Part shown: in pieces, positions 1-40,921 of the stretch
Position numbering within the stretch: the first letter of the stretch is position 1
How the letters are laid out: each line of letters opens with the position of its first letter
Assembly: GCA_019752815.1 (NCBI GenBank)
Contig: JAIELQ010000007.1
Coordinates: 1 to 40,921, forward strand
Length of the DNA stretch: 40,921 nucleotides
Direction: 5' to 3'
Source: Patescibacteria group bacterium
GTDB taxonomy: Bacteria; Patescibacteriota; Minisyncoccia; Phycocordibacterales; UBA918
Notes under the pieces: generated by a model
Databases searched by the model: none
What the model was told of the DNA's origin: nothing
What the model saw: only the letters and a program-made list of their open reading frames with translations
Translations under genes and position numbers: made by a program

Positions 1-46
1 TAAACAAGGACTTTCTAGTGAAAAGGTATTAGCTTTTTCAACTCTG

Positions 47-129
47 TGCGCCGGGAGGGATTCGAACCTTCGTAGGCTGATGCCAGCAGATTTACAGTCT
101 GCCCTCGTTGACCGCTTGAGTACCGACGC
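47..129 (-). tRNA. tRNA-Tyr (GTA)
   Basis: Reverse complement GCGTCGG...CAGACTGTAAATCTG...GGTTCGAATCC...CCGGCGCA; 7-bp acceptor stem, long variable arm, GTA anticodon. Confidence 0.95.
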
Positions 130-222
130 AGTTATGTATACGATTTTGGTCAAAATCGCGTGCGTACAAATTATCACAGTTTCAGCTATTTAGAAAGGGG
201 TTTTGTGGTAAGCTTAGGGGTA

Positions 223-1422
223 ATGCAGAAATACTTGGTTGCCCTTGGTGTGATGGCTTTTTTATTTGTTTTGCCGATGGTCTCTATCGCGGCTGATTTA
301 GTGCCGGAATGTGGCGGAGAGGGACAACCAGCGTGCCAGGCGTGTTATGCGGTTGAATTGGTTAATAACGTGGTGTCGTGGCTCGTGATGATTTTGGGTG
401 TGATTGCTGCGATATTAATTGTGGTGGCTGGTGCACGGCTGGTGACTTCAGGCGGGAACGCTAGTGCTAAAGAACAGGCAAAGAGCTCAATGACTAATCT
501 GATTATTGGATACATTATTGTATTGTCGGCCTGGCTTGTAATGGATTATGGGTTGCGTGCATTGCTCGTTGAGGGAGGTGATGCGCGGTTTGGGGTATGG
601 AATTCAATTAGTTGTGTGGCACAGCCAGTTTCCAATACGGTAGAGGTGACGCAACAACAGGTATCATATATTCCGATTGATGCAACGATTGGTAACTTAC
701 CGGGATGGACATTTGTTGGCGGCGGGACACCCGGCGGCACAGGTGGTGGCGGGTCTGATTCGGGTCAAGCAGGTGGTGGTACACAAGGAACATGGACGGC
801 GCCCTGTACGGCTGTTCCTGCTGGACCGACAGGTCAAACTACCTACAGTTGCGTGACTCAACAGACACAATGTACAAACAATGGAGGGAATCCGGCCGTA
901 AATGCAGCTCGTAATGCGGTTACGTGTACTCCAACACAGGTGGTCAGTGGGGGTGGTAGCGGAAGTTGTCAGGTGGTAACTAATCCAGCCAACGCATGTC
1001 ATCCTAGCCGATTAACCTGTTTCCCTGATCGTAACTTAGCCTCAGAAATTTGTAACGTTGAAAGTCAAGGAGGGCGTACAGATGCGCCATCACGAACTGA
1101 CTTGTGTCAGGACGGGAATTCTTTCTCGTTTGGGTTATGGCAGATTAATATTTTGGCCAACCGAAATTTAATTCCTGGCTGCAGTGCTAGTTTCTTTACG
1201 TCGAGTAATGGTCGAGATCAAGGTTCGTGTATACAATATCGGACAAATAGTGGAGGAATACGCTATTGCCAATATCGTTCATGTAGAATCACTAATGTTG
1301 CAGTGTATAATCAATGTATTAGAAACGCCATAGTGCCTGCTAATAACACAACAGCTGCGTGTAGCTTAATGAGGACTCAGGGGTGGAGTGCGTGGCAAAC
1401 ATCGTATAACAGGTGTAGGTAA
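223..1422 (+). CDS. Pilin-like (TrbC/VirB2-like) two-TM N-terminus, Cys-rich linker, and C-terminal lysozyme/lytic-transglycosylase-like domain
   Basis: VNNVVSWLVMILGVIAAILIVVAGARLVTSGGNASAKEQAKSSMTNLIIGYIIVLSAWLVMD; C-terminal CNVESQGGRTDAPSRTD..FSFGLWQINI resembles the SLT/lysozyme catalytic region; start chosen at ATG 223. Confidence 0.8.
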   Translation: MQKYLVALGVMAFLFVLPMVSIAADLVPECGGEGQPACQACYAVELVNNVVSWLVMILGVIAAILIVVAGARLVTSGGNASAKEQAKSSMTNLIIGYIIVLSAWLVMDYGLRALLVEGGDARFGVWNSISCVAQPVSNTVEVTQQQVSYIPIDATIGNLPGWTFVGGGTPGGTGGGGSDSGQAGGGTQGTWTAPCTAVPAGPTGQTTYSCVTQQTQCTNNGGNPAVNAARNAVTCTPTQVVSGGGSGSCQVVTNPANACHPSRLTCFPDRNLASEICNVESQGGRTDAPSRTDLCQDGNSFSFGLWQINILANRNLIPGCSASFFTSSNGRDQGSCIQYRTNSGGIRYCQYRSCRITNVAVYNQCIRNAIVPANNTTAACSLMRTQGWSAWQTSYNRCR

Positions 1423-1425
1423 TAT

Positions 1426-1944
1426 ATGTTAGTTAAAATACTTTTTATTTCTTTAGCAGCAGTCAGTCTTGTGACGTTAGTCTGGTTTCTAGTCATTCGA
1501 GGTACGGGTGATATTGTCGGCAATTCTAGTCCACAGCCAAATAATGAACGACCATTGATTAGTAATGATTCTTGGCAAGGTGAAATATCTCGTGCCCCAG
1601 GTACAATTGCATCTATGAGCGAAGCTTCAGTATCAGATACTCCGGTAGTTCAAAATGAAGAAACCAAGGAGCTGTCAGAAGATTTTTTTCAGCTGACGGG
1701 TAATACTAATTTATATGATGTGTCATATGATAGTCAAAGTGGTATCTTTACTATTACGCTCTACGGATCTGATACCAAAACATCGCGTGTTGCAGCTGAG
1801 GACTACATTTTAGATACACTCCCGTATACTAAGGAACAATGGTGTGATTTTGTGGTAAATGTATTTACAAACGTATATGAAAACCCAACGTGGGCTGGAC
1901 CTAACCTAGGTTTGAGTTTTTGTCCAGGTAGTATTCAAATGTAA
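1426..1944 (+). CDS. Membrane-anchored hypothetical protein in the same cluster
   Basis: ORF with one N-terminal TM segment; 3 nt from the upstream gene and 1 nt from the downstream gene. Confidence 0.75.
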   Translation: MLVKILFISLAAVSLVTLVWFLVIRGTGDIVGNSSPQPNNERPLISNDSWQGEISRAPGTIASMSEASVSDTPVVQNEETKELSEDFFQLTGNTNLYDVSYDSQSGIFTITLYGSDTKTSRVAAEDYILDTLPYTKEQWCDFVVNVFTNVYENPTWAGPNLGLSFCPGSIQM

Positions 1945-1945
1945 T

Positions 1946-3133
1946 ATGAAAACCATTCTTATATCGTCGTTTATATTTTTAATAATTGGTCTAGCTGCGC
2001 CAACAGTTTTTGCGCAAGAAGAAGGGTCGGGCATCGCGCAATTATCTGGCTGTACCGGTGTAGACTGTAGTGCTTGTAATGTGGTGTACATTGCCAACGG
2101 GTTAATTAACTGGTTGATTGGAATTTTGTTTGTGGTGTTTGCACTATTGCTTGCGATAGCCGGTGTAAAGCTCGTTACTTCTGGTGGAAACCACCATGCT
2201 CTTGATGAAGCTAAAAGTTCATTTACGAATGCGATTATCGGGTTCATTATTGTTTTGGCGGCATGGATAATTGTGGATACCATCATGCGTGGGCTCGTTG
2301 GTCGCCCGGGGCAAGAAGGCATGATCGGTGGCGAAGCGACGGGCTGGTTGTTTTGGACTGAGATTGAGTGTTCGGAGCAGACGGAGACTGCTACGGAAGA
2401 CGTTGCACAACAAGCAGTAGAATACATCCCGATTGGTGCCGGACTGAGTAATACACCAGGATGGACATTCGTAAGTGCTGGAGGCAGTGGCGGCGGAGGC
2501 GGTGATGCTGGAGGGGCGGCTGGCAGAGGGGTGTATACAGCACCATGTACAAGGTCACCGGGACCGGCAGGAGAAAGTACCTACAGTTGTGCAACGCAAC
2601 AGTCACAGTGTAGGGCAGAAGGTGGTACTCCAACGTTAAATGCCTCACGAACTGTTGTGACATGTAATCCTCAACAGGTGGGTGGTGGAGGGGGTGGAAC
2701 TGTACCGACTGGCATTGTAACTAACACAGCCATGAGACCTATCTTTGACCCAGCTCAAGGTGGTTCCAGTATGGTGAGAAGTGGTGCTGCTGCCAGAATG
2801 CAACAGACTCTATCAGGTCCATTTGCTCGTCTCCAGCAGAACTTTGGTCGATCAGTGGTGATAAATGATGCAATTGCAAAAGCCGGCTCCAGTCGAGAAA
2901 GAGAGACTTCTAACTCACGACATTTTTATGGTGACGCATTGGACTTATCCACCGCTGGTATGAGCAATGCTGATAGGTTACGTCTTTTTGAGTCGGCACG
3001 TAGAGCAGGTTTTACCGGGTTTGGTTTTGGAGCTAACATACTTCATGTTGATCTCGGGCCAAGTCGAGGTTGGGCGTATGGTAATGCTACCTATGGTGGA
3101 CGTCCGGTTGGTGAGTTGATTAATTCAATTTAA
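1946..3133 (+). CDS. Pilin-like two-TM N-terminus, Cys-rich linker, and C-terminal M15-type D-Ala-D-Ala carboxypeptidase-like domain
   Basis: LINWLIGILFVVFALLLAIAGVKLVTSGGNHHALDEAKSSFTNAIIGFIIVLAAWIIVD; C-terminal SRHFYGDALDLS..GFTGFGFGANILHVDLG matches the M15A HxxGxAxD...HxD pattern. Confidence 0.82.
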   Translation: MKTILISSFIFLIIGLAAPTVFAQEEGSGIAQLSGCTGVDCSACNVVYIANGLINWLIGILFVVFALLLAIAGVKLVTSGGNHHALDEAKSSFTNAIIGFIIVLAAWIIVDTIMRGLVGRPGQEGMIGGEATGWLFWTEIECSEQTETATEDVAQQAVEYIPIGAGLSNTPGWTFVSAGGSGGGGGDAGGAAGRGVYTAPCTRSPGPAGESTYSCATQQSQCRAEGGTPTLNASRTVVTCNPQQVGGGGGGTVPTGIVTNTAMRPIFDPAQGGSSMVRSGAAARMQQTLSGPFARLQQNFGRSVVINDAIAKAGSSRERETSNSRHFYGDALDLSTAGMSNADRLRLFESARRAGFTGFGFGANILHVDLGPSRGWAYGNATYGGRPVGELINSI

Positions 3134-3390
3134 CGCACACATTACTTTTAGAAATTTCCGCGACCCGAGAAACAGTGTCTAAACACTGTTTCTCCATGGC
3201 TCGCAGGCTCACAACGCTCCGGCTCCCGCAGCAACCGTACATGCCGCAGGGTGGCGGTCACCAGTCACTAACTATAATAATTCGCTACGCTCTTATTCTA
3301 GTAAGTGCTGTCGACCCCGACTCAGCTGTTGCTAAAGCAACATGCTTCCGTCTCCCGCCACCGTCCGCAAGCAAAACTCTTTGCTTGCTA

Positions 3391-3430
3391 AACTAAAAAA
3401 CAACCATTAGCTAATGGTTGTTTTTTAGTT
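3391..3430. terminator. Bidirectional terminator, perfect 40-bp palindrome
   Basis: aactaaaaaacaaccattag|ctaatggttgttttttagtt, with A-tract and T-tract, between convergent units. Confidence 0.85.
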
Positions 3431-3437
3431 TACGGTG

Positions 3438-3510
3438 GCGGGCCCACGAGGACTTGAACCTCGGTCAACGGTTTTGGAAACCGGTATTCTACCACTGAAC
3501 TATAGGCCCG
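3438..3510 (-). tRNA. tRNA-Trp (CCA)
   Basis: Reverse complement CGGGCCTATAGTTCAGTGGTAGAATACCGGTTTCCAAAACCG...GGTTCAAGTCC...GGGCCCG; anticodon loop TTCCAAA. Confidence 0.9.
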
Positions 3511-3810
3511 TTTTTCTGTTGCTCTATAGTATGAGAAATAGGCAATTTGGTCAACTTTTACTGGTTTATTATCTTGCATGGTTGCATCATGTATGCGAAC
3601 ATAAATGCATGTGTTTAGCTTGTGGTGTGACCCAAATACCTGTTTGTAGCACGGTCGGTGCGTGTGGAGGTGTTAGTCTATTTGCTCAAATAATTACCCT
3701 GGGAGCACTGAGCCTTAGTTTACTAATTGGAACCATGAATCTATGGCTGACAGCGATGAAGACAAAAATACGCACATTAATTAATCGTGTTACACATTAA
3801 ATATTTAACT

Positions 3811-4155
3811 ATGCAGAAGCAAGACTATTATTTTTTCGCACTCTCGGCACTTAGTGTGTATCTCCTTGTTCAGTTTGTAACAGTGTTCTCGGTTACAAAT
3901 TTAATCGCTATATTTGAACACAAGCAGGCGTTTGCCTATATAGCCGCCGGCTCAACATTGCTCGGAATAATTTTTTGCTTTAGAAATTTTGTTCGGTCAG
4001 TTAGTTTTTTTTCGGGTAATTATACTGAAACTGAACATACTACTTTAATTCACGCGATGGCCATAGACACAATTATTATATTGGGCTGCTTTACCTTTCT
4101 CTCGGTCGCGAATACCTATATGTTTTATTTTTTTAACTCAGTGTCGGTGTTATAA
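3811..4155 (+). CDS. Hypothetical multi-TM protein
   Basis: MQKQDYYFFALSALSVYLLVQFVTVF..., three or so hydrophobic segments. Confidence 0.5.
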   Translation: MQKQDYYFFALSALSVYLLVQFVTVFSVTNLIAIFEHKQAFAYIAAGSTLLGIIFCFRNFVRSVSFFSGNYTETEHTTLIHAMAIDTIIILGCFTFLSVANTYMFYFFNSVSVL

Positions 4156-5050
4156 AATTGTTGACTAATCCAATGGCCGCTTCAATGTTAGTGGGAAAGG
4201 GGAGCCAGTGGATGTTGTGGTCGCGTTTGAGCCAGACGCGTTGGCGTTTGGCAAATTGACGGGATTTGTTAGTTAATTGCTCTATCATTTCCTCTCGAGT
4301 GAGTTTGTTCTGGAGATAGTAGGCAATGTAGCGGTACTCTAAACCAATCGCCTCGAGACGTTCCCATGACAGACCGTTTTTGTTGAGTACTCCAACTTCT
4401 TCAATCATTCCAACTTTCAAGCGGTCGATGATTCGGGTGTGGATGCGTTCATTTATCACATCAACGGGTACATCAATACCAATGGTGAGCCAATCGTACG
4501 AAAGGTCACGTGGGGTGACTGGTGGCACGACACCGAGTGCGTCAATTACTTCAAGTGCCCTGACAAGACGGCGTGGATTATCAGGGTCAATCGTTTCGGC
4601 ACGTCTCGGGTCTTTTGTCTGTAGTTCAGTAAATAACTCAGCAGTAGTTTTTTGTTCTAACAGTGCTCGTAGCGTAGGGTTTGGCGGCACCGGGGCGCTC
4701 GACATAGTGCCCTTAAGTAATTCTAAATAAAAGAAACTCCCCCCAGCGACAATCGGGAGTTTGCCACGGGCGGTAATCAAAGAGAGTGCAGTGTCACCGT
4801 CACGTTTAAAATCTGCTCCGGTATAAACAGTGGTTGGCTCGACTACATCAATAAGGTGATGGGGAACGCCGGCCATTTCATCTGCAGTAACTTTAGCCGA
4901 ACCGATATCGAGTCCGCGGTAGACTTGGCGTGAATCAGCTGAAATCACCTCGCCATTAAAATGTTGAGCGAGCGCAATGGAAAGCGCTGTTTTACCGGAC
5001 GCAGTGGGTCCAACGATAGCGATAGCTTTAGGTTTTTGTACGTCAGACAT
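4133..5050 (-). CDS. miaA: tRNA dimethylallyltransferase
   Basis: AIVGPTASGKTALSIALAQHFNGEVISADSRQVYRGLDIGSAKVT; KRQRVWLKRD near the C-terminus. Confidence 0.97.
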   Translation of the reverse strand: MSDVQKPKAIAIVGPTASGKTALSIALAQHFNGEVISADSRQVYRGLDIGSAKVTADEMAGVPHHLIDVVEPTTVYTGADFKRDGDTALSLITARGKLPIVAGGSFFYLELLKGTMSSAPVPPNPTLRALLEQKTTAELFTELQTKDPRRAETIDPDNPRRLVRALEVIDALGVVPPVTPRDLSYDWLTIGIDVPVDVINERIHTRIIDRLKVGMIEEVGVLNKNGLSWERLEAIGLEYRYIAYYLQNKLTREEMIEQLTNKSRQFAKRQRVWLKRDHNIHWLPFPTNIEAAIGLVNNFITPTLS

Positions 5051-5087
5051 GATGGGAGTGTAGCAGAGTAGAAGTAAAAAACAATAA

Positions 5088-5112
5088 ACCCCGAGCGCAT
5101 GGCGCTCGGGGT
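5088..5112. terminator. Stem-loop terminator
   Basis: accccgagcgcatggcgctcggggt. Confidence 0.7.
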
Positions 5113-5118
5113 GTGGGG

Positions 5119-5655
5119 TTATATCTTGATCTTGAGCCGGGGAGCGATCGCGAGGAAGGCTTCGGCGTGACCAACCGCATCATCCACTGGATTGTGGGTG
5201 TGCGGAGTTTTCACCAAGTGTTTGAAAGAACTACGGATATCTCCTTCAAGACCTTTATAGAGGTCGTTGATATTCCGTGAGGTGTGGCCAAACGGATTAT
5301 GGCTAGCGTATTGCCACAAGTAGAGATTTATAAGACCAAAGTCGAAGCCGTTGTTGTCGGAAACGAGCTCGGGCTGATTGCCGTCACAAGTGTTCAGAAC
5401 CCATTGTGCAAACTGAGGCATGACAATTTCTGGTTTTGGGAACAGAAGGGTGTCCGCTCGGGTGAGTCCAGAAATTTTGAGTCGTGCTTCTTCATAGTAG
5501 TCTGAAACGGGTGATAGTTCGCCATCAAACGTAGTCCTGAGTTTGTGGTCAATGCGCACTGCACCGAACCAGAACATCGATCCTCTGAGTGGTGCTGCCG
5601 GTCCGTCTACTTCGCAATCGACACTGTAGTAGGTACGCTTCTTTCTATGAGTCAT
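5119..5655 (-). CDS. DEDD-type 3'-5' exonuclease / RNase-T-like protein
   Basis: YYSVDCEVDGP (DxE motif), SDNNGFDFGLIN, HNPVDDAVGHAEAF (HxxxxD motif). Confidence 0.7.
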   Translation of the reverse strand: MTHRKKRTYYSVDCEVDGPAAPLRGSMFWFGAVRIDHKLRTTFDGELSPVSDYYEEARLKISGLTRADTLLFPKPEIVMPQFAQWVLNTCDGNQPELVSDNNGFDFGLINLYLWQYASHNPFGHTSRNINDLYKGLEGDIRSSFKHLVKTPHTHNPVDDAVGHAEAFLAIAPRLKIKI

Positions 5656-5765
5656 TGTGACCTCCGTTGAGATTTCTCTCCACAGTATAGCTATGGAGAG
5701 TGTCGCATGAGTGCGACTGATTAAAATACTGTATCACGAGTGCTTGCAGTATACAAATAAAAGAA

Positions 5766-5788
5766 CCGCCCCAGGGTGAGTGGGGCGG
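5766..5788. terminator. Stem-loop downstream of pyrE
   Basis: ccgccccagggtgagtggggcgg, inverted repeat. Confidence 0.65.
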
Positions 5789-5797
5789 CGGTTGGTA

Positions 5798-6487
5798 CTA
5801 GAGTGCGCCGTATTGATCTCGATAATCTTCAATTTTCTGCACCATTGAGTGCATCGCATCTTGCTGTTTCAAAACAGTGAGTAGATCATCAAGATTAGCA
5901 GCTGCAGAAACCGGGATGAAGAATTTTGCTTCAAACTCTGCTGCGGCTGACAACTTACCTTGTGCTCGTTCCATGCGATCAAAAGCGAGCACAAGTTGAT
6001 TAACGACACCACCTTCTCCTCGCACGATCTGCACAGCTTCTTCTTTGGTTGCGCCGTCTGTGATGACGTCATCAATAAGAGCAATGTGACGACCACGTAA
6101 CATAGTATCGCCAACCAAGAGTCCGCCCTCGCCATGATTTTTTGCCTCCTTGCGATTGAAGCAATATCCAACATGTGCCTGGTAACTCTCAGCGTATTTC
6201 ATTGCTACTGTTGCTGCCAAGGGGATGCCTTTGTATGCCGGCCCGAAAATGACATCAAATGGGATAGTACCCTGGTTGAGAGCAGAGGCGTAGGCTTTCG
6301 CTAAAATACTCAGGTCTTCTCCAGTTTTAAAAAGACCAGAGTTAAAAAAGTAAGGAGATACTCGGCCGCTCTTGAGTGTGCGACCCTCAGGCAAAAGCTC
6401 AAGAGCACCGATATGAAGTGCGTGCAAAATGAGTTGCTGGCTTGCAGGGCGTTCTTCCAAGGTACATATCCTTCCTGTTGGAGCCAC
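5798..6487 (-). CDS. pyrE: Orotate phosphoribosyltransferase (GTG start)
   Basis: LKSGRVSPYFFNSGLF; FGPAYKGIPLAATVA; HIALIDDVITDGATKEEAV (PRPP loop). Confidence 0.95.
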   Translation of the reverse strand: MAPTGRICTLEERPASQQLILHALHIGALELLPEGRTLKSGRVSPYFFNSGLFKTGEDLSILAKAYASALNQGTIPFDVIFGPAYKGIPLAATVAMKYAESYQAHVGYCFNRKEAKNHGEGGLLVGDTMLRGRHIALIDDVITDGATKEEAVQIVRGEGGVVNQLVLAFDRMERAQGKLSAAAEFEAKFFIPVSAAANLDDLLTVLKQQDAMHSMVQKIEDYRDQYGAL

Positions 6488-6548
6488 AATAGTGGCGGTT
6501 TGGCGATGGTTGTAGGGTACCTGAAAATATTAAAAAGACAAGAAAACG

Positions 6549-6571
6549 CCGCCCCAGGGTGAGTGGGACGG
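6549..6571. terminator. Stem-loop downstream of pyrF
   Basis: ccgccccagggtgagtgggacgg, 22/23 identical to 5766-5788. Confidence 0.6.
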
Positions 6572-6581
6572 CGAGGGTATC

Positions 6582-7325
6582 TCAGTCATCTATTGTGGCA
6601 ATTTCTTCCAGTGTCCGCAGCACCGCCTCGCGAGGATTTGAGGCTTTGGTAATGGGTCTGCCGATGACGATGCGATCAGCCCCTGCTTTGATAGCCTTGG
6701 CTGGCGTCATGACGCGCTCGGGGTTCTGGTCGTCACCTTCCACAACGGACCAAGCCGGTCGTATGGCCGGAGTGTTGATAGAGAAAAATGTTCCGAATTC
6801 TTCTCGGAGCATAGCCGCTTCTTGAGGAGAAGAGATAAGCCCGGCAATGTTCGCCTCTTTGGCCAACTTTGCAAAACGCAGAACGCCTTCGCGTACGGTA
6901 CAAGAGAACATCTGTTTGGTATCGGCGTCCGAAAGGTTCGTAAGCACGGTTACTCCCAAGACCTGAGTATTGGGTAAGGCTGCCTTGAGGGCGCGCATGC
7001 CTTCAATACCGACCGAACACACGGTCGTGAGAAGATAGGGTTCCACTTCACGCAGGTATGCACCATCCGTCGCTAGCGTTTCTTTGATATCGAACAGTTT
7101 CAAGTCGGCAAAGACTTTGAGTTCACGAGCGTGGAGCTCATCTATCAGGTCGTAGCCACAGGCACGCAGGGCGCTGTTGATCTTGATCACAACACCGGTG
7201 TCTGCCAGTTTGTCTGCCAGGTCCAGAACTTGTTTGTGTACCCAGGAACGACCCTCACCGTTTTGGGGAGTAAAATCAGCAGCCATAATGAGACGTTCTT
7301 CGGGCTTGAGATGCAAATGCCGCAT
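6582..7325 (-). CDS. pyrF: Orotidine 5'-phosphate decarboxylase
   Basis: IMAADFTP; VFADLKLFDIKETLA (DxKxxD-like catalytic motif); RIVIGRPITKASNP; likely start 7325 with an AAGGA-type RBS. Confidence 0.93.
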   Translation of the reverse strand: MRHLHLKPEERLIMAADFTPQNGEGRSWVHKQVLDLADKLADTGVVIKINSALRACGYDLIDELHARELKVFADLKLFDIKETLATDGAYLREVEPYLLTTVCSVGIEGMRALKAALPNTQVLGVTVLTNLSDADTKQMFSCTVREGVLRFAKLAKEANIAGLISSPQEAAMLREEFGTFFSINTPAIRPAWSVVEGDDQNPERVMTPAKAIKAGADRIVIGRPITKASNPREAVLRTLEEIATIDD

Positions 7326-7442
7326 GGGTTTGTTCCTTGTATTTAGATGCCGATGCATCGGTGAAAAGTGCAGTCTGTTGGTACTATATAGAAATAGGGG
7401 TAAATGTCTAGGGTGGTATTTTTGTAGTAGTTTACGTAGTAT

Positions 7443-8084
7443 ATGCTAATGCAATATGGAGTTGATGTGGCAAGTACTAGACTTGATGATCTCGATAAGC
7501 GAGTGTTGACGAGCGTGCGTGAGCGGATTGCTCGTGGGGAGGCGGTGACTGTGCTAGATGTGGGGTGTGGGCAGGGTGGGCTCTCCCTAGCACTCGCGGC
7601 ATTGGGTGCACAGGTAACAGCACTTGATATTATTAATTATGAAGAGTCTCTACAGGCTCAATTTCCTAAGACAGACACAACAATCAACTTTATACAAGCA
7701 GATATTCGTGACTGGCTCGCAACTAGTAGTAATGAGGATTTTGATATAGTGGTATTGCAGCGGGTACTTCACTATTTGCCACATGAGGATGCTTGTTCGG
7801 TTTTAAGAAAATTGCGCTCAGTGACAGATGTTGTGCACCTAGCTATTACCGGCACATCGACCGTTATTGCCAGTTACTATGAGAATCTGGCGCAACCGCT
7901 TCCTTTGCGCTGGGGAAAGCTTGACCCAGTGGGGCAGGAATTATTTTCTATCACAGCACCGTTGTGTTTGTATGCTGAAGAAGATGTCAGGACACTACTT
8001 GCAGAAACAGGTTGGCGGATTGATTGGTTGAGGGTATCTGATTTTGGGAACATAAAGTTGGGAGCTACCGCAACTAATGTCTAG
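7443..8084 (+). CDS. Class I SAM-dependent methyltransferase
   Basis: VTVLDVGCGQGGLSLALAALGAQVTALDI. Confidence 0.88.
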   Translation: MLMQYGVDVASTRLDDLDKRVLTSVRERIARGEAVTVLDVGCGQGGLSLALAALGAQVTALDIINYEESLQAQFPKTDTTINFIQADIRDWLATSSNEDFDIVVLQRVLHYLPHEDACSVLRKLRSVTDVVHLAITGTSTVIASYYENLAQPLPLRWGKLDPVGQELFSITAPLCLYAEEDVRTLLAETGWRIDWLRVSDFGNIKLGATATNV

Positions 8085-8121
8085 TCGAAACGACAAATGT
8101 TTGCTACACTCTCACCACACC

Positions 8122-8202
8122 GCTGGAGTGGTGGAATGGTATACACGTGCGACTCAAAATCGCATGCCGCAAGGCTTGAGGGTTCAAGTCCCTCCTCCAG
8201 CA
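8122..8202 (+). tRNA. tRNA-Leu (CAA)
   Basis: gctggagtggtggaatggtatacacgtgcgactcaaaatcgc...ggttcaagtccctcctccagca. Confidence 0.95.
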
Positions 8203-8207
8203 CAAAT

Positions 8208-8237
8208 AAAATACCCAAAGCTTTGCTTGGGTATTTT
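8208..8237 (+). terminator. Terminator after tRNA-Leu
   Basis: aaaatacccaaagctttgcttgggtatttt. Confidence 0.85.
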
Positions 8238-8531
8238 GTTTTGCACAGCCTGTGTAAGCGCTCGATATACTTATAAACACCCTAAAAGAGTGACTGTGGT
8301 ACAATAGGTGGTGAGCAACCGTTAGGGTTTTTGGGAGGTGATACGCTCTTATACCTCATCCAATTAATCATTTCATACACTACTCCCGTTTTTGACTGCA
8401 AAATCTCGCTTCGCCTTCACCATATTCTAATATGATTCAGGCTCCAGCTCGTTTTTCGTCTAAAAACATGAATAGTGTTACTATGAAAGCATTAATTGGA
8501 GGAGGTATCATTTTCTGTATATCTATTTATT

Positions 8532-9932
8532 ATGGCATTTCAAGGTGATTCAATTTTCTGGGTAGAAGTGGAAAAAATTGTTCCTAATCCGTTTCAACCA
8601 CGGCGGGAATTTGATGAGGAAAAGTTAAAAGAGCTCGCTGAATCGGTACGGATGTATGGGATTTTGCAGCCATTAACCGTAACGCGTCGTGAAATCCAAA
8701 ATGACGACGGTTCGTTTCGGAGTGAGTATGAGTTAATTGCCGGTGAACGACGGTTGCGAGCGAGTAAACTCGCAGGGATTGCCCAGGTGCCAGTAATCAT
8801 TCGTGAAGGGGAACAAAGTGAGCAGGAAAAGCTGGAGCTTGCGATCATCGAGAACCTGCAACGCGAAGATCTGAACGCTGTTGACCGAGCAATTGCCTTT
8901 CGGCAGTTAGCTGACGTATTTGGGTTGTCGCACATGCAGGTGGCCAAGAAAATGGGTCGTAGTCGTGAATATGTTTCCAACTCGATTCGGTTACTGGCAC
9001 TGCCAGACTACATGTTATCGGCCCTGCGCACAGGCGATGTGAGCGAAGGGCACTGCCGGGCGCTACTCATGTTAAATGACCGTCCTGAAGAGCAAGATAC
9101 GGTGTTTCGCGAGCTTCTCTTAAAGAAGTTATCAGTACGTGAAGTGGAGCGCATTGCTCGCCATATTGCGACTGAAAAAATCCGCAAAAAAGGTGAGTAT
9201 GATGCGGATTTGGTTGAAATGGAAAAAAAGTTTACGGAAACCCTCGGTACCCGGGTGAGTATTACAAAAACTGAATTTGGTGGACGACTATCCATCGATT
9301 ACTTTACCCAAGAGGAATTGGAGGAAATCCTCGAGGGGATGTTGCGTGAGTCTAAAAAAACGAGTATTCCAAATGTGCCAGCGATAGCTCCGGTGATGGC
9401 CCTAGGAGCAGTGGCCGTACCAGGTGAGCTGGGTAATCCGCGCGCTGATGAACTCGCAATTTTGACGGACCGGACCGGACTTGAACTCGTGCCTGAACAC
9501 AAACCGGCAGAGTCAATTGTGATTCCAACTCCAACTCCAACATCAGTACCAACACCAGTTACAGTTGACGCGCCGGTAATCGTTTCGACAGTTCCGGAAC
9601 CAGTAGTCCCTACGCCGCATGTTCCTGAGCCTGCGCCAGAAGTCGTTTCTACATACGTACCACCTGTGCAAGAAGTTCCTACAAAGCAAGAACCAGCAGA
9701 CTCACAGAATTCACTCCGTGATCAACTGGCCTCATTGCTTGGTTCAAATATTTCACATGTTCCTGCGCCAGCTGTGCCGCAGATGGATGAAACTTCTGTG
9801 CCGGCACCAATCTCGACACCAATTATCCCGCCGCAGGTATCGGAGCCATCAGTACCAATGCCGGTTGTTCCTCCTGCACAAACAACCTCTGACGATAGTA
9901 ACTTGTACTCTGTTCGAGACTTCACCATTTAG
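8532..9932 (+). CDS. parB: ParB/Spo0J-family partition protein with long Pro/Val/Thr-rich C-terminal tail
   Basis: IVPNPFQPRREFDEEKLKELAESVRMYGILQPLTV; YELIAGERRLRASKLAG; ENLQREDLNAVDRAIAF. Confidence 0.95.
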   Translation: MAFQGDSIFWVEVEKIVPNPFQPRREFDEEKLKELAESVRMYGILQPLTVTRREIQNDDGSFRSEYELIAGERRLRASKLAGIAQVPVIIREGEQSEQEKLELAIIENLQREDLNAVDRAIAFRQLADVFGLSHMQVAKKMGRSREYVSNSIRLLALPDYMLSALRTGDVSEGHCRALLMLNDRPEEQDTVFRELLLKKLSVREVERIARHIATEKIRKKGEYDADLVEMEKKFTETLGTRVSITKTEFGGRLSIDYFTQEELEEILEGMLRESKKTSIPNVPAIAPVMALGAVAVPGELGNPRADELAILTDRTGLELVPEHKPAESIVIPTPTPTSVPTPVTVDAPVIVSTVPEPVVPTPHVPEPAPEVVSTYVPPVQEVPTKQEPADSQNSLRDQLASLLGSNISHVPAPAVPQMDETSVPAPISTPIIPPQVSEPSVPMPVVPPAQTTSDDSNLYSVRDFTI

Positions 9933-10057
9933 GATTGATGCCAAAATCACCACCTGTACCTAGGTAGACAAGGTGGTGGTTTTTTGGTATAAACACGATT
10001 ACCTGTCGGATGAATCGGCAGGGGAAAACACGTACCTTACGAACGAGGAATAACACA

Positions 10058-10381
10058 ATGGCAAAAAATGCCAAAAAATCGCAGTCAACAGAAGTTGCTG
10101 TGAGAACGGTCGAACAGACCTATGAATTCGAGGGAAAAATCATGACGTTGGCAGAGATGTTCACTGTTGTGACTCCCTGTGGGCATGAACGTTTCGTTGA
10201 GCTTCATCACTCTCGTGGTGAGCCCTACGGTACACTTGCTGACAAGCTTGACCCGCTTCGGCCGATCAAGTCGCGTGAGCAGCAGCAGCTCGAGCACAAG
10301 CAGCGTCGGCAGAGAGAGGGGCACAAGACCCCTCCGGTCTCAAAGTTTGTAGTCCATTCGAACCCGCCACTTGGCACATAA
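10058..10381 (+). CDS. Hypothetical protein
   Basis: ATG preceded by a gaggaa RBS; followed by a strong terminator. Confidence 0.65.
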   Translation: MAKNAKKSQSTEVAVRTVEQTYEFEGKIMTLAEMFTVVTPCGHERFVELHHSRGEPYGTLADKLDPLRPIKSREQQQLEHKQRRQREGHKTPPVSKFVVHSNPPLGT

Positions 10382-10390
10382 GCCAACGCA

Positions 10391-10420
10391 AAAGGCCCGG
10401 AATTTCCCGGGCCTTTTTTT
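10391..10420 (+). terminator. Rho-independent terminator
   Basis: aaaggcccggaatttcccgggccttttttt. Confidence 0.9.
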
Positions 10421-10421
10421 G

Positions 10422-11957
10422 CTAACTATTTTGAGATTCGAGGGTTGATCTGATATGACGCTTGGCAACTGAGGTTTTGGCAAAGTCGAGCCATTTTTTG
10501 GTTGGTTTGGCGTTCTTTTTGGTTTCAATTTCTACAATGTCCCCGTTATGTAGAGTGGTATCAAATTGCACTAATTTTTTATTTACTTTTACCCCTGCCA
10601 TGTGGTTGCCAATTTCTGAGTGAATGGCAAAGGCAAAATCTACTGGGGTTGCTCCAACGGGTAAATCCACAACGTCTCCAATCGGTGTAAATACAAAAAT
10701 GCGGTTACTAAAAAAGTCGTCACGCATGTCACTGATAAAATCAGCCTCAGAACTTTGTTCCTTGGTGTACATAGTACCGATTTGGTTAATCCACTTCGGA
10801 ATTTTTTCTTTATGGTCTTTTGTTGTGGTTTCTTTTATAACGGTTTCAGTGATTGCTCGACGAGAAAAAGGTCGAAACAGGGAAGGTATTAAGTTAGCAA
10901 ATTTACTGCTGGCTCCCGGTGTGACAAGTGGTTGTTTATACATGAGGTGTGACGCAATACCAAATTCTGATTCCTGGTGCATGTCTTTAGTACGAATCTG
11001 AATTTCCAAAATAGTTTCGTTCTGGGTGGTTACGGTAGTGTGCAGCGATTTGTATCCATTTGGCTTTGGGAAGGCAATGTAATCTTTCATGCGGCCGGGT
11101 AGTGGTCGCCACAACTCATGGATGATCCCGAGAGTGCGGTAACAGTCCTCGACACTGGTAACTACTACCCGCATCGCTAATAGGTCGTATACAACAGCAA
11201 TATCCCACTCTTTACGCTTTAGTTTATGGTAGAGGCTAAACAGACCCTTCACGCGAAACGAAGTATGAAAATCAAGGAGGCCTGAATCAGCCAAGCGCTT
11301 TTGGAGTACTTTACGTTCCCGCTCTAATGTTTCGTTATACTTACCATTTTTCTTTTCGAGAACTTCAATCACGTGTTTGTATTCTTCGGGGTACACGTAG
11401 GGAAATGCGAGATCCTCCAGTTCCTTACGAATTTTACCCATTCCTAATCGGTGGGCGATAGGAACGTAGATTTCGAGGGTCTCACGCGCAATACGTAATT
11501 GTTTTTCAGGTGGAACGTGTGACAATGTCTCCATGTTGTGGAGACGGTCATTCAATTTAATAATCAGAACCCGAATATCCTGACTGGTAGCGACAAATAA
11601 TTTACGAAGTGATTCATTGTGTCGGTCGGTGCCGTAGTAGCGGACAGAACTCAATTTTGTTACTCCTTCCACTAAAAATAAAATCTCCTCACCAAATTCA
11701 CGCTTGATATCTTCAATAGTAACCGGAGTATCCTCGATGGTGTCATGCAGGAGTCCAGCCGCTACGGTACGAGGTCCCATACCCATGGCAGCGAGCTTAA
11801 AACCGACGTTTGAGATATGAATCATGTATGGTTCACCCGAATAGCGTTTGTGTTCCTCGTGGGCTTTTTCAGCAAACGCATAGGCTCGTTCAATAAGCTC
11901 TTTATCGCTTTCGAGCGACGAGTGAATTTGCCCAATAATGTCGGCAGCTGTTTTCAT
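10422..11957 (-). CDS. RelA/SpoT-family (p)ppGpp synthetase/hydrolase (HD, synthetase and TGS regions; no ACT region apparent)
   Basis: AAGLLHDTIEDTPVTIEDI (HD); GRMKDYIAFPKPNGYKSLHTTV, EIQIRTKDMH (synthetase); IFVFTPIGDVVDLPVGATPVDFAFAIH (TGS). Confidence 0.95.
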   Translation of the reverse strand: MKTAADIIGQIHSSLESDKELIERAYAFAEKAHEEHKRYSGEPYMIHISNVGFKLAAMGMGPRTVAAGLLHDTIEDTPVTIEDIKREFGEEILFLVEGVTKLSSVRYYGTDRHNESLRKLFVATSQDIRVLIIKLNDRLHNMETLSHVPPEKQLRIARETLEIYVPIAHRLGMGKIRKELEDLAFPYVYPEEYKHVIEVLEKKNGKYNETLERERKVLQKRLADSGLLDFHTSFRVKGLFSLYHKLKRKEWDIAVVYDLLAMRVVVTSVEDCYRTLGIIHELWRPLPGRMKDYIAFPKPNGYKSLHTTVTTQNETILEIQIRTKDMHQESEFGIASHLMYKQPLVTPGASSKFANLIPSLFRPFSRRAITETVIKETTTKDHKEKIPKWINQIGTMYTKEQSSEADFISDMRDDFFSNRIFVFTPIGDVVDLPVGATPVDFAFAIHSEIGNHMAGVKVNKKLVQFDTTLHNGDIVEIETKKNAKPTKKWLDFAKTSVAKRHIRSTLESQNS

Positions 11958-12000
11958 AATTTTATTGTAGGGGCAAGTAGTGATATTAGCAAGGAATGAG

Positions 12001-12030
12001 TTGACAGGTGTCATTAAAAATAGATAAGAT
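12001..12030 (+). promoter_or_regulatory. Sigma70-like promoter for the small ORF at 12053
   Basis: TTGACA followed after about 18 nt by TAAGAT. Confidence 0.5.
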
Positions 12031-12052
12031 AAAAATACGAAGAAGAGGATTA

Positions 12053-12211
12053 ATGATGATACAAAAACAGCCAGTTGCAGTAACGAGTAAATCAGGACCT
12101 GCAAGAAAACAGATTTTGAAAGGTAAAAAAAGTCCAAATCCTGGTGGTAATCGTGATCCCGTGGCCGAAAATGCCGCAGGTAAATTGCGACCGAGCTCGG
12201 TATCGGATTAA
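12053..12211 (+). CDS. Small basic, probably disordered hypothetical protein
   Basis: MMIQKQPVAVTSKSGPARKQILKGKKSPNPGGNRDPVAENAAGKLRPSSVSD; promoter, RBS and terminator all present. Confidence 0.6.
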   Translation: MMIQKQPVAVTSKSGPARKQILKGKKSPNPGGNRDPVAENAAGKLRPSSVSD

Positions 12212-12216
12212 CATAA

Positions 12217-12243
12217 AGACCAGCGAGCGTCGCTCGCTGGTCT
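12217..12243. terminator. Stem-loop terminator
   Basis: agaccagcgagcgtcgctcgctggtct. Confidence 0.75.
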
Positions 12244-12248
12244 AAATT

Positions 12249-14624
12249 TTAACCACCTTTTAATAAATCAATCGCTACCTCAATCGTGATATCTTCCGTC
12301 TTGATATCTTCTGGAATACTTATCCGCTTAAATCCTTTGCGGAGATATCTTCCTGATTTTGATTCAAATACATTCACCATTTTTTTAGTGAAGGGATTTA
12401 AACCCAGTTCCTTAAGCAGCTTCTCACCCTTCCGCGCGGTTTTTGGTTCTGCGTAGATTTCCATAGCACGGTCGTAGGTAATGGTGTACGGGTCGTCACC
12501 ATTTTTGAGCGAACGGAAATCTCCAGCGTGTGCGATGTAGGGACCGTACTGGCCAGTGTTGGCCATAATTGGTTCACCGGTCTTGGGATGAAGTCCAAGT
12601 TCTCGGGGAAGGAGTAGAAATTTAACTGCATCAGCTAGGGTAACGTCCTCGGGTTTCATACCGGCAGGCAGACTGGCACGTTTAGGACTTGGCATTTTTT
12701 TACCTTTTACCTTTTCTGGATTAGGACCTAATTGTACGTATGGTCCAAATTTTCCGTTCATCACAAAAATATCCTCGCCGGTGTCGGGGTGTTTGCCAAC
12801 CGGAGCATCTGGTTTAAGTTCATTGCCGTCAATCATGCGTGCTCCATTACAGTCAGGGAAGCGGTCACATGACAAAAACGTACCAGCTTTACCGAGCTTA
12901 ATGACCATCGTGCTGCCGCATTCGGGGCAGGGGAATTGTTTGGGGCCAGCACCGAGATTTGTCAGTTTGGGAATATCTTCTTTACTCGCAACATCTTTTT
13001 GGAACGGGCCATAAAAATCAGTGAGGGTTTTTTTGTAGGTTCGGGTACCTTCGGCAATGTCATCGAGTTGCTCTTCCATCGAGGAGGTAAAAGTGTCAGA
13101 TATATAGTCAGCAAAGTATTGTTCCAAAAATGTCGAAACCACGTCCCCAGTATCTGTTGGTATCAGGGTGCGACCTTCCTTTATCACATACCCGCGGTCA
13201 GTGATGGTTTTCATAATCGAGGCGTAGGTTGATGGTCGACCAATGCCTCTTTTTTCGAGTTCTTTGATTAAGCCCGCTTCACTATAGCGACTCGGTGGTT
13301 GGGTTTGTTTAGCTTCGATATCAATTGATTGTAAATCGAGGGTGTCGCCGACGACTAATTTGGGCACCTCGGTATCTTCACCTCGAGCGCGCGTATCAAC
13401 CGCAAGCCACCCATCAAATACGACTCGGGCGCCGTTAACTGCAAAATCTGGAATAGATTCGGTACTGCCGGTAATATTGGCGAGAACTTTGGTACGTAAC
13501 ATAGCGGCGTCAGCCATTTGTGAGGCTACGGTCCGACGCCAAATCAGTTCGTAGAGGGCTTTTTGGTCGGCAGTGGCACCAACACCTAACTTCTTAAAAT
13601 TAGTCGGACGGACGGCTTCGTGGGCTTCTTGGGCTGATTTACTTTTTGTTTTAAACCGGCGCGGCAGGAGATACTTTTTGCCATAATCTTTTTCAATCAG
13701 CGTATGCATATTGGCGAGCGCCACTTCGCTTAAGTTGGTACTGTCAGTACGCATATACGTGATGTGTCCAGCTTCATATAATTTCTGGGCTGCACCCATA
13801 GTTCGTGAAGGCGAGAAGCCAAGACGCGTTGAAGCCACCTGTTGTAAGGTAGAGGTGGTAAATGGTGGTTTGGGTGTGCGTTTGGCCTCTGTTTCTTTGA
13901 TACTTGTCACCGTCCAGTCGTTGGCTTGTCCAACTTTTTTAATTCGATCGGCCTCATCTTCGGTGCTCGGTTCGACGGTACATAAAAATGGAATGTTGAG
14001 TTTTTTGGCACGGGTGTGGGCGGTCAGCACAAAATAATCATCAGGAATGAAGGCTCTGATTTCTCGTTCCCGTTCCATGACGATTCGGAGCGCCGGTGAT
14101 TGTACTCGGCCAGCTGATAGTCCGTACCGAACTTTTTTCCAGATTAATCCCGAGAGGTCATACCCTACAAGACGATCAAGGATGCGTCGGGCCTCCTGAG
14201 CTTCTTTTAAATCAATATCAATATCGCGAGGTTTTAAAATGGCTGCTTTAACAGCGTCCTCAGTGATCTCATTAAAGACTACTCGTTTGAGGTTCTTGTT
14301 TTCTTTTTTGATAAGTTCGGCTACGTGCCAGGCAATAGCCTCACCTTCACGGTCGGGGTCGGATGCCAGCAACACCACATCGGCTTTTTTAGCGGCTGCT
14401 TGTAGTCCGGCAATAACCTTTTCTTTTCCGGGAGAAATGATATAGCGGGGCACAAACCCAGCTTCGATATCAACGGCATCTTTGTTGCTTTTTGGGATAT
14501 CACGCACGTGCCCAATTGATGACATTACTTTAAAACCAGTACCAAGGTACTTTTCGATAGTTTTTGCTTTGGCAGGGGATTCAACAATTACCAGCGTGTT
14601 CTGGGCTTTGTGGGTTGTGCTCAT
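12249..14624 (-). CDS. topA: DNA topoisomerase I
   Basis: TLVIVESPAKAKTIEKYLG; LASDPDREGEAIAWH; AGHITYMRTDSTNLS; C-terminal zinc motif CPECGSTMVIKLGKAGTFLSCDRFPDC. Confidence 0.97.
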   Translation of the reverse strand: MSTTHKAQNTLVIVESPAKAKTIEKYLGTGFKVMSSIGHVRDIPKSNKDAVDIEAGFVPRYIISPGKEKVIAGLQAAAKKADVVLLASDPDREGEAIAWHVAELIKKENKNLKRVVFNEITEDAVKAAILKPRDIDIDLKEAQEARRILDRLVGYDLSGLIWKKVRYGLSAGRVQSPALRIVMEREREIRAFIPDDYFVLTAHTRAKKLNIPFLCTVEPSTEDEADRIKKVGQANDWTVTSIKETEAKRTPKPPFTTSTLQQVASTRLGFSPSRTMGAAQKLYEAGHITYMRTDSTNLSEVALANMHTLIEKDYGKKYLLPRRFKTKSKSAQEAHEAVRPTNFKKLGVGATADQKALYELIWRRTVASQMADAAMLRTKVLANITGSTESIPDFAVNGARVVFDGWLAVDTRARGEDTEVPKLVVGDTLDLQSIDIEAKQTQPPSRYSEAGLIKELEKRGIGRPSTYASIMKTITDRGYVIKEGRTLIPTDTGDVVSTFLEQYFADYISDTFTSSMEEQLDDIAEGTRTYKKTLTDFYGPFQKDVASKEDIPKLTNLGAGPKQFPCPECGSTMVIKLGKAGTFLSCDRFPDCNGARMIDGNELKPDAPVGKHPDTGEDIFVMNGKFGPYVQLGPNPEKVKGKKMPSPKRASLPAGMKPEDVTLADAVKFLLLPRELGLHPKTGEPIMANTGQYGPYIAHAGDFRSLKNGDDPYTITYDRAMEIYAEPKTARKGEKLLKELGLNPFTKKMVNVFESKSGRYLRKGFKRISIPEDIKTEDITIEVAIDLLKGG

Positions 14625-14763
14625 ATATATGTGTTCTGTAACAAATACTAGGTTTCAAGCGTTATGTCAAACTAATTGATTGTGTAACTGCATTTATAAG
14701 CATGTAATGCACAATGAAATAAATTTTAAATAATCGGTATTAACTCAGTGTTGTACTTTATAT

Positions 14764-14803
14764 GTACTCTAAACCTACCTGTTAACAGGTAGGTTTAGAG
14801 TAC
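14764..14803. repeat. Perfect 40-bp palindrome overlapping the 3' end of the TrpR-like gene
   Basis: gtactctaaacctacctgtt|aacaggtaggtttagagtac. Confidence 0.95.
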
Positions 14804-15190
14804 GCGATTTAATAGTCTGGCACGGGCTCGGCTACTTACTTGAAATAGTATTAAGTCTTCAATGAGTGCTATAAATCCGTTCACTTCTTTTTCTTTTAGG
14901 CAACTGAGTAATTTATCGTAGTTACCATTATCGTAATTCTCTAATAGTCTTTGGGATGTTGATAGGCTGATGGAAAGAGTATGACTGACTCTATATGGTG
15001 AGAAATTACGATGCAACATAATAATTGCTGCAAATCGTTTTACTATCATTATCGTTTCAGTTTCAGTCAGTAATTCGTTAATAAGGTATCTCGCGTTTCT
15101 ATTCTTGAGGTTCCCAATAAATTGCGCAAGCTCGTTATGATAGAGCGCGTACTCTTTACTATCTGTTTTTACTTTTGAGATATTGGTCAT
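14795..15190 (-). CDS. TrpR/YerC/YecD-family HTH protein
   Basis: LLTETETIMIVKRFAAIIMLHRNFSPYRVSHTLSISLSTSQRLLENYDNGNY resembles the Trp repressor superfamily HTH. Confidence 0.75.
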   Translation of the reverse strand: MTNISKVKTDSKEYALYHNELAQFIGNLKNRNARYLINELLTETETIMIVKRFAAIIMLHRNFSPYRVSHTLSISLSTSQRLLENYDNGNYDKLLSCLKEKEVNGFIALIEDLILFQVSSRARARLLNRVL

Positions 15191-15196
15191 AAATGT

Positions 15197-15221
15197 ACCT
15201 GTTAACAGGTAGGTTTAGAGT
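15197..15221. promoter_or_regulatory. Putative operator: acctgttaacaggt palindrome within a 25-bp repeat of the 14764-14803 element
   Basis: acctgttaacaggtaggtttagagt, also present in the 3' palindrome; 6 nt upstream of the TrpR-like start codon. Confidence 0.65.
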
Positions 15222-15233
15222 TATAAAGTTTGA

Positions 15234-16100
15234 TCAAAATCGACCATGATACGTATTGCCTTCAATTGTAATGTATCCCATCATTTCCATTTGCATCAAT
15301 ACGACCACAGCTTCACTAATGGGTAATTCGAGTTTACGAATTAGGGTGTCACGGTCAGTTGGTTCATGTAGTAGGTCTAGCACTCTGGCTTCAAGTGGCG
15401 ACAGTAGGGGTAGTGTCTTGGGAGCCGATTCCATATGAATATCAATACCAAGTGCCATGAGAATATCTTCAGCTATTGTGACAGGGGTGGCGCCTAGTTT
15501 GAGAAATTGGTGCGTGCCAGCACTGTTACTTGCAAAAATACTGCCGGGCACCACGAGGAGTTCACGATTGTAGTCTACGCACAGGCGGGCGGTGATCAAG
15601 GTGCCTGACTTGGCACCAGCTTCAATCAGTAAAGTCGCCGGACACATCCCGGCCATAATGCGATTACGCTGCGGAAATGTCCATTTAGCGGCTTTGGTCA
15701 AAGGCGATAGTTCAGATAGTAGTCCGCCGCCTGCATCAACTATCGTGCGGGCTAAATTGCGATTACTCGCCGGATACAGTACTGATTCATCGAGTCCGCT
15801 CCCTGGGACAGCGAGCGTGTATAAACCGTGTCGCAAGGCTGCATCGTGCGCGAGGGCGTCCACACCGAGGGCGAGACCAGAGACAATGCCAATCGGGTAA
15901 TCGGCGAGACCGCTTATGAGATGTTCGATAACCTGTTTTCCGTAGGTAGTGTATTTGCGAGAGCCTACTACTGCAAGGAGTGTGAGATCAGGTGGAGGGA
16001 GATTTCCGACGGCCCACAGTTCAGAAGGAGGTTGGGGGATTTCCGCTAGCAGAGACGGGAACTCGGCGGTTCCTAGCTTACGAGGAGAGAATGAACTCAT
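15234..16100 (-). CDS. dprA: DNA-processing protein DprA
   Basis: LLAVVGSRKYTTYGKQVIEHLI; GIVSGLALGVDALAHDAAL; TFPQRNRIMAGM; C-terminal winged-helix-like region. Confidence 0.95.
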   Translation of the reverse strand: MSSFSPRKLGTAEFPSLLAEIPQPPSELWAVGNLPPPDLTLLAVVGSRKYTTYGKQVIEHLISGLADYPIGIVSGLALGVDALAHDAALRHGLYTLAVPGSGLDESVLYPASNRNLARTIVDAGGGLLSELSPLTKAAKWTFPQRNRIMAGMCPATLLIEAGAKSGTLITARLCVDYNRELLVVPGSIFASNSAGTHQFLKLGATPVTIAEDILMALGIDIHMESAPKTLPLLSPLEARVLDLLHEPTDRDTLIRKLELPISEAVVVLMQMEMMGYITIEGNTYHGRF

Positions 16101-16131
16101 TTAAAAATTGTAGCATACAGTCGCGTAAATA

Positions 16132-16160
16132 TTGACTTTTTAATAAAATTGTGCTAATAT
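16132..16160 (+). promoter_or_regulatory. Sigma70-like promoter
   Basis: TTGACT-N17-TAATAT upstream of the beta-barrel ORF. Confidence 0.65.
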
Positions 16161-16209
16161 ATAAGTTGGTTCAACGCTAAAAAAAGAGCACAAAGAGGGC
16201 AGTACAAAG

Positions 16210-16920
16210 ATGAAAATGGACAATAAAATAGTTTTCTTGATCGCCGCCATGACCATCGCTAGTGTGATTGGTTTGGCAACAAGCGCTTTCGCCGAGGGCA
16301 AACGTCCCTTTACCGGTCTGTATGTTGCTGTCGGGCAGCAACAGTCCACCGGGAGCTTCTCGTTGTCACATGAGGGGTCGCAGCTTTCCTTCGGTCAAAT
16401 CTTCAATGTTCCCCTTGAAGGCGATACTGCAACCTATGAGGTTGGGTACCGGCTTCCGATTGGTGCGAGCAATCTGCGTCTCGGCATCAACGCCGTGTTG
16501 CACGATGGTGCGATCGGTGGCAGCAAGAGCTGGCACTCGAAGTACGTATCGGCAGCATTTACTGTGACGTCTGATCTACGTCTGTCTCTCGGGACTGAGG
16601 TGGGTGTGTTGCTCGGCAAACGGGAGCGTCTGTATGCCCATGCCGGAGCTGGTGTGGTGGCGACCAATCTGACCGCCGGTCTGTCGATTGATACCCCCTG
16701 GGGTGGCTGGGCAGATCAAAAGGAAGGCGGAGCTATTGGCGCTATTTACCGGATTGGTCTGGCGTACCAGGTGAGTGACCGGCTGTCGGTTGGCCTGTCG
16801 GCGAGCCAAATGTCATTCAATGCCGGCAAGGCATTTGATATCGACAGCATTGGTAAGCAAAACCTGTCTGCCGAACTCAAACAAACGACCGTCGGAGTGA
16901 ACGTAAGTTACAATTTCTGA
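16210..16920 (+). CDS. Signal-peptide protein resembling an OmpA-like/OMP beta-barrel
   Basis: MKMDNKIVFLIAAMTIASVIGLATSAFAEG signal peptide; alternating beta-strand pattern (YEVGYRLPIG, AGAGVVATN, YRIGLAYQVSDRLSVGLSAS); C-terminal TTVGVNVSYNF. Confidence 0.7.
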   Translation: MKMDNKIVFLIAAMTIASVIGLATSAFAEGKRPFTGLYVAVGQQQSTGSFSLSHEGSQLSFGQIFNVPLEGDTATYEVGYRLPIGASNLRLGINAVLHDGAIGGSKSWHSKYVSAAFTVTSDLRLSLGTEVGVLLGKRERLYAHAGAGVVATNLTAGLSIDTPWGGWADQKEGGAIGAIYRIGLAYQVSDRLSVGLSASQMSFNAGKAFDIDSIGKQNLSAELKQTTVGVNVSYNF

Positions 16921-16931
16921 CGGACGATACC

Positions 16932-16961
16932 GCAGCGGGCCCCCCAGCCCGCTGCTTTTTT
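16932..16961 (+). terminator. Rho-independent terminator
   Basis: gcagcgggccccccagcccgctgctttttt. Confidence 0.85.
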
Positions 16962-17050
16962 AGTCACTATTTTCTGTTGACTATTGAAATTATTGGAGTA
17001 GTCTTTTCGATTGGGAGTTCCCAAAAAAAACAAAATAAAAGGAGGTTCAC

Positions 17051-17503
17051 GTGGGACGTGATGTCGTAAAATATAAACCGGTAAAAAAATCAAAACCGGT
17101 GGTTCATACCTGGCGAAATCGCCGGCAAAAACCTTGGACGTCATTTTGTGACACCCGGGCAATAGTGGCGGTGATGATTCGGCTGCATGAGCTCGATCGT
17201 CAAGAGTATCTGTCGCTGGCACAGGTGTTGGATTTTATCGCTGCAGGAGATCTGGGTTGCTTGCCCTCATTGCGGCGGACAGACATCATCGAGGCCTTTT
17301 ATGGACGTCATGATGTCTCCTCGGTAGTTCCTGTGTTGATAGCGCATCTCGTGATGGAAGGAGTGCTCATTACCGAATGTGTGTACGAAAAAGTGAGTAA
17401 GCGACTGCGCGTTAATCCCGATGAAGTTCCTTCGTTGAACGCGCATCATGCTACGGTGGACCGTAACGGTTCCGAATCGGCAAAATTCACTGTCGTGTCG
17501 TAG
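17051..17503 (+). CDS. Hypothetical protein (GTG start)
   Basis: Near-consensus aaaggaggttcac RBS; own terminator. Confidence 0.65.
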   Translation: MGRDVVKYKPVKKSKPVVHTWRNRRQKPWTSFCDTRAIVAVMIRLHELDRQEYLSLAQVLDFIAAGDLGCLPSLRRTDIIEAFYGRHDVSSVVPVLIAHLVMEGVLITECVYEKVSKRLRVNPDEVPSLNAHHATVDRNGSESAKFTVVS

Positions 17504-17510
17504 TGATGTG

Positions 17511-17544
17511 AATCGGCGACCCAACCTTGGGTTGCCGATTTTTT
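17511..17544 (+). terminator. Rho-independent terminator
   Basis: aatcggcgacccaaccttgggttgccgatttttt. Confidence 0.85.
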
Positions 17545-17598
17545 GTATGGGTAAGACAGTATTGAAAATAATGTAATTTCTAGTATCCTGAGTGGACT

Positions 17599-18876
17599 AT
17601 GTTAGATATCAAATTTATCCGGGAGAATTTGGAGATTGTAAAGTTGGCGGCAACCAAAAAGAAAATAAAAGTTGATCTTGATCGACTCGTGACCGTTGAT
17701 GATGCGCGCAAAGCGGTGATGACGGAACTGGAAACCAAAAAAGCCGAACAAAACCGTGTGTCCGCTGATGTGGCAACTGCTACTCCCGAAGTCCGTACCC
17801 AGCTGATTCAAGAGATGCAGACTCTCAAAGCATCTATTCAGGCCGACGAAGAAAAACTAAAACCCCTGATGGATGAGTGGAAGGGATTAATGCTTCAGGT
17901 GCCAAATATTCCTGATATGTCAGTACCCGACGGTGACAGTGATGCTGACAACCTGGAGATTAAAGTCTGGAACCCTGATGGAGCTACAGAAGCGCCGGCT
18001 CCAAAACCATTCCCCATGAAAGATCATGTGGAACTGATGACTGCACTCAAAATGGTTGATTTTGAACGGGGAGTAAAAGTACACGGATTTCGCGGGTACT
18101 TTCTCACTGGTGACGGAGCGCGGTTGTCATGGGCGATTTGGAATTACGCGAACGATTTTTTTGGTCAAAAAGGCTTTGAACAATTGCTTGGGCCAACGAT
18201 TGTGCGTAAAAGTAACCTCTACGGTACAGGGCATTTACCGAACGATGCCGAAGATTTGTATTTCACCCAAGATGATGATGTATTGATTGGTACGAGTGAG
18301 GTTTCTACTATGGGCTTTTATGCTGATGAGGTTTTAGATAAAGCTGTATTTCCAATTAAACACCTGGCGTTTTCGCCGTGTTACCGACGCGAAGCCGGCA
18401 GTCACGGTAAAGATACAAGAGGGCTCATTCGGGTGCACGAATTCTTTAAAGTCGAACAAGTTGTGTTGTGTGAAGCTTCACACGAAGAGAGTGTTCGTCT
18501 GCACGAAGAGATTAATCGCAATACCGAGGAATTTATTGAGTCACTGGGAATTCCGTACCATACTGTCTTAAACTGTGGTGGTGATATTGGACAGGGGCAG
18601 GTTAAAAAATACGATATCGAACTCTGGGTGCCAGGCGAAAAGACCTATCGCGAAATTAGTTCCGCTTCATACTTCCATGATTTTCAAACTCGTCGTTTTA
18701 ACATTCGCTACAAAGACGAGAGCGGTGTGATGCGCTACGCCCACTCACTGAACTGTACTGCCATTCCGACGCCACGAATTTTAGTTTCACTGGTTGAAAA
18801 CTTCCAACAAGCTGATGGTACGATTGTGATTCCGCCGGTATTGCAGACTTACTTTGGTAAAGCAAAAATTGGCTAG
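17599..18876 (+). CDS. serS: Seryl-tRNA synthetase
   Basis: MLDIKFIRENLEIVKLAATKKK; CYRREAGSHGKDTRGLIRVHEFFKVEQV; SLNCTAIPTPRILVSLVENFQ. Confidence 0.97.
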   Translation: MLDIKFIRENLEIVKLAATKKKIKVDLDRLVTVDDARKAVMTELETKKAEQNRVSADVATATPEVRTQLIQEMQTLKASIQADEEKLKPLMDEWKGLMLQVPNIPDMSVPDGDSDADNLEIKVWNPDGATEAPAPKPFPMKDHVELMTALKMVDFERGVKVHGFRGYFLTGDGARLSWAIWNYANDFFGQKGFEQLLGPTIVRKSNLYGTGHLPNDAEDLYFTQDDDVLIGTSEVSTMGFYADEVLDKAVFPIKHLAFSPCYRREAGSHGKDTRGLIRVHEFFKVEQVVLCEASHEESVRLHEEINRNTEEFIESLGIPYHTVLNCGGDIGQGQVKKYDIELWVPGEKTYREISSASYFHDFQTRRFNIRYKDESGVMRYAHSLNCTAIPTPRILVSLVENFQQADGTIVIPPVLQTYFGKAKIG

Positions 18877-18965
18877 TCGACAACCAAAATTCCGTCGGAG
18901 CCTTTGTTGCTCAATCGTGTATACATTCGCCGTATAAAAATACGTCTCATGTCTACACTCAATCG

Positions 18966-18987
18966 CGTCGCGGCTGCGACGTTTTTT
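18966..18987 (+). terminator. Rho-independent terminator
   Basis: cgtcgcggctgcgacgtttttt. Confidence 0.75.
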
Positions 18988-19054
18988 GATTGTCTTATGT
19001 ACACAAAGCATATTTACGATTCATGAAACTGTTGGATGTGATAGCATAGGGGAA

Positions 19055-20029
19055 ATGTTTAAAAAGACCAGTGCAGTACGTAATAAGGGTAAGATAAAAC
19101 GACGGGTCATTGATCCGAGTAAAATCATGCTGCTCAAACAGCTGGGGATTGGAGCGGCTATCTTTTCTCTGCTGGGGCTGATTGTAGCTGGACTGTGGTA
19201 CGGCACGCGGGTGAACTTCCTGACAATTTCCGATATTACCGTTGTAGGAGGAGAAACAATTCCACACGAGGTGGTTAAAAAAATCACTACCGAAACTCTG
19301 CAAGGTACGTACATTGGTATTATTCCGCGGCAGTTTGCCTGGTCGTACCCTCACGAAGAAATAATCAAAAATATTTCTCAAATTCCGCGAATGAAAGATC
19401 CGCAGGTACAGCGTGAAAATGGGCGCACACTAACAATTACTTTTTCTGAATATGAACCATACGCGTTATGGTGTGCGGAACGGGGTAGTGAAGACTGTCT
19501 GTTTGTTGATAAAACGGGCTATGCGTTTGGAGCCGCTCCTAAATTATCAGGCGGAGCATTTTTGCGGTACCGTACGCTTGGGCGCGATATGCAGATTGGT
19601 ACAGTGATGGCCGAGCGACGTGATATAGATACGATGGAGCAGTTTGTAAAATTAGTGGAAGATAATTTGCAATTTTCAATTACCCAAATTGAAACTGATA
19701 CAGCCGGAGACGTGTTTTATATTTTGGCGGGCGGCGGTGAGTTTAAAGCTACCTTGCGAGATGATGCGGAGACAGTGTTCGATAATTTACGTGCCATTTT
19801 GGCCTCTGAGGAATTTAAAGATGTTAAACCAGGTAATTTCCAATACATTGATTTGCGGTTCGGTAATAAAATTTTTGTAAATGAAGAAGTTGGTGGGGTA
19901 GGTAGTAGTACTGCTACCACCACCGCAACTGATGCAGAGTCACCCAATAGTAATGAGCAAGAAATTCAACCTCCCGCTGAAACACCAGTTCTACCATCAA
20001 GGCCGCCTGAAGAAGAATTGCCAGTATAA
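19055..20029 (+). CDS. FtsQ/DivIB-like POTRA-domain membrane protein
   Basis: N-terminal TM segment then VNFLTISDITVVGGETIPHEVVKKI...; position and layout resemble FtsQ. Confidence 0.65.
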   Translation: MFKKTSAVRNKGKIKRRVIDPSKIMLLKQLGIGAAIFSLLGLIVAGLWYGTRVNFLTISDITVVGGETIPHEVVKKITTETLQGTYIGIIPRQFAWSYPHEEIIKNISQIPRMKDPQVQRENGRTLTITFSEYEPYALWCAERGSEDCLFVDKTGYAFGAAPKLSGGAFLRYRTLGRDMQIGTVMAERRDIDTMEQFVKLVEDNLQFSITQIETDTAGDVFYILAGGGEFKATLRDDAETVFDNLRAILASEEFKDVKPGNFQYIDLRFGNKIFVNEEVGGVGSSTATTTATDAESPNSNEQEIQPPAETPVLPSRPPEEELPV

Positions 20030-20034
20030 AATTA

Positions 20035-20055
20035 AGAGCCCCGGAGGGCTCTTTT
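20035..20055 (+). terminator. Rho-independent terminator
   Basis: agagccccggagggctctttt. Confidence 0.75.
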
Positions 20056-20068
20056 GAGTAATGTCATC

Positions 20069-20299
20069 TCACCACTTAACTACCTGGTCTATCCATGAGG
20101 GTTTTATCCAGATGATGATTGTTATAAACAAGATCATGGAAACACTCTGACATTTAGCCAGAAATAATATTAATCGGTTCCCGGCCTCAGACGGTCCAAG
20201 AAATAGTTCCGATACATGTAACAAAAAGAGCAAAAAAGCAGCACCCACAAAATACGTTAATGCAGCCCAAAAAATGATTTTTTTGAAGTGTTCAAGCAT
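20069..20299 (-). CDS. Small two-TM hypothetical protein
   Basis: MLEHFKKIIFWAALTYFVGAAFLLFLLHVSELF... Confidence 0.5.
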   Translation of the reverse strand: MLEHFKKIIFWAALTYFVGAAFLLFLLHVSELFLGPSEAGNRLILFLAKCQSVSMILFITIIIWIKPSWIDQVVKW

Positions 20300-20303
20300 C
20301 AGT

Positions 20304-20636
20304 TTACCCTTTCATGTTTTGTTGGTGGCTCATGTTGTCGTACTGAGTGGGTATGCACCAGAGCGGTTGTTCCATTTCCGCCCGTACATATGACCATTTG
20401 GTCTGCAGTCGATTTTCAAACAGTTGAATATCCGCTGCAGTTGCAGTGGCAGCATGCTGAATCCCCACGAGGTAAATCGGGTTTTCGATATCGGTATCGA
20501 TATCGGGCGGGTACTTCTGCACTTCATCTGACCGCAATTCACGAAACGAGATGTTCATCGGTCGTGGCACCGGTTCGAGACAGTGCAGGATTTCTTCCCA
20601 CATACGACGAGGAGCAATTACCGTAAACTTGGACAT
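20304..20636 (-). CDS. Hypothetical protein
   Basis: MSKFTVIAPRRMWEEILHCLEPVPRP...; start chosen at 20636. Confidence 0.5.
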   Translation of the reverse strand: MSKFTVIAPRRMWEEILHCLEPVPRPMNISFRELRSDEVQKYPPDIDTDIENPIYLVGIQHAATATAADIQLFENRLQTKWSYVRAEMEQPLWCIPTQYDNMSHQQNMKG

Positions 20637-20689
20637 TTGCGTCTGACCCTTCTTGCAATTACCGTTTCTTCTTGTAGAGTACAACTGAT

Positions 20690-21784
20690 ATGAATTTCTG
20701 GCAACAACTACCAACACAATTTTTAACCGTCGCCCCGATGGCGGATGTGACTGACGCGGCTTTTAGACGAATGATTGCTAAATACTCTCGGCACCAAAAA
20801 CCAGATGGAACTATGGCTCACGCTGACGTCATGTGGACGGAATTTGTGGCGGCTGATGGATTGGTGCGTGCAACTCCGGAGGGAAAAAAGAAACTGATGG
20901 CTGATTTAATCTATCACGAGGAAGAGCGTCCGATCGTGGCACAACTATTCACGCGCAACCCCGAACATATGGAGTATGCCGCTTCGTTGTGTCTGGAATT
21001 GGGGTTTGATGGGGTGGATATAAATATGGGTTGCCCGGCGGGCGCAATTATTGATCAAGGTTGTGGAGCAGCGATGATAAAGACGCCTGACTTAGCCGTT
21101 GAGGTGATTCGTGCTGCCAAACGGGGAGCCCAGAGTGATAATGGGGGAATTCCCGTATCAGTGAAAACTCGTCTCGGGTACCATCAGGATCAGCTTGAGG
21201 AGTGGATACCGGTACTGCTGCGTGAGAATTTGGCGGCCCTAACCATCCATGCTCGTACCCGCAAAGACATGAGTAAGGTACCCGCCCGCTGGGAGCGTAT
21301 TGCGCGCGTAGTAGAACTACGTAACGAACTAGCGCCATCTACAAAAATTATTGGCAACGGGGATGTGCTATCACGTGCCGATGGCTACGCCAAAATAGCT
21401 GAGAGCGGGTGTGATGGAGCAATGGTCGGACGCGCCTTATTTGGGAACCCTTGGTTTTTCCATCCTACACAATCACTTCCGCTTCGGTTTAAAACATTAC
21501 CAACGCACGGTGTAGCACTTGAAGATATTTCAGCGAGCGACATGAGTGATACAACCGTCGAGTACGTACCGATTGCAGAACGATTGCGAGTCATGGTTGA
21601 GCACAGTTTTTTGTTCTGTGAGCTTTTGCCGCATAAAAATTTCTCAGTGATGAAAAAACACTACAAAGCGTACGTTAACGGTTTCCCGGGAGCGGTCCCG
21701 CTACGGATTAAACTAATGGAGCAGGATACACCAGAATCCGTTGAGGCTGTTGTCCACGCATTTTTGCAATCACATCCCTCATAG
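20690..21784 (+). CDS. tRNA-dihydrouridine synthase
   Basis: TVAPMADVTDAAFRRMI; FDGVDINMGCPAGAIIDQGCGAAMI; LTIHARTRKDMS; GNGDVLSRADGYAKIAESGCDGAMVGRALFGNPW. Confidence 0.95.
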   Translation: MNFWQQLPTQFLTVAPMADVTDAAFRRMIAKYSRHQKPDGTMAHADVMWTEFVAADGLVRATPEGKKKLMADLIYHEEERPIVAQLFTRNPEHMEYAASLCLELGFDGVDINMGCPAGAIIDQGCGAAMIKTPDLAVEVIRAAKRGAQSDNGGIPVSVKTRLGYHQDQLEEWIPVLLRENLAALTIHARTRKDMSKVPARWERIARVVELRNELAPSTKIIGNGDVLSRADGYAKIAESGCDGAMVGRALFGNPWFFHPTQSLPLRFKTLPTHGVALEDISASDMSDTTVEYVPIAERLRVMVEHSFLFCELLPHKNFSVMKKHYKAYVNGFPGAVPLRIKLMEQDTPESVEAVVHAFLQSHPS

Positions 21785-21802
21785 CACGGTATAATAAGTT
21801 GG

Positions 21803-22111
21803 ATGACCGAAATTTTGCAGGCAAATATCTTCTTTTTCATTGCGAGCTTCGCCACGATAGTATTTTCTATTATGGCCTGTATTGCAATGTATCTCATTAT
21901 TAAAATCCTGATTTCAATTCGTGCTATTTTAGCTCGGATAGAAGCCGGTAGTGATTTGATAGCTGATGATATTCTGGCAGCTCGTGCCTTTGTCACGAGT
22001 GGAGGCTTAATTTCACATCTGATTGGTTTTGTTGCGGGAGCTTTTGGCACACGCACGAAAGCGAGTAGAAAACGTAAAAATAAAGAACTTGTTATTACCG
22101 ATAAAGAATAA
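21803..22111 (+). CDS. Small membrane protein
   Basis: N-terminal hydrophobic segments, basic C-terminus. Confidence 0.55.
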   Translation: MTEILQANIFFFIASFATIVFSIMACIAMYLIIKILISIRAILARIEAGSDLIADDILAARAFVTSGGLISHLIGFVAGAFGTRTKASRKRKNKELVITDKE

Positions 22112-22134
22112 TTTTTAAATAAATAATCAACTGT

Positions 22135-22599
22135 ATGGCAACTAAAAAAACAACTCCTAAACAAGAAGCGTTATCAGATACTCAAAAAATCGGAATCGGT
22201 GTTGGCCTTACCGCAGCAGCGGTGGCAGCTGCTGGTACGTTTTTCCTCTACGGAAGCAAAGGTGCAAGTAAAAATCGTAAGGTAGTAAAAAGTTGGGCTC
22301 TGAAGGCAAAGGCTGAAGTGCTTGAACGACTTGAGCAAGCGAAACACATGTCTCAAGAAGAGTACGAACAAGTAATTGATTCAGTGATTGGTGTGTATGG
22401 CGAAATGAAGCAAGCGTCAAAAGGAGATATGGCCGGTTTCAAAAAAGAAATGAAGGAATACTGGAATAAAATTGAAAAGACCGCTGCTCCAAAGAAAAAA
22501 GCCGTTAAGAAGGCAGTAACAAAGGCCGCACCAGTTGCCAAGAAGGCAGTTGCTAAGAAAGTAGCTGAAGTAAAGAAAGCGGTAAAGAAAGCGGCGTAA
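22135..22599 (+). CDS. TM-containing protein with histone-H1-like Lys/Ala-rich C-terminus
   Basis: IGVGLTAAAVAAAGTFFLYG, then AAPKKKAVKKAVTKAAPVAKKAVAKKVAEVKKAVKKAA. Confidence 0.7.
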   Translation: MATKKTTPKQEALSDTQKIGIGVGLTAAAVAAAGTFFLYGSKGASKNRKVVKSWALKAKAEVLERLEQAKHMSQEEYEQVIDSVIGVYGEMKQASKGDMAGFKKEMKEYWNKIEKTAAPKKKAVKKAVTKAAPVAKKAVAKKVAEVKKAVKKAA

Positions 22600-22612
22600 C
22601 TTTGAATGACAT

Positions 22613-22647
22613 AAAAACAACCGGGTGCACCGCACCCGGTTGTTTTT
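22613..22647 (+). terminator. Rho-independent terminator
   Basis: aaaaacaaccgggtgcaccgcacccggttgttttt. Confidence 0.9.
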
Positions 22648-22686
22648 ATATCAGAGGGGGATGTACCGCAATGGTATGATTATCTG

Positions 22687-23544
22687 ATGCGACGGAAAAC
22701 CCCACGGTATTTGCTGCCGGCTATCGTTGTGTTTGCGATGGTGTATTCGGTGTCTGTGTATGTAGCTCAACAAATAGAATCACTGGCGACAGTGGTGCTT
22801 GCTCCTATGTTACGACCAGTTACAGAAGTGCCGGTTATTTCCGCACCACAATTTCTGATATTTGACATGAATACGGGCGCAGTCATTGTCGAGCAGAACG
22901 CTGATACGATAGTGCCGATAGCGTCAGTGACAAAACTATTCGCAGCAGCTACTGCGCTCGAGAATTATGATATGCAAGCCACCACATCAGTTGCGTGGTC
23001 TGATTTAGCTGGGGATGGGGGAGCGGGTAAATTATCATTTGGTCAGACCTATACCTACCGAGATTTACTGTTCCCGCTATTAATTGAGTCTTCAAACGAT
23101 GCGGCCGAAGTGTTGGCCCGCGTCACGGATAATAATTTGGTGCGTGATATGAATAGCTGGGCCAGTACGACCGGAGCAACCAACACAACATTTACGGACG
23201 TTTCTGGGTTTAATGATGGGAATGTATCAACGGCTGCAGACATTAAACTACTGCTCACGGACACATTCTCCAACCGTCACCATATTTTTGACATCACGAC
23301 CTTGGCCCAATATATCGGTCCCTATACCGGTTGGCTTAATAACAATCCAGTGGCCGGGGAGCTGGGCTACCGTGGTGGGAAAAATGGATATACCGTTGCT
23401 GCCAACCGGACATTGGCTGCCGTATTTGACGAGACGATTGGGGGACACACCTATACCCTTGGGTATGTTATTTTAGGTAGTGAAAATATCAAAACAGATT
23501 TTGAAACCTTGCGTCAATTTATCAACAATTCTGCAACCAATTAG
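22687..23544 (+). CDS. D-alanyl-D-alanine carboxypeptidase-like (S11 family)
   Basis: IVPIASVTKLFAAATAL (SxxK), LLIESSNDAAEVLA (SxN), GYRGGKNGYTVAA at the KTG position. Confidence 0.88.
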   Translation: MRRKTPRYLLPAIVVFAMVYSVSVYVAQQIESLATVVLAPMLRPVTEVPVISAPQFLIFDMNTGAVIVEQNADTIVPIASVTKLFAAATALENYDMQATTSVAWSDLAGDGGAGKLSFGQTYTYRDLLFPLLIESSNDAAEVLARVTDNNLVRDMNSWASTTGATNTTFTDVSGFNDGNVSTAADIKLLLTDTFSNRHHIFDITTLAQYIGPYTGWLNNNPVAGELGYRGGKNGYTVAANRTLAAVFDETIGGHTYTLGYVILGSENIKTDFETLRQFINNSATN

Positions 23545-23565
23545 TAATCTGGTATACTGTGAATT

Positions 23566-24606
23566 ATGTCTGACAATGTCGCTTTATATCGTAAGTACCG
23601 ACCGACTAATTTTGATGAAGTTCGTGACCAAGATCACATCGTATCGGTCCTCAAAGGGGCAATTGCCAAACAATCTATTCCGCACGGGATTTTATTCTCC
23701 GGATCTCGTGGTACGGGTAAAACTACCCTAGCGCGCATTTTCGCCACCGCACTTGGTACCAGTAGTATCGATATCTATGAAATGGATGCCGCCAGTAACC
23801 GCGGTATTGATGACATTCGCGAACTACGTGAAGCCGTACACACCGTGCCGTACGAATCAAAATACAAAGTGTACATCATCGATGAAGTGCATATGCTCAC
23901 CAAAGAAGCGTTTAACGCGCTCTTGAAAACCCTTGAGGAACCACCAGCTCATGTACTGTTCATTCTGGCAACGACCGAGGAGGAAAAACTACCGGACACC
24001 ATCATGTCTAGGCTGCAGGTATTCAGGCTCCGTGCTCCGTCTCGAACGGTACTTGCCAGTACTGTCACTGATGTTGCAAAAAGTGAGGGCTTCACATTAT
24101 CACCGGACGCTGCAGATTTAATTGCCGTGGCCGCAGATGGATCGTTCCGCGATGCCTTGGGGATTACCCAAAAGGTCATTATGGCCTCGGGGGATGTGAT
24201 CGGCAGTAGTGATGAAGTCGCCGCCATCATCGGCGCACCAAAAATAGCGATTATCGAGTCACTGCTTATGGCGCTCCACGAAAAAAATACTGACCAGGCA
24301 CTTGAAGCCGTGGCTGCGGCGGTGAGCACTCATGTTGATATGAAAATATTTGTGCGGATGGTTCTTGAACACGTACGGGCAGTGATGTTATTGCGTAACC
24401 GACCGAGTAATGCTGACGCTATTCTCGGTTCATTTAGCGAGGGGATGCGCGCCACATTGACCGCACTTGCCGGTGCAACCACCACTCTTTTGAACTCCCA
24501 TTTGCTGCTTAAGCTCCTTGCTGTCTCAGACCAAACCAGTCGTTCACCCCTGCCACAGTTACCACTTGAGATTATGATTGTTGAGGTAACTACCACCGCT
24601 GTTTAG
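23566..24606 (+). CDS. dnaX: DNA polymerase III gamma/tau-like subunit, short, no zinc module
   Basis: VALYRKYRPTNFDEVRDQDHIVSVL; FSGSRGTGKTTLARIFA; EMDAASNRGIDDIRELREAV; VYIIDEVHMLTKEAFNALLKTLEEPP. Confidence 0.95.
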   Translation: MSDNVALYRKYRPTNFDEVRDQDHIVSVLKGAIAKQSIPHGILFSGSRGTGKTTLARIFATALGTSSIDIYEMDAASNRGIDDIRELREAVHTVPYESKYKVYIIDEVHMLTKEAFNALLKTLEEPPAHVLFILATTEEEKLPDTIMSRLQVFRLRAPSRTVLASTVTDVAKSEGFTLSPDAADLIAVAADGSFRDALGITQKVIMASGDVIGSSDEVAAIIGAPKIAIIESLLMALHEKNTDQALEAVAAAVSTHVDMKIFVRMVLEHVRAVMLLRNRPSNADAILGSFSEGMRATLTALAGATTTLLNSHLLLKLLAVSDQTSRSPLPQLPLEIMIVEVTTTAV

Positions 24607-24607
24607 T

Positions 24608-25243
24608 ATGAAAAGAGTATACTTTGTACGACATGGTGAAACTGCAAGTAATGTGAATCGTTCCTGGCAAGACCCCACAGAGATTTTAAATGAGAAAGGG
24701 CAAGAACAAGTTACTGTTGTAGCTAAACGAATCAAATCACTTACCTTTGATAAAATGATCGTCAGTACTCTTCCGAGGGCTGTCCAAACAGCCGAAGCTA
24801 TTGTGTTGGAAAACAACATGAAGTATGAGTTGTCTGATCTGTTTAGAGAGATTAAACCCCCTACGAGTTTAATTGGAGCGGTTCATACCGACGATGAAGA
24901 ATCGTTAATGAATAAATTTAAAATCGCTCGAGCAGAATTTGCTGATGATGAGGCGTGGCGTTTTGAAGACGAAGAAAACGGTACCGATTTTTTAAATCGA
25001 ATTAAAAAATCGTTACAATATTTACGAGATTTACCAGAAGAAAACATTCTAGTTGTTACTCATGGTGGCTACTTAAGATGTTGTCTCGGATTAGTGATAA
25101 CAGCAGGAGATTGTACTGCTCGGGATATGTACAAATTTACCACTACAGCAAAAATGACTAATGCTGGTATAACAGTTATAGAATGGAATGATTCAAACTG
25201 GGTGCTTAATACGTGGAATGATCAGGCGCACTTTGCGGAATAG
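24608..25243 (+). CDS. Histidine phosphatase (phosphoglycerate mutase-like)
   Basis: VYFVRHGETASNVN...; ILVVTHGGYLR. Confidence 0.9.
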   Translation: MKRVYFVRHGETASNVNRSWQDPTEILNEKGQEQVTVVAKRIKSLTFDKMIVSTLPRAVQTAEAIVLENNMKYELSDLFREIKPPTSLIGAVHTDDEESLMNKFKIARAEFADDEAWRFEDEENGTDFLNRIKKSLQYLRDLPEENILVVTHGGYLRCCLGLVITAGDCTARDMYKFTTTAKMTNAGITVIEWNDSNWVLNTWNDQAHFAE

Positions 25244-25246
25244 TAT

Positions 25247-25864
25247 ATGGAGGTATATCTTGTGAGACATGGGCGGACTGATGGCAATGTAGCGCATCGA
25301 CACCAGCATCCGGAAACAAAATTAAACGAACGGGGAACTGCGCAAGCCAAAGCAGCGGCAGAAATTATTGCTACCAAAAATCCAACTCATTTAATTGTGA
25401 GTACCAACCTGCGGGCGGTACAGAGCGGTGCTTTTATTGCTGATGCGACCGGTTTAGTTCCTGAAACCTATTCACCATTTGAGGAGCTTCATCAACCGAA
25501 ATCATTAATCGGAGAGCGACTTACTGGACTGCGGGCGATAGGGTATATGGTTAAATGGTTTTTAGGTTTTAAATCTGCTTCTATGCACGATGGTGAATCA
25601 TATGCTGATTTTGTCTCGCGTCTGAAGCGTGCCAGACATCATCTTGAAAAGTTGCCCGAAGATTCAGTGGTAGTAATTGTCTCTCACTCGGTCTTTATCA
25701 ACTTCTTTACCGAACACATGATTCGTCCTAAACGGATGGGTCCCATTCGAGCAGCTGTACTGTTCTTCAAAATCCTCAAAATGCGCAACAGCAGTATCAC
25801 TCACGCCCGCTACCAAAAGCCACAAAACACAAAGAATACCGGCTGGAAGTTGTTGCGGGTTTAA
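25247..25864 (+). CDS. Histidine phosphatase (phosphoglycerate mutase-like), second copy
   Basis: VYLVRHGRTDGNVAHRHQHPETKLNERGTAQA; VVIVSHSVFINFF. Confidence 0.9.
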   Translation: MEVYLVRHGRTDGNVAHRHQHPETKLNERGTAQAKAAAEIIATKNPTHLIVSTNLRAVQSGAFIADATGLVPETYSPFEELHQPKSLIGERLTGLRAIGYMVKWFLGFKSASMHDGESYADFVSRLKRARHHLEKLPEDSVVVIVSHSVFINFFTEHMIRPKRMGPIRAAVLFFKILKMRNSSITHARYQKPQNTKNTGWKLLRV

Positions 25865-25913
25865 TACCATCTAATGATAGTAACTACATATCTGGAAGTG
25901 ATAAAATGAGAGA

Positions 25914-26591
25914 ATGAAAACAGGTAGGGTTCAAGAAACAAGTTCAAAAGAAAAAATTGCTGCTACAATGCGCATGCGTGGTATAGATAACTTTGCTAAC
26001 TATCGTGCAGATATATTAGCAAAAAGACCAGAATCATATTTTGTAATTTGTGAGTCTGCAAAACTCGCAGAATTATTGGGCGTGGTTTTAGGTGATGGCT
26101 ACATTGGTGCACATGCTCGCACAGAAGTCTTGCGAATTGCTTGTAACTATAATAATCCTGGTTTTATTAAGAGATATAGTACTTTGGTTGAAACAGTATT
26201 TGATAAGCAGCCTTCTGTAAAAAAGCGACGTACTTCAAATTGTGTAGATATCGTTATTTATCAAAAGGGAATCGCCGCACGACTCGGACTCGAGACGGGT
26301 ACCAAGACTCACAGACCCTTTATTTTACCTGAATGGATAAAATCAAATCAAGAATACCAAATTAGTTTCTTAAGAGGTCTTTTTGAGACAGATGGATGTC
26401 ACGCTACACATTTGCCAACTTATACTTACAAGTTCATATTTTCAAACGTGAATCAAAGTTTACTGGACACGGTTTTTATGTTACTTTGTGGTCTCGGATT
26501 TAATCCAATAAAAACCGATAAAACCATTCAACTTTCAAGAAAAGCTGAAGTTGAAAGGGCGGTAAAGTTGATTAAGTTCAGACAATACTAA
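25914..26591 (+). CDS. LAGLIDADG-type homing endonuclease-like protein (two motifs)
   Basis: LAELLGVVLGDGYIG and ISFLRGLFETDGCHA. Confidence 0.85.
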   Translation: MKTGRVQETSSKEKIAATMRMRGIDNFANYRADILAKRPESYFVICESAKLAELLGVVLGDGYIGAHARTEVLRIACNYNNPGFIKRYSTLVETVFDKQPSVKKRRTSNCVDIVIYQKGIAARLGLETGTKTHRPFILPEWIKSNQEYQISFLRGLFETDGCHATHLPTYTYKFIFSNVNQSLLDTVFMLLCGLGFNPIKTDKTIQLSRKAEVERAVKLIKFRQY

Positions 26592-26595
26592 TTAT

Positions 26596-26666
26596 TGCCG
26601 ATTCATCTAATGGTAGGATGCTTCCCTCTGGAGGAAGTCATTGGGGTTCGAGTCCCTGATCGGCAG
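26596..26666 (+). tRNA. tRNA-Gln (CTG)
   Basis: tgccgattcatctaatggtaggatgcttccctctggaggaagtcattggggttcgagtccctgatcggcag; anticodon loop CTCTGGA. Confidence 0.93.
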
Positions 26667-26712
26667 CTCTTAGCATAAATCACCCTTTAAAGGGTGATTT
26701 TGCTTTAGAGCT
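26666..26712 (+). terminator. Long stem-loop after tRNA-Gln
   Basis: agctct...aaatcaccctttaaagggtgatttt...agagct. Confidence 0.75.
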
Positions 26713-26826
26713 GCCAGATAGGGAGTGATTTAATATCACTCCCGTCAGGGACTCAAAGCCTGATTGAGCTAGATTATGAACAAAGTGATATAATCTAGCC
26801 AATTAGGATACTGGTCCTGTAAGGAC

Positions 26827-26844
26827 CGAGTCCCTGATCGGCAG
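26827..26844 (+). repeat. 18-bp direct duplication of the tRNA-Gln 3' end
   Basis: cgagtccctgatcggcag identical to 26649-26666. Confidence 0.9.
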
Positions 26845-26978
26845 CCAACTCGTGCGTAGCATGAAGAGCGTTAATGAAACGCTTATCTAATTTTGCATAG
26901 GCTTAGCAAAAGTCTCAAAAGCGTTATAATTATACTGAAACTTTCACACACAGTTACAAATAATAAATTAAGATAAAT

Positions 26979-27155
26979 ATGCTAATAGCAATCCTAGTAC
27001 TCAACGTTATTTTGTTAATATTAATTCTTGGTATTGGTAGCACACTTAATTCGCTTAACGACCGTGTTACTGAATTAACAATAAGTGTTGAGGGAACAAT
27101 GGAAAAACTTGATGAAGTATTTCCAGACCGAGAAATCACAGAAAATGATGTGTAG
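26979..27155 (+). CDS. Small membrane-anchored hypothetical protein (58 aa)
   Basis: MLIAILVLNVILLILILGIGSTLNSLNDRVTELTISVEGTMEKLDEVFPDREITENDV; below the ORF-track size cutoff. Confidence 0.55.
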   Translation: MLIAILVLNVILLILILGIGSTLNSLNDRVTELTISVEGTMEKLDEVFPDREITENDV

Positions 27156-27207
27156 GTTTTAAATTTTTACGCTCTGATTATTCTTTTTATAATTTGTACA
27201 AAGAGTT

Positions 27208-27666
27208 ATGAAAATTAAGCTTTATACAAATGTTTATGAAGATGCTCATGACAAAAATTTAAAATATTTGAATTTGACTATAAAAGGAAAGCTAGTCCAC
27301 TACTTCGTTTCTCCATCAAACCTAGAAGAAGAAATGCGGGGAGTTTATGAAAATAGTTGGCGAGAATTTTTATTTCAGAAAGATGACAAATATTACTATC
27401 TTTTTCCGGATTTAAGATTAAATACAAGAGTAAAAATATCTTATTCAAATATTCATAACGAAGAGGATTCAAATGGTGTTGTGTATCAAGATGAATCTTT
27501 TATCGCCGGTAAAGAAGGTTTTTGTCATTTGAATTTATTTCAAAGCCTCATACTAAATTTTAGATTTAAAAAGTTCTGGTTCCAGAATGAAGAAAATTTA
27601 AAATGGGTTATTAGTACGATTGTTGCGTCTGCAGTTGCGGCAGGTGCACTCAGTGCAGTTTTTTAA
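27208..27666 (+). CDS. Hypothetical protein with C-terminal TM segment
   Basis: AT-rich ORF ending WVISTIVASAVAAGALSAVF. Confidence 0.6.
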   Translation: MKIKLYTNVYEDAHDKNLKYLNLTIKGKLVHYFVSPSNLEEEMRGVYENSWREFLFQKDDKYYYLFPDLRLNTRVKISYSNIHNEEDSNGVVYQDESFIAGKEGFCHLNLFQSLILNFRFKKFWFQNEENLKWVISTIVASAVAAGALSAVF

Positions 27667-28013
27667 GCGCACGAGACTCGTCGAAATCGTCCATCCTCTA
27701 ATAGTTATTCGGTCAAGTAGGGTAAGGTGTCACACGGTTCTAGCTCGAGACGGCCAGCAATCAGCAGGCCTCAAATGTGAATATATTTGAGGCCTTTGCT
27801 GTTGCTAGTCTGATCAGGGACTCTAAAGGTTGTTTCGGGGCCCCTCTGGGCCGAAACAAACGGAGTCGAGCGAGTGAGATTATTTTATGAGCAAATCGAC
27901 TTAAAATATCCATGAGAGTGACCGAGTCTCTTTTCGTTGCGCCTTAGGCAACGCCTCGGCAAAGCTTGCGCATAAGATATAATAGTTATACTTTTATAAA
28001 TAACATTAAAATT

Positions 28014-28583
28014 ATGCCAATGCTGTTTATGTTCGCGATGTTGTTGTCATTAATTGCATTTGTAATTGGACTTGTAAAGCCAACTGCAGTTAAAGTGAAA
28101 TCGAAGAAGAAAGCAGGAATTGTGTATGGTGGCTTATCGGTATTGTTTTTTATACTCATTGGTACAACCGCCGATCCGGTAATTGACACATCCAGGGTAG
28201 AAGAGACTACTATTACTGAAGCCCAATACATCTATGATGTACCTAGCTTGATAGGAAAAAACATTGATGAAGTAGAAGTGTTGATAGGGGAAGCAGAAAG
28301 AACTTATGAACCAACAGAACTTCAAGAAGAAACTGGATTTATAAGTTCAGAAAAGACTTTTGTAAAAAACGGAGAGGATCTTATGATTAGTTATAACAAA
28401 GATACAAGAGAAGTAATTGAACTTTTTATTTCGTCAAATGATTCTTCTGGAGCAAATTCAGACACAGACCGCTTACTACAAGTTGGTAATTTATCACAAA
28501 ATGAATCTAAGTACTCAGTTGAGTTCATCCCAGCCATGATTGATCCAAGCGTTTATACAGGAGTTTTAATTAAGCCAAATTAG
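28014..28583 (+). CDS. Hypothetical membrane protein with extracytoplasmic domain
   Basis: MPMLFMFAMLLSLIAFVIGLVKPTAVKVKSKKKAGIVYGGLSVLFFILIG...; start chosen at 28014. Confidence 0.6.
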   Translation: MPMLFMFAMLLSLIAFVIGLVKPTAVKVKSKKKAGIVYGGLSVLFFILIGTTADPVIDTSRVEETTITEAQYIYDVPSLIGKNIDEVEVLIGEAERTYEPTELQEETGFISSEKTFVKNGEDLMISYNKDTREVIELFISSNDSSGANSDTDRLLQVGNLSQNESKYSVEFIPAMIDPSVYTGVLIKPN

Positions 28584-28815
28584 ATCTTTTATAAATTAGC
28601 AAGATCTCAATTGACTTTAAATCAAATTTAAATGAATGATAAACTGTTGCTCACGTTGTCCCATACAGCCAGTGATGTTTTTAACTTCGTTCTATAAGAG
28701 TAGCTCCGAAAAAACCTGTAGCACTCTTAGAAACTCACAAATGGATATTGCTAGCATTAAATTAATCTCCCATACAGCAATGTGCTACCATTGATGAGTT
28801 AATGTAAATATTCAT

Positions 28816-29793
28816 ATGGCACTCATATTTGTTACACGAAAAATTCCGACGGTAGGTATTGAGATGCTACGCAGTGCAGGGCATGAAGTGATCGTAAGTG
28901 ACAAGGATGGTGTTCTCACTCCAGAGGAGTTACGTGAGGCGCTCAATGCTCGACCGTACGAGGGAGTAGTGAGTTTGCTCACTGATAAAATTGATGCATC
29001 AGTACTGGCGTCGGCGCCACACGTACGGATCGTGGCTAACTACGCCGTGGGGTTTGATAACATCACTTTATCCGATATGGCAGACTGTAACGTAACGGTA
29101 ACAAATACACCTGGTGTATTAACAGATACGGTTGCTGAATTTACACTCTCGCTGATTCTTGCCATTGCAAAGCGAATTCCAGAGTCTGACCAGTTTGTGC
29201 GTGCTGGTAAGTACGTGGGATGGGCTCCCGAGTTACTTTTGGGGTCTGATTTGCGCGGGAAGACACTTGGTATTGTGGGCGCCGGGCGCATTGGGGTTGA
29301 AGTAGCCGCAGCAGCTAGTCTTGGGCTAGGGATGAAAATTATTTACCACGACGCAGTGCCGGCACCACAGTTTGAGGCGCGCATACCGTGCGTTTTTCAC
29401 GACACAATCGATACATTACTCGTTGAGGCAGATGTAGTGTCAATACATGTACCACTCTTGCCTGAAACACATCATTTAATTAATGCGTCCCGATTGGCGC
29501 TGATGAAAAGAACCGCGTATCTCGTAAATACAGCGCGCGGACCAATTATTGATGAATCCGCGTTAGCTATCGCTCTTCAAAATAATAGTATTCGGGGTGC
29601 CGCTATAGATGTATTTGAATTTGAGCCAGCCGTGACTGAAGTATTGCGTACGCTTGAAAATGTGATCATGACGCCTCACATTGCATCAGCAACGACTGAG
29701 ACGCGTGATAAGATGTCTGAAATTACAGCACAAAATCTGATTGCTTTTTTCGCCGGGGCGACACCGCCCAATGTTGTCACCCAAAATCTATAG
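28816..29793 (+). CDS. D-isomer 2-hydroxyacid dehydrogenase (glyoxylate/hydroxypyruvate reductase-like)
   Basis: GKTLGIVGAGRIGVEVA; ADVVSIHVPLLPETHHLIN; AYLVNTARGPIIDESALA; TPHIASATTETRDKM. Confidence 0.93.
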   Translation: MALIFVTRKIPTVGIEMLRSAGHEVIVSDKDGVLTPEELREALNARPYEGVVSLLTDKIDASVLASAPHVRIVANYAVGFDNITLSDMADCNVTVTNTPGVLTDTVAEFTLSLILAIAKRIPESDQFVRAGKYVGWAPELLLGSDLRGKTLGIVGAGRIGVEVAAAASLGLGMKIIYHDAVPAPQFEARIPCVFHDTIDTLLVEADVVSIHVPLLPETHHLINASRLALMKRTAYLVNTARGPIIDESALAIALQNNSIRGAAIDVFEFEPAVTEVLRTLENVIMTPHIASATTETRDKMSEITAQNLIAFFAGATPPNVVTQNL

Positions 29794-29972
29794 AGTTGAT
29801 AACTGATTGTATGAAAGGAAACATCGTACCATTGCCCGCTCTTGTGTCATAGAAAAATCGAGTGTGTCAGCGTTACAAATGTTTTAACTGTGTGACTTGA
29901 TACAGGTATCTCATGTCGCCAAGATAATCTGTCTTGGCAGACAGTAATCTAATAGAGGTATATACTAAAGAT

Positions 29973-30581
29973 ATGTCACAAAAAACTATTATAACTGGAT
30001 TATGTGTTGGAGCGTTTGTAATCATCGGAGGTCTCTACTATTTAATGAGTACGCCCGGTCCGGCAGATGTTGAGCCGGTGCTTACTGCCACCTCAACAGA
30101 GACAATGTCTAACCAGGAACCGATTAAGGCAACTACGACCGATGATATCGCAGTCCCGGCAGTAACGACGTCTACTCCAACCGAAGCAAAACCAGCTGCT
30201 ACTGAGGTAAAGCCGGTTTCTGCTAAACCTGTTACTTCAACACCAGAACCAACACCTGCTCCAAAACCTGTGACTCCCGCACCTACACCTTCGCCTACAC
30301 CTACACCTACACCTACACCAACCCCACAACCTCCGGTGGCAGCAGTAGGAATTACCATGCAGGTGGTTGCAACCCATAATGATGCAAGTAGCTGTTGGTC
30401 AGTGATTGATGGTAAGGTCTATGATTTGACTTCGTATGTTCCAAAACATCCAGGTGGGAAAAGTGAAATCCTAGCTATTTGCGGAAGAGACGGTTCATCC
30501 ATGTTTAACGGGCAACATGGCGGGGATGCCAAGCCAGAACGAGTGTTGGCCGGCTACTATTTAAACGTACTCGCGAACTAA
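29973..30581 (+). CDS. Membrane-anchored protein with Pro/Thr-rich linker and cytochrome b5-like heme-binding domain
   Basis: TMQVVATHNDASSCWSVIDGKVYDLTSYVPKHPGGKSEILAICGRDGSSMFNGQHGGD (HPGG motif and a second His). Confidence 0.85.
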   Translation: MSQKTIITGLCVGAFVIIGGLYYLMSTPGPADVEPVLTATSTETMSNQEPIKATTTDDIAVPAVTTSTPTEAKPAATEVKPVSAKPVTSTPEPTPAPKPVTPAPTPSPTPTPTPTPTPQPPVAAVGITMQVVATHNDASSCWSVIDGKVYDLTSYVPKHPGGKSEILAICGRDGSSMFNGQHGGDAKPERVLAGYYLNVLAN

Positions 30582-30946
30582 ATACTTTTACGTAAAATTT
30601 TCTCCAGTGGGCGGCTTTTGGCTAACTCATCAACTAGTTTGTTCAGATAGCGGATCTCCTTCATGAGGAGATCTTTTATTTCTGCAATTCGGATACCACA
30701 AATGACACCGGTAATGAGGGTTCGGTTGGGATGTAGCTTTGGGGCTTGGGCAAAGAAGTTTTCGAAGTTAGTTAGTTTTGCGACTTGGGAATCAAGTTTC
30801 TTTTGGGTGTAGCCTGTAAGCCAGGTAATGACCGTATTGAGTTCAGCTTTGTTCCTGCCATTTTTCTCAGCCTTGTTAATATACAACTTATAAGCGCTCG
30901 CAAAACTCATGCTATAGATTTGAGGAATTTTATTGGTCGTTTCCAT
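30578..30946 (-). CDS. DUF2200-like protein
   Basis: IYSMSFASAYKLYINKAEKNGRNKAELNTVITWLTGYTQ...FFAQAPKLHPNRTLITGVICGIRIAEIKDLLMKEIRYLNKLVDELAK. Confidence 0.8.
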   Translation of the reverse strand: METTNKIPQIYSMSFASAYKLYINKAEKNGRNKAELNTVITWLTGYTQKKLDSQVAKLTNFENFFAQAPKLHPNRTLITGVICGIRIAEIKDLLMKEIRYLNKLVDELAKSRPLEKILRKSI

Positions 30947-30960
30947 TAAAGAATTTTATT

Positions 30961-31260
30961 ATGTCGAACGGCTTATGAGCTGGCAATGTTAATTATGAGG
31001 CAACCGCAGGCGATGTTGTATATCTCAATGCCAAAACAGGTATGTCTGGTTGACTAAATACAAACTGAAGATGGTTCACTGCAATTGATACAAACATACA
31101 AGGTAATTACATTGATGTGGGGAAGAGTAAACATTGCTTTTTTCTAAAAATATTTTGTAATTTATTTTTGGTAACGATTTTGTCAAAATCCGCCATTAAA
31201 GTAATTAGTACAGAACAATTTATACCTGTAACTAATTTTTATGAAACAAATATATTTTAA
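30961..31260 (+). pseudogene. Protein-like frame with three in-frame TGA codons (candidate gene remnant or recoded ORF)
   Basis: MSNGL[TGA]AGNVNYEATAGDVVYLNAKTGMSG[TGA]LNTN[TGA]RWFTAIDTNIQGNYIDVGKSK...; no TAA/TAG in frame until 31258. Confidence 0.35.
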
Positions 31261-32581
31261 AAGCCTGATGTTGATGCTGGTTTGTGTGACAAGTATCGCA
31301 GGAATAGTAACACCCGCAATGGCGGCCACTATCTTCAACGATACGTTTGAAACACAAAACTTTGCCAAGTGGACCACTGTTGATACTGGAGCCTTAGGGA
31401 CCTGGAAAACAGATAAAACGCGGTATGCTGGTAAATTTAGTGCCCAGGTAGTTGGTCCAACCGGAGTTACTGACGATGTTATTCGTAAGTCACTCCCAAC
31501 TCATCTATTTTCTGATGTGAGTATTAGTTATTGGTACAAATCTTCTGGTCTCGACATAAAGTCGAACGGAACATTTGATCGAGTGTTTGTTGAGTACACG
31601 CTTGATGGTGTTACTTGGAATACACTTGCGGAGATTAACCCAAATACCGTATATCAAAACAGTGGCTGGAACGAGGGTCGTCATACGGTGCCGGCGAGTC
31701 AACAGTTTGCGCTTCGTATGCGTGCTCAGTTAAGCGATTCAGGAGATCGAGTATGGTTTGATAATGTAACCATCTCTGGTACTCCAACTGAATCAACACA
31801 AGCACGATGTTCAGACAGTATCGATAATGACGTAGACGGCACTATCGACCGAGCTGACGCAGATTGTCGTGAATTTTATCCAGCACTTGAAGTTGTGGTC
31901 ACTGGGACCGGAACAGTGAGTTCATCACCAGCCGGAATTTCTTGTGGACTTACTTGTGTGTCTCAGTTTTTAAAAGGAACAGTGGTGACATTAAAATCTG
32001 TGGTTAACCGAGGGGTGTCATTCCTAGGCTTTAGTGGTGCGTGTGAGGGAGCAGATAACTGTGTTGTTACGGTAACTACTGATACTCAAGTTGGCGCTGC
32101 ATTTGCAGAGCTGACTCCGGTCACGCTCATTATCACCAATAACGAAGTTCAGACGGGTACTATCAAAGCCGTAACGCCTGCAATTTCATGTTCAGGCATC
32201 TGTACCGAATCAGTGTACGTGGGTGAAAAAATTACCCTCACTGCAACACCTAAAGCGGGGTATGATTTTGTAGGTTGGAGTGGCGCCTGTGCGGGACTTC
32301 AGTCAACATGTACCGTTACTATTACGGGAGACACCGAGGTATCTGCACAGTATATTGCACAAGCAGCTGGTCAGTGTGGTAACGCTGTAGTTACTTCTGG
32401 TGAAATGTGTGATGACGGGAATACAGTAAGTGGTGATGGCTGTTCAGTCTCATGTACTATTGAAGGTGGTTTTGCCTGTATCAATCCAGCTGCAGGGGCC
32501 AGTCAATGCTATTGGGATTCTATTTGTCCGATTGGCACTTCATTCATAAGTCCAAATGGGTGGTACGGAGTCTGTCGTTAA
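31241..32581 (+). CDS. Secreted Cys-rich multidomain protein (jelly-roll-like N-terminus, InlB_B-type repeats, Myxococcus-type Cys-rich repeat)
   Basis: Signal peptide; two GTVSSSPAGISCG..C / GTIKAVTPAISCSGIC repeats; CGNAVVTSGEMCDDGNTVSGDGCSVSCTIEGGFAC. Confidence 0.8.
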   Translation: MKQIYFKSLMLMLVCVTSIAGIVTPAMAATIFNDTFETQNFAKWTTVDTGALGTWKTDKTRYAGKFSAQVVGPTGVTDDVIRKSLPTHLFSDVSISYWYKSSGLDIKSNGTFDRVFVEYTLDGVTWNTLAEINPNTVYQNSGWNEGRHTVPASQQFALRMRAQLSDSGDRVWFDNVTISGTPTESTQARCSDSIDNDVDGTIDRADADCREFYPALEVVVTGTGTVSSSPAGISCGLTCVSQFLKGTVVTLKSVVNRGVSFLGFSGACEGADNCVVTVTTDTQVGAAFAELTPVTLIITNNEVQTGTIKAVTPAISCSGICTESVYVGEKITLTATPKAGYDFVGWSGACAGLQSTCTVTITGDTEVSAQYIAQAAGQCGNAVVTSGEMCDDGNTVSGDGCSVSCTIEGGFACINPAAGASQCYWDSICPIGTSFISPNGWYGVCR

Positions 32582-32594
32582 AAAGATGAAGATA

Positions 32595-32624
32595 AAAAAC
32601 AACTACCATGGTAGTTGTTTTTTT
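32595..32624 (+). terminator. Rho-independent terminator
   Basis: aaaaaacaactaccatggtagttgtttttt. Confidence 0.9.
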
Positions 32625-32813
32625 GTGTGCGTGATACCAGTCAAATGCCCTATGAAATGGTAGTTAGACAAGTATAAGTGTAAATAGATTTGAGTTTAAA
32701 TCATCAATTGTACACCTCAGGGAGTATTGTGCGGTGGTGTTTGAGAGTTAGAATTAAAGTATTAAACTGAAAAGAGTTGTTATCTTCACCGAGTCATAAT
32801 TAAAATATATAAT

Positions 32814-33263
32814 ATGTTAACAATGGGATTGCTGTCACTTGCGGGGGTCGTTATATCAGTCATTGTGGGGTCTGTGTGGTATTCGCCGATTACTCCTATG
32901 GGGCGGTGGCATATGCAGTATCTCGGATTTGATAGACTTACCCCCGATGAACAAAACGCTAAGATTGCAGCGGCGAAACCAGGCATGCCAAAAATTTATA
33001 TTGGCCAAATGGTTTTGTCGTTGTTAACGGCAATATTTGTCGTTAATGTGGTAACTATGAGTGTACAAAATGGATTACCATATGCAATGGCGATTGTGTT
33101 TCCTGTCGTCTGCTGGGTATGTTTTGTGGTACCAACAGTGGGATCGTCAATTTTGTGGGGTAATTGTGAATCATCAATTGCTTGGAAAAAATTCTTTTCT
33201 GAAATATTCTGCAGTCTGGTAACCATACTTTTGATTGCCTTAATGACCGGACTATTTATATAA
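32814..33263 (+). CDS. DUF1761-like membrane protein
   Basis: VGSVWYSPITPMGRWHMQYLGF...; four hydrophobic segments. Confidence 0.65.
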   Translation: MLTMGLLSLAGVVISVIVGSVWYSPITPMGRWHMQYLGFDRLTPDEQNAKIAAAKPGMPKIYIGQMVLSLLTAIFVVNVVTMSVQNGLPYAMAIVFPVVCWVCFVVPTVGSSILWGNCESSIAWKKFFSEIFCSLVTILLIALMTGLFI

Positions 33264-33724
33264 TGAAAAAAATAGTACTTGCAGTTATAATTGTTGGCTT
33301 AGGTGTTGGTGGTGTTGTGTACCTTGTAACCCACAAATCTGTACCAGTGCAGCAAATTACACCAGTTGTGGTTGACTCCGGAAATGAAGAGGTTGCCCCA
33401 AACGAGACTGCAGTTGCATCGAATGCTCCAACAGAGCGTTATAGTGCGCAAGTTGATAGGGTGAAAGTTATTTTTGAACAATGGGATTACACCCGGTATC
33501 GGTTACAGACTAATGAATTAGTGCGTGAGGGGGAAATGAATTCAGAAAGAGGGTTTGGTGATGATCCTGACGCGACGGTATACGTATTAAATTGGCAGGC
33601 ACCGGAAGGGGAGCAGATTCGCTATGTCCGTCTGACGACGGAACCAGGGTATCTCTACGCGGTTGATGGTAACCAAAATAGTGTTAAAAGCGGGCGATTA
33701 GTTTTGGAGGATTCATTAGACTAA
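33263..33724 (+). CDS. Membrane-anchored hypothetical protein
   Basis: N-terminal TM then soluble domain; overlaps the upstream stop codon. Confidence 0.6.
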   Translation: MKKIVLAVIIVGLGVGGVVYLVTHKSVPVQQITPVVVDSGNEEVAPNETAVASNAPTERYSAQVDRVKVIFEQWDYTRYRLQTNELVREGEMNSERGFGDDPDATVYVLNWQAPEGEQIRYVRLTTEPGYLYAVDGNQNSVKSGRLVLEDSLD

Positions 33725-33780
33725 GTAATTTTGGTATACTTAATAACATTTAGATATATTAGTCATAACTTGCGAAACGT

Positions 33781-34323
33781 ATGGATTTGTTCACGTTAAA
33801 TTTTTTACTGGCGCTCGGTGGGTTGGGGCTACTGGTGCTCACGGTGATTTTATTTGTTGATTATGTTTGCTACCGCAGTGCGTTTTATAATCGGTTTGTA
33901 AAATTTTTTGTGTGGCAGCTGATTGTGCTCGTCACGGTGGGAAGCGTATTCATGACCCTGGTGTATTCTGAGTACTTTGGATTTATTCCGTGTTCGCTGT
34001 GTTGGTTGCAACGGATAGCCTTGTATCCGCAGGCACTGATGGCACTGATGGCGGTGCGCACCCAAGAACGAGTCTTTTTTCCACTCTACGGCATTGGTAT
34101 TTCGCTATTTGGGCTAGTTGTGGCTGTTTATCATTACATCTATCAGCTTATGCCAAAAGATGTTGCGGTGGGTGGCATGGTGATGCCTTGTTTGGCGGAC
34201 GGGTCAGCAGATTGTGCTTCAAAAATTATGAATGAATTTGGGTTTGTGACGTTTCCGTTTTTGTCAGCAGTAACATTTGCGTTTTTGATCGCTCTGTACC
34301 TTAACATGCGTCGGCAGCCATAA
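33781..34323 (+). CDS. dsbB: Disulfide bond formation protein, DsbB family
   Basis: FGFIPCSLCWLQRIALYPQALM (CxxC), MPCLADGSADCASKI (second Cys pair), four TM segments. Confidence 0.93.
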   Translation: MDLFTLNFLLALGGLGLLVLTVILFVDYVCYRSAFYNRFVKFFVWQLIVLVTVGSVFMTLVYSEYFGFIPCSLCWLQRIALYPQALMALMAVRTQERVFFPLYGIGISLFGLVVAVYHYIYQLMPKDVAVGGMVMPCLADGSADCASKIMNEFGFVTFPFLSAVTFAFLIALYLNMRRQP

Positions 34324-34358
34324 TTTTATCCGGCGGCATCCTTTGCTATACTGTCGAT

Positions 34359-35168
34359 ATGAAACTCATATATACATTCATTGGATTGCTGGCGGTTGGA
34401 GTGGTAGGATTTTATGCATTTAACAGTTACATCTATAACGAAAAGCAAGCTGACCCAACAGAAGTGGCGACCGAAGTGATGGAAGAGGAGACTATGACCG
34501 AACCAAATCCCGTAACGGTGACGCCAATTTCACACGCTACTATGGTACTTAATGTTGACGGAATCAACGTGTACGTAGATCCGGTTGGTGGGGCAGAAGC
34601 CTTTGCTGGACAGCCATCAGCGAATATTGTACTTATGACCGATATTCATGGAGACCATCTCAGTACTTCAACCCTCGAGGCAGTAGTCGGTGCTCAAACG
34701 ACTCTTATTGTGCCACAGGCTGTAAAAGACCTGCTACCAGAAACATTAGCTAGCAAAGCCCTGGTGATGGCGAACGATGAGGTTGTGACTGAACAAGGTC
34801 TCGTCATTACTGCTATGCCGATGTACAACGTACCGGAAACAGACGATAGTCGACATGCCAAGGGTCGAGGTAACGGATACATTGTTGAAGTAAATGATAC
34901 ACGCGTGTATATAGCCGGAGATACCGGTCCAATTCCAGAAATGAAGGCACTCACTGGTATTGATATGGCTTTTATTCCCATGAACCTGCCATATACGATG
35001 GGTGTTGAGGAAGCGGCACAAGCAGTGGTTGCCTTTGCTCCCGCACAAGTCTACCCGTATCACTACAGGCAGCCAGACGGCTTTGCTGATGTCGAAAAAT
35101 TTAAGACATTGGTTTCAGCTGCTAATCCAAACATTGAAGTGGTGTTGCTCCCGTGGTACACAGACTAA
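34359..35168 (+). CDS. MBL-fold metallo-hydrolase (UPF0173-like), membrane anchored
   Basis: ISHATMVLNVDGINVYVDPV; LMTDIHGDHLS; YIAGDTGPIPEMKAL; VYPYHYRQPDG. Confidence 0.88.
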   Translation: MKLIYTFIGLLAVGVVGFYAFNSYIYNEKQADPTEVATEVMEEETMTEPNPVTVTPISHATMVLNVDGINVYVDPVGGAEAFAGQPSANIVLMTDIHGDHLSTSTLEAVVGAQTTLIVPQAVKDLLPETLASKALVMANDEVVTEQGLVITAMPMYNVPETDDSRHAKGRGNGYIVEVNDTRVYIAGDTGPIPEMKALTGIDMAFIPMNLPYTMGVEEAAQAVVAFAPAQVYPYHYRQPDGFADVEKFKTLVSAANPNIEVVLLPWYTD

Positions 35169-35184
35169 ATAAGGTGAAAATAGA

Positions 35185-35212
35185 AAAGGGCGCTCTCACG
35201 AGAGCGCCCTTT
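35185..35212. terminator. Stem-loop terminator
   Basis: aaagggcgctctcacgagagcgcccttt. Confidence 0.85.
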
Positions 35213-35226
35213 GTGTTGGTGGTTGG

Positions 35227-35703
35227 TTAACTGATGTTTGGTACTGCCCACATCATTTTTCGTAAGTGTGCTCCGAGGATGGTACCAAGACGAATCTCGA
35301 CCTCCAGTTCAGCCAGGGTAAAGTACCGAACAATTTCGCCTTCATTCCCTATATCATGCTCATTCACGAGACGTATTTGGTCGATAGAAACTTTGGCAAC
35401 AAAGAGATGTGACCAGTGACCCGTCGGACGTGGTCTCCATTCTGAAGCCTTGTCAATTTGTGTATAGGCTTCACGGAGAAGTCGAAGACCGGTTTCGCCC
35501 TGGTTTTCGCGCATAGCGGCTTCAAGCGGTGTCTCGCCTGGTTCTGAGTGTCCGCCGGCGAATTTCCATTTCGGGTCCGGGCGGTCAGGGTTCATCACAA
35601 AGATGTAACCCAAAATGCCATCATCAGCATCCATTACCTGATTGATAACAAGGGATGCAAATGGTTCGGTAGGCGCAGGAATTTCTTCCACGTGTCTCTC
35701 CAT
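35227..35703 (-). CDS. Nudix hydrolase-like protein
   Basis: KFAGGHSEPGETPLEAAMRENQGETGL, a near-match to the Nudix box. Confidence 0.75.
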   Translation of the reverse strand: MERHVEEIPAPTEPFASLVINQVMDADDGILGYIFVMNPDRPDPKWKFAGGHSEPGETPLEAAMRENQGETGLRLLREAYTQIDKASEWRPRPTGHWSHLFVAKVSIDQIRLVNEHDIGNEGEIVRYFTLAELEVEIRLGTILGAHLRKMMWAVPNIS

Positions 35704-35921
35704 GGTTTGTGCTGAGGGGTATTTCAGTCACAGTTAAGGCGATGGAAGCTGTGAACGCTTCTTTTTAGATAGTAACACTATAATTTAATATGTCAATAGT
35801 TTTGGTGCAAGATCACAGACATAGTTTTAAGCTGTGTACTCAGGGTGTAGTATAATGATAAAAGTTGTACTGTGAGGCTAAAATACTCATACAAACGCAG
35901 CTAAAAGTTATAATTTTTTAT

Positions 35922-36314
35922 ATGGAAAAACCAGCACCGCTTAATGACAAATTTTCAATTGTAAAATGAGCAAAAAGTTTTAGTCATGCGGGACGTGGGA
36001 TTTGGATTTTTGTGAAGAGTACCCACAACGCATGGATACACTTGGTATTTTTGGCTATCGCTGTGGCACTAGGGCTTTATTTTAATATAACCGTCGCTGA
36101 ATGGATGATATTGGTGTTGGCGGGCGGGTTTGTGTTGTGTGCAGAGGCAGTAAACACCGCGATTGAAATTGATATTGATCTCACTTCGCCCGAGTACCAT
36201 CCGTACGCTCGTGATACTAAGGACGTGGCCGCGGGGGCAGTATTAGTCGCTGCAACCACTGCTGCTATCTGCGGGTTCTTTATTTTTGGAAAATACATTG
36301 TCGCTGCCCTCTAA
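35922..36314 (+). pseudogene. dgkA: Diacylglycerol kinase-like (DgkA/UndPK) ORF with in-frame TGA at codon 16, or shortened gene starting at GTG 36012
   Basis: MEKPAPLNDKFSIVK[TGA 35967-35969]AKSFSHAGRGIWIFVKSTHNAWIHLVF...CAEAVNTAIEIDIDL. Confidence 0.7.
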
Positions 36315-36354
36315 AACATTGTTGATTTTAATACTAGGCGTATACTTATAGTAT

Positions 36355-37098
36355 ATGAATTTCAATAAATTGTTCGATTACTCGCAACCATTAGTGGCTG
36401 CCATGACGTTACTTGTCGTTACCTTAATTGGTCTAGCGATTTACGGTGCACAAGTTGTGTACACACTGAAACTAGCAGATGACACGATCGAGGTCACTGG
36501 CTCGGCTAAACAATCGGTAGTGGCAGACAGTGGACGTTTGGTCATTAACCTGGAGGCAAAAACGGGTATGTCCAATCAAGACGAAGGTGTGCGAAATTTG
36601 GAGGCTGCAGTTGAAAATATTACTAAATACCTAGCAGAGAAAAAACTTGACGATGTCGAAACTCCAGCTGGGAGCACCAATGCGACCTATTTCTATCCGG
36701 AGCGTGGTGAAGCGGTGCAGACGGGGTATTCAATGACCCGGAGTGTGATTGTGCGAGGTGGTGATTTGGAATTACTAAGTGAACTGGCTAATAACACGAC
36801 GCCTCTCAATGGTAATGGCTACACCGTTTCTATCTATGGATTGGAGTTAACCTATAGCAAACTTGATGAGATGCGGGTGAGTTTATTGTCTGACGCAATC
36901 GCAGACGCAAAAGATCGAGCAGAAGCAATTGCTGCCAACACCGGTCGAGGTGTCGGGCCGTTACGTAATGCGACCGGTGGAGTAGTCCAAGTGCTCTCGC
37001 AGGGGAGTGTAGATGTGAATGATTATGGATCGTACGATACCAGCAGTCTGAATAAAGATGTGATGGTAACGGCTCGAGTTACTTTTGGATTAGAGTAA
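36355..37098 (+). CDS. SIMPL domain (DUF541) protein
   Basis: IEVTGSAKQSVVADSGRLVINLEAKT...; ALADAKDRAEAIAANTG-like C-terminal region. Confidence 0.85.
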   Translation: MNFNKLFDYSQPLVAAMTLLVVTLIGLAIYGAQVVYTLKLADDTIEVTGSAKQSVVADSGRLVINLEAKTGMSNQDEGVRNLEAAVENITKYLAEKKLDDVETPAGSTNATYFYPERGEAVQTGYSMTRSVIVRGGDLELLSELANNTTPLNGNGYTVSIYGLELTYSKLDEMRVSLLSDAIADAKDRAEAIAANTGRGVGPLRNATGGVVQVLSQGSVDVNDYGSYDTSSLNKDVMVTARVTFGLE

Positions 37099-37186
37099 TT
37101 CTTCTTGTGTAATCATCTAACGATAGTGACGGCTAAAGGATAGACCAGTACAAGACGGTGTTTATTCCGGAATAACATCTGACGTT

Positions 37187-37339
37187 ATGGTTTATCAGTT
37201 TAAGACTACGTTTATGGATGAACTTAAAAAAGATGAACATACAACAGATCAAAAACGTAATCAGGACATGCCGGCAGGCAAACCAGGTGACGGTGATAAA
37301 AATAACGGAGACAAAAAACAAACTAAAGATACAAAATAG
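37187..37339 (+). CDS. Small hydrophilic hypothetical protein (50 aa)
   Basis: MVYQFKTTFMDELKKDEHTTDQKRNQDMPAGKPGDGDKNNGDKKQTKDTK; followed by a terminator. Confidence 0.4.
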   Translation: MVYQFKTTFMDELKKDEHTTDQKRNQDMPAGKPGDGDKNNGDKKQTKDTK

Positions 37340-37355
37340 GAATATGACGTATCAC

Positions 37356-37385
37356 ACAAAGCGCCTCAGCAGAGGCGCTTTGTTG
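37356..37385 (+). terminator. Rho-independent terminator
   Basis: acaaagcgcctcagcagaggcgctttgttg. Confidence 0.85.
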
Positions 37386-37479
37386 TTTGTGGCGAATGAA
37401 TTAATACCAGGTAAAAATGGTTTATCTCGATAAATGTTCGCTATAATTAAGCTGTAGTTACCAAGGTAGTTATAATCAC

Positions 37480-38085
37480 ATGAAAAATAAATATATTGCA
37501 GAGTTTGTTGGAACATTTGCGTTATCGTTCGTTGTGTTGGCCGCCGTGTCTCAGATGCTTCCGTTACCAGTGGCTATTCCGGTTATTGCTGGGTTAACAT
37601 TAGGATTGTTCGTGTATACAATTGGAGGTGTCTCGGGAGCTCATATTAATCCTGCTGTCACGATTGGGTTGTGGTCGATTAAAAAAATTACCAATCGTGA
37701 TGCGGTAGCTTATATTGTAGCACAAATTTTTGCGGCTGCAGTCGCTATAGTATTGGCACGTACCCTCGGCATGGCCAATCCCGAAGCAGTTCCCGTAGCA
37801 TTTATACCAACCCTGTTTTTTGCTGAAGCGTTAGGCGCATTCTTCTTTGCGTTTGGTATTGCGGCTGTAGTGTATGGAAAGGTGGCAGAACAAATGTCTG
37901 GCGTTGTGGTGGGTGGGTCCCTGCTCCTGGGTATTTTACTCGCGTCATTTTCTGGTTCAGCAGGAATTTTAAACCCCGCGGTCGCATTTGCGCTTAATGC
38001 AGTTTCAGTAATGTATATTGTTGGTCCAATTGCCGGTGCGGTGGTTGGATTCCATGCGTATCGGTATCTCACGAGTCAGTCATAA
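37480..38085 (+). CDS. MIP/aquaporin family channel
   Basis: AEFVGTFALSFVVL; GGVSGAHINPAVTIGLW (first NPA); GSAGILNPAVAFALN (second NPA). Confidence 0.93.
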   Translation: MKNKYIAEFVGTFALSFVVLAAVSQMLPLPVAIPVIAGLTLGLFVYTIGGVSGAHINPAVTIGLWSIKKITNRDAVAYIVAQIFAAAVAIVLARTLGMANPEAVPVAFIPTLFFAEALGAFFFAFGIAAVVYGKVAEQMSGVVVGGSLLLGILLASFSGSAGILNPAVAFALNAVSVMYIVGPIAGAVVGFHAYRYLTSQS

Positions 38086-38106
38086 AGATTGGTATCTGTA
38101 TTTGAT

Positions 38107-38138
38107 AAAAAAGAAGCTCCCTCAGGGGCTTCTTTTTT
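38107..38138 (+). terminator. Rho-independent terminator
   Basis: aaaaagaagctccctcaggggcttctttttt. Confidence 0.8.
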
Positions 38139-38179
38139 GTTCATTTTGAAAAAAACCTTTTTACCGGTACGATTAGGGT

Positions 38180-40090
38180 ATGAAAAATCCTGGAGAAAAA
38201 TTAATGGCCGAATTGGCTGAAGAACGAAAAGAATTATTATTGGGGTCGGTATTAACGGGTGTAGCGTTGCTCGGGTTGCTAGTGGGTGTATATGCGGATT
38301 GGACGGGGATGTCACCGCTTCTTGTGACGCTCGGGTACGTTGTCTCGTACCTAGCAGGGGGTCTACCAGCAGCGCGCAGTGCTATTGGTAATTTACTAAA
38401 AGGAGAGCTCGATATTGATTTGCTCATGGTGTTGGCAGCACTCGCGGCTGCATTGGTGGGGGCACCGCGCGACGGAGCAATTTTACTCTTTTTGTTTAGT
38501 TTGGCTGGTACCTTGGAACAGTATGCGATGGGTAGTACCAAAAAAGCGGTGGTCGCTCTCATGAAATTACGGCCGGATGAAGCAAACAAACAGTCACAAA
38601 GCGGTGAGGTTGCTCGAGTACCGGTTGAATCACTGGTAATTGATGATGTGGTCGTGATTAAGCCTGGTGAGCGTGTGCCGGTAGACGGAGTGGTTGCGAA
38701 AGGAGCGAGTAGTATTGATCAGTCATCCATGACGGGTGAATCTGTGCCGGTAGATGTGGCCGAAGGCAGTGTGGTGTTCGCGGGTACGGTAAACGGCCAT
38801 GGGGTACTAACAGTGCGGGTTACTAAAACGGCGAGCCATTCAACGCTCGCACAAATGATTACGCTGGTGACTGAAGCTCAGGCTAAACGTTCACCAAGTG
38901 AACGTTTTAGTGATTGGTTTGGTGCCCGGTACACCGTTGTGGTGTTGGTAGGGAGTGCGTTGGGATTGGGTTACTTTTTCTGGATTGATTTACCAGCAGC
39001 TGAAGCCTTTTATAAGGCAGCAACGTTACTGGTGGTAGCTAGTCCATGTGCCATTGTAATTTCAGTGCCGGCCGCGATTTTATCTGCACTGTCAGCATCC
39101 GCGAGACGTGGGATGTTATTTAAGGGCGGTGCCGCTTTAGAAACATTTGCCAAAGTACGGGTCGTGGCGTTTGATAAAACAGGCACTCTGACTACCGGAA
39201 AAATGCAGGTTACGAAAGTAGAAGCGTTTGATATTCCTGAAACCGAATTGCTACGTATCGCCGCCTCAGTTGAGGCTCATTCGGAACACCCGCTGGCTCA
39301 AAGTATTGTGACGTATGCTCGTGAACATAACACCGCGGCGTTACATGTCGATGATGCCAAGGCCATTCCAGGCAAAGGCATGACCGCTGTGATTGACGGC
39401 ATACAGTATGCTATTGGTAATCGAGCCCTCTTGATTGAACGTGGCGTGCAGATTGATGACATGGTTGAACAGCGGATTGCTACACTGGAAGCCAGTGGCA
39501 ATACGACAATTGTAGTAGCGAGTGATGTGGTCTTGGGGGTGTTTGCTATTGCTGATACTGTTCGAGTTTCGGCAAAACAAGCAATTACTGATTTGTATGC
39601 ATCAGGTATCACCAAGGTAGTAATGGTAACGGGTGACAGTCGCACGGTAGCGCTCGCGGTGGCTCGTGAATTGGGTATTAAGGACGATGATGTCTATGCC
39701 GAGTTGCTGCCCGCTGACAAAGTACGTGTGATTGAAGACTTGAAAAAAACAAATCAAGTCGCGTTTGTCGGAGACGGTGTCAACGACGCGGCGGCACTGG
39801 TGACGGCAAACGTCGGTATTGCGATGGGTGCTGCCGGGACTGATGTGGCGCTTGAGGCGGCAGATGTGGCGTTACTGTCTGATGATTTACAAATGATTGT
39901 AAAAGCCCGTCTACTGTCGCAAAAAACCAACACCATCATCAAGCAAAATCTAACGTTTGCGATTGGGATATTAATTGTGATGGTTATCACCACGGTGTTC
40001 TTTTACCTTCCACTGCCGCTTGGTGTACTCGGACATGAGGGCGGTACGCTCCTGGTGGTACTTAATGGTCTAAGACTACTTCTGTTGTAG
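38180..40090 (+). CDS. P1B-type heavy-metal-translocating ATPase with SPC motif
   Basis: SMTGESVPVD; VVASPCAIVISVPAAILSALSASARRGMLFKGG; VAFDKTGTLTTGK; EHPLAQSI (HP motif); FVGDGVNDAAALVTANVGIAMG. Confidence 0.95.
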   Translation: MKNPGEKLMAELAEERKELLLGSVLTGVALLGLLVGVYADWTGMSPLLVTLGYVVSYLAGGLPAARSAIGNLLKGELDIDLLMVLAALAAALVGAPRDGAILLFLFSLAGTLEQYAMGSTKKAVVALMKLRPDEANKQSQSGEVARVPVESLVIDDVVVIKPGERVPVDGVVAKGASSIDQSSMTGESVPVDVAEGSVVFAGTVNGHGVLTVRVTKTASHSTLAQMITLVTEAQAKRSPSERFSDWFGARYTVVVLVGSALGLGYFFWIDLPAAEAFYKAATLLVVASPCAIVISVPAAILSALSASARRGMLFKGGAALETFAKVRVVAFDKTGTLTTGKMQVTKVEAFDIPETELLRIAASVEAHSEHPLAQSIVTYAREHNTAALHVDDAKAIPGKGMTAVIDGIQYAIGNRALLIERGVQIDDMVEQRIATLEASGNTTIVVASDVVLGVFAIADTVRVSAKQAITDLYASGITKVVMVTGDSRTVALAVARELGIKDDDVYAELLPADKVRVIEDLKKTNQVAFVGDGVNDAAALVTANVGIAMGAAGTDVALEAADVALLSDDLQMIVKARLLSQKTNTIIKQNLTFAIGILIVMVITTVFFYLPLPLGVLGHEGGTLLVVLNGLRLLLL

Positions 40091-40175
40091 GTGTTGTCGA
40101 GTCATTGTTTGATTGAAATAAAGCCCGCACTCAATCGGCTTTATAGATAGTGATTACTAATAATTATTATCTACT

Positions 40176-40385
40176 ATGACAACAATCATTAATACCCCTG
40201 GCGAAACAAAAGACAGTGGTACTGGTGCGCTTCTATTCTTTATCCTGGCTCTCGTAATTGTAGGTATCTTGGTGGCGATGTACGGCCTACCTATGTTACG
40301 AAATACAACACCAGAATCTGGCACAACTATTAACGTCCCAGATTCTATTAAGGTTGATGTGGATACAGGGGAATCTGCTCAGTAA
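40176..40385 (+). CDS. Small membrane protein
   Basis: MTTIINTPGETKDSGTGALLFFILALVIVGILVAMYGLPM... Confidence 0.55.
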   Translation: MTTIINTPGETKDSGTGALLFFILALVIVGILVAMYGLPMLRNTTPESGTTINVPDSIKVDVDTGESAQ

Positions 40386-40429
40386 GCTGTGAACTCTTTT
40401 ATTATTTAGCAATTAATATCATATACGAT

Positions 40430-40681
40430 ATGACAGGAATTTTACTTTGGATTGTGTTGGGTGGAATAGCTGGTTGGATTGCATCACTCATTATGAATAC
40501 AGATGGCCAGCAGGGCTTAGTTTTAAATGTTGTGGTCGGTATTGTAGGGGCAATGATTGGTGGATTTATATTTGGTCTCCTCGGTGAGTCGCCGGTAACA
40601 GGATTCAACCTGTATAGTTTGATGGTAGCGGTAGCCGGCGCAGTTGTGCTCCTGATGATTGTAAAAACAGTTCGTAACTAA
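40430..40681 (+). CDS. GlsB/YeaQ/YmgE-family stress-response membrane protein
   Basis: LLWIVLGGIAGWIASLIMNTDGQQGLVLNVVVGIVGAMIGGFIFGLLG. Confidence 0.88.
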   Translation: MTGILLWIVLGGIAGWIASLIMNTDGQQGLVLNVVVGIVGAMIGGFIFGLLGESPVTGFNLYSLMVAVAGAVVLLMIVKTVRN

Positions 40682-40705
40682 ACGCTTCTCTTGATGTTTG
40701 AAATT

Positions 40706-40738
40706 AAAATCACCCTAGTATCGCTGGGGTGATTTTTT
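40706..40738 (+). terminator. Rho-independent terminator
   Basis: aaaatcaccctagtatcgctggggtgatttttt. Confidence 0.8.
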
Positions 40739-40775
40739 GTTTATATTCCGAGGGTGGTGATATACTAGTAAAATT

Positions 40776-40921
40776 ATGAATTCAGCTCCTGTGCGCGTGT
40801 GTATCCGTTTGTTACGTTACCTAGCGTTCATAATTATACTGATACTTTCAGTAGCGGCCTTGTTAATTTTTATGAATACTCCTAAAGATCCCACCGTAAC
40901 CAATAGTAGTAAATACTTAGA
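40776..40921 (+). CDS. Membrane-anchored hypothetical protein, truncated by window end
   Basis: MNSAPVRVCIRLLRYLAFIIILILSVAALLIFMNTPKDPTVTNSSKYL... Confidence 0.45.
   Translation, partial: MNSAPVRVCIRLLRYLAFIIILILSVAALLIFMNTPKDPTVTNSSKYL

Follow-up and report, generated by a model that had tools for sequence, protein, structure and literature searches.

TrpR-fold proteins of Patescibacteria encoded between matched palindromes: a probable partnership of protein and dispersed repeat

A gene in the 40,921-nucleotide stretch of Patescibacteria DNA analysed here (the window) codes for one of a family of TrpR-fold proteins, ~130–150 amino acids long, that is found in Patescibacteria, and palindromes flank both ends of nearly all homologues, with one core sequence per locus and cores that vary between loci. 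Gene and palindromes probably form a partnership of protein and repeat, in which the protein would bind its own core, repress its own gene, be inherited and evolve together with the palindromes, and have a cognate repeat population. This looks like a protein and repeated-DNA partnership that has previously gone unremarked: a search of the open-access literature, with most subscription journals outside its scope, found no description of a TrpR-fold protein partnered with a dispersed palindrome. The gene, its palindromes and its neighbours are positioned in the window as follows.

12249–14624, minus strand: topA, the downstream neighbour (ORF).
14764–14803: downstream palindrome, 40 bp and perfect (20 + 20 bp), spanning the stop codon; core at 14777–14790.
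14795–15190, minus strand: gene for the TrpR-superfamily protein (ORF, 131 amino acids, ATG start), assigned from family and fold data and from homologues.
15190–15221: upstream site, core ACCTGTTAACAGGT at 15197–15210; its outer side repeats the downstream arm.
15197–15221: 25-bp repeat ACCTGTTAACAGGTAGGTTTAGAGT, the same as 14777–14801.
15234–16100, minus strand: dprA, the upstream neighbour (ORF), named from its sequence and a preliminary description of this DNA rather than by a family search.

The coordinates confirm the arrangement reported in the preliminary description: on inspection of the sequence the stop codon of the 131-residue gene lies inside the 40-bp palindrome, and the second copy of ACCTGTTAACAGGTAGGTTTAGAGT lies 6 nt ahead of the ATG at 15190. 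The downstream site is a perfect palindrome over its whole 40 bp; the upstream site is one over the 16 bp of TACCTGTTAACAGGTA only and is imperfect farther out. As RNA, the downstream palindrome is predicted to fold with a free energy of -31 kcal/mol (z = -8.9); a T-run is absent, and a terminator scan found no intrinsic terminator at this position. Matches in an Rfam search all scored far under the gathering score, and the phage records searched held no match. Pattern searches, from which all genome-wide counts are taken, located ACCTGTTAACAGGT in two exact copies in the window and in just two others in the 1.04-Mb genome, on contigs C11 and C14, each of them a perfect 34-bp palindrome. One of these solo copies (TTCTAAATACACCTGTTAACAGGTGTATTTAGAA) is flanked by a sortase-like gene and a second gene oriented divergently, and the other (CCCTAAACCTACCTGTTAACAGGTAGGTTTAGGG) sits past an rRNA operon, on its 5S side, the names of these nearby genes having been read from sequence. 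Relative to the window copy, the C11 copy has three changes per arm, each of them compensated on the opposite arm.

Searched alone, the window protein found no family in Pfam (a Saposin match fell under the cut-off) and no NCBIfam match at E<=1, so the YerC/YecD model (TIGR02531) was not matched either. Its relatives are more informative: the Pfam family Trp_repressor matches 50 of the 57 members at E<=0.1 (best 8e-13), TIGR02531 is scored weakly by 28 of the 57 relatives at E<=0.1, and a profile of the 57-homologue alignment matches the PDB entries 3kor (8e-8), 3g1c (2e-7) and also 3frw. The AlphaFold2 model is all-helical with the TrpR fold (mean pLDDT 90), and its top Foldseek matches are TrpR or TrpR-like structures, with probabilities up to 1.00 and E-values that are all at least 0.001. 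The TrpR/YerC-like label first given to this protein is thus supported at the level of the family and its predicted fold, while the window protein by itself scores no family. E45, K51, R52 and T78 are the only invariant residues among the 57 homologues. Pfam, PDB profile and Foldseek searches found no nuclease domain; Y1_Tnp, with its HUH motif and catalytic tyrosine, is absent from the 25 most-matched Pfam families among the 57 members, for which the Pfam and NCBIfam searches returned no transposase domain and just weak HTH-type matches to transposase models.

Homologues occur in 42 of 146 relatives, at up to five per genome, in a sample of draft genomes with mostly one per species; the named records among the homologues include several Candidatus Kaiserbacteria, and from these the source, an uncultured bacterium of ultra-small type, is labelled a Kaiserbacteria relative. 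Cores found at different loci include ACCTGTTAACAGGT, CACCTATTAATAGGTG, CTTACGATATATCGTAAG, CTTTCGGTTAACCGAAAG and many others. We scored the pairing of the two ends automatically, taking palindromes of 18 bp in which no more than one pair is mismatched and requiring at least 16/18 identity between the ends. Matched palindromes were found on this basis at both ends of 44 of the 60 homologues in the order and, elsewhere in the phylum, of 10 of the 49 family members. Locating cores by symmetry favours symmetric ones, a bias addressed by two controls: none of 20 classical TrpR/YerC genes of the same phylum and none of 488 other ORFs of the same loci pass. The preliminary description had turned on whether relatives keep the gene without its palindromes, and the 44 of 60 that retain both ends leave its reading standing on that point. 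The centre of the upstream palindrome lies mostly 9–50 nt ahead of the start codon. Because of this position autorepression would fit, and autoregulation is plausible. The looping of DNA between two operators, proposed at the same time, is unsupported, the two sites of a gene being 415–795 bp apart with no convincing helical phasing.

Core and protein vary together, in that core identity rises from 0.46 to 0.76 with rising protein identity and the Mantel correlation is r = 0.39, with 0 of 5000 permutations as high, a value from which shared ancestry is not fully removed. Outside the shared part the arms differ between the two ends, yet each end is self-complementary: the first three positions past the shared part are symmetric in 83–85% of cases downstream and 63–77% upstream, against 25% expected. 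Since the arms differ between ends yet stay mirrored, their sequences point to hairpin pairing as such, or to some process by which one arm is copied onto its partner. Perfect stems of 24–31 bp without these cores are also common in the genus (L259 297, L272 3834, L277 2400, L279 3105), and because such hairpins are frequent, part of the arm symmetry may be a general mutational property of the lineage. Several genomes also hold another palindrome family, which has the core TATCATTAATGATA and site-specific, symmetric arms (L175 2455, L180 1740, L183 2472, L188 2676).

Copies of the cores are also dispersed away from the genes. Across the genus, ACCTGTTAACAGGT is found in just 5 of 38 genomes, four of which carry the gene, and a control pattern has 0 matches in the 38. 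Palindromes of the form AACCTT-N-AAGGTT give 106 matches compared with 36 for a control pattern, at up to 17 per genome; with gene-side sites included, their mean per genome is 4.2 with the gene versus 0.8 without it, and the corresponding means for the control pattern are 0.8 and 1.1. Among the matches listed, from which gene-side sites are excluded and which do not extend to G012 and G010, 10 of 34 solo cores match the core of a gene in their own genome where 3.06 would be expected (none of 20000 shuffles reached 10; shared ancestry is not fully removed from this test). Copy numbers are low (2–17). Most solo sites fall between genes (15% are coding, with a background of 80%), and the intergenic ones are enriched between convergent genes (31% versus 16%) and depleted between divergent genes (5% versus 17%). 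This placement is unlike that of a regulon of operators, although one of the two own-genome solo copies is of the divergent kind. In genome G020 there are three ACCTGTTAACAGGT solo palindromes (L096, L100 and L103), and a gene with that core was not detected; the L100 copy has, ~60 bp away, a palindrome carrying this genome's own core, ATACGGTTAACCGTAT.

The genes themselves occupy conserved loci: dprA-topA, tatD-metG, recJ-rnhA, ksgA-uvrD and a few others, with tatD-metG and other locus names taken from reading the neighbouring proteins rather than from a family search. The order dprA, gene, topA is found in five genomes of the genus (the window and four others). Loci cluster on a tree of 58 proteins, with 16 changes of locus where shuffling gives 33.4 on average; the clade of the window protein (support 100/100) has members at dprA-topA, obg-secA, proS-mreB and dnaE-thrS. 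Because the genes sit at conserved loci that cluster on the tree, descent is mostly vertical, with some relocation; no recent transposition of the gene was caught among the members compared. Orthologous positions hold differing cores. A shortened TrpR-like ORF of 64 amino acids adjoins a solo palindrome at L173 2271–2492 (G021:C21) and is probably the remnant of a lost gene.

Some palindromes lie in frame within genes, namely murD (two sites, G025), tsaD (G020), and prmC and pepA (G017), and these sites bear on how palindromes are gained. The prmC of G017 is ~5 amino acids longer than its orthologues. At the first murD site the length equals that of 15 orthologues, so that the palindrome has replaced sequence in place; as no change of length is seen, this site speaks against simple insertion. 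Around the tsaD palindrome the region is highly variable across the genomes compared. Between clpP and tig a palindrome is present in G024 and absent from G012 (flanks ~81% identical); its extra right arm is the mirror image of the left flank, and no target-site duplication was seen in this comparison. At a second site both of these genomes have a palindrome, with the centre CAATCGATTG in common and different symmetric arms. Because of the gain in prmC, the replacement in murD and the mirrored arm in clpP-tig, palindromes could possibly arise by insertion and possibly also by in-place mirroring. The same stretch of prmC holds different palindromes across genomes (L235, L247, L248, L242, L263, L264), that of the window's own genome being ACTATCATATACGATAGT, and MurD has, close to its C terminus, one variable stretch in which each of four genomes carries a different palindrome (L265, L266, L267, L270).

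In the partnership that we favour, each TrpR-fold member would most likely bind, as a dimer, a palindrome with a member-specific core of 12–18 bp. The start-side copy overlaps the region of transcription and translation start, where binding would most likely repress the gene, and the stop-codon copy together with the copies elsewhere in the chromosome would make up a small population of repeats cognate to the protein. The protein and its palindrome would be inherited jointly and co-evolve, as RAYT does with REP and REPIN. The formation and spread of palindromes might be driven by the protein, or by host replication at protein-bound hairpins. To our knowledge, TrpR-fold proteins have no DNA-cutting activity, and because of this the copies would have to be made either by host replication, while the protein would select or stabilise them, or by some partner. 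A stronger version, which we put forward tentatively, is that the palindrome population arises, and stays symmetric, by way of the non-catalytic TrpR-fold protein, which might for example steer replication template switching at bound half-sites; if true, this would be a new way for short bacterial sequences to multiply without a transposase.

Several other explanations were weighed. A TrpR-type repressor of the ordinary kind, controlling itself and a small regulon, with the dispersed palindromes as operators of other genes, would account for the fold, for the distance of most upstream centres from the start codon and for the one own-genome solo copy between divergent genes. We nevertheless think it unlikely, given that solos are depleted in divergent gaps, enriched between convergent genes and present within housekeeping genes, that nearly all genes carry a stop-codon site too, and that cores turn over between orthologous loci. 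The intergenic and convergent-gene enrichment, the sites within genes and the few copies per genome would suit a structural DNA-binding protein, acting as a roadblock at 3' ends or as a chromosome organiser like Noc, MatP or ParB. Such a role is quite improbable for a protein that is patchily present (42 of 146 relatives) and whose recognised core changes fast. The by-product reading, that palindromes come from template switching in replication or from selection for terminators and that the protein has no role, draws on the frequency of long perfect hairpins unrelated to the cores and on symmetric arms particular to each site; it leaves the shared cores at both gene ends, the matching solos and the covariation with the protein unexplained, and we give it scarcely any credence.

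Movement of DNA in a more conventional sense was also considered. A mobile unit with terminal repeats had been suggested in the preliminary description, and of this suggestion the matched ends and dispersed copies stand; the conserved loci, the missing nuclease domain and the dispersal of palindromes rather than of the gene tell against the rest. A small conventional transposon, with gene and terminal repeats moving as a unit, might explain the matched ends and the four different gene loci within the window's clade, but is very unlikely in view of the absent nuclease domain, how strongly the loci cluster on the tree (16 changes versus 33 shuffled), the lack of any target-site duplication seen and the excess of solo palindromes over genes. 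Nor is there much to commend the idea that Y1 proteins (IS200/RAYT-type) encoded in these genomes move the palindromes in trans, which we regard as barely credible. Of the 38 genomes of the genus, 25 do have Y1_Tnp proteins, but G021 has eight palindrome matches and zero Y1, G011 has seven Y1 matches and two palindromes, the correlation between the two is weak (rho = 0.28, p = 0.08), and in the own genome the Y1 gene is accompanied by palindromes that have a different sequence.

RAYT-REP is the well-known bacterial case of a gene and a dispersed palindrome travelling together. In the parts of the published accounts drawn on here, RAYT genes are described as lying in every case between two inverted REPs, the preserved palindromic features of which are read as selection for complementary mutations (PMC2817692), and as single-copy and vertically inherited (PMC8049555). 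The likeness to RAYT/REP and REPIN, judged against those parts, lies in a gene with palindromes on either side that also occur scattered through the genome, intergenic copies included, in the covariation of palindrome and protein and in mostly vertical inheritance (PMC2817692, PMC8049555). The differences are that RAYT is an HUH-tyrosine nuclease, a motif that the TrpR-fold protein lacks, that copy numbers here are far lower, and that the palindromes here are perfect, with neither a loop nor a GTAG-type head. By this analogy the TrpR-fold system would work like RAYT-REP and is not a member of it, because the defining HUH-tyrosine nuclease is missing. If the partnership is real, it would be an independent, repressor-fold case in minimal genomes, where repeats are costly, and would show that such partnerships have more than one origin. 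The only Y1_Tnp (RAYT-type) match in the window's own genome (C1:193563) has palindromes at L401 1276–1302 and 1938–1968, of the form AATCTTAGGGGTT-N-AACCCCTAAGATT, and this gene with its palindrome pair is an apparent genuine RAYT-REP unit in Patescibacteria.

MITEs and insertion sequences share with this system short inverted-repeat DNA and a related gene-bearing unit; here, in contrast, each end is itself a full palindrome, a transposase is absent and no target-site duplication was seen. With TrpR, YerC and HisR the protein shares its fold and HTH region (PDB relatives 3kor, 3g1c, 3frw and 1tro), and the trp operator likewise has a GTTAAC centre. However, it has longer N and C termini than these regulators, no metabolic operon lies nearby, and its gene has a palindrome at both ends, as seen for 0 of 20 classical members. 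HisR, a related TrpR/YerC-type regulator, controls histidine genes in Gram-positive bacteria, according to the portion of the work cited (PMC9413887). The present family offers many natural pairs of protein and core from which a DNA-recognition code of the TrpR fold might be read. In-frame palindromes inside genes have their known precedent in Rickettsia palindromic elements (RPEs), and the two systems are alike, as far as the cited part of the review goes, in placing palindromic sequence in frame in housekeeping genes (PMC10969869). RPEs are ~150 bp long compared with ~24–48 bp here, and one of the sites here replaced sequence with its length unchanged. The cited part of the review describes no partner protein (PMC10969869). 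For RPE-type palindromes within genes, the TrpR-fold family offers a candidate partner protein.
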